DNA of 64,000 bases, taken from NCBI RefSeq assembly GCF_034627025.1, contig NZ_CP141048.1, positions 1,438,001 through 1,502,000 of the forward strand, read 5' to 3'. The stretch is from Microvirga lotononidis (lineage in GTDB: Bacteria; Pseudomonadota; Alphaproteobacteria; Rhizobiales; Beijerinckiaceae). Within the stretch, counting starts at the first letter, position 1, and every line of letters begins with the position of its first letter. The position numbers and the translations under genes were made by a program. A model generated the notes under the pieces. That model did no database searches and had not been told where the DNA came from. It saw only the letters and a program-made list of their open reading frames with translations. Shown here piece after piece: positions 1 to 64,000 of the stretch.

Positions 1-130
1 CGCCGTCCGACAAACGGGTGATGACCCGGCGCACGAAGGTGATACCGGACCGATCGCGCAAAGCTTCCGCAACCGCCCTGATGACCGTATCCTTGCCCGC
101 TCCGCTGGGGCCGACGATCGCGACGAACAT
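1..130 (-). CDS. phnN: Ribose 1,5-bisphosphate phosphokinase PhnN (N-terminal part only)
   Basis: Only the first 43 codons are in the window; the gene continues past the left edge. The start is the ATG at 128-130, five bases beyond the phnM stop. The N-terminus reads as a P-loop kinase with Walker A motif GPSGAGKD at residues 7-14, as in PhnN and guanylate kinases. PhnN phosphorylates ribose 1,5-bisphosphate to PRPP, the last step of the C-P lyase pathway in the cytoplasm. Position as the last visible gene after phnM supports the call. Guanylate kinase cannot be excluded from sequence alone, but the context makes it unlikely. Confidence 0.88.
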   Translation of the reverse strand, partial: MFVAIVGPSGAGKDTVIRAVAEALRDRSGITFVRRVITRLSDG

Positions 131-134
131 TCCT

Positions 135-1274
135 CTACGCAACGCGGCCCCCTTCCCGCCAGACCGAGCGAACCCGGGGTGGACGGCCGTTGGAAGTCTG
201 GACACGCACCAGATCGGCACGCCGCCCGATTTCGATGCGGCCGCGATCCGACAGTCCCGCGGCGTCGGCCGGATTCGCCGTGATGAGGCGTATTGCATGG
301 GGCAGGCTGACATGCGCCCGCTCGGCGAGAAGAAAGGCTGCCTGGACGAGGCTGAACGGTACATAATCCGAGGACAGGATATCGAGCGCGCCGGCATGAA
401 GCAGGTCGATGGCCGAAACATTGCCCGAATGAGAACCGCCCCGCACGATGTTCGGCGCGCCCATGAGCACGTGCAGTCCCGCTTCTCGTGACAGCGTCGC
501 GGCCTCGATCGTGGTGGGGAACTCCGCCAGCGCCACTCCGAGCGAGACACTCTCCTCCACATGCTCTCGGGTCGCGTCGTCGTGGGAAGCGATCGCGATG
601 CCGTCCATGTGGCAGCGGTCGGCGAGAAGCTGGCGGTTGCGGCCCGAATTTGCGGTCGATTCCGCAATACGTCGCTCGCTGTAGGCGGCGAATTCGATGT
701 CGCTGAGCTTCTTCTTGCCCTGGTAATAGACACGATAGGCTTCCAGGCTGACGAATTGCCTCTGACCGGGCGCATGATCCATCAGCGAGGCCAGACGCAC
801 CCGCTCGTTCCCTCGAAGGTGGTCGAAATGATCCACCACGTCGGACACCGACACCTCGCACCGCAGATGGATGAAGTGCTCCGCGCGCAGGCGTCCGTCG
901 GCGCTCGCCGACGCGATGGCGTCCGCCATGGCCGACATCTCGCGCGAGCCGAACTCGGTGTCGCCCTCCAGGCCGACCCGAAGCGCGTCGAACACCGTCG
1001 TTATCCCTGACGTCGCGATTTGACCGTCATGGGCCTGAAGGGCCGCATCCATGTTCCAGCGAACTTTCGGGCGCGGCTGCAAATGGGTCTCCAGGTGATC
1101 GGTGTGCAGCTCGACGCAGCCCGGGATCAGCACATCGCCGTCCCAGTCCTCGCCTGCCCTGCAGCTCCCGCTCGAGATGTCGGCGATGATGCCGTCCTGG
1201 ATCTTGAGGTTGCCTTCAATGATCTCGTCAGCAAGGACGATGCGTGCATTGGTGAATATGAGTTCTGGGGTCAT
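135..1274 (-). CDS. phnM: Alpha-D-ribose 1-methylphosphonate 5-triphosphate diphosphatase PhnM
   Basis: This is a 379-residue amidohydrolase-superfamily enzyme that removes pyrophosphate from the triphosphate intermediate made by PhnGHI, giving the substrate of the PhnJ C-P lyase. The metal-binding motif ELHTDHLETH lies near residue 55, and the usual PhnM C-terminal block (NPADAAGLSDRGRIEIG) is present. An upstream in-frame extension exists, but the ATG at 1272-1274 gives the family length and begins with the typical beta-strand MTPELIFTNARIV. It starts five bases downstream of the DUF1045 stop and is followed four bases later by phnN, so it is translationally linked within the phn operon. 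Confidence 0.95.
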   Translation of the reverse strand: MTPELIFTNARIVLADEIIEGNLKIQDGIIADISSGSCRAGEDWDGDVLIPGCVELHTDHLETHLQPRPKVRWNMDAALQAHDGQIATSGITTVFDALRVGLEGDTEFGSREMSAMADAIASASADGRLRAEHFIHLRCEVSVSDVVDHFDHLRGNERVRLASLMDHAPGQRQFVSLEAYRVYYQGKKKLSDIEFAAYSERRIAESTANSGRNRQLLADRCHMDGIAIASHDDATREHVEESVSLGVALAEFPTTIEAATLSREAGLHVLMGAPNIVRGGSHSGNVSAIDLLHAGALDILSSDYVPFSLVQAAFLLAERAHVSLPHAIRLITANPADAAGLSDRGRIEIGRRADLVRVQTSNGRPPRVRSVWREGGRVA

Positions 1275-1278
1275 GGCT

Positions 1279-1968
1279 CTAGGGCTTCGGATGGGAGCCG
1301 CCTTGCAGCGGATGGCGCGAATGAACATGGAAGGGTGCACCCGGTTTCGGTTCGACGAACAGCGCGAGCGCGTCGATGGCGACCGGCAGATCGAGGACGG
1401 GATCGAACCGAGAGTGCAGAAGCCTCTCGACCTTTGCTGCCGTCTCATCGTCCCCGATCGCGTTGGTCAGGGTCATGTGGAAGCGAAACTCCTGACCCAC
1501 ATACGGGTAGCCCCAGCGCGACAGGTTCGCTTGCTGCCGTTCCGACAGGCTTTCAGGATTGCGCCGGGCCAGCTCCTGCTCCGTCGGCGGAGCCCGGAAC
1601 GGATCGAAGGTCGTCCGGACGGCCTCCTCGATTTGCAGCAATTGCGGACGCGTATCTTGAACCGTGAGCGCAAAGAAGCGGTTCAGACGTGTGACCGCGA
1701 GCGCTCCGAGAGAGACAACCTGAGCCGTTTGCGAGAACGCGGCCAGTGCATGGTCCAGCTCGTCGAGCGTCGTGCCGCCGGCGAGCCGGAATGGTGCCTT
1801 CAAGGTTGCATGGAATCCGTAGCGTGCCGGCTCGGACACGAGCCCATCCATCGTCGGGTCCGGATCACGCATGGGGCGATTGTCGAAGGCGTCGCGCCCG
1901 AGCCATTCGACGGCCCGCACCGTCAGCGGATCGCCCTTGGCGGGGGTGAAGTAGATCGCGGCTCGCAT
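1279..1968 (-). CDS. DUF1045 phosphonate-operon protein, 2H phosphoesterase-like
   Basis: A 229-residue protein of the DUF1045 family, found almost only in phosphonate operons of rhizobia and relatives. Two HxT motifs are visible (GFHATLK near residue 52 and FHMTLT near residue 164), the signature of 2H phosphoesterases that open cyclic phosphates. Its start ATG overlaps the phnE stop (ATGA at 1966-1969), so it belongs to the operon. Function is not established here. A plausible role is opening of the cyclic ribose phosphate formed by PhnJ, which PhnP performs in E. coli; no phnP is visible in the window. That role is inference. Confidence 0.85.
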   Translation of the reverse strand: MRAAIYFTPAKGDPLTVRAVEWLGRDAFDNRPMRDPDPTMDGLVSEPARYGFHATLKAPFRLAGGTTLDELDHALAAFSQTAQVVSLGALAVTRLNRFFALTVQDTRPQLLQIEEAVRTTFDPFRAPPTEQELARRNPESLSERQQANLSRWGYPYVGQEFRFHMTLTNAIGDDETAAKVERLLHSRFDPVLDLPVAIDALALFVEPKPGAPFHVHSRHPLQGGSHPKP

Positions 1969-2819
1969 CAGATCACCAGCCTGCGGAGAAGCTGCGAGAT
2001 AAGATCCATGATCGTGACCGTGATCATGACGATGATCAGGATGGCGGAGGCTTCCGGATAATAGAAGGCACGGACCGACTCGAAGAGTACCTGGCCGATG
2101 CCGCCGGCACCAATGATGCCGAGAACGGTCGCCGAGCGGACGTTCGATTCGAGGCGGTAGAGCGAGTACGATATCCAAAGAGGCAGCACCTGCGGGATCA
2201 CGCCGTAGATCACCTGCTGGACCCGCGAGGCGCCCGTCGTGCGAATGGCTTCCACGGGACGTGGGTCGATCGCCTCCACGGCTTCGGAAAACAGTTTTGC
2301 CAGAATGCCCGTCGTGTGGATGAACAGGGCCATGACGCCGGCAAAAGGGCCGAGCCCGACCGCTACGACGAACAGGACCGCGAACACGACCTCATGAATG
2401 GCCCGGAAGAGATCCATCACGCGCCGGACCGGCTGCAGGACCCACCAGGGTGCCATGTTGCGCGCGGACATGATCCCGAAGGGGATCGAGAACACCACGG
2501 CGAGGAACGTTCCCCAGATCGCAATCTGGATCGTGACCATCATCTCATCGAGATAATGGCGCCAGTCATTGAAGTTGGGACGCAGGAAACCGGCCGCATA
2601 TTCGGCCATGTTCCCGGAATCGGTAAAAAGGAAGGTCCACCGGCTCATGTCGGCCGGCCCCCAGCTCCAGGAGAGCGCCGCTACCAACAGGGCCAGCAGG
2701 AACAGGTTCCGGATTCTGCCAGGTTCGCGCCCGGCTTTCGGGGACGACGTCGCGCGATCCCCGACGGCCTTTACAAGCCTGAGAGCCGCAGTACTGGGAG
2801 TTGATGCTGTCTGGTCCAT
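1968..2819 (-). CDS. phnE: Phosphonate ABC transporter permease PhnE
   Basis: A 283-residue inner-membrane permease with an N-terminal hydrophobic helix (about residues 37-53) and further helices through the protein. The ABC-contact EAA loop is visible around residues 190-213 (EAIRTTGAS...VIPQVLP). It works with PhnC (ATPase) and PhnD (binding protein) to import phosphonates. Its gene follows phnD after 71 bases that contain a strong stem-loop. Only one permease is present, whereas some rhizobia have two phnE copies. The stop overlaps the start of the DUF1045 gene by four bases. Confidence 0.93.
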
Positions 2820-2851
2820 ACCGGTCTCAAGGCTCTACGTTCGTCGATTGC

Positions 2852-2880
2852 GGGAAGTGGCCTTGACCAGGCCACTTCCC
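2852..2880 (-). other. Stem-loop between phnD and phnE
   Basis: A perfect 11-bp inverted repeat (GGGAAGTGGCC and its complement) encloses a 7-base loop in the 71-base gap between phnD and phnE. No run of T follows on the minus strand, so it is not a classic intrinsic terminator. In binding-protein transport operons such hairpins often protect the 3' end of the binding-protein message, giving more binding protein than permease. That role is inferred. Confidence 0.6.
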
Positions 2881-2890
2881 TTGGAGTGGC

Positions 2891-3880
2891 TCAGCCGGCC
2901 GCGGCCAGTTCGGCCTCGTACTTGGCCTTCTGCGCCTTCAGCTGGTCGAGCTTCGCCTTCTTGGCATCGGCGGCGAGCGAAGCGTCGGCTTCGACCTGGG
3001 CAATCGACTTGGTCAGCTCCATGATGCGGATCGGCAGCAGCTGCCTGTCGGAAGAGGCTCGGAACGGTGCCCACTTCAGGCCGGCCAGCACGTTCTTCTC
3101 GGCGGCGATGTCGCCGGTCGACTTGTCGGTGCCATAGGTGAGAAAGAACTCGCGAATCTTGGCCTTCTGAGCGTCAGGAAGGTCCTTCCGCCACACGATC
3201 GGATCGGACGGAATCAGGGGCGAGCGCCAGATCTCGCGGATGTTGTCGAACGCCTTGGGCTGGTTCTTCTGGATTAGCGCCATGTTCTCGGTGTTGTTGG
3301 CAGCCGCGTCGACCTGCTTGTTGGCAACGGCCATCGCGTTGGTCTCGTGATTGGCGTTGGTGACGTTCTTGAAGCAGGTCTTGGGGTCGATGCCCTTGGC
3401 GCTGAACACGAAGGTCATCGGGACAAGATAGCCGGAGGTCGAGTTCGGGTCGCCGAGCCCGAAATTGAGAGACTTGTCGCATTTCAGGACGTCGTCGATC
3501 GACTTGATCGGCGAGTCCTTGGGGACGATCACGACCGACCAGTAGCCCGGTTCGCCGCCGACCGGAACGCTCTGCACGAAGACTTCGCCGTTGGCGCGAT
3601 CCACGGCTTCCATGGCGGATTTGTTGCCATACCAAGCCAGCTGCACCTTGCCGAAGCGCATGCCTTCGATGACGCCGGCATAGTCGGATGCGAAGAACGG
3701 CTTCACGTCAAGGCCGGTCTTCTTCTTCAAGTCGGCGAGCAGCGGTTCCCAGGTGGCCTTCAGGTTCTGCTGGGACTCGGTCGAGATAATGCCAAAGTTG
3801 ATAACCTCTTGGGCCAACGCTGCTGTGGACATCGTGCAGGCGAGCGACACCGTCGCTGCCCATTTGAGCATCGCGTTCAT
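2891..3880 (-). CDS. phnD: Phosphonate-binding periplasmic protein PhnD
   Basis: A 329-residue solute-binding protein with a Sec signal peptide at residues 1-23 (hydrophobic core then ALAQ). The mature part shows the PhnD/PtxB pattern: FGIISTESQQN at the start, FFASDYAGVIEGMRFGKVQ near residue 65, and a ligand-loop block containing DPNSTSGYLVP near residue 146. It captures phosphonates in the periplasm for PhnCE. The gene lies between phnC (28-base gap) and phnE. The C-terminal 35 residues are a charged Ala/Lys/Glu-rich helix. Confidence 0.95.
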   Translation of the reverse strand: MNAMLKWAATVSLACTMSTAALAQEVINFGIISTESQQNLKATWEPLLADLKKKTGLDVKPFFASDYAGVIEGMRFGKVQLAWYGNKSAMEAVDRANGEVFVQSVPVGGEPGYWSVVIVPKDSPIKSIDDVLKCDKSLNFGLGDPNSTSGYLVPMTFVFSAKGIDPKTCFKNVTNANHETNAMAVANKQVDAAANNTENMALIQKNQPKAFDNIREIWRSPLIPSDPIVWRKDLPDAQKAKIREFFLTYGTDKSTGDIAAEKNVLAGLKWAPFRASSDRQLLPIRIMELTKSIAQVEADASLAADAKKAKLDQLKAQKAKYEAELAAAG

Positions 3881-3908
3881 TCCAGATTCTCCGATGATTT
3901 TACTGGGT

Positions 3909-4748
3909 CTAGGCTAACATATGCACTGGTTCGTGACTGCTCGGCCGGACCGGCTGAGCTCGCAGCAGTTCTGCCGGGCCTTCCGGCAGAACCAGTTCTT
4001 CCGAAGCGTCGCCGTAGAGCTCCGCGAGGAAACTGTTGGAAAGGGACGTCGAAGGCCCATCGTAAACAATGCGCCCGTCGCGCATCGCGATCGTACGCTT
4101 GCAGTAGCGCCGCGCGTACTCGACCTGATGCAGCGATACGAGAACCGTGATCTTGTCCTGGGTATTGATGGCGGACAGAACATCCATCACGCGCCGTGCG
4201 GACGACGGGTCGAGCGCCGAGATCGGCTCGTCGGCGATCAGGATTTCGGCTTCCTGCACAAGTGTACGTGCGATGGCAGCGCGCTGCTGTTGACCGCCCG
4301 AGAGGGTCGACGAGCGCTGGGTCGCCACGTGGGGAATGCCGACGCGGGCCAGGGCGCTCTCAGCTTTTTCCTTCTCGGATCGGTTGAACAGTCCGAGCGT
4401 GCCGCGCCAGCGGGGAACCCGGCCGAGATTGCCGATGAGCACATTGGTCAGGACGGAGAGCCGGCCGACGAGATTGAATTGCTGAAAGATGACCGCCACG
4501 CGGCCGGCTGGGCGCCCACGCGACAATCGTCCACCTGCCTGCGACAGCTCCCCGAGAACCACGACTTTCCCGGTCTCGCCGTCGCCGGCCTCGAGCCCTG
4601 CGATATGACGGATGAGCGTGCTCTTGCCGGAACCCGATGCGCCGATCAGAGCGACCATCTCGCCACGCTGGACGTCGATGCTGACATTATCCAGCGCCCG
4701 GGTTTTTCCGTAACGCTTCGAGAGATTGGAAACGCTGATCGCGGTCAT
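3909..4748 (-). CDS. phnC: Phosphonate ABC transporter ATP-binding protein PhnC
   Basis: A 279-residue ABC ATPase that energises phosphonate import. Walker A is GASGSGKST near residue 35, the ABC signature is LSGGQQQR, and Walker B is ILIADEPISALD. Two ATG codons are possible, at 4752-4754 and 4746-4748. The second is preferred: it forms an ATGA overlap with the preceding acetyltransferase stop and sits about nine bases after an AGGGA ribosome-binding site. The final 30 residues, rich in Glu, Pro and Leu, extend slightly beyond most PhnC proteins. Confidence 0.94.
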   Translation of the reverse strand: MTAISVSNLSKRYGKTRALDNVSIDVQRGEMVALIGASGSGKSTLIRHIAGLEAGDGETGKVVVLGELSQAGGRLSRGRPAGRVAVIFQQFNLVGRLSVLTNVLIGNLGRVPRWRGTLGLFNRSEKEKAESALARVGIPHVATQRSSTLSGGQQQRAAIARTLVQEAEILIADEPISALDPSSARRVMDVLSAINTQDKITVLVSLHQVEYARRYCKRTIAMRDGRIVYDGPSTSLSNSFLAELYGDASEELVLPEGPAELLRAQPVRPSSHEPVHMLA

Positions 4749-5452
4749 CTGCATCGTCCCTGTTCATCCAAACCTACCGAGCCAGGATAACTTGATGGCG
4801 ACGGTTCGATGTCAGTTCGATGAAGGTTTGGCGTCAGCGCTTCATAGCGCTCGACAAAGGCCTCTGCCGGCAGCGCCCGGAAGTCTTCCAGCGCCGAGAA
4901 GAGTTTGTCATGCGGCCAGTCCCACCAGCCCAGGCGATCCATCCGTCGGCCGATCTCCGGGGAGAAGCGCTCTCGGATGAGGCGCGCGGGGACGCCTCCG
5001 ACGATGGTGTAGGGTGCGACATCACGCGAGACGACGGCGCCTGCGCCCACAACAGCGCCATTGCCGATCCTGACTCCGGGCAGAATGGTCGCTCCGTGGC
5101 CGATCCAGACATCATGTCCGATCGTGACCGCTTGAGAGCGGCGCCACCCGAAGAACTCCTCTTCGTCAGTCGCCCCGTCGAAATAATCGCCGGCGCGGTA
5201 GGTGAAGTGGTGAAGCGTGGCGCGCCAGGTGGGATGGTTGGTGGCATTGATCCGCACGGCAGCCGCGATATTGGCGAATTTGCCTATCGTGGCGCACCAG
5301 ATCGCGCAGTCCTGCATCACATATGAATAGTCGCCCAGCACGGTCTCGCTCACGCGCGAGCGGTCTTCGATCTCGACGAAGCGGCCGAGCGTGCTGCGCT
5401 CGACGCTGGCCGTCGCGTGAATGAGCGGCTCATGTTCGCTGAGCTTGGGCAT
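4745..5452 (-). CDS. Phosphonate-operon hexapeptide-repeat acetyltransferase
   Basis: A 235-residue left-handed beta-helix protein with hexapeptide repeats, for example IGHDVWIGHGATILPGVRIG around residues 112-131 and GNGAVVGAGAVV following it. It belongs to the hexapeptide transferase family found in phosphonate operons, distinct from the GNAT-type PhnO of E. coli. PhnO acetylates aminoalkylphosphonates before C-P cleavage, and a similar role is possible but unproven. It is tightly packed between phnL and phnC, with overlaps at both ends, so it is almost certainly co-translated with the operon. Confidence 0.85.
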   Translation of the reverse strand: MPKLSEHEPLIHATASVERSTLGRFVEIEDRSRVSETVLGDYSYVMQDCAIWCATIGKFANIAAAVRINATNHPTWRATLHHFTYRAGDYFDGATDEEEFFGWRRSQAVTIGHDVWIGHGATILPGVRIGNGAVVGAGAVVSRDVAPYTIVGGVPARLIRERFSPEIGRRMDRLGWWDWPHDKLFSALEDFRALPAEAFVERYEALTPNLHRTDIEPSPSSYPGSVGLDEQGRCR

Positions 5453-6192
5453 CAGGCAGCCCTCCGCGTCGAGAAGGCCGAGACGTCGATGATCTTCGTC
5501 GCAACCGCCTCGCGAACCGGAATGTCGTGGAAGATCCCGAGGATGGCCGTTCCAGCGGTCAGCTTCTCCCGGATCATGCCGACGACGACATTCCGATTGG
5601 TCTCGTCGAGCGAGGCTGTCGGCTCGTCGAGCAGAAGGATCGGGTAATCGATCATGAAGCCACGGGCGATGTTCACCCGCTGCTTCTCACCTCCGGAGAA
5701 CGTTGCCGGAGGGAGATTGAAGAGAGCCGACGGCAGGTTCAGCCGCTCGAGCATGGCAGCGGCACGGTCCGATGCGAGCTTGCGCTCGACACCACGGGCA
5801 AGGAGCGGCTCGGCCACGACATCCAGAGCCGTCACCCGCGGGATCGCCCGCAGGAATTGGCTGACATAGCCGATCCGATCGCGCCGGAGCCTGAGGACAA
5901 GGCGGGGATCGCCGGATGCGAGATCTGCAACGTCTCCGGTGGCGGGATCCCGCACGAGGATCCGGCCGGTATCGACGGAGTAATTGCCGAAGATCATGCG
6001 CAGGATGGAGGATTTTCCGACCCCTGACGGGCCGCCGAGCACGACGCATTCGCCGGAAGCGACGTCAAACGTGACATTGGCCACGACGGGAAGACGGACA
6101 CCGCCGCGCAGATGGATCGTGAATGACTTGGATACGTCCTCGACCGAGAGCAGAGGAGCGCCAGCCATGGCGCATGGATTGGATGTCACCAT
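5452..6192 (-). CDS. phnL: C-P lyase core-complex ABC-type protein PhnL
   Basis: A 246-residue ABC-type ATPase that is not a transporter subunit but associates with the C-P lyase core complex together with PhnK. Walker A is GGPSGVGKSS near residue 54, the signature is FSGGEKQR, and Walker B is LLLDEPTASLD. The segment between Walker A and the signature (RIGYVSQFLRAIPRV) is typical of PhnL. The gene begins one base after the phnK stop, and its own stop overlaps the acetyltransferase start (ATGA). Confidence 0.95.
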   Translation of the reverse strand: MVTSNPCAMAGAPLLSVEDVSKSFTIHLRGGVRLPVVANVTFDVASGECVVLGGPSGVGKSSILRMIFGNYSVDTGRILVRDPATGDVADLASGDPRLVLRLRRDRIGYVSQFLRAIPRVTALDVVAEPLLARGVERKLASDRAAAMLERLNLPSALFNLPPATFSGGEKQRVNIARGFMIDYPILLLDEPTASLDETNRNVVVGMIREKLTAGTAILGIFHDIPVREAVATKIIDVSAFSTRRAA

Positions 6193-6193
6193 C

Positions 6194-6970
6194 TCAGTTC
6201 TCCAGGATCGAGGCGACGAGAAGCTGGGTATAGGGATGGCTTGGATCGTCCATGACCCGGTCGGTCAGCCCCTGCTCGACGATCCGACCGCTCTTCATGA
6301 CGATCATCCGCTGCGAGAGGAGCCGCGCGACGGCCAGATCATGGGTGACGATGATCACCGACAGGCCAAGGTCCGAGACCAGCATTCGCAGCAGGTCGAG
6401 TACGCGCGCCTGGACCGAGACGTCGAGGCCGCCGGTCGGCTCATCCATGAAGATCAGGCGAGGATGGGTGACGAGGTTGCGCGCGATCTGCAGACGCTGC
6501 CGCATGCCGCCCGAGAAAGACACCGGCATGTCGTCGACGCGGGAGGTCGCGATCTCGACGCGCTCCAGCCAGTCGCTCGCCCGGCTCCGGATCTGGCCGT
6601 AGTTGCGATCGCCGATTGCCATCAGCCGCTCACCGACATTGGCGCCCGCCGATACGCGCATCCGCAATCCATCTGCCGGGTTCTGGTGAACGAAACCCCA
6701 GTCCGTCCTCATGAGGAAGCGCAACTCGGCCTCGCTCAATTCCGCGAGATCCGGGAACCGCCGGTCGCGCATTCTGTAACGGATTTCGCCGCTGCTCCGC
6801 TCCACGCGCGTCGAGATACAGTTGAGCAGGGTCGTTTTGCCCGAGCCGGACTCGCCCACGATCGCGACGACCTCGCCCGGCCAGACGTCGAAGGAGACGT
6901 CGGTGCAGCCGATGAAGTTGCCGTAGCGCTTCTCCAGCTTGCGGACGGAAAGGATGGGTTCGCTGTTCAT
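6194..6970 (-). CDS. phnK: C-P lyase core-complex ABC-type protein PhnK
   Basis: A 258-residue ABC ATPase that binds the PhnGHIJ core next to PhnJ. Walker A is GESGSGKTT near residue 37, the signature is FSGGMRQRL, Walker B is LIFMDEPTGGLD, and the C-terminus has the PhnK/oligopeptide-type block DDPSHPYTQLL. A longer in-frame extension overlaps phnJ out of frame and is rejected: the ATG at 6968-6970 forms an ATGA overlap with the phnJ stop and gives the usual length. Confidence 0.95.
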   Translation of the reverse strand: MNSEPILSVRKLEKRYGNFIGCTDVSFDVWPGEVVAIVGESGSGKTTLLNCISTRVERSSGEIRYRMRDRRFPDLAELSEAELRFLMRTDWGFVHQNPADGLRMRVSAGANVGERLMAIGDRNYGQIRSRASDWLERVEIATSRVDDMPVSFSGGMRQRLQIARNLVTHPRLIFMDEPTGGLDVSVQARVLDLLRMLVSDLGLSVIIVTHDLAVARLLSQRMIVMKSGRIVEQGLTDRVMDDPSHPYTQLLVASILEN

Positions 6971-7872
6971 TCCGCAGCCTCCCTGTGGTCTTTTGCGGCA
7001 CCATGCTGCGGCTGGCCAGAGCCCTGATGCCCGTCCGACCGCCGCGTTTCGCAATGATCGGTGTCCGAGCAGACAAACATGCGTCCCCCACGGTCGTCCG
7101 TGACGACCTCGTCCATATAGACGTCCTGTGCATCGCAGAGAGCGCAACGGGAATCGAAGCGCTGGACCTTGAACGGATGGTCCTCGAAATCGAGGCTGAC
7201 CACGTCGGTGAAGGGCGGCAGCGCGTAGATGCGCTTCTCGCGGCCGGCGCCAAAGAGTTGCAGCGCCGGCGACCGGTGCATCTTCGGATTGTCGAATTTG
7301 GGGATCGGCGACGGGTCCATGACGTAGCGGCCTTCGACCTTCACGGGATAGGCATAGGTCGTGGCAATGTGGCCGTGCTGCGCAATGTCCTCATAGAGCT
7401 TGACATGCACCAGCCCATATTCTTCCAGGGCATGCATCACGCGCGTTTCCGTCTCCCGAGGCTCGAGGAAGCGAAGGGGCTCCGGAATCGGCACCTGGTA
7501 GACGATGATCTGGCCCTCGGTGAGAGGAGTTTCGGGAATGCGGTGGCGGGTCTGGATGATCGTTGCATCCCGTGTCCGCGTCGTCGTTGCCACATTCGCA
7601 ACCTTGGCGAAGAAGGCCCGGATCGACACCGCATTGGTGGTATCGTCGGCACCCTGGTCGATGACCTTGAGCACGTCGTCCGGCCCCAAGATCGATGCGG
7701 TGACCTGCACGCCGCCGGTGCCCCAGCCGTAGGGCATCGGCATTTCGCGGGAGGCGAACGGCACCTGGTATCCGGGGATCGTGATCGCCTTCAGGATCGC
7801 CCGCCGGATCATGCGCTTTGTCTGTTCGTCGAGATAGGCGAAGTTGTAAGCAGGCAGGGACGGAGTATTCAT
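6967..7872 (-). CDS. phnJ: Alpha-D-ribose 1-methylphosphonate 5-phosphate C-P lyase PhnJ
   Basis: This 301-residue radical-SAM enzyme breaks the carbon-phosphorus bond. The non-canonical cluster cysteines are visible as C-x2-C-x21-C at residues 243, 246 and 268, followed by Cys274, matching the PhnJ pattern. The conserved block IPGYQVPFASREMPMPYGWG lies at residues 32-51. It acts in the cytoplasm within the PhnGHIJ complex, giving methane or another alkane and a cyclic ribose phosphate. It overlaps phnI and phnK by four bases at each end. The last 20 residues are polar and probably disordered. Confidence 0.97.
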   Translation of the reverse strand: MNTPSLPAYNFAYLDEQTKRMIRRAILKAITIPGYQVPFASREMPMPYGWGTGGVQVTASILGPDDVLKVIDQGADDTTNAVSIRAFFAKVANVATTTRTRDATIIQTRHRIPETPLTEGQIIVYQVPIPEPLRFLEPRETETRVMHALEEYGLVHVKLYEDIAQHGHIATTYAYPVKVEGRYVMDPSPIPKFDNPKMHRSPALQLFGAGREKRIYALPPFTDVVSLDFEDHPFKVQRFDSRCALCDAQDVYMDEVVTDDRGGRMFVCSDTDHCETRRSDGHQGSGQPQHGAAKDHREAAE

Positions 7873-8969
7873 TCTGCTGCCTCGCTCATGGGTGTGTCAG
7901 CACGCGCCATTTCGGCTTCCCGACGCAGCGTTCTCAGCAATTCGAGCTCCGCCTGGAAATCGACGTAGTGCGGCAGCTTCAGGTGCTCGACGAAGCCGGT
8001 CGCCTGCACGTTGTCGCAATGCTCCAGAACGAACTCCTCGTCTTGGGCCGGCGCCAGCCGCTGCTCATTGAACTCGTCGGCTCTCAGCGCCCGGTCGACG
8101 AGACTCATGGCCATCGCCTTGCGCTCGGATTGCCCGAGGACGAGTCCGTATCCGCGTGTGAAACGCGGCGGTTCATCCGCATTCCCCTTGAACTGCGACA
8201 CCATCTGACATTCCGTGACCCGGATCGCGCCGATGCACAGGGAAAAGCCGAGTTCCGGCATGTCCACTTCGACATCGACCATGCCGATCCGGATTTCGCC
8301 CACGAAGGGATGCGTCCGACCATAGCCGCGTTGGGTCGAGTAGCCGAGGGCGAGCAGGAAGCCCTCGTCGCCACGCGCCAGTGCCTGGAGGCGGATCTCG
8401 CGCCCGACCGGATAGGCAATCGCCTCGCGGGTCAGGTCTCCCGGCTCACCGTTGCTTGGGACATCGGGTTCGATCAGCCCCTGGCCATCGAGAAGATCCG
8501 TCACGCGCGGGCAGCCCTCATCCATGGAGCGCTCCCGCCTGACAGGAGCTGCGACGGCTTCGTCACCGGCCATGGACGGGTCGATCAGGCGGTGCGTGTA
8601 GTCGAAGGTCGGCCCCAGCAGCTGGCCTCCCGGGATGTCCTTGAAGGTCGCCGAAACCCGGCGCTCGATGCGCATCCTGTTCGTGTCGATCGGGCGTGCA
8701 TTGCTGAACCGGGGCAACGTTGTTCGATAGGCACGCAGCAGAAAGATCGCCTCGATCAAATCGCCACGTGCCTGGCGCACGGCCATCGCGGCAAGCTCGG
8801 GATCGTAGAGGGAGCCCTCCGCCATCACGCGGTCGACACCGAGGGATAGCTGGTTGACAATCTGTTCAACTGAGAGCGCCGGCACATTGCGATCTCCACG
8901 CCGACGGTCGGCCATGAGCCGATGGGCATTCGAGATCGCCGCTTCTCCGCCTTTCACTGCGACATACAT
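7869..8969 (-). CDS. phnI: C-P lyase core subunit PhnI (nucleosidase/phosphonylase)
   Basis: A 366-residue PhnI protein, close to the usual length. With PhnG and PhnH it exchanges the adenine of ATP for a phosphonate, forming the ribose phosphonate triphosphate. The family N-terminus MYVAVKGGEAAI is present, as are the conserved segments PEFGF-like MPELGFSLCIGAIRVTECQM and YGRTHPFVGEIR. It begins three bases after phnH ends and overlaps phnJ by four bases (ATGA). Confidence 0.96.
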   Translation of the reverse strand: MYVAVKGGEAAISNAHRLMADRRRGDRNVPALSVEQIVNQLSLGVDRVMAEGSLYDPELAAMAVRQARGDLIEAIFLLRAYRTTLPRFSNARPIDTNRMRIERRVSATFKDIPGGQLLGPTFDYTHRLIDPSMAGDEAVAAPVRRERSMDEGCPRVTDLLDGQGLIEPDVPSNGEPGDLTREAIAYPVGREIRLQALARGDEGFLLALGYSTQRGYGRTHPFVGEIRIGMVDVEVDMPELGFSLCIGAIRVTECQMVSQFKGNADEPPRFTRGYGLVLGQSERKAMAMSLVDRALRADEFNEQRLAPAQDEEFVLEHCDNVQATGFVEHLKLPHYVDFQAELELLRTLRREAEMARADTPMSEAAE

Positions 8970-8972
8970 GGC

Positions 8973-9569
8973 TTATGCCTCCACAAGACGGGTGGTGCGT
9001 GGCAGCGCGAGCAATTCGCTGCCGCAGATCAACACAAGGTCGAACCCCTGCGGGAACCGGGCCGCATTGATCGCCATCGTCTCGATGAACCCGTCGGGCA
9101 GACAGCACGGCGCGATCGTGGCAACTGTCTCGATCCCGGGGCCGCGGATCGTCAGCGGCGTGCCGTCTCTCAGACTTTCCACCGGCAGAAGCAACGTCGC
9201 GGAACGATCCGGATAAGGAAGGGAGCCCATGGGAAACTCGAGCCATCCAGCGGCCGGGCTGCCCTTGGACAAAAGCACGAAGCTTGCCGTCGACGGGTCT
9301 TTCGTGACCGGGGCTCCCGTGTGAAATGTCAGCCACGAGGCGGCTGCATCCGCACCATCGTCTTCAAACCAGACGGTGGTGTCATAGTCGGCAAGGGTCG
9401 CCAGGAAGGCCGCCGCAGCCGGGTCGAGCGGCGCAGGAGCCCGAACCGGCTCCCCCACATCGACGATGCGGCCCGGCTGCGCCATGGCATCCATCACCAG
9501 CCGGAATGTGGCCTGCGATTGAAGGACCGGATCTGCGAACCCGCCGTCCAACAGGGTTGTGACAGCCAT
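8973..9569 (-). CDS. phnH: C-P lyase core subunit PhnH
   Basis: A 198-residue PhnH protein, the PLP-transferase-fold subunit that scaffolds the PhnGHI part of the C-P lyase complex. Family features include the start AVTTLLDGGFADPVLQSQ, the segment FRLVMDAMAQPG near residue 22, and the end FPQGFDLVLICG. The longer in-frame extension runs over phnG in another frame and is rejected; the ATG at 9567-9569 overlaps the phnG stop (ATGA). It is encoded in the usual order G-H-I-J. Confidence 0.95.
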   Translation of the reverse strand: MAVTTLLDGGFADPVLQSQATFRLVMDAMAQPGRIVDVGEPVRAPAPLDPAAAAFLATLADYDTTVWFEDDGADAAASWLTFHTGAPVTKDPSTASFVLLSKGSPAAGWLEFPMGSLPYPDRSATLLLPVESLRDGTPLTIRGPGIETVATIAPCCLPDGFIETMAINAARFPQGFDLVLICGSELLALPRTTRLVEA

Positions 9570-10033
9570 CAATCCTCTCCTCGAACCATGGTGAAGAAGT
9601 CGACGCGCGTCGCTTCCGTCTCTTCGCCCTGCCGTGTCCGCGCCGCGTCCTGCTCTGCCAGCGCCGGTGTCACGAAGTCCGTCTCGATCACCGTGGCCCA
9701 TTCGGGACGCTGCGAGAGCGCATCGAGATGGGCGACGATGTGCGCCTTCTGCAGCTGGCGTCCAAGGACGATCGCATGTCCGATCTCGCCCGTGGCGAGC
9801 TTGACGGTCGAGCGCGTCACGGTGGCCTCGCCGAGATTGAACACCGCACCGCCGCCCCCGGCTCGGCCACGAAGCATGACCATGCCGATTTCTGGGCCGC
9901 GGATCGGTGTTGCGGTCGGGGCGGAGGGTTCCAGAGCTGCGTATCGCTCGGCCAGATTGGCCGGGTCGCTCGACGCCAAAGCATCCAGCCTGCGCTTTCG
10001 GGCATGATCGTGAGAGTGCATTCGGTTCATCAC
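9569..10033 (-). CDS. phnG: C-P lyase core subunit PhnG
   Basis: A 154-residue PhnG protein, first gene of the operon. Recognisable segments are RYAALEPSAP, FNLGEATVTRS and the conserved GEIGHAIVLGRQLQKAH. Three starts are possible: a GTG at 10031-10033, the next codon ATG (10028-10030), or the ATG at 10019-10021. No ribosome-binding site precedes the first two because the PhnF operator-like palindrome abuts the GTG directly. Translation may therefore be leaderless or begin at the later ATG. It overlaps phnH by one base in an ATGA arrangement. Confidence 0.94.
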   Translation of the reverse strand: MMNRMHSHDHARKRRLDALASSDPANLAERYAALEPSAPTATPIRGPEIGMVMLRGRAGGGGAVFNLGEATVTRSTVKLATGEIGHAIVLGRQLQKAHIVAHLDALSQRPEWATVIETDFVTPALAEQDAARTRQGEETEATRVDFFTMVRGED

Positions 10034-10053
10034 TTGTCTATTCGTCTAGACAA
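10034..10053. promoter_or_regulatory. Operator-like palindrome between phnG and phnF
   Basis: Perfect inverted repeat TTGTCTA-N6-TAGACAA, with an inner GTCTAGAC, lies in the short divergent region between phnG and phnF. GntR/HutC-type PhnF regulators bind palindromes of this sort. It touches the first possible phnG start codon, so binding would block phnG expression. The assignment to PhnF is inferred from position and symmetry. Confidence 0.75.
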
Positions 10054-10119
10054 CCAGTCATGAGCGTGGTTTACCCTGCCGACCGTGACAGACTGATGAC
10101 GTTTGGAGAGAGTGGGTCG

Positions 10120-10842
10120 ATGAGCCTGGATGGAGACGGCGTCACGCGCTGGCGGCGGGTCGCGGATGACATCCGCAGCAATATCGGTGACGGCGTCATC
10201 TCTGATGCTCTGCCGTCAGAAATGGAATTGGCGGCACGCTATGGAGTCAACCGCCATACGGTCCGTCGCGCCATCGCGGCCTTGACGGCGGATGGCTTGC
10301 TTCGCGTCGAGCGTGGGCGCGGCACCTTCGTGAACAACAAGCCGCAACGCGTCGTCTATCCCATCGGCTCGCGGACGCGCTTCTCCGAAAACATGCTGAA
10401 GCAATCGCTGGAACCCTCGGGCCGGCTCATCAAATCCGACTACGTTCTGTCGGATGCGGCGACGGCCGCCTTGCTCGAATGCCGTGTCGGAACGCCCCTT
10501 CACCGTCTCGACAGCCTCTCGGTCGCGAACGGCGTCCCTCTCTCGCGCTCGACATCGTACTTCTCGGCTGAGCGTTTCCCTGGCATCATCGAGGCCTATG
10601 CCGAGACCGGCTCCATCACCGAGGCGTTGAGGCGGGAAGGACTCGGCGACTATCGCCGCCGTGAGACCCGCCTGACGGCGGAGCGTGTGTCCGCGAAGGA
10701 TGCCGAGCTCATGAGCTGCGCGACCGATGCGGTCGTCCTGATCAGCAAGGCGATCGACGTGGACCTCGAAGGGCGGCCGGTCCAGTTCATCAGAACCAAG
10801 TTCCTTGCGGACCGGGTGGAACTCGTCATGCTCCAGAGCTGA
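10120..10842 (+). CDS. phnF: GntR/HutC-family regulator PhnF
   Basis: A 240-residue regulator with an N-terminal winged helix (RWRRVADDIRSNIGDGV, then LPSEMELAARYGVNRHTVRRAI at about residues 27-48) and a C-terminal UTRA ligand domain, as in the HutC subgroup. It is divergent from the phn operon and probably represses it until phosphonate or a breakdown product binds. Earlier in-frame ATGs at 10060 and 10096 exist, but only the ATG at 10120 has a good ribosome-binding site (GGAGAGAGTGGG), and it gives the usual PhnF length. Confidence 0.92.
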   Translation: MSLDGDGVTRWRRVADDIRSNIGDGVISDALPSEMELAARYGVNRHTVRRAIAALTADGLLRVERGRGTFVNNKPQRVVYPIGSRTRFSENMLKQSLEPSGRLIKSDYVLSDAATAALLECRVGTPLHRLDSLSVANGVPLSRSTSYFSAERFPGIIEAYAETGSITEALRREGLGDYRRRETRLTAERVSAKDAELMSCATDAVVLISKAIDVDLEGRPVQFIRTKFLADRVELVMLQS

Positions 10843-10844
10843 CG

Positions 10845-10863
10845 CTCGGCGGATTCCGCCGAG
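10845..10863. terminator. Hairpin between convergent phnF and oxidoreductase genes
   Basis: Perfect 8-bp stem CTCGGCGG with a 3-base loop lies three bases after the phnF stop and 22 bases before the stop of the convergent oxidoreductase. It has no marked T run, so it is a likely but not certain bidirectional terminator. Confidence 0.5.
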
Positions 10864-10884
10864 TTCCGATGCGTTCGTTGAACC

Positions 10885-12024
10885 TCAAACGGCCTGTCCG
10901 CCCTCGCCTGCTGCGACGTCCACCCATGCACCGGAGCGCGCACTTCTCGCAATCGCATCCACTGTCCGCTCGATGCGGATGCCGTCCTCGAACGTGATCA
11001 GATGCGCGGCATCGCCCTCGATGCGGCGGATCAGCTCCCGGCACTCGATGATCTTCAGGTCATTGAAGCCCAGCCCATGTCCCGGCGCCGGAATGAACTT
11101 GTCGTAGGGCGGGTGATGCGGTGAGGTGAGAATGGTGCGGAAGCCCTGTGTTTCCTTGCCCCCATCGGCCGTGTAGAGCTGGACCTCGTTCATGCGCTCC
11201 TGGTCGTACACGATGGAGCCTTTCGAGCCGAAGAGCTGGACGAAGATGCGCCCCTTGCGGCCCCAAGCCGAGCGGTTGAGCGCGATCACACCGGAGGCGC
11301 CGTTGTCGAGCTCGATCAGCGTGGTGGCGATGTCATAGGTCTCAACGGTCCGGCGGCCGCCATCCCTCACCGGCCGGTCGGCATAAGGCTTCGCCATGTG
11401 CCCGCAGACACGCCGCACGCCGCCGAAGAGGGTCCAAATCAGGCTCAAGGCATGGACGCCGAAATCGTCCAGCGCCCCATGCCCGGAGGTTGCCTCGCTC
11501 TTCCAGTAGAAGAGCTCCTCCGGGTCCGCCATGAAGTCCTCGTCCATCTCGATACGCACGTGGTTGACCGCGCCGATGCGATCCTCGTCGATCAGGCGCC
11601 GGATCAGGCGGACAATGGGGTTCTGGATGTAGTTGTAGCCCAAAGCCGGGACCTTGCCGGAGGCGCGGGCTGCGGCGAGCATGCGCTCCGCGTCCGGCAG
11701 ACGCGTGGCCATCGGCTTCTCGCACCACACATGCTTGCCCGCTTCCAGGGCCGCGATTGCCATTTCGGGATGGAAGGCATTGGGCGTAGTGATGGAGACG
11801 ACGTCGATCTCGGGATCCGTGACGAGGGAGCGCCAGTCGCCGGTGGCACGCGCGAAGCCGAGTTCGTGTGCTTTTTTCTCAGCCAGATCCTGCGAAGCCT
11901 CAGCCAGCATCGCGAGGCGCGGTCTGGGTACATCCCCGAAGACGGCGGAAACCGCGTTCCAGGCCAGCGCGTGACACTTTCCCATGTAGCCTGTGCCGAT
12001 GAGACCGATGTTCAGAGACTTCAT
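10885..12024 (-). CDS. Gfo/Idh/MocA-family oxidoreductase, inositol-linked
   Basis: A 379-residue NAD(P)-dependent sugar or polyol dehydrogenase. The Rossmann motif GLIGTGYMGKCHA is at residues 7-19, and the family catalytic lysine lies in WCEKPMA near residue 100. The second domain carries GALDDFGVHALSL, with the conserved Asp/His of the active site. It lies beside a sugar ABC transporter and the inositol regulator, and iolG is encoded further on, so it may oxidise another inositol isomer or a related polyol. The substrate cannot be read from sequence. Confidence 0.85.
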   Translation of the reverse strand: MKSLNIGLIGTGYMGKCHALAWNAVSAVFGDVPRPRLAMLAEASQDLAEKKAHELGFARATGDWRSLVTDPEIDVVSITTPNAFHPEMAIAALEAGKHVWCEKPMATRLPDAERMLAAARASGKVPALGYNYIQNPIVRLIRRLIDEDRIGAVNHVRIEMDEDFMADPEELFYWKSEATSGHGALDDFGVHALSLIWTLFGGVRRVCGHMAKPYADRPVRDGGRRTVETYDIATTLIELDNGASGVIALNRSAWGRKGRIFVQLFGSKGSIVYDQERMNEVQLYTADGGKETQGFRTILTSPHHPPYDKFIPAPGHGLGFNDLKIIECRELIRRIEGDAAHLITFEDGIRIERTVDAIARSARSGAWVDVAAGEGGQAV

Positions 12025-12138
12025 GCGTGACGCTCCTGAAACGATAGACGGCTTGGCGCAAGCTCCTCACGTCGTGATCGCCTCGTGTCTGATCTGGGAT
12101 CAGCCGCTGCCATTCCGCTCGGAAGCACTATCTCCGTC

Positions 12139-12222
12139 ATGGCCGTCCTTGTGCCGGCCATCCCGCTTGTTTGAAACGCCGCGCTCTTCTGTTCGGGATC
12201 ACTGGGACAAGCCCGGTGATGA
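12139..12222. repeat. Pair of dispersed palindromic repeats (REP-like)
   Basis: The 236-base gap between the oxidoreductase and the ATPase gene holds two palindromes. The first, 12139-12161, starts ATGGCCG and ends CCGGCCAT; the second, about 12197-12219, reads ATCACTGGG...CCCGGTGAT. Near copies occur between the RpiR and iolG genes (16538-16692). They resemble short intergenic palindromes common in Rhizobiales. No coding sequence is evident in this gap. Confidence 0.65.
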
Positions 12223-12260
12223 CGTCGCAGGGTGTCGTTCCCGGAAGGACGCGTAGCGCT

Positions 12261-13045
12261 TCACACCATCCCACCAAGTTCTTCCGACACCGCCTGCAAT
12301 TCCTTGCCGCCGGCCATGAGGTTCTGCAGCTCCTCGATCTGGATCTCCGACTTCGCGTAAGTGCCCAGCGTCCTGCCCCGGTTGAGCACCGTGAAGCGGT
12401 CGCCCACCGCGTAGGCGTGGCGCACGTTGTGCGTGATGAAGATCACGCCGAGGCCCTTCTGGCGGACCTGGTGGATGTATTTCAGCACCATGGAGGTCTG
12501 CGCCACGCCCAGCGCCGATGTCGGCTCGTCGAGGATCAGCACCTTGGCGCCGAAATAGACCGCGCGGGCAATGGCCACGCATTGGCGCTCGCCGCCGGAG
12601 AGCGTGCCGACCGCCTGATGCGGGTCGCGTACGTCGATGCCGATCTTGTGCATCTCCTCGCGGGTGACCTCGTCGCAATGGTCGAAATCCACGTTGCGGA
12701 ACGGCCAGATGCCTTTCACCGGCTCGCGGCCCATGAAGAAGTTGCGCGTGACCGACATGAGCGGGATCATGGCGAGATCCTGGTACACGGTCGCGATGCC
12801 CGCATCGAGCGCATCGCGAGGGCTCGTGAAAGCCACCGGCTGGCCTTCGACGAAGAACTCGCCCGAGGTCGGCCGGTGCACGCCGGCCAGCGTCTTGATC
12901 AGGGTCGACTTGCCGGCTCCATTGTCCCCGAGCAGGCACATGACCTCACCGCGACGGACCATGAGCGACACGCCGGAGAGCGCGATGACCGAGCCGAAAT
13001 GCTTGACGAGGTTGCGGATGTCGATGAGGGGCGTTTCGTTGTCCA

Positions 13046-13046
<1 letters not shown>
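12261..13046 (-). CDS. Sugar (probably inositol) ABC transporter ATP-binding protein
   Basis: A 261-residue single-domain ABC ATPase of the carbohydrate uptake type 2 family. Walker A is GDNGAGKST near residue 39, the signature is LSGGERQ, and Walker B is [11 protein letters not shown]. Most ribose-type ATPases are about 500 residues with two ATPase domains; this protein is the one-domain type seen in FrcA of rhizobial fructose transporters. It overlaps the permease stop by one base (ATGA). A long out-of-frame upstream extension is rejected. Inositol specificity is inferred from the neighbours. Confidence 0.9.
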
Positions 13047-14188
<1,142 letters not shown>

Positions 14189-14259
14189 GGGAGCCTCCCC
14201 GAATGAATGCAGGAAACAAGGAGCCCGCGGCCATGGCGGCCGCGGGCTTCAGGCAACAA

Positions 14260-15201
14260 TCAACGAATGCCCTTGGCGGACAGATCGATCACCTGGCTGG
14301 CTTTTTCCTTGGTGACCAGGTTCGGGCCCGAGGCGACGTCGCCGCCAGGCATGAGGCCGTACTTGGCGTAATTGGCCAGGAACACCACCGGCAGGTAACC
14401 CTGCAGGAATTGTTGCTGATCGATGGCAAACACCGCCTCTCCGTTCGCCACCGACTTGAGGAAGCCAGCCGACATGTCGAACGTGGCGACGCGGATCGCG
14501 CCTACCTTGCCGGCCTCCTTCACGGCCGCAACCGACGGCTCGCCCGCCGTCCCGGCACCAAGCGCCAGAATCGTGTCGACGGACCCGTCGGCAGCTACGG
14601 CGGCCTTCACCTTGGCGCGGACATCCGTCGGATCGTTCGTGACGGGGAGCACCGTCACCTTGCCGCCGAAGCCTTCCGTGAAGCCCTTGCAGCGCAGGTC
14701 GAGCGACACGTTGCCGACCTCCTGGTTCACGCACAGGCCGACCTTGCCGCCCATTTCCTTGAGCTTGGCACCGGCGATGCGTCCGGCCTCCACCTCGTCC
14801 TGGCCCACATGGAGCAGCGCACCGAGCTTCTTCGACACGTCGGAGCCGGAATTCATGGAGATCACCGGAATGCCGGCGGCCACCGCCTTCTGGATCGACG
14901 GGCCGAGCGCCGAGGCATCGGGGATCGAGACGATCAGGCCGGCCGGCTTCTGGTTCACGGCCGCGTCGATGAGCTGGCCCATGGCGACCATGTCGAAGGT
15001 CTCGGGCGCCCGGTAATCGACCTGGACCTTCATGTCCTGGCCGCCCGCCGCCACGCCGTTCTTGACCACCGACCAGAATGGATCGTTGGCCTGCCCGTGG
15101 CTGACGACGATGATGCGGGTATTCTGCTGCGCCGCGACCGGGGCGGCTGTGGCGAGGGTCAGGGCCGCGGCTGCGGCCAGACCGGTAACGAACGCTTTCA
15201 T
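14260..15201 (-). CDS. Sugar (probably inositol) ABC transporter substrate-binding protein
   Basis: A 313-residue periplasmic binding protein of the RbsB/LacI-like type. A clear Sec signal peptide occupies residues 1-24, ending APVAAQQ. The mature start NTRIIVVSHGQANDPFWSVVKNG is typical of this fold. The start ATG at 15199-15201 was chosen because it opens the signal peptide. It is the first gene of the importer operon and faces the RpiR-family regulator across a 263-base region that contains a GGAA-N6-TTCC palindrome, which supports inositol as substrate. Confidence 0.9.
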   Translation of the reverse strand: MKAFVTGLAAAAALTLATAAPVAAQQNTRIIVVSHGQANDPFWSVVKNGVAAGGQDMKVQVDYRAPETFDMVAMGQLIDAAVNQKPAGLIVSIPDASALGPSIQKAVAAGIPVISMNSGSDVSKKLGALLHVGQDEVEAGRIAGAKLKEMGGKVGLCVNQEVGNVSLDLRCKGFTEGFGGKVTVLPVTNDPTDVRAKVKAAVAADGSVDTILALGAGTAGEPSVAAVKEAGKVGAIRVATFDMSAGFLKSVANGEAVFAIDQQQFLQGYLPVVFLANYAKYGLMPGGDVASGPNLVTKEKASQVIDLSAKGIR

Positions 15202-15402
15202 GCTCTTCCTCCCAGATGGTTCCCACGCGAGCGTCGCAGCGCCTGTGCGCTGCGGCGGACGCCGCGGCCTTGCCGCTTGCCTCAAAGGGCAGAGAGAAAA
15301 CAAATGAGCCGAAGGGCGAATCACCGTCCGTACAGCGTTCCCTCTGCCGATCCGATCGTCCGCCTGACTAAACGGAACGTCAGAACCTTTTTGTTTCTAT
15401 AT

Positions 15403-15418
15403 TGGAATTTTTATTCCA
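15403..15418. promoter_or_regulatory. IolR-type operator (GGAA-N6-TTCC palindrome)
   Basis: TGGAATTTTTATTCCA is a perfect palindrome in the divergent region between the importer and the RpiR regulator gene. GGAA-N6-TTCC is the motif described for inositol regulator IolR sites in Sinorhizobium. The same architecture recurs upstream of iolG/iolC in this window. Confidence 0.8.
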
Positions 15419-15464
15419 TTTTTGTAGGATCGGGTCAAGGCCGATCTGAGATCCGAGGCCTGCG

Positions 15465-16328
15465 ATGGAGACAGAGGACAGCATGGGCAGCGCGGAAGCG
15501 GACGTGACGGACCTTCCCGAGGACTTCGACGGCCTCCGCGCGCTCCTGCTCGGCCGCCGTGAAGCGATGCCGAAGCGCTTGAAGCAGATCGCCGCCTTCG
15601 CGCTCGAGCATCCCGAGGACATGGCGTTCGGGACCGTGGCCGGCATCGCCGAACATGCGGGCGTTCAGCCCTCCACCCTGGTGCGTTTCGCCAAGAGCCT
15701 CGGCTATGACGGCTTCTCCCACCTGCAGCAGATTTTTCGCGATCGCCTGCGGGAGCGTTTCCCGGATTATCGCGAGCGCCTGCGCGGCCTGCGCGACGCC
15801 GAGGGACACCACGTCCATGCGGCGTCCCTGCTCGAGGGCTTCACCCATGCGGCGGCCATTTCCCTGGAGCGGATGCAGGCATCGGTGCGCCCCGAGGAAT
15901 TGTCCCGCGCCATCGAGACGCTAGCCAAGGCCGACACCGTCTATCTTCTCGGCGCCCGGCGGGTCTTCCCGGTTATCGCGTACTGCGCCTATGCCTTCGG
16001 CAAGCTCGGCGTGCGCGCCATCCTCATCGACCATGTGGGCCAGCTCGGTCCCGAGCAGCTCGCCATCGCGTCCAAGCGCGATGCGGTGCTGGCCATCAGC
16101 TTCACGCCCTATGCGCCGGTCACGGCCGATCTGGCGGCGGCCGCCGCGCAACGCGACGTTCCCGTGGTGGCGATCACCGATTCGGCCTTCAGCCCCCTGG
16201 TGACGAACGCCGATGTCTGGCTCGAAGTCGCGGAAGCCGATTTCGGCGCCTTCCGGTCGCTCTCAGCCTCATTCGCGCTGGCGATGGCGCTAGCCGTGGG
16301 CACGGCGGAGAAGCGGGCGGAGGGTTAG
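15465..16328 (+). CDS. iolR: RpiR/MurR-family regulator of inositol genes
   Basis: A 287-residue regulator with an N-terminal RpiR helix-turn-helix (residues about 30-105, including GVQPSTLVRFAKSLGYDGF) and a C-terminal SIS sugar-binding domain (residues about 140-265, starting ADTVYLLGARR). RpiR-type IolR proteins repress inositol catabolism in rhizobia and respond to a phosphorylated intermediate. It is divergent from the importer and lies near iolG, with matching palindromes in both promoter regions. The start METEDSMG has a weak GAGG ribosome-binding site. Confidence 0.85.
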   Translation: METEDSMGSAEADVTDLPEDFDGLRALLLGRREAMPKRLKQIAAFALEHPEDMAFGTVAGIAEHAGVQPSTLVRFAKSLGYDGFSHLQQIFRDRLRERFPDYRERLRGLRDAEGHHVHAASLLEGFTHAAAISLERMQASVRPEELSRAIETLAKADTVYLLGARRVFPVIAYCAYAFGKLGVRAILIDHVGQLGPEQLAIASKRDAVLAISFTPYAPVTADLAAAAAQRDVPVVAITDSAFSPLVTNADVWLEVAEADFGAFRSLSASFALAMALAVGTAEKRAEG

Positions 16329-16537
16329 ACGGAACACGGCCCGGTCGGGGACCGGAAGGCCCGGCCGCCAGGCCGTCCCTGGACTTTTCCGGACAGTCGA
16401 TCCCGCCCCTTTCGCTTGTTCAGAGCGCCTGCGGCTGGATCCCTTCCCTCGCTTCGCTCAGCCTGAGAAGGACACCTCTGTCGTCATGACACTCGCCACA
16501 TCATAGCATCTTCCGACGTCCTACCGCCTGTCACGTC

Positions 16538-16692
16538 ATGGCCGGGCTTGTCCCGGCCACCCGCGTCTTCGGAACCGCCGCACTGTCAAGGCATGGGGCC
16601 CATTCGAGGATCAGCCACGGCGTGCCGATGGGAAGGGCCTTGCACCTTTCGCGCCGAGATACCGGCACGAATCCCCGGATCACGTCCGGGGA
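16538..16692. repeat. REP-like palindromes in the iolR-iolG gap
   Basis: The 381-base gap between the convergent ends of iolR and iolG has no supported gene. It contains a palindrome with arms TGGCCGGG (16539-16546) and CCCGGCCA (16552-16559), and a second with arms TCCCCGGA (16672-16679) and TCCGGGGA (16685-16692). The first is a near copy of the one at 12139. The rest of the gap is GC-rich and shows nothing else recognisable. Confidence 0.65.
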
Positions 16693-16709
16693 GGCGATGA
16701 CGTGGAGCG

Positions 16710-17699
16710 TTACAGCCGCACCGACTTTCCGCTCCGCGCCGATTCCGTCGCCGCGTCGGCCAGACGCTGCGCCATGAGGCCGTCGCGGCCGGTCGGGTTG
16801 CACGGCTTGCCGTCGCGGACGGCGTTCAGGAACGTGGTCAGCTCGTCGCGATAGGCATCCGCGTAGCGCTCCAGGAAGAAGTCCTGCACCGGATCGGCGG
16901 TGACACCCGCGGCATTCGCCACCTCGACCGTCGTGCGATGGATGTTGCCGGCGCGGATCATCCCCTTCGAGCCATGGACCTCGACCCGCTGGTCGTAGCC
17001 GTAGGTGGCGCGCCGGGAATTGGAGATCTGCACGATGCGGCCCTTGGCGGTCTTCAGCAGCACGGCGGCCGTGTCCACGTCGCCGGCCTGGCCGATGGCC
17101 GGGTCGACCAGAGACGAGCCGACCGCATGCACCTCCACGGGCTCGTCGCCCAGCAGCAGGAAGCGGGCCATGTCGAGATCGTGGATCATCATGTCCCGGA
17201 ACAGGCCGCCGGAGGTGGCGATGTAGCTCACCGGGGGCGGACCGGGATCGCGCGACAGGATCGTCACGAGCTCCACCTCGCCCACTTCCCCATCGGCGAG
17301 CCGGCGGCGCAGGGCCGCGAAGTTCGGATCGAAGCGGCGGTTGAAACCGATCATCAGGGGCGTGCCCGCCTTCTCGACCGTGGCGAGGCAGGTCTCGATG
17401 CGCTCGCTCGACAGGTCCACCGGCTTCTCGCAGAAGACCGCCTTGCCGGCGCGGGCACCGCGCTCGATGAGATCCGCATGGGTCGTGGTCGGCGTACAGA
17501 TGAGGATGGCGTCCACATCCGAGCGCTCGACGATCTCGTCCAGCGCCGCGACCTCGGCCCCCGTCGCGGCCGCCAGTTCCTGCGCGGCGGGCGCGTGCGG
17601 ATCGGCCACCGCCACGAGGCGGGCATCGGGATGATTGGCGGCGTTGCGCCCATGGATGCGGCCGATGCGGCCGGCACCCAGAACAGCGATTCGGATCAT
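16710..17699 (-). CDS. iolG: Inositol 2-dehydrogenase IolG
   Basis: A 329-residue Gfo/Idh/MocA enzyme that oxidises myo-inositol to 2-keto-myo-inositol with NAD. The Rossmann motif GAGRIGRIHGRN is at residues 8-19, the catalytic lysine is in FCEKPVDL near residue 96, and the motif GGLFRDMMIHDLDMARFLL (about residues 164-182) carries the conserved Asp and His. The closing block GLMAQRLADAATESARSGK is typical of IolG. It is divergent from iolC, with two palindromic operator-like sites between them. Confidence 0.92.
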   Translation of the reverse strand: MIRIAVLGAGRIGRIHGRNAANHPDARLVAVADPHAPAAQELAAATGAEVAALDEIVERSDVDAILICTPTTTHADLIERGARAGKAVFCEKPVDLSSERIETCLATVEKAGTPLMIGFNRRFDPNFAALRRRLADGEVGEVELVTILSRDPGPPPVSYIATSGGLFRDMMIHDLDMARFLLLGDEPVEVHAVGSSLVDPAIGQAGDVDTAAVLLKTAKGRIVQISNSRRATYGYDQRVEVHGSKGMIRAGNIHRTTVEVANAAGVTADPVQDFFLERYADAYRDELTTFLNAVRDGKPCNPTGRDGLMAQRLADAATESARSGKSVRL

Positions 17700-17735
17700 G
17701 TTTCCCCCTGGTCCTTTGCCGGCTTACGGCAAATT

Positions 17736-17751
17736 TGGAATTGAAATTCCA
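17736..17751. promoter_or_regulatory. IolR-type operator upstream of iolG/iolC
   Basis: TGGAATTGAAATTCCA, a perfect GGAA-N6-TTCC palindrome, lies 37 bases from the iolG start and 95 bases from the iolC start. Its outer arms are identical to those of the site at 15403. Confidence 0.82.
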
Positions 17752-17765
17752 TCGTAGGATGTTAA

Positions 17766-17781
17766 TAGAATAAACGTTCTA
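17766..17781. promoter_or_regulatory. Second operator-like site upstream of iolC
   Basis: TAGAATAAACGTTCTA has the same spacing as the neighbouring operator (AGAA-N6-TTCT). Its centre is 30 bp from that site, close to three helical turns, which suggests cooperative binding by a dimeric or tetrameric RpiR-family regulator. Confidence 0.6.
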
Positions 17782-17845
17782 TAACAGCAAGAGCCGAGAT
17801 CGCGGCTCGCACACGGTTTACCTGGCCGGGAGCGGGAGGAATAGC

Positions 17846-26792: not shown

Positions 26793-26857
26793 AGCATCTC
26801 TATAGGAAGCATCGGACCCAAAAGTGCAAATCCACTTGTGGATCCGATGCTTTAGCG
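26787..26857. repeat. Interlaced inverted repeat after the small lipoprotein gene
   Basis: The arm GATGCTTTAGCG (26846-26857) is complementary to CGCTAAAGCATC (26787-26798), which covers the lipoprotein stop codon. Its left part, TCCGATGCTT (26843-26852), is also complementary to AAGCATCGGA (26807-26816). A small hairpin, AAGTG/CACTT, sits in the middle (26822-26837). The element can thus fold in two ways. It resembles a dispersed Rhizobiales repeat family and may also act as a terminator. Confidence 0.6.
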
Positions 26858-26985
26858 GCTCGTCTCTAGGCCGGTCGTCACCCCATCCCGCAGCGGCTAT
26901 CCGGTCAAACACGGCTGCATGGAGCGAGTGATTACGAGCCTCACATCACTGCACATGTGGCTGCAATCCTTAAGGGCTCTGGCGG

Positions 26986-27975
26986 TCATATCGTTATCTG
27001 GTTCGCCAGCGGCCGCCCGGCCGCGAAATCCGAAACGCTGGCAAGCGTCGTCTCGAGAATCGTTCCCAACGCCTCGCGCGTGAAGAACGCCTGATGTCCT
27101 GTCACGATCACGTTGGGGAACGAGACCAGACGCTGGATCACGTCGTCCGGAATCACCGTGCTCGACAGATCCTTGAAGAAGAGGCCGGCCTCTTGTTCGT
27201 AAACATCGATGGCCATCCCACCGAGCTGGCCGGATTTGAGAGCTTCGATGGCCGCCTCGGTATCGATGAGACCGCCTCGGCTCGTGTTGATCAACAGGGC
27301 ACCCCGCTTCATGCGGCTGAGCGTCCGGGCGCTGACGATATGGTAGGTTTCCGGCGTCAACGGGCAGTGCAGCGAGACGACATCCGCCTTCTCGATGTCC
27401 TCGGCATCGACGTAACGGCCGCCGATGCGTTCGAATTCGGATGAGCGATGGACGTCGAACCCGATCACTTCACAGCCAAATCCAGCCATGATCCGAGCAA
27501 AGATGGTCCCGATTTTGCCGGTGCCGATCACCGCCACGGTACGGCCGACGAGGTCGAACCCCATCAGGCCATCGAGTTCGAAATTACCTTCGCGCGTCCG
27601 ATTATAGGCCCGGTGAATCTTGCGATTGAGCACGAGGATCAACCCGACGGCGAATTCGGCGACGGAGTTCGGAGAGTAGTTGGTGACCCGCACCACCGCG
27701 ATCCCGTGCTTCTTGGCCGCTTCCAGGTCGATGTGATTGAAGCCGGTCGAGCGCGTCGCAACGAGCTTCGTCCCGCCCTCGGCGAGACGGCTGAGAACCT
27801 TGCCGTCGACGGGATCGTTGACGAACACGCTGACGGCTGGAAACCCCGCTGCGAGCGATGCCGTTCCGAGTTCGAGCAGAGTATCGAAGTAGACGAGATC
27901 GTGCTGGTGACTTGCGTTCAGTTCATCGAGCAGCGTTCGTTCGTAACTCTTCGCGCTGAATATTGCGATCCGCAT
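26986..27975 (-). CDS. ldhA: D-lactate dehydrogenase (2-hydroxyacid dehydrogenase family)
   Basis: A 329-residue D-isomer 2-hydroxyacid dehydrogenase, the same length as E. coli fermentative LdhA. The start MRIAIFSAKSYE is typical of LdhA. The NAD-binding motif GTGKIGTIFARI is near residue 152, the substrate arginine lies in INTSRGG near residue 233, and the catalytic His is in GHQAFFTREAL near residue 296. It would reduce pyruvate to D-lactate. An upstream ATG at 27988-27990 exists, but GGGGA spacing favours 27973-27975. It is divergent from the serine dehydratase/PFL genes. Confidence 0.88.
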   Translation of the reverse strand: MRIAIFSAKSYERTLLDELNASHQHDLVYFDTLLELGTASLAAGFPAVSVFVNDPVDGKVLSRLAEGGTKLVATRSTGFNHIDLEAAKKHGIAVVRVTNYSPNSVAEFAVGLILVLNRKIHRAYNRTREGNFELDGLMGFDLVGRTVAVIGTGKIGTIFARIMAGFGCEVIGFDVHRSSEFERIGGRYVDAEDIEKADVVSLHCPLTPETYHIVSARTLSRMKRGALLINTSRGGLIDTEAAIEALKSGQLGGMAIDVYEQEAGLFFKDLSSTVIPDDVIQRLVSFPNVIVTGHQAFFTREALGTILETTLASVSDFAAGRPLANQITI

Positions 27976-28534
27976 TTTGCACGTCCCCATCTTGTATCGA
28001 TGTAATCAGGTCAGCGACTGTGTAGACCTCTCCGAAGGGCCGTCTGGGTCGAGCGCAGGCCAACTACCCATCCATCTCTTACTTGTATTCAAAATCGGTC
28101 CGATGCCGAGTCTGCACGGAGCAGGCCGACATGTGGGAATGCAATGTACACGATTTGAGGGATTTGCTTGATATTTTGGGACAAATGCGGGGGATTCCGT
28201 TCAGTCCCACGGCTGATGTTGATGAGACAAGGCCGCTATATAGCAAAGTTCGTGCCTCAGCCGAATAATCACTTCAAATGCAGCGGGCGGTCCACCACGC
28301 ATAACAACTCTCCGGGGGCTGGCTCGCCATCGAAGGAGCGCGACCGTTCAGGTCCGTCAATCGGAGACGAGCGGCGCAAACTGTCAATTGAATGTCCCTT
28401 TCGATCAAGCGCGCCCCACCGTCGCCACCTAAGATGATGCCGAAGCGGAGAAAACTATTCTCCCGCCAAGAATGAGGCCGGAGCCGCCCCGAACGCATGG
28501 CGCGTCTCCGTGTCTCGAATAGGAGGACGCGTTC
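27976..28534. other. Divergent intergenic region, ldhA to serine dehydratase
   Basis: This 559-base stretch has no supported gene and parts of it are less GC-rich than its surroundings. It must hold the promoters for ldhA and for the serine dehydratase/PFL genes. I looked for an FNR/FixK-type TTGAT-N4-ATCAA box and found only imperfect, wrongly spaced half-sites (for example near 28167-28185), so no regulator is assigned. Confidence 0.5.
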
Positions 28535-30181
28535 ATGACTCGCTCCAGCAAGGACGACGAGCTGTTTCCTGCAACATCAGAGCAGAATGATATCCCTAAG
28601 GGGATTGGCCGCCGAGCGTTCCTGATGCGCAACGCCGCCATCGGCGCGGCAGCGGTGATGACAGGCACGACCTGGGCGCCCGAGGCCCGTGCCCAGCAGG
28701 CGGCGACGGAAGCGGCTGCGCAGCAGGCTAAAAGAGAGGCAGCAGGAGGTGATGCCGGTCTCAAGATGAGCTCGGCCCTCTCGCCCGATCTCGACGTCGT
28801 CAAGTCGTCGAAGGGACCTGTCATGACGGTCGCGGACGAGTTCTACAAGGTCGGCCCCGGCCCTTCGAGCTCGCACACGATCGGGCCGATGCGTATCACC
28901 TATGACTTCTATCAACGCTGCACGAAGCTCCCCGCAGATCAGCTCGCGCAGGCGACCGGCCTCAAGGTCCATCTGTTCGGCAGCCTGAGCGCCACGGGCA
29001 AGGGCCACGGCACCGAGCGTGCCGCGCTAGCGGGCCTCGTCGGCAAGGAGCCCGCCACCGTGGATCCACGGTTCCTCGACGACATGATCGCCAAGCCGGA
29101 TCAGACTTATCCGGTGACGCTCGGTAGCAAGACCTTCAACCTGTCTCTCGCCGACATCATCTATGACGCACCGAAAGGCGACTTCCCGCATCCGAACACC
29201 ATGACGGCCCGCCTCATGGCCGGCGACAAGGTCCTCTATGAGCAGGAGTATTATTCCGTCGGCGGCGGCTTCATCGAATGGAAGGGCTACCAGCCGCCCA
29301 AGAAAGGCCAGCCGAAATACCCCTATGCGACGATGAAGGAGTTGCGGCAGCACGCCGAGAACAACGATCTCTCGGTCGCCGATGTCATGATGGCGAACGA
29401 GATCGCCGTGTCCGGCAAGAACGAGGAGCAGATCAACGCCTTCTTGGACAAGATCGCCAACGCGATGATCGCCACCGTGAAGACCGGCCTGTCCTACAAG
29501 GACGACGTCCTGCCTGGGCCGATCAAGCTCCATTCCAAGGCGGCTACCGTCTACGAGCGCGCCAACGACGATACCTATATGAGCGACCGGGCGATCGGAC
29601 TCGTCTCCGCCTTCGCGTTGGCGGCCTCGGAAGAAAATGCCCGCGGCCATCTGGTCATCACCGCGCCGACCGGCGGGTCGGCCGGGGTGATGCCGGCCAT
29701 CGTCTATGCCCTGACACAGAGTCCCCGGGCGGTGCCAATGGACAAGATCCGGGAAGGTCTTTTGGCCGGCCTGGCGGTCGGCTACCTGTGCAAGCACAAT
29801 GCGACGCTGGCGGCGGCCGAGGGCGGCTGCCAAGCTGAGATTGGAGTCGCTTCGGCAATGGCCGCCGCGCTGATCACGCAGGTCCTGAACCAACCGCCGC
29901 GCGTGATCGAGAATGCCGCCGAGTCGGCCCTTGAGCACCATCTCGGCATGACCTGTGATCCCGTCGCGGGCTATGTGCAGGTTCCCTGCATCGAGCGCTG
30001 CGCGTTCGGGGCCGTGAAGGCCTGGGCCGCCGCCATGATCGCCACGAACGAGATCGCGAGCCGGCACCGGGTCGATCTCGACACGACGATCAAGACGCTG
30101 TCCGACACCGCCAAGGACATGAACCCGAAGTACAAGGAAACGAGCGAGGCAGGTTTGGCCCAGAACCTGGTGCTCTGCTGA
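28535..30181 (+). CDS. L-serine dehydratase, iron-sulfur type, with Tat signal
   Basis: A 548-residue single-chain L-serine ammonia-lyase that converts serine to pyruvate and ammonia. The substrate loop GPGPSSSHTIGPM is near residue 108. Cluster cysteines form C-x41-C-x10-C at residues 432, 474 and 485, and the last residue is Cys548, the 'tail-in-mouth' ligand of this family. Unusually, residues 1-54 are a twin-arginine leader: GRRAFLMRNAAIGAAAV then an AxA-type site (EARAQQ), followed by an Ala/Gln-rich linker. Bacterial serine dehydratases are normally cytoplasmic, so export would be exceptional. A PFL gene follows 76 bases downstream. Confidence 0.9.
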   Translation: MTRSSKDDELFPATSEQNDIPKGIGRRAFLMRNAAIGAAAVMTGTTWAPEARAQQAATEAAAQQAKREAAGGDAGLKMSSALSPDLDVVKSSKGPVMTVADEFYKVGPGPSSSHTIGPMRITYDFYQRCTKLPADQLAQATGLKVHLFGSLSATGKGHGTERAALAGLVGKEPATVDPRFLDDMIAKPDQTYPVTLGSKTFNLSLADIIYDAPKGDFPHPNTMTARLMAGDKVLYEQEYYSVGGGFIEWKGYQPPKKGQPKYPYATMKELRQHAENNDLSVADVMMANEIAVSGKNEEQINAFLDKIANAMIATVKTGLSYKDDVLPGPIKLHSKAATVYERANDDTYMSDRAIGLVSAFALAASEENARGHLVITAPTGGSAGVMPAIVYALTQSPRAVPMDKIREGLLAGLAVGYLCKHNATLAAAEGGCQAEIGVASAMAAALITQVLNQPPRVIENAAESALEHHLGMTCDPVAGYVQVPCIERCAFGAVKAWAAAMIATNEIASRHRVDLDTTIKTLSDTAKDMNPKYKETSEAGLAQNLVLC

Positions 30182-30257
30182 GGCGCCCGTTGCCGCGTGC
30201 GAGCCGCCGTGAGCGTACCGAACGACGATCCCATCGGCATCGTGGGAGGAGACCGTC

Positions 30258-32603
30258 ATGCCCGATGAAGCCATTGCTGCGCAAGACTCTGCCGACACAC
30301 TGAAGCAGCCTGTCGGAAAGCCCCCGGCCCCGGAGCGCCGGGCTGAGGCGTCTCCCGCGTCCGAAGCCGCGGACTCGGTGAATGAATGGGCCGGGTTCGC
30401 GCCGGGGCGCTGGCGGAGCAGCATCGACGTCCGGGATTTCATCCAGCGGAACGTCACGCCTTATGACGGAGACGAAGCGTTCCTGACCGGGCCCAGCGAG
30501 CGGACGAAGGCCGTCTGGGCCAAGCTGCAGCCCTACTTCAAGGAGGAGATCCGCAAGGGCGTGCTGGATGTCGATGTCAAGACGCCCTCCTCGATGACCT
30601 CGCACGCGCCCGGCTATATCGACCGCGACAACGAGGTGATCGTCGGGCTCCAGACCGACGCCCCCTTCCGACGCGCCATCATGCCGTATGGCGGGCTGCG
30701 CATGGTGGAGGCAGGTCTGAAGGCGGCGGGGTTCGAGCCCGACCCCATCGTGCACGAGACCTTCACCAAATACCGCAAGACCCATAATGACGGGGTCTTC
30801 GACGCCTATACGCCAGAGATCATGGCCTGCCGGCGCAGCCACATCGTCACGGGCCTGCCCGATGCCTATGGCCGTGGCCGGATCATCGGAGATTATCGCC
30901 GGGTCGCTCTCTACGGCACCGACAGGCTGCTGGCGGCGAAGCGTGCCGAGCGGGCACTGCTCGACGCGAAATGGCCGAGCGACGACGTCATCCGTGAACG
31001 GGAGGAACTGTCCGAGCAGATGCGGGCCCTCGCCGATCTCGCGACCATGGCGAAAGGCTATGGCTGCGACATCGCACGCCCGGCGGCCGACGCGCGGGAG
31101 GCCGTGCAATGGACATATTTCGGCTACCTCGGAGCGATCAAGGAAGCCAATGGCGCGGCCATGTCCATCGGCCGCATCTCGTCCTTCCTCGACATCTACA
31201 TCGAGCGCGACCTCAGAAGCGGCGCTCTCGATGAGGCGGGCGCCCAGGAACTCATCGACCAGCTCGTCCAAAAGCTGCGCATCGTCCGATTTCTGCGCAC
31301 GCCGGACTACGATGCCCTGTTCTCAGGCGATCCCTATTGGGCGACCGAGTGCGTCGGCGGCATGGACCTCAATGGCCGGCCCCTCGTCACGCGGACGAGC
31401 TTTCGGATGCTGCACACGCTGACGAATCTCGGCCCGGCGCCGGAACCCAACATGACCGTTCTCTGGTCGAAGCAGCTCCCCGATGGGTTCAAGCGCTACT
31501 GCATCAAGGTTTCCGCCGAAACCTCTTCCATCCAGTACGAGAACGACGACTTGATGCGGCCCTACTGGGGCGACGATTACGGCATCGCCTGCTGCGTCTC
31601 GGCCATGCGGATCGGCAACCAGATGCAGTTCTTCGGCGCCCGGGTCAATCTCGCCAAGTGCCTGCTCTACGCCATCAATGGCGGCCGGGACGAGGTCAGC
31701 GGCGAGCAGATCGCCCCGGCATCGACGCCCGTGATCGGCGATGTCCTCGATTACGACGACGTCATGGCGAAGTTCGACGCCATGATGGAGTGGCTGGCGC
31801 GAACCTACGTCCATGCCATGAACTGCATCCACTACATGCATGACAAGTATTACTACGAGCGCCTCGAAATGGCGCTTCACGATCAGCAGATCCTGCGCAC
31901 GATGGCCTTCGGCATCGCCGGCCTGTCGGTGGTGGCCGACAGCCTGTCGGCGATCAAGCATGCGCAGGTGAGGCCCATCCGGCGCGACGACGGACTGATC
32001 GTCGACTACGAGATCTCAGGCGGCTATCCCCAATACGGCAACAATGACGACCGGGTCGATACCATTGCGGCCGATCTCGTTTCCACCTTCATGAGAAAGA
32101 TCCGGAAGCATCCAACCTACCGGAATGCCGTTCATACCCAATCGGTGCTCACCATCACGAGCAACGTCGTCTATGGCAAGCATACGGGCAACACGCCGGA
32201 CGGCCGCAAGGCCGGCGAGCCGTTCGCTCCGGGCGCTAACCCGATGCACGGGCGCGACAGCCACGGATGGCTCGCCTCCTGCCTGTCGGTGGCGAAGCTA
32301 CCCTATGCGGATGCGCAGGACGGCATCAGCTACACCGTCTCCATCACGCCAAGTCTGAACCGGTTGGATCAGGGCGAGAAGATCACGCAGGCGGTAAAGG
32401 TCATGGACACCTATTGCGGCCAGGGCGGGTTCCACATGAACCTCAACGTCCTCAATCGCGATACTCTGCTCGATGCCATGGAGCACCCGGACAAATATCC
32501 GCAATTGACCATCCGGGTCTCGGGCTATGCGGTCAATTTCGTCCGCCTGACCCGGGAGCAGCAGATGGACGTCATCAGCAGGACGTTCCACGGAGATTCC
32601 TGA
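30258..32603 (+). CDS. pflB: Pyruvate formate-lyase
   Basis: A 781-residue glycyl-radical enzyme converting pyruvate and CoA to acetyl-CoA and formate. The adjacent catalytic cysteines are at 445-446 (GIACCVSAM), and the radical glycine is Gly756 in RVSGYAVNF, near the C-terminus. PflB-specific segments such as [20 protein letters not shown] are present. Compared with E. coli it has about 25 extra N-terminal residues, rich in Ala, Glu and Pro. AGGAG precedes the ATG. The activase gene follows after four bases. The enzyme is oxygen-sensitive, so expression under low oxygen is expected. Confidence 0.96.
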
Positions 32604-32607
32604 GGCC

Positions 32608-33429
32608 ATGGCCGACGAACCCTGGGCGCATAGCCGGTACGACCTGCAGCAGGCGCGATCCCCCGACGCGCCTGAAACGGCCACGTTCAACGACCCTCGG
32701 GGCGATTTCGGATGGATTCACTCCTACGAGACCGGATCCACCCTCGACGGTCCCGGCATCCGGGTCGTCGTGTTCATGAGCGGCTGCCTGCTGCGGTGCC
32801 TGTATTGCCACAATCCCGACACATGGCACCTCAAGGACGGCACGCGCGTCTCGTTCGAGCGTGCCCGGACCGCGCTCGAGGCCTATGCCGCACCGCTGCG
32901 CGCCATGGGCGGAGGATTGACGATTTCAGGCGGGGAACCGCTGGTCCAGCTACACTTCACCCATCGGCTTTTCGCGGCCGCCAAGGGAATGGGCCTCCAC
33001 ACGGCTCTGGATACGTCCGGGTTTCTCGGCGAGCGCGCCGGCGACGACTATCTGCGCGAGGTGGATCTCGTGCTGCTCGACATCAAATCCTGGGATCCGG
33101 AAACCTATCGTCGGACCACCGGGCAGGACATCCGCCCGACCATTCAATTCGCAGAGAGGCTGGCTGCCCTCGGCAAGCCCGTCTGGGTGCGCTTCGTGCT
33201 GGTTCCGGGCCTGACTGACGATCCTGCCAATGTGGAGGGCATCGCCCGCTTCGTCGCGCCGATGCGCAATGTGGAATGGGTCGAGGTTCTGCCCTTCCAC
33301 CAGATGGGCGTCTTCAAGTGGAAGGCCATGGGCCTCACCTACGAACTTTCCGAGACCCAGCCCCCCTCCCCTGAACTGCTGACGCGGGTGCTGGGTCAGT
33401 TTCGTGAGGCTGGCTGTCGCGCAAGATGA
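32608..33429 (+). CDS. pflA: Pyruvate formate-lyase activating enzyme
   Basis: A 273-residue radical-SAM activase that installs the glycyl radical on PFL. The cluster motif is Cys60-x3-Cys64-x2-Cys67 (GCLLRCLYCHNPDTW), and the glycine-rich GGGLTISGGEPL block is near residue 94. Specific features include DIKSWDPETYRRTTG near residue 154 and the C-terminal VLPFHQMGVFKW. The N-terminus has about 30 residues more than E. coli PflA. It starts four bases after pflB and ends nine bases before the transporter gene, so the three are probably one operon. Confidence 0.95.
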   Translation: MADEPWAHSRYDLQQARSPDAPETATFNDPRGDFGWIHSYETGSTLDGPGIRVVVFMSGCLLRCLYCHNPDTWHLKDGTRVSFERARTALEAYAAPLRAMGGGLTISGGEPLVQLHFTHRLFAAAKGMGLHTALDTSGFLGERAGDDYLREVDLVLLDIKSWDPETYRRTTGQDIRPTIQFAERLAALGKPVWVRFVLVPGLTDDPANVEGIARFVAPMRNVEWVEVLPFHQMGVFKWKAMGLTYELSETQPPSPELLTRVLGQFREAGCRAR

Positions 33430-33438
33430 GGGTGACCG

Positions 33439-35007
33439 ATGCTCGATATCGTCCGTACGCTGCTTGAAGCCTCGCCCCTGCTGGCGTTGTTCCTCGCCAT
33501 CGCCACAGGATATGCGATCGGCCAGATCTCGATTGCCGGCGTCTCCTTCGGCGCGGGCGCCGTTCTGTTCACGGGCCTCATCATCGGCGCCATTGCCCCG
33601 AAGGCGGCGCCGCCCGGCATGGTCGGCACGCTGGGCCTCGTGATGTTCGTCTATGGCGTCGGCATTCAGTACGGACCGGTGTTCTTTGCGAGCCTGAAAG
33701 GGCCCGGGCTCAAGTATATCGCTCTTGCAGCCGTGGCCGTGGTCGCATCGCTCCTCGTCGCGATGCTGCTGGCTTCGCCGCTCGGGATCTCCATGGCGAC
33801 CGCGGCCGGCTTGTTCGCCGGCTCCGGCACGAGCACGCCGACCTTGCAGGCGGCACTGGCAGCGGCGGGGAACCAGGATCCGGCGATCGGCTATTCCGTA
33901 TCCTATCCCTTCGGCGTTGTCGGCCCAATCGTCCTGATGACTCTCATGGCCGGGTTGGTGAAACCTGTGTTCAAGGCACCGTCCCAGAACGTGCGCATCG
34001 CGGAGCTGACTCTGGAGTCGAATTGCGAGGATCAGACGGTTGAGGAAGTCTCTGCCATCCTGCCGGCCGACATCAAGATCGTTGCCATTCGCCAGCACCA
34101 TGCAAATGCACCGCCGCTGGCCGGGACACGATTGCATGAAGGTGATGGATTGCTGCTGGTCGGCAGTCCGACAAGCATCGAGCAGGCCAAGATCGCCGTC
34201 GGCCATGAGGAGCCCGGACGTATCAGCCGCGACCGCGCGAATTACGACGTGGTGCGGGTCTACGTTTCCAAGGCGGCGTTCGTGGGCAAAACGGTTCAGG
34301 AGATTCCGCTTCCCGATTTTCCCATCGTCATCTCGCATATCCGCCGGGGCGACGTCGACATGATGACGTCGCCCGACTTGACGCTCGAGTACGGAGACGT
34401 GTTGATTGCGGCCGTTCCCTCCGACCGGAAAACCGAAGTCCAGCGTCACTTCGGCGACAGCATCAAGGGCAATGCCGAATTGTCTTTCGTGTCGATCGGA
34501 GTCGGGATCGCGCTCGGCCTCCTGCTCGGCATGATCCCCGTGCCGCTGCCGGGCGGCGGCACCTTCAGCCTCGGCGTTGCCGGTGGGCCGCTCGTCATGG
34601 CGCTCGTCCTCGGCTGGCTCGGCCGCACCGGCCCCCTGGGCTGGAGGATTCCGATGGTCGCCAACCTGGTTCTGCGAAACCTGGGATTGGCGGTGTTCAT
34701 CGGATCGGTCGCCATCGGGGCCGGTAGCCCCTTCGTCCAGACGGTCGCCACCAATGGGATCCAGATCCTTCTCGGCGGCGCTGCCGTGCTGCTCACGCTC
34801 GTCCTGATCGTGCTGGTGGTCGGCTACCTGCTGCGCATCCCCTTCGACGACCTGCTCGGCGTCTGCGCGGGTTCGACGGGCAATCCCGCCATCGTCGTTG
34901 CGGCGGGCCGCCTTGCTCCTACGGAGAGGACGGATATCGGCTATGCGATTTGTTTCCCAAGCATGACCATCGTCAAAATCATCGCCGTTCAGGTTCTTCT
35001 GAGCTGA
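33439..35007 (+). CDS. Aspartate:alanine exchanger-family transporter (AspT/YidE type)
   Basis: A 522-residue membrane transporter with two pseudo-symmetric membrane halves (residues about 10-165 and 350-522), separated by two soluble TrkA-C/RCK-C domains (residues about 185-345). Matching motifs occur in each half: AGSGTSTPTLQAAL near residue 130 and AGSTGNPAIVVAAG near residue 475, each followed by a PFG or FPSMT turn. Characterised relatives exchange aspartate for alanine or move dicarboxylates. Its place after pflA suggests import or exchange of an acid linked to pyruvate or serine metabolism; the substrate is unknown. Confidence 0.85.
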   Translation: MLDIVRTLLEASPLLALFLAIATGYAIGQISIAGVSFGAGAVLFTGLIIGAIAPKAAPPGMVGTLGLVMFVYGVGIQYGPVFFASLKGPGLKYIALAAVAVVASLLVAMLLASPLGISMATAAGLFAGSGTSTPTLQAALAAAGNQDPAIGYSVSYPFGVVGPIVLMTLMAGLVKPVFKAPSQNVRIAELTLESNCEDQTVEEVSAILPADIKIVAIRQHHANAPPLAGTRLHEGDGLLLVGSPTSIEQAKIAVGHEEPGRISRDRANYDVVRVYVSKAAFVGKTVQEIPLPDFPIVISHIRRGDVDMMTSPDLTLEYGDVLIAAVPSDRKTEVQRHFGDSIKGNAELSFVSIGVGIALGLLLGMIPVPLPGGGTFSLGVAGGPLVMALVLGWLGRTGPLGWRIPMVANLVLRNLGLAVFIGSVAIGAGSPFVQTVATNGIQILLGGAAVLLTLVLIVLVVGYLLRIPFDDLLGVCAGSTGNPAIVVAAGRLAPTERTDIGYAICFPSMTIVKIIAVQVLLS

Positions 35008-35158
35008 GCCAAAACCTTTTACATGATGCCCGCCAGCAACACCCGGTGGGATTCAAGCAACGTCGAGCATTCGTCTCCTTGAGGCCTGCTTGACGGTTCT
35101 TCGTCCGTCTGCACATTCTTTCATCACTACGGCTGGGCTTTGTCTTGGAGTTTGTACC

Positions 35159-36601
35159 ATGGCGTCTGTCCGAACTCTGTTGCTTGGATGTGCGGCGATC
35201 ATCACCGGCGGCGCACAGGCCGCCGACTTGCCGGCCAAGACCGCAAGCCCCGTCGAGTATGTCCGGATCTGTTCCACTCACGGCAACGGCTTCTTCGTGA
35301 TCCCCGGGACCGAAACCTGCCTGCGGGTCAGCGGCCGCGCTCGCGCCGAACTCCTCTATCTCGAACCGATCGATCGCGCACAGGACACGATCGGCTTCCG
35401 CGGACGCGGGCGCATCAACCTCGATGCACGCACTGCCACCGCATACGGCATGCTGCGGACCTACATCCGCATGGAGATGACCCGCAACACCGGGGCTTAC
35501 GGATTCAGCTCCACCACGCCTAATATCAATCAGGCCTTTGTCCAGTTCGGCGGCCTGACGGCCGGTCGCGCAGTCTCCTTCTTCACGAGCCCGGACTTGC
35601 CGGTTCCGAACTTCGGTGACCTGAAGTTCGATGATCCTTCCAATGCCGAAGTCAATCTGTTCGCCTATACCTTCTCATTCGGGAATGGCCTCTCGGCAAC
35701 CCTGTCGTTCGAGGACGGAACCCAGCGCAGCGTCAACAACGAGCTCGACTTCCCGCTGTTCGGAGCCGGCAGTGCATTCCCGGTTTTCGCCCCGATCGCT
35801 TCCACCTATGGCGGTGAGCGCGTGCCGGATGTGGTCGCGAACCTCCGCTACAAGGGCACCTGGGGCGAAGTGCAGCTGTCCGGCGCCCTGCACCAGATCC
35901 GCGATGTGGCGGCGGGCATCACGACCGTCAACGGCGTGAACGTCCCGGTGCTGAACCCGATCACCGGCCTGCCCAATCCGACCTACGCCGATACCGATTA
36001 TGGTTTCGCCGTTGCCGCCCTTGGCTATGCCAATGTGCCGGCTCTTGGGCAGGGCGACGCCGTGTGGATGATGGCCACCTATACGGACGGCGCGATCGGC
36101 TACCTCAATGCGGGCCAGACGAACCCGATCAGCAACGGGTTCATCAGCGCCGGCGCGCTCGCCATGCCCTTCACGGATGCCTTCGTCGATCCGCTCACAG
36201 GCGAGTTCAAGACCAACAAGGCCTACGCCATTGCGGGCGGCCTCAATCACAACTGGAGCCCGACCTGGCAGACCAATGTGTTCGGCTCCTGGATGCGTTT
36301 CGATGCTCCTGGGATCGCTCAGTACACGGTCCCCGCGACGGCCGCGACGATTGCGGCCGGGACGGCAGGAACAACCACGGGCCTCGTCGACTTCGACGAG
36401 ATTCGCGTCGGCGCCAATGTGATCTGGACCCCGGTGAAGGACTTCCTCATCGGCGTCGAGGCGCTCTACATCCGCGTCGATCCGCGCGAGCGGGTCGCCG
36501 TTCCGGTCACGACCGCGTCCGGCGATCCGACCGGCACCTTCCGGCCGGCCGGATCGGAATCCACCTGGCAAGGCCGACTGCGGGTCCAGCGTGACTTCTG
36601 A
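35159..36601 (+). CDS. Alphaproteobacterial outer-membrane porin
   Basis: A 480-residue porin of the Rhizobiales porin family. Signal peptide residues 1-21 end GAQAAD. The mature start carries the usual two-cysteine block CSTHGNGFFVIPGTETC (about residues 38-54), then alternating beta-strand sequence with amphipathic strands to a terminal Phe (RVQRDF), the sorting signal for outer-membrane barrels. The start ATG at 35159 has GGAG eight bases upstream; an in-frame extension of 23 codons is rejected. It is convergent with the SH3 protein gene. Confidence 0.92.
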   Translation: MASVRTLLLGCAAIITGGAQAADLPAKTASPVEYVRICSTHGNGFFVIPGTETCLRVSGRARAELLYLEPIDRAQDTIGFRGRGRINLDARTATAYGMLRTYIRMEMTRNTGAYGFSSTTPNINQAFVQFGGLTAGRAVSFFTSPDLPVPNFGDLKFDDPSNAEVNLFAYTFSFGNGLSATLSFEDGTQRSVNNELDFPLFGAGSAFPVFAPIASTYGGERVPDVVANLRYKGTWGEVQLSGALHQIRDVAAGITTVNGVNVPVLNPITGLPNPTYADTDYGFAVAALGYANVPALGQGDAVWMMATYTDGAIGYLNAGQTNPISNGFISAGALAMPFTDAFVDPLTGEFKTNKAYAIAGGLNHNWSPTWQTNVFGSWMRFDAPGIAQYTVPATAATIAAGTAGTTTGLVDFDEIRVGANVIWTPVKDFLIGVEALYIRVDPRERVAVPVTTASGDPTGTFRPAGSESTWQGRLRVQRDF

Positions 36602-36626
36602 GCGACCTGGGAAGTGGCGTGATGCG

Positions 36627-39431
36627 CTAACGCCGGCCTCCTCTGAAGCCACCGCCGCCACGCCCGCCTCCCCCACCGAAGCCGCCGCGCGGCCCCATGC
36701 TCCGTGAAGGCCCGAAGGATCCCGAGAACTGGGCCGGCGGCCGATTGAACTGCCGGGTCGCCATCTGCCGCTGATTGCCGAGATGACGCGCCTGGGCATC
36801 GCGCATGACGTTCGACGGAAGCGGCTGGCGCGCCGCTGGACGTTGCGCAGCAGGACGCTGGGCAGGACGCTGCGGCTGGGTCTGTCGTTGCCCGGTCGCC
36901 CGGCGCTGCTGTGAGGCCGGGCGTTGCTGGGCAGATGGTCGGTCTGACGCTCCGCGTTGCTGCGAACCGGGGCGCTGCTGCGTTGCCGGACGCTGCTGAG
37001 GCGTCTGGCGCTGCTGCGCCCTGTCGCGAACGGCGTCGTTGTTTACGGCGTCCCGCCGAACCTGGTCGCCGCCGCTCAGGCGCTGGCCGAGTGCGGCACC
37101 GGCGGCCCCGGCAGCTCCCGCTCCGGCGAGCCCCCGCAGCGCCTCGCCTCCGCCGCTCTCCTGCAACCTCTCACGGCCCTCCGCCGACAAGCCCTCGCGG
37201 CCTTCGCCGCGCTGGAGCAGATCGCGGGGCTCCGGCCGACCCACATCCTGCCAGCCGCCATCGAAGCGCTGCCAGCCTTCACCGGTGTTGCGATAGACAT
37301 TGCCGTCCCGGCCCGCATAGATGTCGCCGCGCCGGCCCTCGCGCACGAAGCCCTGGCCGTTGGACGTGTTCCAGCGCAGGGACGAGCCGCCGGCCGCGTT
37401 CTCGCGGGCCGTCACCCGCGCCCATTCGGAACCACGCTTCACGCCGGCCGATTTCCATGCGCCGTACACATTGCGCCCGCCGGCCGCGAACGCCCCGCTG
37501 TCCGTCCGCGGATTATACGCGCCGACGAAGCCTGCCGATCCGCGGGGGCCCCAGGCGGCCCCTGCACGCCCATAGGTGCCGGTGACAGGATTCCAGGCGC
37601 GTACACCCGCAATCCCGCGATAGGGCCCATATGCATATCCGTAGCGACCATACATGCCGCGCACGGGATTGTAGTACGCTCCGAGCCCCCATGTCGTCGG
37701 CCGGGGGTAATAGATCGGGTAACCGTAGCCCGGCCAGTTGTACCAGTAGCCCGGATAACCCCAGCCCGTGCCATAGACATAGGTCCCCCAGGCCAGGAAG
37801 CCGAACAGGTATCCCATGGTGTAGCCGTACCAGACCGCATTGGGCTCGGTGTCGTACACACGCACATAGGTGACGTTGTAGACCGGCGACGATGGCGGGA
37901 TCGCATAGATGGCGTCAGGCACCTCGCGGGCGAGCTGCCACGGACCGTTCGGATTGTCGGCCATGAACCAGACGCCATCCTGCAACAGGAAATACCGGTC
38001 TCCGACCTTGATCACGGTGTCCGTCGTGTTCGTCGCGTAGGAGAGATCGGTCGTTTCGATCGGTGTGAATTGGGCATCGCCCGCATACGCGACTGTCGGC
38101 GTGATCGACCCCGTTTCGACGCGGGCGGTCGTGGGAATGCTCGCCTTCAGGCGTGCCTCGGCGGCCTCGGACGTTCCGGGCACGCTGGCCCGCACGGCAT
38201 AATACGGCGCGTCCTCGGGTATATTCCTGAAATCGGCGGGCAGATCCGGCGTCGCGAACGTCCATGGCCCGTCGAAGCTCGCGGCGCGGAACCAGCGCCC
38301 GGACAGCAGCACATACCATTGCTTGCCGGTCTTATCGAAGAAGACGTCGGATTCGGTGTTGGACGCCCAACGGAGCGCCGTCCCGGGCACGTCCTCGAGT
38401 TTGGGCTCGCCGTCGAACAGAATCAGTTCCGAGGGCTTTTCCGTCATGATCACCTTCGGAATGGTTTTACCACCGTAGGGCTCGGGCGGCATGGCGGCGC
38501 GGGCGTCCGACCAACTGCCGTCGTCGGGCAGATCCTTCAGCAGGGGCGACAGTTCCGATACCGGTGTCCATGGACCTCCAAGCGCGCTTGCGGTCAGCCA
38601 ATGCGTGTCGTCGCGCAGATAGAGGGCGCCACCCTCGTCCACGCGGAACAGATCCCAATTCGAGTTGACCAGAAAGGACAGACCCGCCTTGCCTTTCACC
38701 GGCGCATAGGAGGGTCCTCCGTCGGTCTGCACAAGGATCGCCGGGGTCTTCGACACGAAGATCGGCGGCGGGTCGGACTTGAGTCCCTGGACGTCCGTCA
38801 TGCGATTCTGTTCGGCCAGGCTCGCGGTCACGCGCGCCTCCGACACCGTGATCGGTCCGGTGGGTAGGATCTTGCCTGTCTCGACCGCGAGCGCCGTCAG
38901 TTCCTCACGCCCGAGACCCGAGAAGTTCAATTCGGTGACGGTGATATCGGTGATCACGACCTCGCCGGCATTCTCGTCATAGGAGGTCTTGCCCTTCAAT
39001 CCAATCACGCCGAACACCGGATTGTCCTCGGGTGTCTTCAGGTATTGAGCCGCCACCAGCGCCTCGATGGTCTTGAAGTCGGTCCATTCGGTGAATTGCG
39101 GTTGATACAGGATCATGCGACCCTTACCGACCTCGTAGGCACGCGGCCAATCCTCGGCTTCCTTCTTCTCCTCGAGATAGCGGCCGCTCACGAAGCCGCT
39201 GCGCTTGCCGAATGTGACGGCACACCAGGTTCCAGCATCGTCGCAATCGCCGATGTCGACGGCCGTGCCTTCCGCAAGCGTGCTTATTGAGGAGAACTGC
39301 GTTCCCGGTCCCGAGCGGAAATTGACGTTTCCGGTGGTGACGCCAGGAGCTGCAAACACCGGTGTCGTGGTGATGATGGGAACGAGTGCAAGTGCGATGA
39401 TCCGACGTGAACAGAGCCCGTTCTTCATCAT
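36627..39431 (-). CDS. Large exported SH3-domain protein with QR-rich tail
   Basis: A 934-residue exported protein. Signal peptide residues 1-28 end PVFAA, followed by a bacterial SH3 domain (about residues 30-88: VTTGNVNFRSGPGTQF then GTWCAV...GFVSGRYL). The middle (about 100-500) is a soluble region with repeated WF/PxWxF elements; 520-650 is rich in Tyr, Gly, Trp and Pro; the last 200 residues are Gln/Arg/Pro low complexity ending in GGGGRGGGG. It probably acts in the periplasm or on the surface, perhaps binding peptidoglycan. GAGGAGACC precedes the ATG. Function unknown. Confidence 0.75.
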   Translation of the reverse strand: MMKNGLCSRRIIALALVPIITTTPVFAAPGVTTGNVNFRSGPGTQFSSISTLAEGTAVDIGDCDDAGTWCAVTFGKRSGFVSGRYLEEKKEAEDWPRAYEVGKGRMILYQPQFTEWTDFKTIEALVAAQYLKTPEDNPVFGVIGLKGKTSYDENAGEVVITDITVTELNFSGLGREELTALAVETGKILPTGPITVSEARVTASLAEQNRMTDVQGLKSDPPPIFVSKTPAILVQTDGGPSYAPVKGKAGLSFLVNSNWDLFRVDEGGALYLRDDTHWLTASALGGPWTPVSELSPLLKDLPDDGSWSDARAAMPPEPYGGKTIPKVIMTEKPSELILFDGEPKLEDVPGTALRWASNTESDVFFDKTGKQWYVLLSGRWFRAASFDGPWTFATPDLPADFRNIPEDAPYYAVRASVPGTSEAAEARLKASIPTTARVETGSITPTVAYAGDAQFTPIETTDLSYATNTTDTVIKVGDRYFLLQDGVWFMADNPNGPWQLAREVPDAIYAIPPSSPVYNVTYVRVYDTEPNAVWYGYTMGYLFGFLAWGTYVYGTGWGYPGYWYNWPGYGYPIYYPRPTTWGLGAYYNPVRGMYGRYGYAYGPYRGIAGVRAWNPVTGTYGRAGAAWGPRGSAGFVGAYNPRTDSGAFAAGGRNVYGAWKSAGVKRGSEWARVTARENAAGGSSLRWNTSNGQGFVREGRRGDIYAGRDGNVYRNTGEGWQRFDGGWQDVGRPEPRDLLQRGEGREGLSAEGRERLQESGGGEALRGLAGAGAAGAAGAALGQRLSGGDQVRRDAVNNDAVRDRAQQRQTPQQRPATQQRPGSQQRGASDRPSAQQRPASQQRRATGQRQTQPQRPAQRPAAQRPAARQPLPSNVMRDAQARHLGNQRQMATRQFNRPPAQFSGSFGPSRSMGPRGGFGGGGGRGGGGFRGGRR

Positions 39432-39547
39432 GGTCTCCTCGGTCCAAAGCCAACTAAACCGCTTTTCCCCGGATAGGCGCAGGAGCACCCGCGGTGCGCC
39501 TGACGTTCTCGCCGTCACCGCCGTCCCAGCGTTCTTCGCGCCCGGCC

Positions 39548-39988
39548 TCACCGCAGACCGATCTCCACGCCGCTCACATTCGCGTTGAGCTCGAGGCCGA
39601 TGGTCCGGCCGCGAAGCTCGAGGACGACGCCCTTCGCGTTCTGCAGCCGAATGCCGGATGCCCCGCCGCCCACGGCAACACCGCCGCCGACAGCCGTGTA
39701 GGTGCCGGCAATGTCGGAGGCGCGACGCAGGTTATAGGCGCGGCCCACAAGTTCGGCCTTCGATGCGCCGATCGTCGCGCCGAAGCTCAGGCCTCCGACG
39801 CTCAGGGGGTAACGCCGTCCCTGGAAGACGAGCGTTCCGCGACCGCCGCCGACGCCGACGATGAAGCCCGCCTTTGCGATCTCTATGTGCACTGTCCCGG
39901 TCGCGGCCCATCCTGGTTCCACCGATCCCATGACGAGGGCCGAAAACGCGATCAGGCCACATCGAAGAGCGTTTGAAACCCTGAACAT
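39548..39988 (-). CDS. Exported Gly-rich hypothetical protein
   Basis: A 146-residue exported protein. Residues 1-28 are a signal peptide ending GWAA. The mature chain is beta-rich with glycine repeats (FIVGVGGGRGTLVF near residue 42, GGGVAVGGGASG near residue 103) and resembles uncharacterised proteins of Bradyrhizobium and Methylobacteriaceae; a link to SYLF-type lipid-binding proteins is only a resemblance. AAGGAG precedes the ATG. It lies 116 bases upstream of the SH3 protein, same strand, and may share its transcript. Confidence 0.72.
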   Translation of the reverse strand: MFRVSNALRCGLIAFSALVMGSVEPGWAATGTVHIEIAKAGFIVGVGGGRGTLVFQGRRYPLSVGGLSFGATIGASKAELVGRAYNLRRASDIAGTYTAVGGGVAVGGGASGIRLQNAKGVVLELRGRTIGLELNANVSGVEIGLR

Positions 39989-40506
39989 CGATCACTCCTT
40001 CCGTGCATGAATGCGAATGCCGTCGGGGTCGCCGACACGACCTCAACCGATGCGGGCGTCACCGACACTGGGGCGGCCGCGCAGGACCGCGGCCCCAACC
40101 GCGACCACGCGGGTGCCGGCCGCAGGCGCGCTCAGAGCCAAGAGAGTTCTGCTCATGAAATTCTCCCGTCTTCCGGCGCGCCGCACGGAGCGCACAGCCT
40201 GCCATCAGGTCGATCCATTCTGATTCCGTCAGCGGCAATCGCTTGATCGTTTGGGACAGGCGCTTGTCATTTTGCGTCATTGCTACGCTAGAAAGAGCCC
40301 CGGCAGCCGGTTCACCGAGGAGCCAGGGTCTGGGTCGGGGAGGTCAACGCCTGAATGCGCGGGATCATGGCATGCAAGCTTCCGGCGGCTTCCCTGAAAC
40401 CGTTCGGCGTCACTCGACCATGCGAGCCGGGCTCGGCTCGAAAGCCGGGCCGAATAGCGAGCAATGGCTCTCCGCAGCAACGGGACAAGCTCGATTGAGC
40501 GCTCAT
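39989..40506. other. Intergenic region with one weak minus-strand frame
   Basis: 518 bases without a supported gene. A 37-residue minus-strand frame (40043-40156) has GGGAG before its ATG and an export-like start, MSRTLLALSAPAAGT; if the frame shifted once near 40080 it would continue as PVSVTPASVEVVSATPTAF. It could be a broken small exported-protein gene, but evidence is thin. The rest shows nothing recognisable. Confidence 0.25.
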
Positions 40507-41583
40507 TCAAATCGAGGCAGGCGCCTTCGTCCCCAGGATGGTCTCCGCCCCGAGTCCCAGCCTCACCAGCGACCGCCGGTACTCGATCGACATTCGGTCG
40601 GCCGGAGTATGGATCTCATCCCTCAGATCAAGCGGAAGCTCCAAGGGTGACTGCGCCTCGATCAAAGGAGCGTCTTCTGCGTTGATCCGGGACTGGAATT
40701 CGACCATCGCCGCCGGATCGATCTGGCCCGTGTCGTCGATCAGGATCTGAAAGATCTCGGAGACCGTCGCACTCACGGGAGATGCCACGTCATACACCCT
40801 GAATGTCGTGTCGTTCGTCACGTCGTAGAGCTGGAGGTAGCTGCTGAACGGCAAAGACAATCGATAGATGTATCGGCGATGGCGGAGCGGGAGTTCGCCT
40901 TCCGTCTTTTCGGCATACCGCACCTTCTCATGATACTCCGCCTGAAAGCTCAAGGTGAGATCTCCAACCGATACGTCATAGGGCTCGATGACGCGATCCT
41001 CTGCCCCTCCAAACGTTCCCTGATGAACGAACGGGATGTGGCAGAGGTCGTTGAAATTCTCCACGTGCCGGGCCGCCGATGCGCGCCAGGTTCCCCGCAC
41101 CCGCGCAAGGTTGCCGCTGCCGCTTTCAATATGGGGCCATTCTGGAATCGGCGCCGCCGGCTGCTCATCAAGGCATACCCAGATCATCCCATAGCGTTCC
41201 TCGCAGAGATAACTTTCCAAGCGCAGCTTGACGGGGATAGGAGCATCGGCCGAAAGCGCCGGGATCTTGCGGCAGGCGCCGCTGCCGTCATAGTGGAACC
41301 CGTGGAGAGGACAGACCAGAAGACCGTCCCGGATCGCGCCCATGCTGAGTTGGGCCCCACGGTGCATGCAGAGGTCCTTAGCGGCATGGACATGTCCGTG
41401 CGAGCGCCAGAGCACGAGCGGGATGTCCAGCAACCTCGCTCCGACCGGGTGGTCCGTCACGTTGGTCGACCAGGCGACTGGGTGCCAATAAGACGCGAGA
41501 ATATGCCAGTCCGCCGGCACGAAGCTGCAATTCCTGGGAAGCCTGGATTTCGGCGTGTTGCTGTTCTTGGCGGGGAGGAACAT
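40507..41583 (-). CDS. Rieske non-haem iron oxygenase (VanA type), copy 1
   Basis: A 358-residue single-component oxygenase subunit. The Rieske cluster ligands are Cys72/His74 and Cys91/His94 (CMH...CPLH), and the mononuclear iron site is Asp179/His182/His187 in NFNDLCHIPFVH. This architecture is that of vanillate demethylase and related aromatic or N-heterocycle demethylases, which insert oxygen with electrons from a VanB-type reductase. That reductase gene ends 18 bases upstream. The final residues do not identify the substrate. It is the last gene of an eight-gene minus-strand cluster. Confidence 0.9.
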   Translation of the reverse strand: MFLPAKNSNTPKSRLPRNCSFVPADWHILASYWHPVAWSTNVTDHPVGARLLDIPLVLWRSHGHVHAAKDLCMHRGAQLSMGAIRDGLLVCPLHGFHYDGSGACRKIPALSADAPIPVKLRLESYLCEERYGMIWVCLDEQPAAPIPEWPHIESGSGNLARVRGTWRASAARHVENFNDLCHIPFVHQGTFGGAEDRVIEPYDVSVGDLTLSFQAEYHEKVRYAEKTEGELPLRHRRYIYRLSLPFSSYLQLYDVTNDTTFRVYDVASPVSATVSEIFQILIDDTGQIDPAAMVEFQSRINAEDAPLIEAQSPLELPLDLRDEIHTPADRMSIEYRRSLVRLGLGAETILGTKAPASI

Positions 41584-41601
41584 CGCTATCGGATCTCCAG
41601 A

Positions 41602-42549
41602 TCAAAGATCAAGGACGAGGGTCGTTCCCGGTTTGCCCCGAGAGACGCAAATGAGCATGCGATCGCCGGCCTTGTGATCATGCGCCGAGAGAAAGTAATC
41701 GCGATGGTCGATCTGTCCCTCCAGAACCGTCGTGAGACAGGTCCCACACACTCCCTGCTCGCAGCTGACATCAGGCTCGATCCCTTCGCCGCGCAAAGTC
41801 TCCAGGATTGTCGCGCCGGCTGGAACCGGGACTGAGAGGCCCCTGCGCGCCAAGCTTACGGTAAACTCGGGGCCCGGACCGGCAGGCTCAGGTGCGGCGA
41901 AGCGTTCAAGCCTGAGGTCGATATCCGGACGTGAGGCACAGGCCCGGCTCACCGCATCCATGAACCCCGAAGGCCCGCACATATAGACCCGCGCCCCGTC
42001 CTTAATGCGGGCCGCAAGGCTCCCGGCATCGAACCGCCACTCCGGCGGGTCGTCATCACGATAGATGGCGCACGCCATGCCGTCTCCGCCTCTGTCAAGG
42101 AAATCGCGGAAGGCGACGCGGTTATCCGCGCGCACGGCATAGTGCAGCTCGAACGGCCGCCCTCGCCGTAGAAGGACGTGCGCCATCGCGATCAGCGGCG
42201 TAATCCCGATCCCTCCTGCCAGCAAAACCGTCGGCACATCGTCTCGGACAAGTTCAAAGGTGTTTCTTGGCTGTCCAACATGAAGGACTGCACCCACACC
42301 AAGATTATGCATGGACGCCGAACCGCCGCGCCCGGCAGCGTCCCACTGAACGGCGACAATATAGCGGTGGCGCTCGCTTTCGTCGTTGACGAGCGAGTAT
42401 TGCCTGACATGCCCGCTTGGCGTGTAAACGTCAATGTGGGCGCCCGCCGTAAAAGGGAGCAGGGCCGTATCACCTTCAGGCACCAGTTCGAACGCAACTA
42501 TGCCTTCCGCGATCGCCGTCATCGCCCCGATTCGAACGATCTGCATCAT
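41602..42549 (-). CDS. VanB-type ferredoxin-reductase for Rieske oxygenases
   Basis: A 315-residue phthalate-dioxygenase-reductase-like protein. The FMN-binding barrel carries RQYSLVND near residue 54, the NAD-binding domain has LLAGGIGITPLIAM near residue 110, and the C-terminal plant-type ferredoxin domain has cysteines 263, 268, 271 and 301 (CEQGVCGTC). It passes electrons from NAD(P)H to Rieske oxygenases. Only one reductase is encoded beside two oxygenases, so it probably serves both. The gap to each flanking oxygenase gene is under 20 bases. Confidence 0.92.
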   Translation of the reverse strand: MMQIVRIGAMTAIAEGIVAFELVPEGDTALLPFTAGAHIDVYTPSGHVRQYSLVNDESERHRYIVAVQWDAAGRGGSASMHNLGVGAVLHVGQPRNTFELVRDDVPTVLLAGGIGITPLIAMAHVLLRRGRPFELHYAVRADNRVAFRDFLDRGGDGMACAIYRDDDPPEWRFDAGSLAARIKDGARVYMCGPSGFMDAVSRACASRPDIDLRLERFAAPEPAGPGPEFTVSLARRGLSVPVPAGATILETLRGEGIEPDVSCEQGVCGTCLTTVLEGQIDHRDYFLSAHDHKAGDRMLICVSRGKPGTTLVLDL

Positions 42550-42562
42550 CGCAGCTCTCCTG

Positions 42563-43642
42563 TCAGATGGCGGTGGCGATCCCGAGTTCCTCGATCCATT
42601 TCTGATATTCCATGAGGGGAAGGTCGCCCGGCCCCATAGGAAGCTCGACCCGTGTCCAAAACGGCGGGATCAGCCAAGGGCGCTGGCTCTCGATGATGGG
42701 TTTATCCTGCAGGCGAACATGAGCCGACATGGCCTCATAGGCGGCATCGCTCGCCGGATTGAGGTCATAGTTGCGGGCGAAGATCCAGAAGTTGATCGTC
42801 GTGTTGTAGTCGACCGGAGACGTCGCCAGCCATATCACGTACCGGCCGGCATCTGTGTCCTTCACAAGCCGTATCACGTTCGGCATGCCGACATGGTCGG
42901 TGTAGAGGATCCTGACAGGGCCCGCGCGCTGCGCATCCGGCCGCGACATGTCGGTCGTCATCAGACCCGGGGGCTGCTCCACCTCGTATTGGACGACAAG
43001 CTCGTTGTCTTGCCGCCACACCTTGTGGTTTGGCGGCTCCGGCTTGTTCCGATCGCCTAGAATGCCCTCGTGGACCCACGGAAAGTGCGTGTCGTCCAAC
43101 GTGCCCATGATCATCCGAGTTGAGCTGGTGCGCATCGGCTTTGTCTCCCGCAGACGGACCTTTCGGAAGGAGGTGTCCCCCATCTCCGGAAAGTCCGGAA
43201 TCGGAAACGTGGCCTCGTCAGCCAAGCAGACCCAGATGATCCCATAGCGCTCAACGGCGCGGTAGCTGGTCAGGTTGGCCGTCATCGGGATCTTCCGCCC
43301 CGGCGCCAATTGAGGGATGCGCACGCATCGCCCCCCTGTTCCGAATGCCCATCCGTGATAGGGACATTGCAACGCCTGTTCCCCGTTCACCTGGACAAGA
43401 GTTCCCAGCGAAAGTCGCGCCTGGAAGTGCCGGCACACATCCGGGAACACGACGATCTCCCCGTCAAGGCGGGCAAGCACCAGATTTCGGCCAAGGAGCC
43501 GAACACCGGTAGGGCCGCCACATTCGAGAGCCGAAGCTTCGAGAACAGGATGCCAGAACGGCATCATCCCCGTGCGAAAGCCAGTGATCGCTTCCGGACT
43601 CGGCGCGTCGTCCAGAGCGGTGATGAGCTTGAGATCATCCAT
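42563..43642 (-). CDS. Rieske non-haem iron oxygenase (VanA type), copy 2
   Basis: A 359-residue oxygenase subunit, clearly divergent from copy 1. Rieske ligands are Cys70/His72 and Cys93/His96 (CRH...CPYH), and the iron site is Asp183/His186/His191 in LDDTHFPWVHEG. The spacing and length fit the VanA/NdmA-like group rather than two-subunit aromatic-ring dioxygenases. The N-terminal MDDLKLITALDD precedes the Rieske domain. It is encoded upstream of the shared reductase and 35 bases after the transporter permease gene. The substrate is unknown. Confidence 0.9.
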   Translation of the reverse strand: MDDLKLITALDDAPSPEAITGFRTGMMPFWHPVLEASALECGGPTGVRLLGRNLVLARLDGEIVVFPDVCRHFQARLSLGTLVQVNGEQALQCPYHGWAFGTGGRCVRIPQLAPGRKIPMTANLTSYRAVERYGIIWVCLADEATFPIPDFPEMGDTSFRKVRLRETKPMRTSSTRMIMGTLDDTHFPWVHEGILGDRNKPEPPNHKVWRQDNELVVQYEVEQPPGLMTTDMSRPDAQRAGPVRILYTDHVGMPNVIRLVKDTDAGRYVIWLATSPVDYNTTINFWIFARNYDLNPASDAAYEAMSAHVRLQDKPIIESQRPWLIPPFWTRVELPMGPGDLPLMEYQKWIEELGIATAI

Positions 43643-43677
43643 AGAAGGTTGTCCCGGTTCTAGTGGAAGGAGCTATG

Positions 43678-44493
43678 TCAGGATTGGCCGCTCCCCGCAG
43701 GCAGGCTGCGAGGAAAGAGGAACCGTTGGACGAGATTGACAGCTTGGAAGAGAAAGAGGCTCGACGCCACCAAGACGAGCAAGGCTGCGAAAGCTTGCGG
43801 TATCTTGAAGAACGAAGTCGAGGATCGAATGAAGTAGCCAATTCCCTTTTCGGCCGCGACGAACTCCGCGACGACGGCCCCGATGACGGCAAGCGTGATG
43901 GACACGCGGATCGCGGAGAAAATATACGGTAGAGCGAATGGCAGCCGGATGTGACGGTACTGGTTCGCTATGGGCGCACCGAGAGACCGGCTGAGCTCGA
44001 TCAACTCGGAAGGCGTTTGCGCAAGGCCCGTCGAGATCCCTACGACGAGCGGGAAGAACGTGATCATCGCAGTGATCACAACGCGCGGCAGTTCAGTCGC
44101 GCCGAGCGTGACGACCAAGATCGGTGCCACCGCGACGACGGGCGTCGATTGAACGATGACCAACAGGGGGTATATGCAGCGCCTGAAAACGGGCGAGACC
44201 GTAATGGCTATGGCAAGTGGAAAGCTGATGACGAGGGCGAGGCCGAAGCCCATGAGGACGACGCGAAGGGTCGCTTGAAGGTGCTCGAACCACATCGCCA
44301 TAGGCACAGCGAATCCCGCCACGGCAATCTGCCAGGGGGCGGGAAGCAGCCAGGGCGGCACGGCTGCCATGCGGCAAACGCCCTCCCAGAGCAGAAGCGT
44401 GCACGCCACCGTAGCCACGGGATAGATCCAGTCACCCCGTAAGGAGATCCGCCGAGGGACAGGCTGCGAACGAATTGTGTCAATGGAGCTCAT
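43678..44493 (-). CDS. NMT1/Tau-type ABC transporter permease
   Basis: A 271-residue inner-membrane permease of the SsuC/TauC/nitrate family with six hydrophobic segments. The ABC-contact loop ELSRSLGAPIANQYRHIRLP is near residue 167. It would form a channel with the ATPase encoded directly upstream (14-base overlap) and the binding protein encoded two genes earlier. Relatives import alkanesulfonates, taurine, pyrimidine precursors or aromatic acids, so family alone does not fix the substrate. Confidence 0.9.
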   Translation of the reverse strand: MSSIDTIRSQPVPRRISLRGDWIYPVATVACTLLLWEGVCRMAAVPPWLLPAPWQIAVAGFAVPMAMWFEHLQATLRVVLMGFGLALVISFPLAIAITVSPVFRRCIYPLLVIVQSTPVVAVAPILVVTLGATELPRVVITAMITFFPLVVGISTGLAQTPSELIELSRSLGAPIANQYRHIRLPFALPYIFSAIRVSITLAVIGAVVAEFVAAEKGIGYFIRSSTSFFKIPQAFAALLVLVASSLFLFQAVNLVQRFLFPRSLPAGSGQS

Positions 44494-45259
44494 GGGTTCC
44501 GAGGAGTTGGTTGCGGATATGGGCGGCCAGCTCTTGGAAACGCGGGGCGCGCAAGGTTTCCGGGGTGCGCGGGCGCGGGAGGTCGACGGCCAGGGTTTCG
44601 CGGATGCGCCCCGGACGCGGCGACATGACGAAGATCCGGTCTGCCAGGAGAACGGCCTCGGTGATCGAATGGGTGATGAAGAGAGCCGTGCCCCGCCGTG
44701 CCGACCACAGCCGGAGCAACTCGAAGCTCATCTCGTCGCGGGTCAACGCATCCAGGGCGGAGAATGGCTCATCCATCAGCAGAATATCCGGTTCCGACAG
44801 CAACGCCCGCGCGATGCCCACGCGCTGCTGCATCCCGCCAGACAGCTCGTCGGGAAACTTCTTCCGGAAGTCCGCCAAGCCGACAAGATCGAGCAAGTCC
44901 AGCGCTCGCTCGGTATCCGCGGCCGTCACCAGCTGGCCGCGATGCCGAATGGGAAACGTGATGTTGGACAAGACGTCCAGCCACGGCAGAAGGGTCGGCT
45001 TCTGAAACACGATCCCGATATCGTCACGCGGCCCTGTGACGGGATGGTCGAACACCCGCACAGATCCGGCAGTCGGGGCGATCAGCCCAGCGATGAGACG
45101 CAACAGGGTCGACTTACCGCAACCCGACGGCCCGACCACCACTGCGAACTCGCCATGTCTGATCTCCATGTCGATGTGATGAAGTGCCCTGACGACGCTG
45201 CCATCCGTTGATCGAAAGTCATGGGCGATCGCTCTGAAGCTTATGGCCGGCGTACTCAT
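44480..45259 (-). CDS. NMT1/Tau-type ABC transporter ATP-binding protein
   Basis: A 259-residue ATPase of the SsuB/TauB/NrtD family. Walker A is GPSGCGKST near residue 43, the signature is LSGGMQQRVG near residue 142, and Walker B is ILLMDEPFSALD. The longer in-frame extension overlaps the deaminase in another frame and is rejected; the ATG at 45257-45259 overlaps the deaminase stop (ATGA). It overlaps the permease start by 14 bases, so translation of the genes is coupled. Confidence 0.92.
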   Translation of the reverse strand: MSTPAISFRAIAHDFRSTDGSVVRALHHIDMEIRHGEFAVVVGPSGCGKSTLLRLIAGLIAPTAGSVRVFDHPVTGPRDDIGIVFQKPTLLPWLDVLSNITFPIRHRGQLVTAADTERALDLLDLVGLADFRKKFPDELSGGMQQRVGIARALLSEPDILLMDEPFSALDALTRDEMSFELLRLWSARRGTALFITHSITEAVLLADRIFVMSPRPGRIRETLAVDLPRPRTPETLRAPRFQELAAHIRNQLLGTHELH

Positions 45260-45795
45260 GACATCCGCTCGGAGCGCGACACTTCGGAGGAGGCGGATGT
45301 CCAGAATCCCACATGCGGGGCCGCCGCTTCGCTTTCGAGCACTGGCCCGACGACGCTCACCACATTGCCGCCTGAGGCGATCACCTCGCGGCACGACATG
45401 GTGATCGGGCGCAGGATGTCGGTCGAGCCATAAAGCACGCGCAGCCTCTCCTCGCCGACACCGAAGATCACCTTGGCAAGCCCCGCCCAATGCGCGGCCG
45501 CCGCGCACATCGCGCAAGGTTCCGCGCTGGCGTACAGGGTCGCACCGGCCAGCCCGTCGGGGCGGCCGATCTTCATGGCGGCCACCCGGATCGCATGAAC
45601 CTCCGCGTGCGCGGTGGGATCGTTGGTTTGCGCGACGACATTGATGACGCGTGCCAGGACGGTGCCGTCGGTATCGACGATCTGCGCGGCGAACGGCCTG
45701 ATTCCATTCCGGCTGGCTGACCAGGCGTCGTCGATGGTCTCTCGGAGGCGAGCCTCGTCCGATGCACTGATCTCCGTGACTTCAACTCCGCTCAT
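45256..45795 (-). CDS. Nucleoside/cytidine deaminase-fold enzyme
   Basis: A 179-residue zinc deaminase of the cytidine/guanine/tRNA-adenosine deaminase superfamily. The active site is His63-Ala-Glu65 (THAE-type, TAHAEVHA) with Cys94 and Cys97 (PCAMC). Unlike TadA or guanine deaminase from core metabolism, it sits between transporter genes in a Rieske oxygenase cluster, so it probably removes an amino group from an imported heterocycle or its oxidised product. The gene starts nine bases after the binding-protein gene and overlaps the ATPase start. Confidence 0.88.
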   Translation of the reverse strand: MSGVEVTEISASDEARLRETIDDAWSASRNGIRPFAAQIVDTDGTVLARVINVVAQTNDPTAHAEVHAIRVAAMKIGRPDGLAGATLYASAEPCAMCAAAAHWAGLAKVIFGVGEERLRVLYGSTDILRPITMSCREVIASGGNVVSVVGPVLESEAAAPHVGFWTSASSEVSRSERMS

Positions 45796-45804
45796 CGTCC
45801 ACCC

Positions 45805-46800
45805 TCACTTCGGCAAGTACGTCATGTCGATGAGCGCAGCCGGATTGATCGCGTCCTGTGGGAGCGAGCGGGATTGAGCGACCCAATCCCAGGTCGTCTT
45901 CAGCCGATTGGCCTCGATCGCACCCAATCCGTCCTTCTTGCTGATTTCATTTTGGATCAAGGGGATCGACGCCGCGAATTCCTGGCTGGCGATGACGGGA
46001 TCGACCTCTGGGACGATTTCGTGGATCGCGTTGCCAGCGTCTCGTGGATCGGCGATGGCGATCGCGGTCGCCTTCACGAAGGCGCGCAGAAATGCCTTCA
46101 CCACCTCGGGCTTCTTGGACAGCAGGTTCTCATTGACGACGAGAGACTGTCCATAGCCTTCGTAGCCGAAGTCGGACCACGGAATGACCCGCATGCCCTT
46201 TCCGGCCTCCTTCATGACCGCGGCATCGAGGGCCGCGACAGTGACCCAGTTGATGAGGGCGTCGGCCTGTCCGGCCGCCATCATTGGCGCCACTGCGGCC
46301 GCGTCGACCTTCATGAGTTCGACGCTCGCCGGATCAAGGCCGTTCCGTTTGGCGAAGATCGGCCAGACGACATTGGAACTCGAGAAGCTCGCCGTCGCGA
46401 GCTTTCTGCCCTTGAGATCAGCAATCGCCTTGACGGGCGAGGATGCTGGAACGTGTATCGAGTCGGGCTTTTTGTTGTAGAGCGCGAATACGACCTTGAC
46501 CGGCAGCTTCTGCTCGGCGAGTGCGCCCATGACGGACTCGATGCCGACAATTCCGATATCGGCAGCCCCGGCGGCAACGCGGGTAAGAGTATCGCTGCCG
46601 CCATTGCCGCTGAGAATATCGACGTCAAGGCCCTCTGCGGCGAACAAGCCGCGGGCCTTGGCGACGTACTCGATAGCATTTGACCCGCCGGGCACCCATC
46701 CGAGCTGGTAGACTACCTTTTCGGCCGATGAAGCGGATGTGAGCCCTGCAAGCGACATGGTCATTGAGAGAACGAGGCTTTTGATGCGAATGGCCGCCAT
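45805..46800 (-). CDS. NMT1/SsuA-like ABC transporter substrate-binding protein
   Basis: A 331-residue periplasmic binding protein with a signal peptide (residues 1-25, ending SASSAE). The mature start VVYQLGWVPGGSNAIEYVAK is typical of the NMT1/THI5-like family, which includes binders of pyrimidine precursors, sulfonates and aromatic acids. The ATG at 46798-46800 has AGGA nine bases upstream; an earlier in-frame start is rejected. It is the first gene of the transport/oxygenase operon and lies 98 bases after the LysR gene. Confidence 0.9.
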   Translation of the reverse strand: MAAIRIKSLVLSMTMSLAGLTSASSAEKVVYQLGWVPGGSNAIEYVAKARGLFAAEGLDVDILSGNGGSDTLTRVAAGAADIGIVGIESVMGALAEQKLPVKVVFALYNKKPDSIHVPASSPVKAIADLKGRKLATASFSSSNVVWPIFAKRNGLDPASVELMKVDAAAVAPMMAAGQADALINWVTVAALDAAVMKEAGKGMRVIPWSDFGYEGYGQSLVVNENLLSKKPEVVKAFLRAFVKATAIAIADPRDAGNAIHEIVPEVDPVIASQEFAASIPLIQNEISKKDGLGAIEANRLKTTWDWVAQSRSLPQDAINPAALIDMTYLPK

Positions 46801-46898
46801 GAGGTGGTTCCTTTGCCTTGGACAGGCAAAATGGAACAGCTTTGGGCGAGCACGACCAGCATCGATTTGCGGCACCAGCGTCCTCAAAATGAGAACGC

Positions 46899-47816
46899 TC
46901 AGGCGGCCTCACCGCCGGCCGTGATGTGCCATGTGGGGAGGAATGTGCGTAGATGCTGGCAGAAATTGGCTGCGGCGATCGGCAGAGACGCATCCGGGAC
47001 TCCGGCGATGAGGCGCTGGGCCGGAATCCCGCGATCCCTGAGCGGCTTGAAGACCAACTGACCGGACTTGAGCTTATTGGCGATGCCAACCGGCGTCATG
47101 ACGGTCACGGCTCCACCGGCTTCAACGTAGCTGCTCATGAAGGTAATGCTATTGCAAACGATCCGGGGCTTCAGGCGCAGAGCCGAGCTCGCGAGGACAT
47201 TGTTGATCTGTTGGTGGATCGTAATCGACTCATCCGGCAGAATGAGCTGGTGACCGACCAGATCGGTAAGCGTCGCCGATTTGAGTGAAGCCAGCGGGTG
47301 ATCGGGAGCCGCAACGATCCCGAGGGGGAATTCCGTTGCCGCGACCTGGATGAGCGGAAGCCGTGGCGGAGGATTGAAAATCATGCACACGTCAGCCTGG
47401 CCCTCGGACACCAGCCGGACTGCCTCGTCGGCCGGGCTGCCGATGATCCTTATCTCAATGCGGGGGAAGCGATCGGCAAAGGCACGGACGGCATCCGGCA
47501 GGATATCTGCAAGGGCGCTTTCGATACATGTGATTGTCACTTGACCCCGCGTGCCTGTCTTTAGTTGCTCGATTTCCGAGATCGCGCGGCCATAGTCACG
47601 CAATGTCGTACGGATGTGCAGCGAAAGGATTTCTCCGGCCGCCGTGAGTCTGAGCCCGCGCGGGAGACGATCGAACAATGGTGCTCCAACGAGACCCTCA
47701 AGCTCCAGGAGATGCCGATTGATGGCCGACGGGGCCACGTTGACCGCCTCGGCCGCCTTCCGAATGGACCCGTGGCGGACGATGGCGTCGAAGTAATTCA
47801 GAAGGCGGGTATGCAT
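46899..47816 (-). CDS. LysR-family transcriptional regulator
   Basis: A 305-residue LysR regulator: N-terminal helix-turn-helix at about residues 15-40 (GSIRKAAEAVNVAPSAINRHL) and a C-terminal co-inducer domain. It lies on the same strand just upstream of the transporter and Rieske genes, with a 98-base gap, so it probably controls them, perhaps in response to the imported substrate. A same-strand rather than divergent LysR gene is less usual. No operator with clear T-N11-A symmetry was picked out. Confidence 0.88.
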   Translation of the reverse strand: MHTRLLNYFDAIVRHGSIRKAAEAVNVAPSAINRHLLELEGLVGAPLFDRLPRGLRLTAAGEILSLHIRTTLRDYGRAISEIEQLKTGTRGQVTITCIESALADILPDAVRAFADRFPRIEIRIIGSPADEAVRLVSEGQADVCMIFNPPPRLPLIQVAATEFPLGIVAAPDHPLASLKSATLTDLVGHQLILPDESITIHQQINNVLASSALRLKPRIVCNSITFMSSYVEAGGAVTVMTPVGIANKLKSGQLVFKPLRDRGIPAQRLIAGVPDASLPIAAANFCQHLRTFLPTWHITAGGEAA

Positions 47817-48402
47817 GGCTTATACCGAATCCTGGAGTGGCTGGCATGCGATCGACGGAACCTCCGGCGCCTGCATTAAGACGCCCCTGCACGTATCTGT
47901 CCGAGTCTGGCGCGCCTGTTGCCCGGGCGGCTATCAGAGCGGCAGGATATGCCGCCTTCGCTGCCCTGGGAATGTCTTGAGCCGGTCAATCTGAGCCGAT
48001 TGATGAGACCCCAAAAGGACCCGTCGTCCGAAGGATTCCCGAATTCGTTGATTCCGGCAGCATGGTTCGACCTCTGGGTGAAGCCATACGATGAGAGGAG
48101 ACTGCTGCTTCGGACAGACAGCCGGAGCCGGATCCTGTATCGGGTGGGTGGCGCCATTGACAGTCACGGGCCCGATGGCACCGGCGCGACATGGACCGGT
48201 CCTTCCATCAGGACCTAGCCGCGTCCGTTCGCCTCGACCAAGCGCAACATCTGGGAACCGGCACCACGGACACAAACCCTGACGACCCAAGTCCATAGCA
48301 CGTCGAGGGAAAGGCCCCGCTGCAACATCAAACTCATGGTGCGAGTTATCATCCCATTGTCCGGTGTCGAGCAAAGTGGGCTCCAATGGCTAGGAGAGGA
48401 TC
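47817..48402. other. Intergenic region between LysR and GlcG genes
   Basis: 586 bases without a supported gene. Several overlapping frames of 60-150 codons exist on both strands, but none has a good start site or a recognisable domain. Promoters for the LysR gene (minus) and the GlcG/HbpS gene (plus) must lie here. It may hold a decayed gene; nothing could be assigned. Confidence 0.4.
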
Positions 48403-48903
48403 ATGAAAGCGACCTATCATTCCGCCGTTGGAGGTTTGCTCATACTCACGCTGACTGCCTCCAGCTTTCCGGCCTGGTCGCAAGCACAGGGTCAGCTGCC
48501 GCAAAAGAGGGTTCTAACTCTGGAGGCGGCGCGCCGAGTGATCGCTGCTGCGGAAGCTGAGGCACAGCGCAACAATGCGCCTGCAGTGCTGGCCGTCGTC
48601 GACGATGGAGGCTGGTTGATCCTGTTGGAGCGCATGGATCATGCCCCTATGCTGGCAAGTGTCGAGATTGCGCCGGGCAAAGCCAGGGCAGCGGCAGCCT
48701 ACCGGAAGCCGACGCAGGCCCTGGAGGAAACCATCAACCGGGGAAGAACAGCCGCGGTCACGGCGCCAGGCTTCGTACAGATGCAGGGCGGCGTGCCTCT
48801 CATGGTGAATGATGAAATCGTCGGCGCTATCGGCGTATCGGCCGACACGCCTGCGCATGACCAGCAGATCGCAGAGGCCGGAGCCCGAGCGCTCTTGCCA
48901 TGA
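48403..48903 (+). CDS. Exported GlcG/HbpS-family protein
   Basis: A 166-residue protein of the GlcG/HbpS family, some members of which bind haem or cobalamin. A signal peptide occupies residues 1-27 (ending AWSQA). The family core runs from LTLEAARRVIAAAEAEA near residue 38 through VVDDGGWLILLERMD near residue 66, with the C-terminal GGVPLMVNDEIVGAIGVSA. TAGGAGAGGATC precedes the ATG. It is convergent with the GMC dehydrogenase gene; such proteins often lie beside alcohol or sugar-acid oxidation genes, but its role here is unknown. Confidence 0.85.
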   Translation: MKATYHSAVGGLLILTLTASSFPAWSQAQGQLPQKRVLTLEAARRVIAAAEAEAQRNNAPAVLAVVDDGGWLILLERMDHAPMLASVEIAPGKARAAAAYRKPTQALEETINRGRTAAVTAPGFVQMQGGVPLMVNDEIVGAIGVSADTPAHDQQIAEAGARALLP

Positions 48904-48917
48904 AAGAAGTTCATCCG

Positions 48918-50681
48918 TCAGAGAAGCTGGCCCGGATTACTGAGGTATCGCGCCTTCACGGCCTCCAGTGACCGATAGGTCAGGGCCGCCACCGTGTTGG
49001 TAGGATTGTAGCCTGCGTTCTGCGGAAACGCCGACGCCCCATGGACGAAGACGTTCGGCACATCCCAGCTCTGGAGATAGGTGCTGATCGCCGAGGTCGT
49101 GCGATCAGTGCCCGTAATGGCTCCCCCCGTGGTATGCGTCGTCTGATACGGCACGATGCTGAACGGAACCGGCGGCAGCGATATCTTCAGATGTGTCGGG
49201 TTCGTAGCGCGGGCGATTTCGGTCATTCTGTCGGTCAGGAATTGCCGCATCTTGAGATCGTTCTGCGGGAAGTCGAAGGTCACACGCAGGAGCGGCATAC
49301 CGTAGGCGTCGCGATAAGTCGGATCGAGATCGAGGTAGTTCGTGCGCCGTGCGGTGCTCCCGCCATGAGCCTGGATAGTGTAGGTTCGGTCATACCAATC
49401 GTGCAGGGCTCTTTTCCAGCCGGACCCCCAGGTCGGCGTTCCGTCCGGCAGGACCGTCTGCTGGATCGGACGCGCGCCGGTGGTTTGTCCGAGAATGTAC
49501 CCGCCGCCCACGAATCCGTGCGGGCCATGGTCGAAATTGTCGGAATTGAACTCGTCGATCACCATTCCCATCGCGCCGGCGCCGGCATAGGCATTCATGC
49601 GCTTATCCGCATGGAAGGGGTATGCATAGGACATGGTCTGATAGGCGAAATTCTTGCCGACCACGCCCTGTCCAGTTGTGGGATCGTAAGGTTGCCCGAT
49701 GCCTGAGATGAGCATCAGGCGCACGTTGTGCATCTGATAGGCGCACAGCAGGACGAGGTCCGCCGGCTGGAACGTCTCGCGGCCTGCAATATCGAAATAG
49801 GTTACCCCGCGCGCGGCCTTCCTGTCGGGCGTTAGTTCGATTCGCGTGACATGACTGTCGCAGCGCAGCTCGAAGTTCGGGTTCTTGAGCGCGATCGGCA
49901 GGACAGTGTTGAACGGGCTTGCCTTTGACCAATTGTAGCAGCCGTAGCGTTCGCAGAACCCGCAATAGGTACAGGGCCCCATTTGAACGCCGTCGGGAGT
50001 GGTATAGGAATCGGCACTCATGTTGGAGGCCGGCTGCGGAAACGGCTTGTAACCGACACTCTTCGCGCCCTCTGCGAAAAGGCGCGGGCCGAGACCCTGT
50101 TTCAGGGGAGGCGTCGGGTACTCGCGTGAGCGCGGAGCCTCGAATGGGTTGCCGCCCGGCTGAATGGTTCCCTTCAGATTGCCGGCCTTGCCCGATGTTC
50201 CGCAGACATACTCGAACTTGTCGTAGTAGGGCTCAAGGTCGTCATAGGTCACGCCCCAGTCCTGGATGGTCAACTCGGGGTCGATGAAATTCTTGCCGTA
50301 GCGCTGCTCGTTATGGCTCCTCATCTGGAAGTCGGCCGGCTGGAAGCGCCAGTGCTGGCCATTCCAGTGCAGGCCGGCGCCGCCCAATCCCTCGCCAAGC
50401 AGGAATGCCCCGAGACGGCGCATGGGAAGCGCCGTCTCGTCCGGCTTGTTGCGAAAGGTGAGCGTCTCCCGAGCGAGATTCTGAAAGATCTCTCCGCGGG
50501 AGTTCCACTTGATCTCGTCCAGGGCTTGCGGTGCGGCAAAATCCGGTATCGTGTCGCGATAGCGGCCCCGCTCGAAACCGACGATGCGCAATCCCGTGTC
50601 GGCAAGTTCGCGAGCGGCGATGCCACCCGTCCAACCCATACCAATGATAACGACATCGACGTGTGGCATCTCGCGCGGCAT
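48918..50681 (-). CDS. GMC-family FAD dehydrogenase (gluconate 2-dehydrogenase large-subunit type)
   Basis: A 587-residue flavoprotein. The FAD motif is GMGWTGG at residues 14-20, a GLHWNGQ-type GMC segment is near residue 103, and the C-terminal region has the usual THTTGGAITGTD and HGASAFPQNAGYNPT blocks. A cysteine cluster, C-x2-C-x2-C-x4-C at residues 237, 240, 243 and 248, resembles the iron-sulfur site of related membrane sugar dehydrogenases. It has no signal peptide, so it probably crosses the membrane with its Tat-tagged partner. The substrate is a sugar acid or sugar, not determined. Confidence 0.9.
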   Translation of the reverse strand: MPREMPHVDVVIIGMGWTGGIAARELADTGLRIVGFERGRYRDTIPDFAAPQALDEIKWNSRGEIFQNLARETLTFRNKPDETALPMRRLGAFLLGEGLGGAGLHWNGQHWRFQPADFQMRSHNEQRYGKNFIDPELTIQDWGVTYDDLEPYYDKFEYVCGTSGKAGNLKGTIQPGGNPFEAPRSREYPTPPLKQGLGPRLFAEGAKSVGYKPFPQPASNMSADSYTTPDGVQMGPCTYCGFCERYGCYNWSKASPFNTVLPIALKNPNFELRCDSHVTRIELTPDRKAARGVTYFDIAGRETFQPADLVLLCAYQMHNVRLMLISGIGQPYDPTTGQGVVGKNFAYQTMSYAYPFHADKRMNAYAGAGAMGMVIDEFNSDNFDHGPHGFVGGGYILGQTTGARPIQQTVLPDGTPTWGSGWKRALHDWYDRTYTIQAHGGSTARRTNYLDLDPTYRDAYGMPLLRVTFDFPQNDLKMRQFLTDRMTEIARATNPTHLKISLPPVPFSIVPYQTTHTTGGAITGTDRTTSAISTYLQSWDVPNVFVHGASAFPQNAGYNPTNTVAALTYRSLEAVKARYLSNPGQLL

Positions 50682-50695
50682 ACTGGCCTCCCGCT

Positions 50696-51454
50696 TCAGC
50701 TACCGATGGCGATCGGCTCGATCTCGTAGAGTTCACCATTAAGGTCGACCGCCGGCGTCAGGACCGGGTTGGCGCCGGGGAAGTTGATCATGCGCCAGGC
50801 GCCCATGTCGCGATTGCCGCCGTAAAGCGGATCGCCAAGATAGCCCTCGACCGTGTTCTGCCAGAGAACCTGGAAGAACGTCGCCGATGAAATGCCGTCG
50901 AGTTCGATCTTGCCGCCTTCCAGCAGAGTCAGGACTTCGTCCTGATCAGTTGCGTCAAGCTCGACGAAGCGCTTTCCCTTGACGCCCAGGCACCAACGAT
51001 CAAGCGCCATGAATGCTGTGCGATAGATCTGAGCTGGCGTCAAAGCGAGCTGCCAGCCCTGAGAGCGGGATCCCTCGGCCCATGGCCCCGCCATGTACCA
51101 TCGTGCGGCTGCGCCGAACTGCCCGCCGAGCTCCCGGTCGATGAAGGTCACGACTCCCGCCTCCACGCCCCCCGGGCCGAAATCGTCCGCAGGTATGAGC
51201 CGGTCCACCATTGCGGTGAGCGTTTCCACTTCGGCGTTCGTCAGAAAACGATAGCCTTGCGGCGCAGGAGCAGGAATCTGGCCAGGGCGCGGCACCTGAT
51301 TTTGAGGTACGGCCGGCGCCGGTTGCGGCGTGTCTGCCGGCACGGGAGCTTGAGCGTGGGCGGCCTCCGCTGCGACCGCCGTCGCCGCCGCACCCGCGAT
51401 GATGAAGCGACGTCTTGATGGGTTTGCGGGCCTCTCGTCGGATGAGTTGGTCAT
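50696..51454 (-). CDS. Gluconate 2-dehydrogenase subunit 3-like protein with Tat signal
   Basis: A 252-residue small subunit. A twin-arginine leader, SRRRFIIAGAAATAVAAEAA, lies near residues 13-32, followed by a Pro/Ala linker and the subunit-3 domain (about residues 70-230: FLTNAEVETLTAMVDRLIPAD). It exports the flavoprotein as a hitchhiker. A GTG at 51466 overlapping the previous stop is possible, but the ATG at 51452-51454 lies at a better distance from AAGGAG. It is encoded between the cytochrome and flavoprotein genes on the minus strand. Confidence 0.88.
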   Translation of the reverse strand: MTNSSDERPANPSRRRFIIAGAAATAVAAEAAHAQAPVPADTPQPAPAVPQNQVPRPGQIPAPAPQGYRFLTNAEVETLTAMVDRLIPADDFGPGGVEAGVVTFIDRELGGQFGAAARWYMAGPWAEGSRSQGWQLALTPAQIYRTAFMALDRWCLGVKGKRFVELDATDQDEVLTLLEGGKIELDGISSATFFQVLWQNTVEGYLGDPLYGGNRDMGAWRMINFPGANPVLTPAVDLNGELYEIEPIAIGS

Positions 51455-51462
51455 GTCGGCGC

Positions 51463-52995
51463 TCACTCCTTGAGGCTTTCGAGATAGGCGATCACACCTT
51501 GACGGTCTTGGTCCGATTTAATGCCGGGAAAAGTCATGTAGGTTCCCGGAGCGTAGCCGCGCGGGCTCTTGAGAAAGGCATCGAGCTGGGCTTGGTCCCA
51601 ATTTCCCTGATGGGCCTTCAAGGCATTCGAGTAGCGATAGTCGGAAATACCGGCGATCGGCCGTGCCGTGACTCCGAACAGGTTGGGCCCTACCCGTGTG
51701 GGGCCACCTTTCTCGAAGGTATGGCATGCCGCGCAGGCGCGCTGAGCCGCGGCTTTGCCGTGCGCCAGATCAGCACCTCCGCCGGCTCCCCCTGAGGTCG
51801 ATCCTGCGGCTGTCTGAGCTGCGGCAGGATCGCCAGTCGCTGCGGTGGGACCGGTCGCACCTTCACCAGGCGATGCCTTCGGGTCGGAGAACGGTCCTGT
51901 CGGGCTTGAGGACGAGGTTGGCGTTCCTGAATCGGGTCGACGCGGACCGGTTGGCGCGGCATTGGCCTGAAGACCTATGGGCCCGCCCGCATTGGGGGCA
52001 TTCTCGGCGAGTTCCGTCCCGAAATATTGAGCAACCGCTCGACGCCAATCCGGATCCTGCAGGAGCGCATCGATATCCTGGTCACGGACCTGGGGAGCAT
52101 TCTCGACCTTGCTCGCGGGAACCCGCAGGGAGGGGCGGTCCCATTGTCCGCTGAATGTGAGAATCCCGTAGGGAATGATGACCCGGTTGCGATCCCAGCC
52201 GAGGAAGCCGCCGGATTCGAGCGTCACATAGGTCGTGCGCCCCGTCACTTTATCGATGATGATGTTGGCGACCCGGCCCAGAGTGCGGCCGGTATTCTCA
52301 GGATCGACCACCTGACTGCCGATGAGATCGCGCGAGGACAGGAAATATGGCGTGTCCGGCGCGCCGGAAGCTGCCGACGGTCCAGGCTGGAGCGCCGAGG
52401 CAGCGGGAGGCTGGGCGCTGGCCTGAACTTGCGTGCTGGGCCCTTGCGATTGAGGTTGGGTCTGGGCCGCTTGCCCGGCCCCGCCGGACGGCGCGGGTTG
52501 CGTGGCCTGACCAGGAGTACGTTGGCTGGGCTCTGCGCTCCGTCGCGCCGCCTCGACCGCCGCGGGCGATGTCGCTCCCGGTGTCGATGCTCCGGGAGCC
52601 GGCGGCGGCGCGGCATTCGCTCCGGCATTCGCTCCGGCCCTCGGATCGTTCGAGGCTCTTTGTGCGGACGCGGCCGGTTCTGACGGCTTGTTGGCGCGCG
52701 CCGGCTCCTGGGGGCCGGCCAGCGGCGTCGATAATTGGATCGGAGGGAGTGAAGGCAATTGCAGAAGTTGAAGTGCCTGCGACGTCGCCGCGTCGCATCC
52801 AGCGGCATCGCGCGCCTTCAGCTTCGCTTCGGCCTCGTCCACAAGCGAGCCGACGCGACTTTTAACGTCGGATGTGGCTCTCGGAAGGGCCCTCTGGACC
52901 CTGGTCAGATTTTCGGCACAGCTTGCGTGGGCCACTGCAGGAACGAGGCCGGAAAGCGCGACACCTGAGAGCAGGATTGCTGATAGGACACGCAT
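51463..52995 (-). CDS. PRC-barrel and cytochrome c fusion protein
   Basis: A 510-residue exported protein. A signal peptide spans residues 1-24, followed by a helical segment with three cysteines, a long Ala/Pro/Ser/Gln linker (about 90-215), a PRC-barrel domain (216-290, with DLIGSQVVDPENTGRTLGRV), a second disordered linker, and a C-terminal class I cytochrome c domain (haem Cys421/Cys424/His425; axial Met487 in GTYMTFPG). It is encoded first in the dehydrogenase operon and would accept electrons from the flavoprotein. Known gluconate dehydrogenases use a tri-haem cytochrome, so this fusion is unusual. Confidence 0.85.
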   Translation of the reverse strand: MRVLSAILLSGVALSGLVPAVAHASCAENLTRVQRALPRATSDVKSRVGSLVDEAEAKLKARDAAGCDAATSQALQLLQLPSLPPIQLSTPLAGPQEPARANKPSEPAASAQRASNDPRAGANAGANAAPPPAPGASTPGATSPAAVEAARRSAEPSQRTPGQATQPAPSGGAGQAAQTQPQSQGPSTQVQASAQPPAASALQPGPSAASGAPDTPYFLSSRDLIGSQVVDPENTGRTLGRVANIIIDKVTGRTTYVTLESGGFLGWDRNRVIIPYGILTFSGQWDRPSLRVPASKVENAPQVRDQDIDALLQDPDWRRAVAQYFGTELAENAPNAGGPIGLQANAAPTGPRRPDSGTPTSSSSPTGPFSDPKASPGEGATGPTAATGDPAAAQTAAGSTSGGAGGGADLAHGKAAAQRACAACHTFEKGGPTRVGPNLFGVTARPIAGISDYRYSNALKAHQGNWDQAQLDAFLKSPRGYAPGTYMTFPGIKSDQDRQGVIAYLESLKE

Positions 52996-53216
52996 GCTCG
53001 AGCGTCCCCTCGCTGGCCAAGCCAGGCATCGGTGAAACGGCCAAGGCTGTGTCGGCCCGACATCGAACGCCCGAGATTGAGGTTCCCGTCAACAACCCAC
53101 TTCGTTGGAAGTTCCGCAATTCCCGCTGAGTCTGGCGATCCAAGAACATATGGCAACACCGGTTGCCCTCACTCTTTAAGCTCTCTCCCGACAGCTCTCC
53201 TCACGGATGACTTTCA

Positions 53217-53232
53217 TGTTCCACGTGAAACA
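53217..53232. other. parS-like ParB-binding site (exact consensus)
   Basis: TGTTCCACGTGAAACA matches the ParB-binding parS sequence first described in Bacillus subtilis exactly. It lies in the 300-base gap between the cytochrome gene and a decayed SDR gene, with no other gene over it. parS sites cluster near chromosome or chromid origins. Confidence 0.75.
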
Positions 53233-53291
53233 CTTGGTAGCTGCATATTGTTGGGGTCCAACGCAGACTGACCGCGCCGGGAGAATGTACC

Positions 53292-53643
53292 ATGGCGGCT
53301 CCTTTCGCACTTTGCTCTTGCGACCGGCGCCTCCAGCGGGATCGGATTTGAAATTGCCCTTTGCTTCGCCAAGGATGATCATTGCCGCCCGCCATGAGGA
53401 CGGATTGAATCGCGCAGCCGAGGCCTTGCGCATGGAAGGGCGCCCAAGCGGAAGTCGTGTCAGTCGATCTCTCGAAACCCGATGGGCCGCCCAAGCTGTT
53501 CCAAGCGGTGCATCGAGTAGGGGTCGAGGTGGAGTTCCTAGTCAACAATGCCGGCGCCGGAGTCTTCGGGGATTTTTCTCGCGATACGGACCTGCACGCT
53601 GAACTCGGCATGATCCAAGTCAATGTGATCTCGGTCGTGGCGG
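53292..53643 (+). pseudogene. Decayed short-chain dehydrogenase/reductase gene
   Basis: Fragments of an SDR are spread over different frames. ATGASSGIGFEIALCFAKDD is encoded from 53320, then the frame shifts to give MIIAARHEDGLNRAAEALRMEG from about 53377, then shifts again to AEVVSVDLSKPD...FLVNNAGAGVFGDFS from about 53449 to 53643, including the SDR NNAG motif. The catalytic YxxxK half is missing. At least two frameshifts and a 3' truncation make it non-functional. It lies beside other remnants and tRNA-Arg. Confidence 0.82.
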
Positions 53644-53656
53644 CCTTCTCTCGGAA

Positions 53657-53779
53657 GCTCTGCCGGCCATCGACCGCTTTCTCGCCGATGCCCGCCACGC
53701 CGCCAAGAAGACGCCCCATCCCTCACCCAGCCTCCGTGACCCAGTGCTGGCAGACGCCGCAAAGGCTGCGTCCCTTTGA
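53657..53779 (+). pseudogene. C-terminal fragment of an unidentified gene
   Basis: Forty codons and a stop read ALPAIDRFLADARHAAKK then an SLRDP...ADAAKAASL end, with composition like a real protein C-terminus, but no start and no match to the upstream SDR remnant. It may be the tail of a gene fused by deletion to the SDR remnant. Low confidence. Confidence 0.35.
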
Positions 53780-54106
53780 TCGCGGCTGTCCCGGATTTGC
53801 CGAGCGTTGACGGCAGGATCACCACGGACAGGCCTGTCGCAAGGAGACAGGGCTGACGCTCGAGCGTCGACACCGTGCGGCTCATGAAGGTCGCGATGCC
53901 GTCCGGCGCCTCGATCCACACGCTTGCCGCACAGGCCTTATCGACTGCGGTGGATGGTCCCAAGCTGATCCATGATGTTTCGTAGCCCAGTCCCATTCTT
54001 CCTCACGGGCCAAACCATCCGCACTTTGGCACAGCTCAGGCAGACCAAAAGTCATGCTGTACGACTTAGGCTTGGTTCGCGGCGTTCTTGAAAGTGAGAA
54101 GAGAAA
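53780..54106. other. Remnant-rich region before tRNA-Arg
   Basis: 327 bases without an intact gene. A minus-strand frame beginning near 53996 reads about 78 protein-like residues (GYETSWISLGPSTAVDKACA...) before becoming antisense to the upstream remnants; no family is recognised and no good ribosome-binding site is seen. Together with the SDR remnant it suggests decayed insertion material at the 3' side of the tRNA. Confidence 0.35.
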
Positions 54107-54183
54107 TGGCGCACCCGACACGATTCGAACGTGTGACCTTTGCCTTCGGAGGGCAACGCTCTATCCAGCTGAGCTACGGGTGC
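54107..54183 (-). tRNA. tRNA-Arg (anticodon CCG)
   Basis: Read on the minus strand, a 77-nt cloverleaf: acceptor stem GCACCCG pairs with CGGGTGC, D arm begins TAGCTCAGCTGGATAGAGC, the anticodon loop CTCCGAA gives anticodon CCG, and the T arm contains GTTCGAATC. The 3' CCA is encoded (54107-54109). It decodes the Arg codon CGG. Confidence 0.95.
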
Positions 54184-54253
54184 TTGCGGCCTTCGGCCTG
54201 TTTCTTCCCTACCCGATTACGGGCGGCAGGGCAACCTCTGCCGGGAAGAGAGT

Positions 54254-54338
54254 GCGGCCGTCCCTTTTCTCAAGACGGCCGCGGAGGGATCCTTCCATTC
54301 TCCTGCCGGAGGCAGGGCTCACCCGGACTCCGGCAGGA
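54254..54338 (-). terminator. Two hairpins downstream of the TerC gene
   Basis: A 10-bp perfect stem (TCCTGCCGGA, 54301-54310, with 54329-54338) and a 9-bp stem (GCGGCCGTC, 54254-54262, with 54274-54282) lie between the TerC gene end and tRNA-Arg. They have no T run, so they may terminate or protect the TerC transcript. Confidence 0.5.
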
Positions 54339-54353
54339 ACGATCTCGTGGTTT

Positions 54354-55034
54354 CTAGGCCTCGTCCGTTGCCGCCCGCTGGCGCGAGACGTAGCCGACGG
54401 CAAGCACCAGGGCGGCTCCGACGATGGCGATGGGGATCTCCGCCTTGTGGCTGAGTTCCTGGCCGAGTTGCCCGACGAGCCATGGATCGGAGATCAGCAT
54501 CTCCCCGGCGACCCAGCCCAGAAGCGCCGCTCCGGCCCAGACGAGCAGGGGGAACCGGTCCAGGAGCTTCATGATGAGGGCCGCGCCGGCCACGATGAGC
54601 GGAATGGAAATGGCGAGGCCGACGGCGAGCAGCACGGTGGAATCCTGCGCCACCGCTGCGATGGCCAAGACGTTGTCGAGGCTCATGACGGCATCGGCCA
54701 CCACGACGGTCCAGACCGCATGCCAGAGGCGGTCGGTTTCCTTCACGCCGCCCTCGTCGTCATCGCCGTGCAGGAGCTTCACGGCGATCCAGAGCAGGAG
54801 AAGCCCGCCGACGATCTTCAGGAAGGGCGTCGTCAGGAGCGCCGCGACGACGATGGTGAAAATGATGCGCAGGCCGACCGCCACGCCGGCACCGAGCACC
54901 ATGCCGATGCGGCGCTTGTCTTCCGGCAGGCCGCGGCAGGCCAGCGCAATGACGACGGCGTTGTCTCCGGACAGGATGATGTTGATCCAGACGATGCCGA
55001 GGAGTTTGAGGATTTGGGGAAAAAGGTCTTCCAT
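54354..55034 (-). CDS. TerC-family membrane protein
   Basis: A 226-residue integral membrane protein of the TerC family, thought to export metals such as manganese. About seven hydrophobic segments are visible. Two conserved acidic motifs characteristic of the family are present: [12 protein letters not shown] near residue 21 and [14 protein letters not shown] near residue 115. The ATG at 55032-55034 opens the first membrane helix; upstream in-frame sequence is rejected. No yybP-ykoY manganese riboswitch consensus was recognised upstream. Confidence 0.88.
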
Positions 55035-55225
55035 AATGGGGAACTTGATTGGCCTTCGAGACGAACAGCGACCGGAGCTTGCCTGAAAATCCGGCCAGAC
55101 CTGGATGAAGGCATGGCCCTGCGGTTCGAAGGCGCTCGCGGAGAGAGGAAAGGCGCCGTTTCCGGCGCGCGACGCGATTGGCCCGCAGCCGTTTAGGCTA
55201 CGCATGCGGCCAAACTGAAGTCCGT

Positions 55226-55582
55226 TCAGAGCCGCGGGGGACCCGTCGCGCGTAAGGATCCCAGGAGGGCGACATTGCCGGATTGCGGGGGGAAGAGGCG
55301 GATGCCCAGCCCCGTCAAGCCTCTCGAACGGCAGGAAATGTCCCCGGGAAGGGCAGCGTCAGGGCTGCCCGGGTCATCCTTCCAGGTATCCGGACAGGAC
55401 TCCCCGTCGGTTTCGCCACCATCGGACAGGCCCGAGAGCGAAAGGGTCTCCTCGATCTGGATGAGGAAGGAAGTCCCGGAATTCGCATGATCGATGGCCG
55501 GCAGCCACGCAAGCAGGATCAGCCCGAGCAGTGCCTGCACGAAGGGAAGTGAAATGCGGGGTCGGGCCAATGCTCTGTCCAT
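55226..55582 (-). CDS. Doubtful hypothetical protein with one membrane segment
   Basis: A 118-residue frame with a hydrophobic segment near residues 13-30 (PFVQALLGLILLAWLPAI) and an acidic Ser/Gly region after it. The ATG at 55580-55582 has only a distant GGGAG upstream. Several frames overlap here on both strands, so coding is doubtful; the region between the TerC and NTF2-like genes may have no gene. Confidence 0.3.
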   Translation of the reverse strand: MDRALARPRISLPFVQALLGLILLAWLPAIDHANSGTSFLIQIEETLSLSGLSDGGETDGESCPDTWKDDPGSPDAALPGDISCRSRGLTGLGIRLFPPQSGNVALLGSLRATGPPRL

Positions 55583-55772
55583 TCGAGCGAAAGGGCTCCC
55601 AAGCGGCGAACCTCCCCTCCCTAACCCGACCGGCAGCCTCAGGGCAACCTGAGCGGACGCATGTGGGCCGAACGAATCTCTAGACCGAAATAGACATTGT
55701 GCAGGCGGCGGCTCGTGCCTCACCATTCCATGCGGGCGACTCGCTCAAGCTTGCTTTCCATAGGAGAGCTCA

Positions 55773-56192
55773 ATGGCAGCCCATGACGATCCTGTTTCCA
55801 TTCTCCGCGAAACCTACGCCCGGTGGGTCGACACCAGAGGCAGCGACTGCGAATGCTGGATGGATATCATCGCAGACGATGTTTCTCTCGGGTCGCTCGC
55901 CGAGGGGGCGCCGGAAGTCCCCTTCACCATGCGACGGACCAGCAAGTCCGGCGTGCGGGCCTATCTGGAAGACCTCATGCGCGACTGGGAGATGATCTCC
56001 CACAGCATGGGCGAGTTTATCGCTCAGGGCGACCGGATCGCCGTGGTCGGGCGGGCCGTCTGGCGCCACAAGGGGACGGGCAAGGTGGCGGACACCCGGA
56101 AGGTCGACATCTGGCGTTTCCATAACGGCAAGGCGGTCGATTTCGAGGAGTTTTACGACACCGCTGGGCTCATCGCCGCCGCGACGCCGTAA
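55773..56192 (+). CDS. NTF2/SnoaL-like fold protein
   Basis: A 139-residue protein with the cone-shaped NTF2/SnoaL fold. Features include WVDTRGSDCECWMDIIADDVSLGSLAEG near the N-terminus, where the helix and first strand form the pocket, and VDIWRFHNGKAVDFEEFYDT at the C-terminus, typical of this family. Such proteins range from isomerases to ligand binders, so the function is unknown. GGAGAG lies before the ATG. It is convergent with the RsuA-like gene, with only three bases between stops. Confidence 0.8.
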   Translation: MAAHDDPVSILRETYARWVDTRGSDCECWMDIIADDVSLGSLAEGAPEVPFTMRRTSKSGVRAYLEDLMRDWEMISHSMGEFIAQGDRIAVVGRAVWRHKGTGKVADTRKVDIWRFHNGKAVDFEEFYDTAGLIAAATP

Positions 56193-56195
56193 ACA

Positions 56196-56945
56196 TCACG
56201 CCCCTGTTGCAGGAGGCAGGAGAAGGGCGAGATCGGCCTCGCCGAGCAGACGATATTGTCCCGGCCCGAGATCCTCCGGCAGGCTCAATCCGCCGATCCG
56301 GTCGCGGTGCAGGGCCGCGACGTGATTGCCGACAGCCGCGAACATGCGCCTGACCTGGTGGTAGCGACCTTCCGTCAGGGTCAGGTAGGCGCTGGTCTCG
56401 GAGATCGCCTCCATCAGAGCGGGCAGGAGCGGCTTGTCCTCGCTCTCGAGCATCAGCGTCCCGGACGCGAAGATCTCGGCCTCGTCGCCACGCAGCGGGC
56501 GGTCGAGGTCGACCCGGTAGCGCTTGGAGATGTTGGCGCGGGGCGAAATGACCCGGTGCAGGAGGTTGCCGTCGTCGGTCATGAGCAGCAGCCCCGACGT
56601 GTCCTTGTCGAGCCGCCCGATGGTCGAGATCGCCGGGTCGCGCCGGCGCCACCGGTCCGGAAGCAGGCCGTAGACCAGGGGACCGGCTTCCTTGTGCGAG
56701 CAGGTGACACCCAAAGGCTTGTGCAGCATCAGGGCCAAGCCGGGGGGCGGATCGAGAGGCTTGTCCTGGATGCGCATCCGTTCCGAGAGGTCGCGCGTCA
56801 CGGCGATGCGCTGGTCGGCATCCTCGACTTCGGCCCCGTCCAGCGTGACGAGACCTGCATTGACCAGGGATTGCACCTCGCGGCGCGAGCCGTAGCCCAT
56901 GTTGGCGAGGAGGCGATCGAGGCGAAGCGTCGGGACCTTGCTCAT
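56196..56945 (-). CDS. RsuA-family rRNA pseudouridine synthase
   Basis: A 249-residue pseudouridine synthase. An S4 RNA-binding domain spans residues 5-50 (LRLDRLLANMGYGSRREVQ), followed by the catalytic domain with the active-site aspartate in GRLDKDTSGLLLMT near residue 112 and a GRYHQVRRM block near residue 205. The family isomerises uridines in 16S or 23S rRNA; E. coli RsuA acts on U516. The ATG at 56943-56945 overlaps the methyltransferase stop (ATGA). Confidence 0.92.
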   Translation of the reverse strand: MSKVPTLRLDRLLANMGYGSRREVQSLVNAGLVTLDGAEVEDADQRIAVTRDLSERMRIQDKPLDPPPGLALMLHKPLGVTCSHKEAGPLVYGLLPDRWRRRDPAISTIGRLDKDTSGLLLMTDDGNLLHRVISPRANISKRYRVDLDRPLRGDEAEIFASGTLMLESEDKPLLPALMEAISETSAYLTLTEGRYHQVRRMFAAVGNHVAALHRDRIGGLSLPEDLGPGQYRLLGEADLALLLPPATGA

Positions 56946-57871
56946 TTGGCGGCCTCGTAGATCTTGTACCCGTTCGCTTCGGCCTTCGGCGTCACCCGCT
57001 TGAACAGGCTCGTCAGCACAGCCTCGTAGGGCAGGTGACGGTTGGCGACGAGCCAGAGCACGCCGCCCGGCCGGAGAGCTTCCGCAGCCCGGCGAATGAA
57101 CGCCTGGCCCAGGCTCTGGTCCTCGGCGCCGCCGTCGTGGAAAGGCGGGTTCATCACGAGGAAATCGAGTCCCTTCAATCCGGTGCCGCTGCGGATGTCG
57201 GCCCATCGCAGCTCCACCCGCGGGTCGTCGATGTTCAGAGCCGCCATGTCCACGGCCCGACGGTCGATATCGATCATGGCGAGGTGCTCGACCTTGGGCG
57301 AGGCCAGGATCGCACGGGCCAGTATCCCGATACCGCAGCCGAAATCCGCCCCGCGACCGCTCAAGGCAGGCAGGTTCTGCTCCAGCAGGGCACTGCCGGG
57401 ATCGAGGCGGTTCCAGCTGAACACGCCGGGCCAGGTCCAGAGATCCAAGGTTTCGTCCAGGCGAGGCCCGCCCTCGGCCAGGGCGTTATCGAGGCCGGAA
57501 ACAAGGGCGGGCCGCACACAGGCGCAGATGCGGTGATGACGGCGAGAGGTCTCAGCGACATCGCAGCCGAACGCCTTGAGTTCCTTGGCGATCCGGGATC
57601 CGCCCTTGTCCTTGGGGGCGAGGACCGTCAGGGACCCGCCGGCTGCGAGCGCCCGCAGGGCCAGGGCGACGGTGTAGCGCCGCTCCACCGTGCCGGGCGG
57701 GGCGAGCATGACCATGGTGTCGAGAGACCCGTTCTCCCGCTCTTCCAGACGTTTGGAGCCGGGGATCAATGGCGAAAACTGAACGGCCCCTTCCGGGGTC
57801 TCGGCCAACTCGGCCGGTGGCGTCCCGTAGACGCCTCTTGATGTCGTGACTTGCAAAGTGACTGAGCCCAC
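56942..57871 (-). CDS. RsmC-like class I SAM-dependent methyltransferase
   Basis: A 309-residue protein with two tandem methyltransferase domains. An N-terminal non-catalytic half precedes a C-terminal catalytic half with the SAM motif DFGCGIGILARAIL near residue 175 and the catalytic NPPF motif near residue 238, as in 16S rRNA guanine methyltransferase RsmC. No ATG lies near the family start; a GTG at 57869-57871, a TTG at 57854-57856 and a TTG at 57947-57949 are the choices, and the GTG is used here with low certainty. It overlaps the RsuA-like gene by four bases, so the two rRNA-modifying enzymes are co-translated. Confidence 0.85.
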   Translation of the reverse strand: MGSVTLQVTTSRGVYGTPPAELAETPEGAVQFSPLIPGSKRLEERENGSLDTMVMLAPPGTVERRYTVALALRALAAGGSLTVLAPKDKGGSRIAKELKAFGCDVAETSRRHHRICACVRPALVSGLDNALAEGGPRLDETLDLWTWPGVFSWNRLDPGSALLEQNLPALSGRGADFGCGIGILARAILASPKVEHLAMIDIDRRAVDMAALNIDDPRVELRWADIRSGTGLKGLDFLVMNPPFHDGGAEDQSLGQAFIRRAAEALRPGGVLWLVANRHLPYEAVLTSLFKRVTPKAEANGYKIYEAAK

Positions 57872-57917
57872 GCTGAACGCAGGCGTTCTTAATATGCCGC
57901 GATCCGGAAGGTAAGCC

Positions 57918-58136
57918 TCAATGGCCCTGCCGGGCCTGCTTTGCCGCAACTGCGCGGATCTCCGATTCGCCGACCGCGCGCTGGGTGCCGCTCAGGGTAT
58001 CGCGGATCCGGTAGCCCAGCTCGCCGCTGCTGTTCTCCGGCATCAGGCGAACGATCTCATAGGTCCCGCTCGTACGGTCCGCGAAATGGGCGGCAGCGGC
58101 ATGAACGAGCTGACCCATGGTGAATTTATGGCTCAC
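57918..58136 (-). CDS. Small conserved hypothetical protein, GTG start
   Basis: A 72-residue protein, starting at a GTG (58134-58136) eight bases after AAGGA. It begins MSHKFTMGQLVHAAAAHFADRTSGTYEIVRLMPE and continues with GELGYRIRD and a polar C-terminus. This pattern, a beta-rich core with EIVRLMP, recurs in small Rhizobiales proteins of unknown function. It lies immediately downstream of the cold-shock gene terminator and is read on the same strand. Confidence 0.65.
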   Translation of the reverse strand: MSHKFTMGQLVHAAAAHFADRTSGTYEIVRLMPENSSGELGYRIRDTLSGTQRAVGESEIRAVAAKQARQGH

Positions 58137-58162
58137 GGAAAATTCCTTTCGGGAAAAAGCAA

Positions 58163-58187
58163 AAAGCCGCCCTCGAAGGGCGGCTTT
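58163..58187 (-). terminator. Intrinsic terminator after the cold-shock gene
   Basis: AAAGCCGCCC and GGGCGGCTTT form a perfect 10-bp stem with a 5-base loop 38 bases after the cold-shock stop. On the minus strand it is followed by a T-rich tract (TTTTTGCTTTTT). This is a good rho-independent terminator, ending 26 bases before the next gene's GTG. Confidence 0.85.
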
Positions 58188-58225
58188 GAGAGGCTGCGCG
58201 GAGGCTGGGCCTGTTCCAACGGATG

Positions 58226-58435
58226 TTACGCCGTTTGGATGTTGTTGACGGCGACCTTGCCGGAGCGGCGGTCTTCGGCGGTGTCGAAGGACACCTTCTG
58301 GCCTTCGCGCAGGCCGCGGATGCCGGCACGCTCGAGAGCGGTCGCGTGGACGAACACGTCCTTGCTGCCATCGTCCGGCTGGATGAAGCCGAAGCCCTTT
58401 TGATCGTTGTAGAACTTTACGGTGCCCGAAATCAT
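58226..58435 (-). CDS. Cold-shock protein (CspA family)
   Basis: A 69-residue single CSD domain. RNA-binding motifs RNP1 (KGFGFIQPD, residues 13-21) and RNP2 (VFVHATAL, near residue 27) are intact. These small proteins melt RNA structure and aid translation in the cold and in growth transitions. AAGGA lies nine bases before the ATG at 58433-58435. The long 5' region (58436-58720, no gene) is typical of cold-shock mRNAs with regulatory leaders. Confidence 0.95.
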   Translation of the reverse strand: MISGTVKFYNDQKGFGFIQPDDGSKDVFVHATALERAGIRGLREGQKVSFDTAEDRRSGKVAVNNIQTA

Positions 58436-58720
58436 GGGAATATCCTTGGTTAGGCTTGGTGTGCACGTGAGCAAGGGGCATGCATTCGCACGCCCGCACA
58501 CTCGGGTTCGTCGATGTTTGGGAAGAGTGTCTGAACGTGCGCCTGGAAGGCCAAGGCGAAACGGCCCGATTGTCCGGCCAAATGTCGATATTCTCCATGT
58601 AGTGCCGACTTGCGGCGAATACAAGGCGGCCGAACGCAAAAGCAGGCAGCCTTCTCTGGCCTGCGCAGAGGCTAGCCCCGCAGCCACCGGCTTTTACCGT
58701 CGCTTTTGGAACGGTTTGCC

Positions 58721-59062
58721 TCAGTACTTCAGCCGCAACGCCTGAACGCTCGCTCCGCCGTCGGCGCAGTAGATCCGAGCCCGCGGGCAGTAGGAAACAT
58801 AGGCCGTTGTCGGGCAATAGGTCTGCATGAAGCTCTCGTCGATGGCGCAGGTCACGTGAACGCGGTAGAAGCCCTGCGGGCCGCTCGGCGCATCGTGCAG
58901 GACCGAATAGCCCAGTCCCTGATCGGCAAGCCGGGCGATGGCGCGGTCCGGCTGGATCCGGGTGGTGGTCGTGTACCGGGACACCGTCGTCATATCGGCC
59001 GCCTGGGCCGCCGAACCCGCCAGACCGGTCGCCAGTGCGATTCCTATCAAAACCTGCTTCAT
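58721..59062 (-). CDS. Exported cysteine-containing hypothetical protein
   Basis: A 113-residue exported protein. Signal peptide residues 1-21 end SAAQAAD. The mature part has four cysteines, including CAIDESFMQTYCPTTAYVSYC and RIYCADGG, suggesting disulfides. It resembles small secreted proteins in Methylobacteriaceae; no known domain is recognised. It lies 285 bases upstream of the cold-shock gene on the same strand. Confidence 0.68.
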   Translation of the reverse strand: MKQVLIGIALATGLAGSAAQAADMTTVSRYTTTTRIQPDRAIARLADQGLGYSVLHDAPSGPQGFYRVHVTCAIDESFMQTYCPTTAYVSYCPRARIYCADGGASVQALRLKY

Positions 59063-59291
59063 GCTGCGCCTCGCTGCCGTTCCCCAAAGACCGGTTCGCT
59101 CCGCCCGGGACCGGCGGGAGGAACCTCTCGGGGATAATGCAAAGCTGTCGTCCGGGATCCATCGGGCGTCTCTACGAAAGGTTAACCACGCTCCCTGCTG
59201 AGGCCCTCCCCGGACCGGACTTTAAGCAACCGGTAGGATCTTGTGCTCGATAAACGCGGCCAGTTGTTAAGCGTAAACCGACCAGGATCCC

Positions 59292-59576
59292 ATGCATCAC
59301 ATCCATCTTGCTGAGGGTATGCGGCTTCGTTTTCCGGCGCGGAGCGCCGACTTCGATCAGGGCGTCGAGATCGGCATCGTGGCCGCGCTGATGAGCCAGG
59401 ATCTGATGGAATTCTCCCGCAAGATCTCGAACGAGAACCTCGGTCAGGTGCGAGCCCTGGTGGAGCAGTTCGGCTACCGCCTCGTCGAGGGCCAGGCGGA
59501 CGGGGAGTTCGTGGAACTCAATTTCTACAGCCGCACGGCGCGCCCGCGCCTGCGCGTCGTTCACTCGGGAACCTGA
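59292..59576 (+). CDS. Conserved hypothetical protein, 94 residues
   Basis: A 94-residue protein, rich in helix-forming residues, beginning MHHIHLAEGMRLRFPARSADFDQGVEIG and with an LVEGQADGEFVELNFYSR C-terminal half. Its size and lack of signal peptide suggest a cytoplasmic regulator or adaptor, but no family is recognised. It is convergent with the DMT transporter gene, six bases between stops. Confidence 0.62.
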   Translation: MHHIHLAEGMRLRFPARSADFDQGVEIGIVAALMSQDLMEFSRKISNENLGQVRALVEQFGYRLVEGQADGEFVELNFYSRTARPRLRVVHSGT

Positions 59577-59582
59577 TCGGGA

Positions 59583-60509
59583 TCAGGCGGAAAACTTCCT
59601 CTGCAGGGCGCGGATGCGCTCGCGATAGGCCGTGTAGAAGCCGCTCATGCAGATGAGGCCGGCGCCCGCGATCGTCCAGGAATCCGGCAGCGACCCGAAC
59701 ACCAGGTATCCGAGCGTGCCCGCCCAGATCAGCTGAACATAGGAAAAGGGCGCGATCAGCGACGCATTGCCATGACGATAGGCCATGACCACGAACCAAT
59801 GGCCGATGGCGAACAGAACGCCCATGCACAGCCCCAGCGCGATCTCTGTTCCATTCGGCATCACCCAGTGGAAGGGCATGAGCGCGCTCAGAACGATGCT
59901 GCCGACGGAGGCTGAATAGGCGAGCGTCGTGAGCGCGTGGTCGCCGGTGATCTTTCGGGTGACGACGGCGCCGACGGCCCAGCTCGATGCGCTGACGATG
60001 GGCAGGAAGGCGGCGGGCTGGAAGGAGCCCGTTCCGGGCCGCACCACGATCATCACGCCGATCAACCCGATCGCCGCTGCCGTCCAGCGACGCCACCCGA
60101 CGGTTTCTCCCAGAAACAAAACCGACAGGGCCATGATCAGGATCGGAGACACGAAGAAGATCGCGGTCGCATCGGCCACGGGCAGATGAGGCAGGCTCTG
60201 GATGAACATGATGGAGGAGCCCACCATGCCCAGGCCCCGGACCACCTGGAGACTGGGCCGCTGGGATCGGAACAGGGTCGGCCCACCCTTGATCAGCACG
60301 ACGGGAATGATGACGAGCGCGAAAGTGACGTAGCGCATCCAGGCCACTTCCGGTGGCGGCAGGGTGGAGGCGAGCTGCTTGGTGATGACGTCGGCTACGG
60401 AGAACACCACCGTGGAGGCGATCAGGAACAGGATGCCCCGCAGCGGGGAGGCGGGCGCGCCGGGCGTCGCTGGCGCCGCGTTTTCCCGAGCAGCGGAGGC
60501 GGAGGTCAT
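59583..60509 (-). CDS. DMT-superfamily (EamA) transporter
   Basis: A 308-residue membrane protein with two EamA domains and about ten helices (first segment GILFLIASTVVFSVADVITKQ near residue 24). The family exports amino acids, metabolites or drugs. A longer in-frame start exists; the ATG at 60507-60509 gives a short N-terminal tail before the first helix and is preferred, but its ribosome-binding site is weak. The substrate cannot be read from the sequence. Confidence 0.85.
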   Translation of the reverse strand: MTSASAARENAAPATPGAPASPLRGILFLIASTVVFSVADVITKQLASTLPPPEVAWMRYVTFALVIIPVVLIKGGPTLFRSQRPSLQVVRGLGMVGSSIMFIQSLPHLPVADATAIFFVSPILIMALSVLFLGETVGWRRWTAAAIGLIGVMIVVRPGTGSFQPAAFLPIVSASSWAVGAVVTRKITGDHALTTLAYSASVGSIVLSALMPFHWVMPNGTEIALGLCMGVLFAIGHWFVVMAYRHGNASLIAPFSYVQLIWAGTLGYLVFGSLPDSWTIAGAGLICMSGFYTAYRERIRALQRKFSA

Positions 60510-60766
60510 GAAGCGCTCAAAAATGAGGCTCGCGCGACGATGCGGCGAGCCTGAGGGTCTCAAAGAGAGGAGGTAATCGAAACGCATAAAATACCGTTTC
60601 CTCCTCAAGAGAAGTGCAAAGACGGCACATGGTCCATGCTCTCAGTGAATGGATCGCTTCATCCACTGGCTTACACGTGCGTCTTGAGCATAATGACATC
60701 GAGGCTGCCCCTGACCCCGGGGTCGGCCGAGCAAGGCCTGCGTCATCGGCAGGGCGGAAAGAATCC

Positions 60767-61999
60767 ATGCAGGACCCATTGCCGGAAACACCGAGCCGCC
60801 TGGTGAGCGGAACGCCTGCCTTTCGCCGATTGAACCTCGCCTTGTTCGCGGCCGGCTTCTCGACCTTTGCGATCCTTTACTGCGTCCAGCCCCTGCTGCC
60901 GGAATTCTCGCAGGAATTCCATGTCAGTGCGGCGGTCAGCAGCCTGTCCCTGTCGCTCTCGACCGGCCTTCTCGCGGTCGCGATGCTGGTGGCCGGCTCC
61001 CTGTCGGAGGTCTGGGGACGCAAACCCGTCATGGTGGCCTCGCTGTTCGCCTCGGCGTTCCTGACCCTCTTGTCCGCAGCAGCCCCGAACTGGACGAGCC
61101 TGCTCCTCGCCCGCATGGCGATCGGCATCACCCTGAGCGGCCTTCCCGCGGTCGCCATGGCTTATGTGAGCGAGGAAGTGGACCCGAAATCCATCGGTCT
61201 TGCCATGGGGCTCTTCATCGGCGGCAATGCGGTCGGCGGCATGGCCGGGCGCATCATCAGCGGCGTGCTGACGGATCTCGGCTCCTGGCGCGTCGCCATC
61301 GGGCTGATCGGCGCCGTGGGCCTGGCCTCGGCCCTTGCGGCCTGGCGCAGCCTGCCGGCTTCGGCTCATTTTCATCCCCGCCCGGCCCGCCCGCGGCAGT
61401 TGCTGCGTTCCTTCGGCGAGCACCTGCGCGACCCGGGCCTGCGCGCCCTGTTCGCGGAAGCCTTCCTGCTCATGGGCGGGTTCGTGACGATCTACAACTA
61501 TCTCGGCTATCGCCTGACCGAGCCTCCCTATTCCCTGAGTCAATCGGCCATCGGGGCGATCTTCTCCGCCTACCTGATCGGCACCTTGAGTTCGGCCTGG
61601 ATCGGGGAGCTCGCCGGACGCCTGGGCCGCAGGCGGGTTCTGTGGGCCATGATCGCGATCATGATCGCCGGCGTGATGCTCACGCTCTTCCATCACTTGG
61701 CCCTCATCCTGGCCGGGATCGTGGCCGTCACCTTCGGCTTCTTCGGCGCCCATTCGATCGCCAGCAGCTGGGTCGGCAACCGGGCTCTCGGCGCGAAGGC
61801 GCAGGCCTCGGCCCTGTACCTGTTCTGCTATTATCTCGGCTCCAGCGCCATCGGCACCCTGGGCGGCGTATTCTGGACCCATGGGGGCTGGCCCGGCGTC
61901 GCGGCCCTCGTGACCGTCCTGCTGATCGCGGCGCTCGTTCTGTCCCTTCGACTGATGGTTCTTGCCCCAAGGGAATCCAAGCTGCCGCCTGGGCAATAA
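60767..61999 (+). CDS. Major facilitator superfamily transporter (YnfM type)
   Basis: A 410-residue MFS exporter of the drug:H+ antiporter 1 group with twelve predicted helices. The loop motif GSLSEVWGRKPVM near residue 77 is the A motif of this group. The first helix starts FAAGFSTFAILYCVQPLLP, typical of YnfM-like efflux proteins. The ATG at 60767 has GGAAAG upstream; an in-frame extension of 51 codons is rejected. It is divergent from the DMT transporter, with a 257-base gap holding both promoters. Confidence 0.88.
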   Translation: MQDPLPETPSRLVSGTPAFRRLNLALFAAGFSTFAILYCVQPLLPEFSQEFHVSAAVSSLSLSLSTGLLAVAMLVAGSLSEVWGRKPVMVASLFASAFLTLLSAAAPNWTSLLLARMAIGITLSGLPAVAMAYVSEEVDPKSIGLAMGLFIGGNAVGGMAGRIISGVLTDLGSWRVAIGLIGAVGLASALAAWRSLPASAHFHPRPARPRQLLRSFGEHLRDPGLRALFAEAFLLMGGFVTIYNYLGYRLTEPPYSLSQSAIGAIFSAYLIGTLSSAWIGELAGRLGRRRVLWAMIAIMIAGVMLTLFHHLALILAGIVAVTFGFFGAHSIASSWVGNRALGAKAQASALYLFCYYLGSSAIGTLGGVFWTHGGWPGVAALVTVLLIAALVLSLRLMVLAPRESKLPPGQ

Positions 62000-62210
62000 A
62001 AATCCTGGCGAACCCAAGTAATGACGCGTCAGATTATTTAGGTACAATTCGACATTGTCCCGACACCGGGAATGTTCAGCATAGATTAACTGAATAGCCT
62101 CTCTCGATACTCAGGCTATACCCGATTAGAGGCAGATAAACATATCGTCTTAATGTTGCCCTATTAGCCTTCATTTTGCAGCCCATCGATAACAATCAAG
62201 GGAATGCATT

Positions 62211-62600
62211 GTGGATCAACGCAAGGTATCGCTCGCAATCGCAAGTCTGTTCATCTCCGGGTCGACGATCTTCTTACCTCACACAGCTTCCGCCGAGCCG
62301 GCGGGATCTTCCGGAAAAGTCATTCAGAGCGGCCGCGCTTCCTGGTATGGGCCGGGCTTCCACGGCCGGCGGACCGCGAGCGGCGAAACCTTCAACACCA
62401 ACGATCTGACCGCCGCGCACCGCACCCTGCCCTTCGGCACGAAGGTCCGGGTCGTGAACAAGAAGACTGGCAGATCAGTGGTCGTGCGTATCAACGACCG
62501 TGGTCCATATGCCCACGGCCGCGTCATCGACCTGTCGAAAGCCTCCGCGCAGGCGATCGGCCTCTCCGGCGTCGCCTCGGTCGACGTCGCCCAGCTTTAA
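62211..62600 (+). CDS. rlpA: RlpA-family septal lytic transglycosylase-like protein
   Basis: A 129-residue exported protein, starting at GTG 62211, with a signal peptide (residues 1-28, ending ASAE) and a double-psi beta-barrel domain. RlpA motifs are visible: GRASWYGPGFHGRRTASGE near residue 42, LPFGTKVRVVN near residue 73, and INDRGPY near residue 94, with the catalytic aspartate. RlpA cleaves peptidoglycan during division. It lacks the SPOR domain of longer RlpA proteins. The 211-base upstream gap has nothing recognised. Confidence 0.88.
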   Translation: MDQRKVSLAIASLFISGSTIFLPHTASAEPAGSSGKVIQSGRASWYGPGFHGRRTASGETFNTNDLTAAHRTLPFGTKVRVVNKKTGRSVVVRINDRGPYAHGRVIDLSKASAQAIGLSGVASVDVAQL

Positions 62601-62769
62601 GGGCCGGCTTTCGAGCCCATCGTTTATTTCATCACCCGTTCATTTCACGACTGAATTATTGCCAACTGCCCCGGCGGGCCTCTCCTGCCGGGGCGGATCA
62701 TGGAACCGACAAGCCTTTTACCCGCTTTTCCCCGGTCCCTTTCTCTCTAGAAGAGGCCTTTTGGAACGC

Positions 62770-63564
62770 ATGCAGATCGGCCGGTCGCTGACATCGATAA
62801 CCGCCCTCCTGACGCTTACCGCGGCTGTCTCCCCCATGGCTGCCGCGCAGACGGGGCGGACTTGGGTCGATCCTCCGGCCCAGGTCGGACCGGCGCCGAC
62901 CCCGGCGCCCGCCCCTCAGGCCCCGCAGCCCGAAAGCCCTCCGGCACAGGCCGCACCGCCCCCTCCCGCGCCGTCGGTTCCGCCCGCGCGGACGGCCCAG
63001 CCGCAGGAGCCGGTCGCCAAACCCGAGCCCCCGACGTCAGCGCAGACCGAACCGCCACCTGCGGCCAAGCCCTCGGCGCCGACCGTCGCTGCTCAGCCGC
63101 GCCAGGAGCCGGAGAGCGACAGGCGCTCCACCCGGGCCGCGGCCGCGCGGGACTTCGCCGTCGAGTACCTCGAATCCTGGTCCGCCTCGAACGACGTCGC
63201 CCTCGAGGCCACGGCCGCCTTCTATGCGCCGCGCATTCTCTTCCACGGGCGCGAGATGACCATGAAGCGGCTCTTCAACGAGAAGCGCCGTTTCGCCCAG
63301 CGCTGGCCGGAACGCGATTATCGTCCGCGCCAGGATGCCATCGGGGCCACGTGCAACCCGGCGGGCGAAGTCTGCACGGTGCATGCGGTGTTCGACTTCA
63401 AGGCCACGAGCCCCAAACGGCGACGCGTGTCGCAGGGTACCGGCGCCCTTCAGCTCATTGTAAACTTCATCGGCGACAGACCGGTCATTGTCGCGGAACA
63501 CAGCACCCTGCTCGGCCAGGAGCGCAGGGGAAATCTCGCCCAGGAGGGTGTCTCGCATGATTGA
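62770..63564 (+). CDS. Exported protein with Pro-rich linker and NTF2-like C-terminal domain
   Basis: A 264-residue exported protein. A signal peptide spans residues 1-25 (ending MAAAQ), followed by a Pro/Ala-rich linker (about 35-115) and a C-terminal domain (about 125-250) with FAVEYLESWSASNDVALEATAAFYAPRILFHG, reminiscent of NTF2-like folds found in bacterial envelope proteins. It may bind a periplasmic ligand; function unknown. A TTG nine bases upstream is an alternative start. It overlaps the next gene by eight bases. Confidence 0.72.
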   Translation: MQIGRSLTSITALLTLTAAVSPMAAAQTGRTWVDPPAQVGPAPTPAPAPQAPQPESPPAQAAPPPPAPSVPPARTAQPQEPVAKPEPPTSAQTEPPPAAKPSAPTVAAQPRQEPESDRRSTRAAAARDFAVEYLESWSASNDVALEATAAFYAPRILFHGREMTMKRLFNEKRRFAQRWPERDYRPRQDAIGATCNPAGEVCTVHAVFDFKATSPKRRRVSQGTGALQLIVNFIGDRPVIVAEHSTLLGQERRGNLAQEGVSHD

Positions 63565-64000
63565 CGATTCCACCACGCCGGATTCCAAGGCCGATCCGCG
63601 GCACAACTGGGCCCGGATGCGAGAGCGCATGCGCGAGGTCATCCATGCGGAACTTGACCGGATCCATCCTACGGACGATGCGCGCCGCGCCCTCGAACTC
63701 ATCATCGAATCCTCCGTGCGCCCATCCGAGGAGAACGGCGCGCTGAAGCTCACAATCATCGATCACGAGGGCAAGAAGCGGACGATCGAGAAGGACGGGC
63801 ATACGGCGGAGTTTACGCTTCAAGACCTCCTTGACGAGCTGCGCGTCAAATATCCGGTGCTGTTCAGGCCGGCGAAGTCCGATGCGATTGCGTCTGCACA
63901 GGAGGCCGAGGCGTCTCGGCCCCGCGAGAAGCCGAAGCGCGATTGGCTGAACGTCGATTCCGGCGCGTCCCGCCCGATGCAGGACGCCGCCCCCATCTCT
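63557..64000 (+). CDS. Unidentified protein, cut by the window edge
   Basis: A frame of at least 148 codons, still open at the right edge. It begins MIDDSTTPDSKADPRHNW, with charged helices (RERMREVIHAELDRIHPTD) and a beta segment (LKLTIIDHEGKKRTI), then LQDLLDELRVKYPVLF near residue 96 and a polar Pro/Arg tail. No signal peptide is seen. No family is recognised. It overlaps the previous gene by eight bases, which suggests co-translation. Confidence 0.7.
   Translation, partial: MIDDSTTPDSKADPRHNWARMRERMREVIHAELDRIHPTDDARRALELIIESSVRPSEENGALKLTIIDHEGKKRTIEKDGHTAEFTLQDLLDELRVKYPVLFRPAKSDAIASAQEAEASRPREKPKRDWLNVDSGASRPMQDAAPIS

Follow-up and report, generated by a model that had tools for sequence, protein, structure and literature searches.

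Which substrate is served by an operon that joins an ABC importer, a deaminase and two Rieske oxygenases? The question is raised by eight co-directional minus-strand genes at 40507..47816 of the window, the whole 64,000-nucleotide stretch of Microvirga lotononidis DNA that was analysed. An earlier note, made from the sequence alone, had proposed import, deamination and oxidation of a nitrogen-containing heterocycle, and the comparisons below support this scheme, with its pair of oxygenases next to a single reductase. The genes probably form a LysR-controlled operon for purine import and oxidation, a reading that we favour with guarded confidence.

Purines are a class of molecules that includes adenine and guanine, and the oxidation of xanthine is textbook molybdenum chemistry. 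A molybdenum-independent oxidation of hypoxanthine and xanthine by HpxDE, from Klebsiella and its relatives, is described by Yu and Breaker (2020; PMC7373994). In the same paper, the genes behind xanthine riboswitches are of NMT1/THI5-like and tauA type, with dioxygenase genes of the hcaE and PDR types and, in rare cases, a deaminase of tadA type, and these riboswitch-linked genes are assigned to purine oxidation. The gene types of the window are close to this set. The remark of the earlier note that no described pathway has this exact set should therefore be put more mildly: no report of the eight genes together, nor of one of the two iron enzymes, was found in the literature, but similar gene types had already been tied to purine oxidation (PMC7373994).

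Gene content and layout

All eight genes are present as described earlier, and each matches at least one Pfam family above its gathering cut-off (Table 1). From the periplasmic binding protein (SBP) gene onward they are separated by gaps of 9, 35, 13 and 18 bases or overlap by 4 and 14. Open reading frames, Pfam matches and active-site motifs thus confirm the set, and intact enzyme motifs in eight adjacent frames make chance no concern. The SBP frame begins with TTG; its next start, an ATG at 46800, lies just before a signal-peptide-like stretch and is likely the true start.

Table 1. Genes of the putative operon, in order of transcription
Feature	Coordinates	Strand	Domain matches or placement
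LysR-type regulator, first gene	46899..47816	-	PF00126, PF03466
NMT1-type periplasmic binding protein (SBP)	45805..46887	-	PF09084 (2.4e-43)
Cytidine-deaminase-fold deaminase, C-terminal extension GP...H	45256..45795	-	PF00383 (1.2e-19)
ABC importer ATPase	44480..45259	-	PF00005 (3.6e-35)
ABC importer permease	43678..44493	-	PF00528 (6.3e-26)
Ox1, Rieske oxygenase	42563..43642	-	Tree clade without a characterised member
VanB/HpxE-type reductase	41602..42549	-	PF00111, PF00175; Rieske domain absent
Ox2, Rieske oxygenase	40507..41583	-	PF00355, PF19112; family sister to HpxD

Both oxygenases have a Rieske centre and a mononuclear iron site and are of the VanA_C type, as is HpxD. The ligands of Ox1 are C70-x-H72...C93-x2-H96, followed by DDTHFPWVH from residue 183 and an acid in QDKPIIESQ; those of Ox2 are C72-x-H74...C-x2-H, DLCHIPFVH from 179 and EDAPLIEAQ. 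The reductase carries CEQGVCGTC, RQYSL and GGIGITP, and the deaminase HAE (63) and PCAMC. Genes 57-63% identical to the LysR gene lie near Ox1 relatives in five of the compared loci (L036, L037, L038, L039 and L041), and one 35% identical is found in the riboswitch locus L103; the maps of these loci follow a crude rule of length and GC periodicity, which picked some antisense frames.

Importer and deaminase relatives at xanthine-riboswitch loci

The NMT1 family of Pfam is broad, so the name alone tells little about the SBP substrate, and the SBP also scores with the SsuA and TauA models, below their cut-offs. In trees whose importers of known substrate are E. coli TauABC and SsuAC only, the SBP groups with that of L036 (100/100) and with those of the loci L103-L105 (93/93). 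The ATPase shares a clade with the same four loci (99/99), as does the permease, at 89/99 in a first tree and 100/100 in a control tree in which 0 of 21 rows from the window's own genome enter the clade. The window importer is therefore of the riboswitch-locus type, a feature expected of xanthine-riboswitch operons. Importers next to Ox1 relatives in L037-L044 cluster with those of further riboswitch loci, L106/L107.

L103, L104 and L105 each hold xanthine riboswitches (RF03054, the NMT1 motif, searched at loci, window and genomes). The importer and deaminase genes of L105, whose products are 41% (SBP), 56% (ATPase), 53% (permease) and 42% (deaminase) identical to those of the window, are divergent from xdhA, xdhB and xdhC, each above its NCBIfam cut-off; a riboswitch follows the deaminase gene and precedes the next. 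L104 has the same importer and deaminase set, with three riboswitches, before the SBP, after the deaminase and before an amidohydrolase that scores above the PRK12393 cut-off. Amidohydrolases of that type are likened to guanine/8-hydroxyguanine deaminases by Yu and Breaker (PMC7373994). Across twelve wide riboswitch regions, a window-type deaminase occurs in six and Rieske genes in three; the riboswitch-locus Rieske proteins of L106, L113 and L114 fall apart from the Ox1 and Ox2 clades. The window operon thus resembles these operons in importer clade and deaminase family, and differs in its leading LysR gene, its oxygenase clades and its want of a riboswitch.

RF03054 is absent from the operon region (39900-49000 of the window) at E up to 10, from the rest of the genome under stricter filters, which lose weak matches, and from nine of nine genomes with Ox1 relatives, in a search in which no control gave a signal. 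A hidden xanthine riboswitch was also sought against Rfam and rejected for the window and ten of the 38 Ox1 loci, a set without L040 and L046-L072.

The deaminase shares its C-terminal GP...H extension with the riboswitch-linked, tadA-like deaminases, and G150, P151 and H161 of the extension are the same in all 31 relatives aligned. It is not TadA itself by score (56.4 bits against the 150-bit cut-off of NCBIfam PRK10860). In the deaminase tree it belongs to an 11-row clade that adjoins, but is not within, two clades holding riboswitch-locus deaminases. It does not group there with GuaD or GSDA; GSDA forms a separate group (100/99) with a deaminase linked to xdh genes in the window's own genome and three more rows. 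Fold comparison singles out no substrate. The earlier note had made presence of the deaminase in homologous clusters a test of its proposal; the gene is missing from both L035 and L036, the sole other complete Ox1-reductase-Ox2 clusters found, which leaves that part of the proposal weaker. In three of four verrucomicrobial Ox1 loci a deaminase gene stands just upstream of the Ox1 relative, and the one of these three placed in the tree joins the guanine/guanosine deaminases.

Placement of the oxygenases and the reductase

Ox1 and Ox2 are 30% identical. In the oxygenase tree the HpxD rows, which include plasmid proteins bearing that name, form the sister group of the Ox2 family (99/98), and Ox2 is 38% identical to Pantoea HpxD against 31% to NdmA. 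Ox1 belongs to a deep clade for which the tree has no characterised protein, outside the HpxD clade. Neither protein falls in the NdmA/NdmB clade, where plasmid rows labelled Ndm by gene context join the chains of NdmA and NdmB; the phylogenetic test set by the earlier note thus does not refute its proposal, in a tree built without VanA, TsaM and DdmC rows. At two pocket positions Ox2 has Q/N and Ox1 S/R, whereas annotated HpxD has N/F, like NdmA, and NdmB has Q/L, so Ox2 need not act as HpxD does.

The neighbours of Ox2 relatives are varied. In Tateyamaria, the 3' end of an Ox2-family gene (44% identical to window Ox2) overlaps that of a guanine deaminase gene whose product scores above cut-off (383.2 against 375.4); a window-type deaminase lies 8.5 kb from the Ox2-family gene. 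On a Leisingera plasmid, an Ox2 relative (52%) and its own VanB reductase adjoin RutA-like genes. The HpxD clade is perhaps not uniform, since it takes in an oxygenase from an Acinetobacter plasmid (L118) whose gene neighbours one for formaldehyde dehydrogenase.

The reductase is 36% identical to the one adjoining hpxD in L076 and 41-43% to those of L035 and L036. A VanB-type reductase follows hpxD in L076 and L117, not in L116; the window enzyme has no extra Rieske domain.

A candidate route for purine oxidation and its alternatives

In the favoured reading, the NMT1-type importer would take up an aminopurine, either adenine, guanine or something closely related. The deaminase would convert its amino group to an oxo group, and Ox1 and Ox2 would hydroxylate the ring at two positions, both presumably fed by the single reductase. 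A product at the level of xanthine or urate would then enter the ordinary urate pathway of the genome. Such an operon would stand in for xanthine dehydrogenase without the need for molybdenum, in a way comparable to HpxDE but with two specialised oxygenases. In the fullest version, a relay would run from aminopurine to urate, for example with adenine deaminated to hypoxanthine and then hydroxylated at C2 and C8 by Ox1 and Ox2 with one reductase, and Ox1 would found a new family of purine-ring hydroxylases; this version is possible but doubtful.

A purine is the best-supported substrate because the importer clade occurs at three xanthine-riboswitch loci, once with a deaminase divergent from xdhABC, and because the deaminase extension matches that of riboswitch-linked enzymes. 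The sister position of the Ox2 family to HpxD, the overlapping guanine deaminase gene in Tateyamaria and the verrucomicrobial deaminases upstream of Ox1 relatives point the same way, as do a PuuE-UHCUDC fusion protein and a 5-hydroxyisourate hydrolase encoded in the window's own genome. The purine reading is weakened by the missing riboswitch, the lack of the deaminase in L035 and L036, pocket residues unlike those of HpxD, doubts about the uniformity of the HpxD clade, the RutA-like genes in Leisingera, a deaminase fold that leaves the substrate unsettled and the few known-substrate importers in the trees. The presence of xdhA and xdhB in the same genome weakens it as well; about 1 kb from them is a gene for a deaminase that belongs to another clade.

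If the substrates were methylated purines, Ox1, Ox2 or both would be N-demethylases like NdmA and NdmB that release formaldehyde, and the deaminase would act on a methylated aminopurine. Among solved structures, both oxygenases score highest with NdmA by sequence, and for the fold of Ox1 NdmA is level with SxtT/GxtA, although fold searches with Ox1 fix no substrate. A Paraburkholderia domus protein 59% identical to Ox2 bears the database name 'Methylxanthine N1-demethylase NdmA', seen as a name without an assay, and distant Ox1 relatives in L058 and L072 carry the NdmB pair Q/L. Against this, neither window oxygenase lies in the Ndm clade or keeps the NdmA or NdmB pocket pair. The reductase matches only Fer2 and NAD_binding_1 in Pfam, without the Rieske domain of NdmD. 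A Rieske-domain search of the genome at E 0.001 gives four matches, in open frames of 364, 369, 149 and 188 aa, and two of these are Ox1 and Ox2. A formaldehyde gene is found among none of the eight genes, compared with one in the Ndm loci L077 and L120. We regard demethylation as rather unlikely. The earlier note had named a pyrimidine or a methylated purine as example substrates; a purine is now best supported, but no evidence was found for the methyl group, given the domain content of the reductase and the siding of Ox2 with HpxD. A similarly low probability is assigned to a pyrimidine or another amino N-heterocycle (cytosine, isocytosine, a triazine-like compound or a ring-opened purine), on which a cytosine- or triazine-type deaminase would act and whose ring the oxygenases would hydroxylate. 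The importer and deaminase relatives at xanthine-riboswitch loci, once beside xdhABC, argue against it, as do the HpxD affinity of Ox2 and its Tateyamaria neighbour.

The transcript might instead combine two functions, with Ox1, reductase and Ox2 acting on some aromatic compound and the importer and deaminase scavenging purines independently. The deaminase-free clusters L035 and L036 would fit, as would the 36 of 38 Ox1 loci, many on short contigs, in which no reductase and Ox2 adjoin Ox1, and L049-L052, in which Ox1 relatives lie between two conserved genes (E1 alpha- and beta-type dehydrogenase subunits in L051). In L036, however, the same importer type and a LysR gene flank the same three oxygenase-unit genes. 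The importers at other Ox1 loci cluster with a different set from riboswitch loci, so the pairing of oxygenase and importer is a recurrent one. Separate functions seem very improbable. Riboflavin or lumichrome catabolism was also set aside: its Rieske enzyme comprises alpha and beta subunits, a ferredoxin and a reductase, unlike the window set (PMC12746152).

Relation to known systems

HpxDE resembles the favoured purine operon in its VanA_C-type oxygenase and VanB-type reductase beside a LysR gene, as in L076 and L117. The window differs in having two oxygenases, one outside the HpxD clade and one sister to it, and in adding an importer and a deaminase without hpxO, uraH or uraD. NdmABCDE likewise gathers several oxygenases and a VanB-type reductase around a purine substrate; NdmC and the GST, like the formaldehyde gene, have no counterpart among the eight genes. 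XdhABC would yield the same net chemistry and in L105 neighbours relatives of the importer and deaminase, but as a molybdenum flavoenzyme it has no relationship to Rieske oxygenases. VanAB shares the Pfam architecture; O-demethylation of the vanillate or dicamba type was nevertheless set aside, NdmA scoring 142.5 and 148.1 bits with the two oxygenases against 52.9 and 65.6 for the dicamba O-demethylase DdmC, a comparison that did not extend to VanA or TsaM.

If the purine reading is true, purine nitrogen would be usable under molybdenum scarcity through an iron-based pathway that is genetically separate and has an importer of its own, and a substrate class could be assigned to a deep Rieske clade found in several phyla. 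A purine would also be a testable ligand for an NMT1-type importer group named after thiamine, taurine or sulfonates.

The Ox1 clade spreads over Alphaproteobacteria, Chloroflexota, Actinomycetota and Verrucomicrobiota. An apparent pairing of Ox1 and deaminase rows on one 1372-base contig was rejected as impossible, as both genes would not fit. Equal base counts suggest that Ox1 and Ox2 relatives reside together on four metagenome contigs (22943, 9796, 4764 and 6045 bases).

A putative purine-oxidizing operon

The operon is a candidate for HpxDE-like molybdenum-free purine oxidation combined with a riboswitch-type purine importer and deaminase, a reading that sequence comparisons partly support. 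HpxDE, a molybdenum-independent xanthine hydroxylase with its reductase, shares the proposed chemistry, but the operon differs by its importer, deaminase and second oxygenase. In the most likely reading, the importer would take up an aminopurine and the deaminase would remove its amino group hydrolytically. The oxygenases Ox1 and Ox2, served by one common reductase, would then hydroxylate the ring twice at the expense of NADH and O2, and the product would enter the urate pathway. New relative to known purine systems would be an oxygenase of an uncharacterised family (Ox1) and the joining of riboswitch-type importer and deaminase to an HpxDE-like part. No described operon of this kind occurs in the available parts of the literature searched, from which subscription papers were mostly absent; the nearest accounts are PMC7373994 and caffeine reviews.

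The eight-gene block recognised in the earlier note is confirmed by its gene order, Pfam matches and complete ligands. Above cut-off are LysR, NMT1 (the substrate-binding protein, SBP), dCMP_cyt_deam_1, ABC_tran and BPD_transp_1, with Rieske and VanA_C in both oxygenases and Fer2 and NAD_binding_1 in the reductase; the iron and Rieske-cluster ligands are complete. Neighbours on both flanks look unrelated to the operon. The 7.3 Mb host genome contains four Rieske matches at E 0.001, including Ox1 and Ox2.

Positions of the operon, its flanking genes and other loci mentioned in the text
Feature	Position	Strand	Remark
Eight-gene block	47816 down to 40507	minus	all co-directional
Ox1	42563..43642	minus	
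Ox2	40507..41583	minus	
HbpS-like gene	48403-48903	opposite to operon	flank
GMC oxidoreductase, gluconate 2-dehydrogenase subunit 3, cytochrome c	further up from operon		flank
Protein without Pfam match; SH3-domain protein	below operon		flank
tRNA gene	54110-54183	minus	no other Rfam match in the window exceeds its gathering score
L115	2480-12098		Leisingera thetidis plasmid pBMJM1_2
L118	4965-9318		Acinetobacter baumannii plasmid p1KSK1
L144	G000:C1:2070730-2071431		own-genome ABC permease paralogue
L171	1115-11171 (G1098:C214)		Tateyamaria pelophila cluster

Two distinct oxygenases

The suggestion of an undescribed pathway withstands comparison with the methylxanthine N-demethylases NdmA and NdmB. 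In a 55-row tree these form a third clade apart from both oxygenases; the Ox2 family is joined to HpxD (branch support 99/98), and Ox1 lies in a separate 18-row clade (100/100). Ox2 shares 37-38% identity with three HpxD rows and 31-32% with the compared Ndm rows, the ranges for Ox1 being 32-34% and 31-35%. Erwinia carries hpxD and a VanB-type reductase gene near hpxO, uraH and uraD. Two pocket positions altered in NdmA QL mutant entries, which presumably set position specificity, read Q/L in NdmB and S/R in Ox1; the pair is N/F in HpxD but Q/N in Ox2, which was counted against a shared function. The arginine of the Ox1 pair, R310, is invariant in a 38-row Ox1 alignment but gives way to Q, L or M in the pocket comparison's rows from Actinomycetota, Dormibacterota and Verrucomicrobiota. 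Two of these rows, the Ox1 relatives L058 and L072, have Q/L, as in NdmB.

Importer and deaminase

According to PMC7373994, NMT1-motif RNA (RF03054) is a xanthine/urate riboswitch preceding NMT1/THI5-like and tauA-type genes, genes for guanine-deaminase-like amidohydrolases, dioxygenase genes (pcbC, hcaE, PDR) and, in rare cases, tadA. RF03054 is present in 13 of 349 genomes of the phylum; the same search did not find it in the host genome. One wide region was taken from each of 12 positive genomes. SBP relatives occur in 11 of these regions (22-41% identity), window-type deaminases in six (five by ORF, L110 by tblastn) and Rieske proteins 30-32% identical to Ox2 in three. Three regions, L103 (from the host's order), L104 and L105, are closer to the window, with respective identities of 36, 36 and 41% for the SBP, 57, 56 and 56% for the ATPase, and 59, 53 and 53% for the permease; L103 adds LysR (35%), and L104 and L105 add the deaminase (40 and 42%). 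They carry two, three and one riboswitches: one precedes the SBP gene in L103 and in L104, and the sole one in L105 follows the deaminase gene. L105 also has divergent xdhA, xdhB and xdhC, each above its NCBIfam cut-off.

Trees place the window and the Sinirhodobacter locus L036 with L103-L105 (ATPase 99/99, permease 89/99, SBP 93/93). The permease clade reaches 100/100 when 21 own-genome permease rows (two pairs identical) are added, none falling inside. Importers adjoining Ox1 in L037-L044 (seven permeases, six ATPases and five SBPs as tree rows) group elsewhere: permeases and ATPases share a second clade with riboswitch loci L106/L107 (97/94 each), and SBPs one with L106-L108, L110 and L112 (100/100). 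The importers beside Ox1 thus fall in two separate riboswitch-importer clades, which suggests that Ox1 became associated with such importers at least twice. The host permease paralogue L144 lies inside the L106/L107 clade and may belong to an additional purine importer.

The window deaminase scores 56.4 bits against a TadA cut-off of 150. Like the riboswitch-locus deaminases, it carries a C-terminal extension with GP...H at its end, in which all 31 aligned relatives (31 of 31) keep G150, P151 and H161. The extension is absent from E. coli TadA and from three of the host's four paralogues (the fourth lies outside the alignment). The alignment is the evidence here, since a rigid pattern missed seven clear relatives. 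The tree puts the window deaminase in an 11-row clade (100/99) and riboswitch-locus deaminases in two others (99/99 and 98/98). A group apart from these (100/99) unites GSDA, the host's xdh-linked deaminase, two host paralogues and an L066 fragment; the very long-branched TadA lies on the window deaminase's side of the split from it. Because the riboswitch-locus deaminases fall outside the window deaminase's clade, the kinship, as judged from sequence, is with their family as a whole and no single member. For the structural model (pLDDT 90.9), VIA-align gives Z scores of 21.8 for Msd, 21.6 for TadA and 20.5 for guanosine deaminase, which Foldseek ranks first.

Distribution of the gene set

At E 1e-60, with a maximum of five candidates scored per genome, Ox1 relatives appear in 2 of the order's 396 other genomes and in 1 of the class's 384, and Ox2 relatives in 1 of 384 of the class. 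None of 36 same-genus genomes has a match above 35% identity. The public genome collection yielded 38 Ox1 loci, in groups including Alphaproteobacteria, Chloroflexota, Actinomycetota and Verrucomicrobiota; many of them lie on short contigs. Eight (L036-L041, L043, L044) have SBP, ATPase and permease relatives nearby. Six (L035, L042, L047, L057, L058, L069) have another importer type, with a 500-residue ATPase and a permease, and in three of these the binding protein is similar to the BMP-type NF047927 model, though with a sub-threshold score. BMP-type importers take up nucleosides.

In L049-L052, from MAGs of Anaerolineae and other bacteria, two conserved genes flank the Ox1 relatives (45-47% identity). 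In L051 these flanking genes encode E1 alpha- and beta-type subunits of a thiamine-dependent dehydrogenase; RidA and ArgE/DapE-type genes are also present.

Alternative readings and host metabolism

A rival account places two functional units on a single transcript. Of the gene set that the earlier note treated as one, the series Ox1, reductase, Ox2 recurs in 2 of 38 loci, Zavarzinia (L035) and L036, many of the 38 contigs being short. A blastp match to the window deaminase occurs in three (L065, L066, L072). L036 lacks the deaminase alone among the operon's gene types (LysR 63%, ATPase 61%, permease 62%, SBP 56% identical to the window). Zavarzinia (42%) and Tateyamaria (38%), two of nine Ox1 genomes, have window-type deaminases on contigs apart from Ox1. 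In the Verrucomicrobiota loci L065, L066 and L072, the Ox1 relative (39-40% identity) is immediately preceded by a deaminase ORF, that of L066 grouping with guanine/guanosine deaminases; L067 has no such upstream ORF.

The substrate could instead be a pyrimidine or triazine; the interpretation in the earlier note is partly supported, with the likely substrate narrowed to purines. Demethylation of methylpurines is a further rival. The HpxD clade comprises three rows named HpxD in plasmid records, one from Komagataeibacter labelled in this analysis, and L118, first labelled Ndm from nearby formaldehyde genes. Because L118 falls inside, the clade may not be uniform, and HpxD-like sequences may include demethylases. 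The L118 oxygenase is weakly placed (91/51), near genes for a formaldehyde-sensitive repressor and formaldehyde dehydrogenase.

As for purine oxidation, the host has xdhA and xdhB, both of which pass their cut-offs, and a deaminase gene about 1 kb further along. Elsewhere it encodes a PuuE-UHCUDC fusion, each of whose two domains scores above cut-off, and a 5-hydroxyisourate hydrolase; beside them lies a 407-aa protein resembling PuuD urate oxidase by eye, with no NCBIfam match. The host could make use of urate produced by the operon. The operon would then be a second route beside XDH, perhaps at low molybdenum or for a purine that XDH does not take.

Tateyamaria pelophila has a purine-looking cluster (L171), in which an Ox2-family gene overlaps tail-to-tail with a guanine deaminase gene above its cut-off. 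It also holds a window-type deaminase, a GST-like gene and an importer; the importer ATPase is similar to the BMP-type 'B6' model but scores below cut-off. A protein of 213 aa with a Rieske domain alone is followed by one matching the oxygenase catalytic part alone; this split oxygenase and the GST may parallel NdmC/NdmE. In L115, an Ox2 relative (52%) and a VanB reductase of its own adjoin RidA, an alpha/beta hydrolase and a RutA-like LLM protein, which suggests another N-heterocycle pathway.
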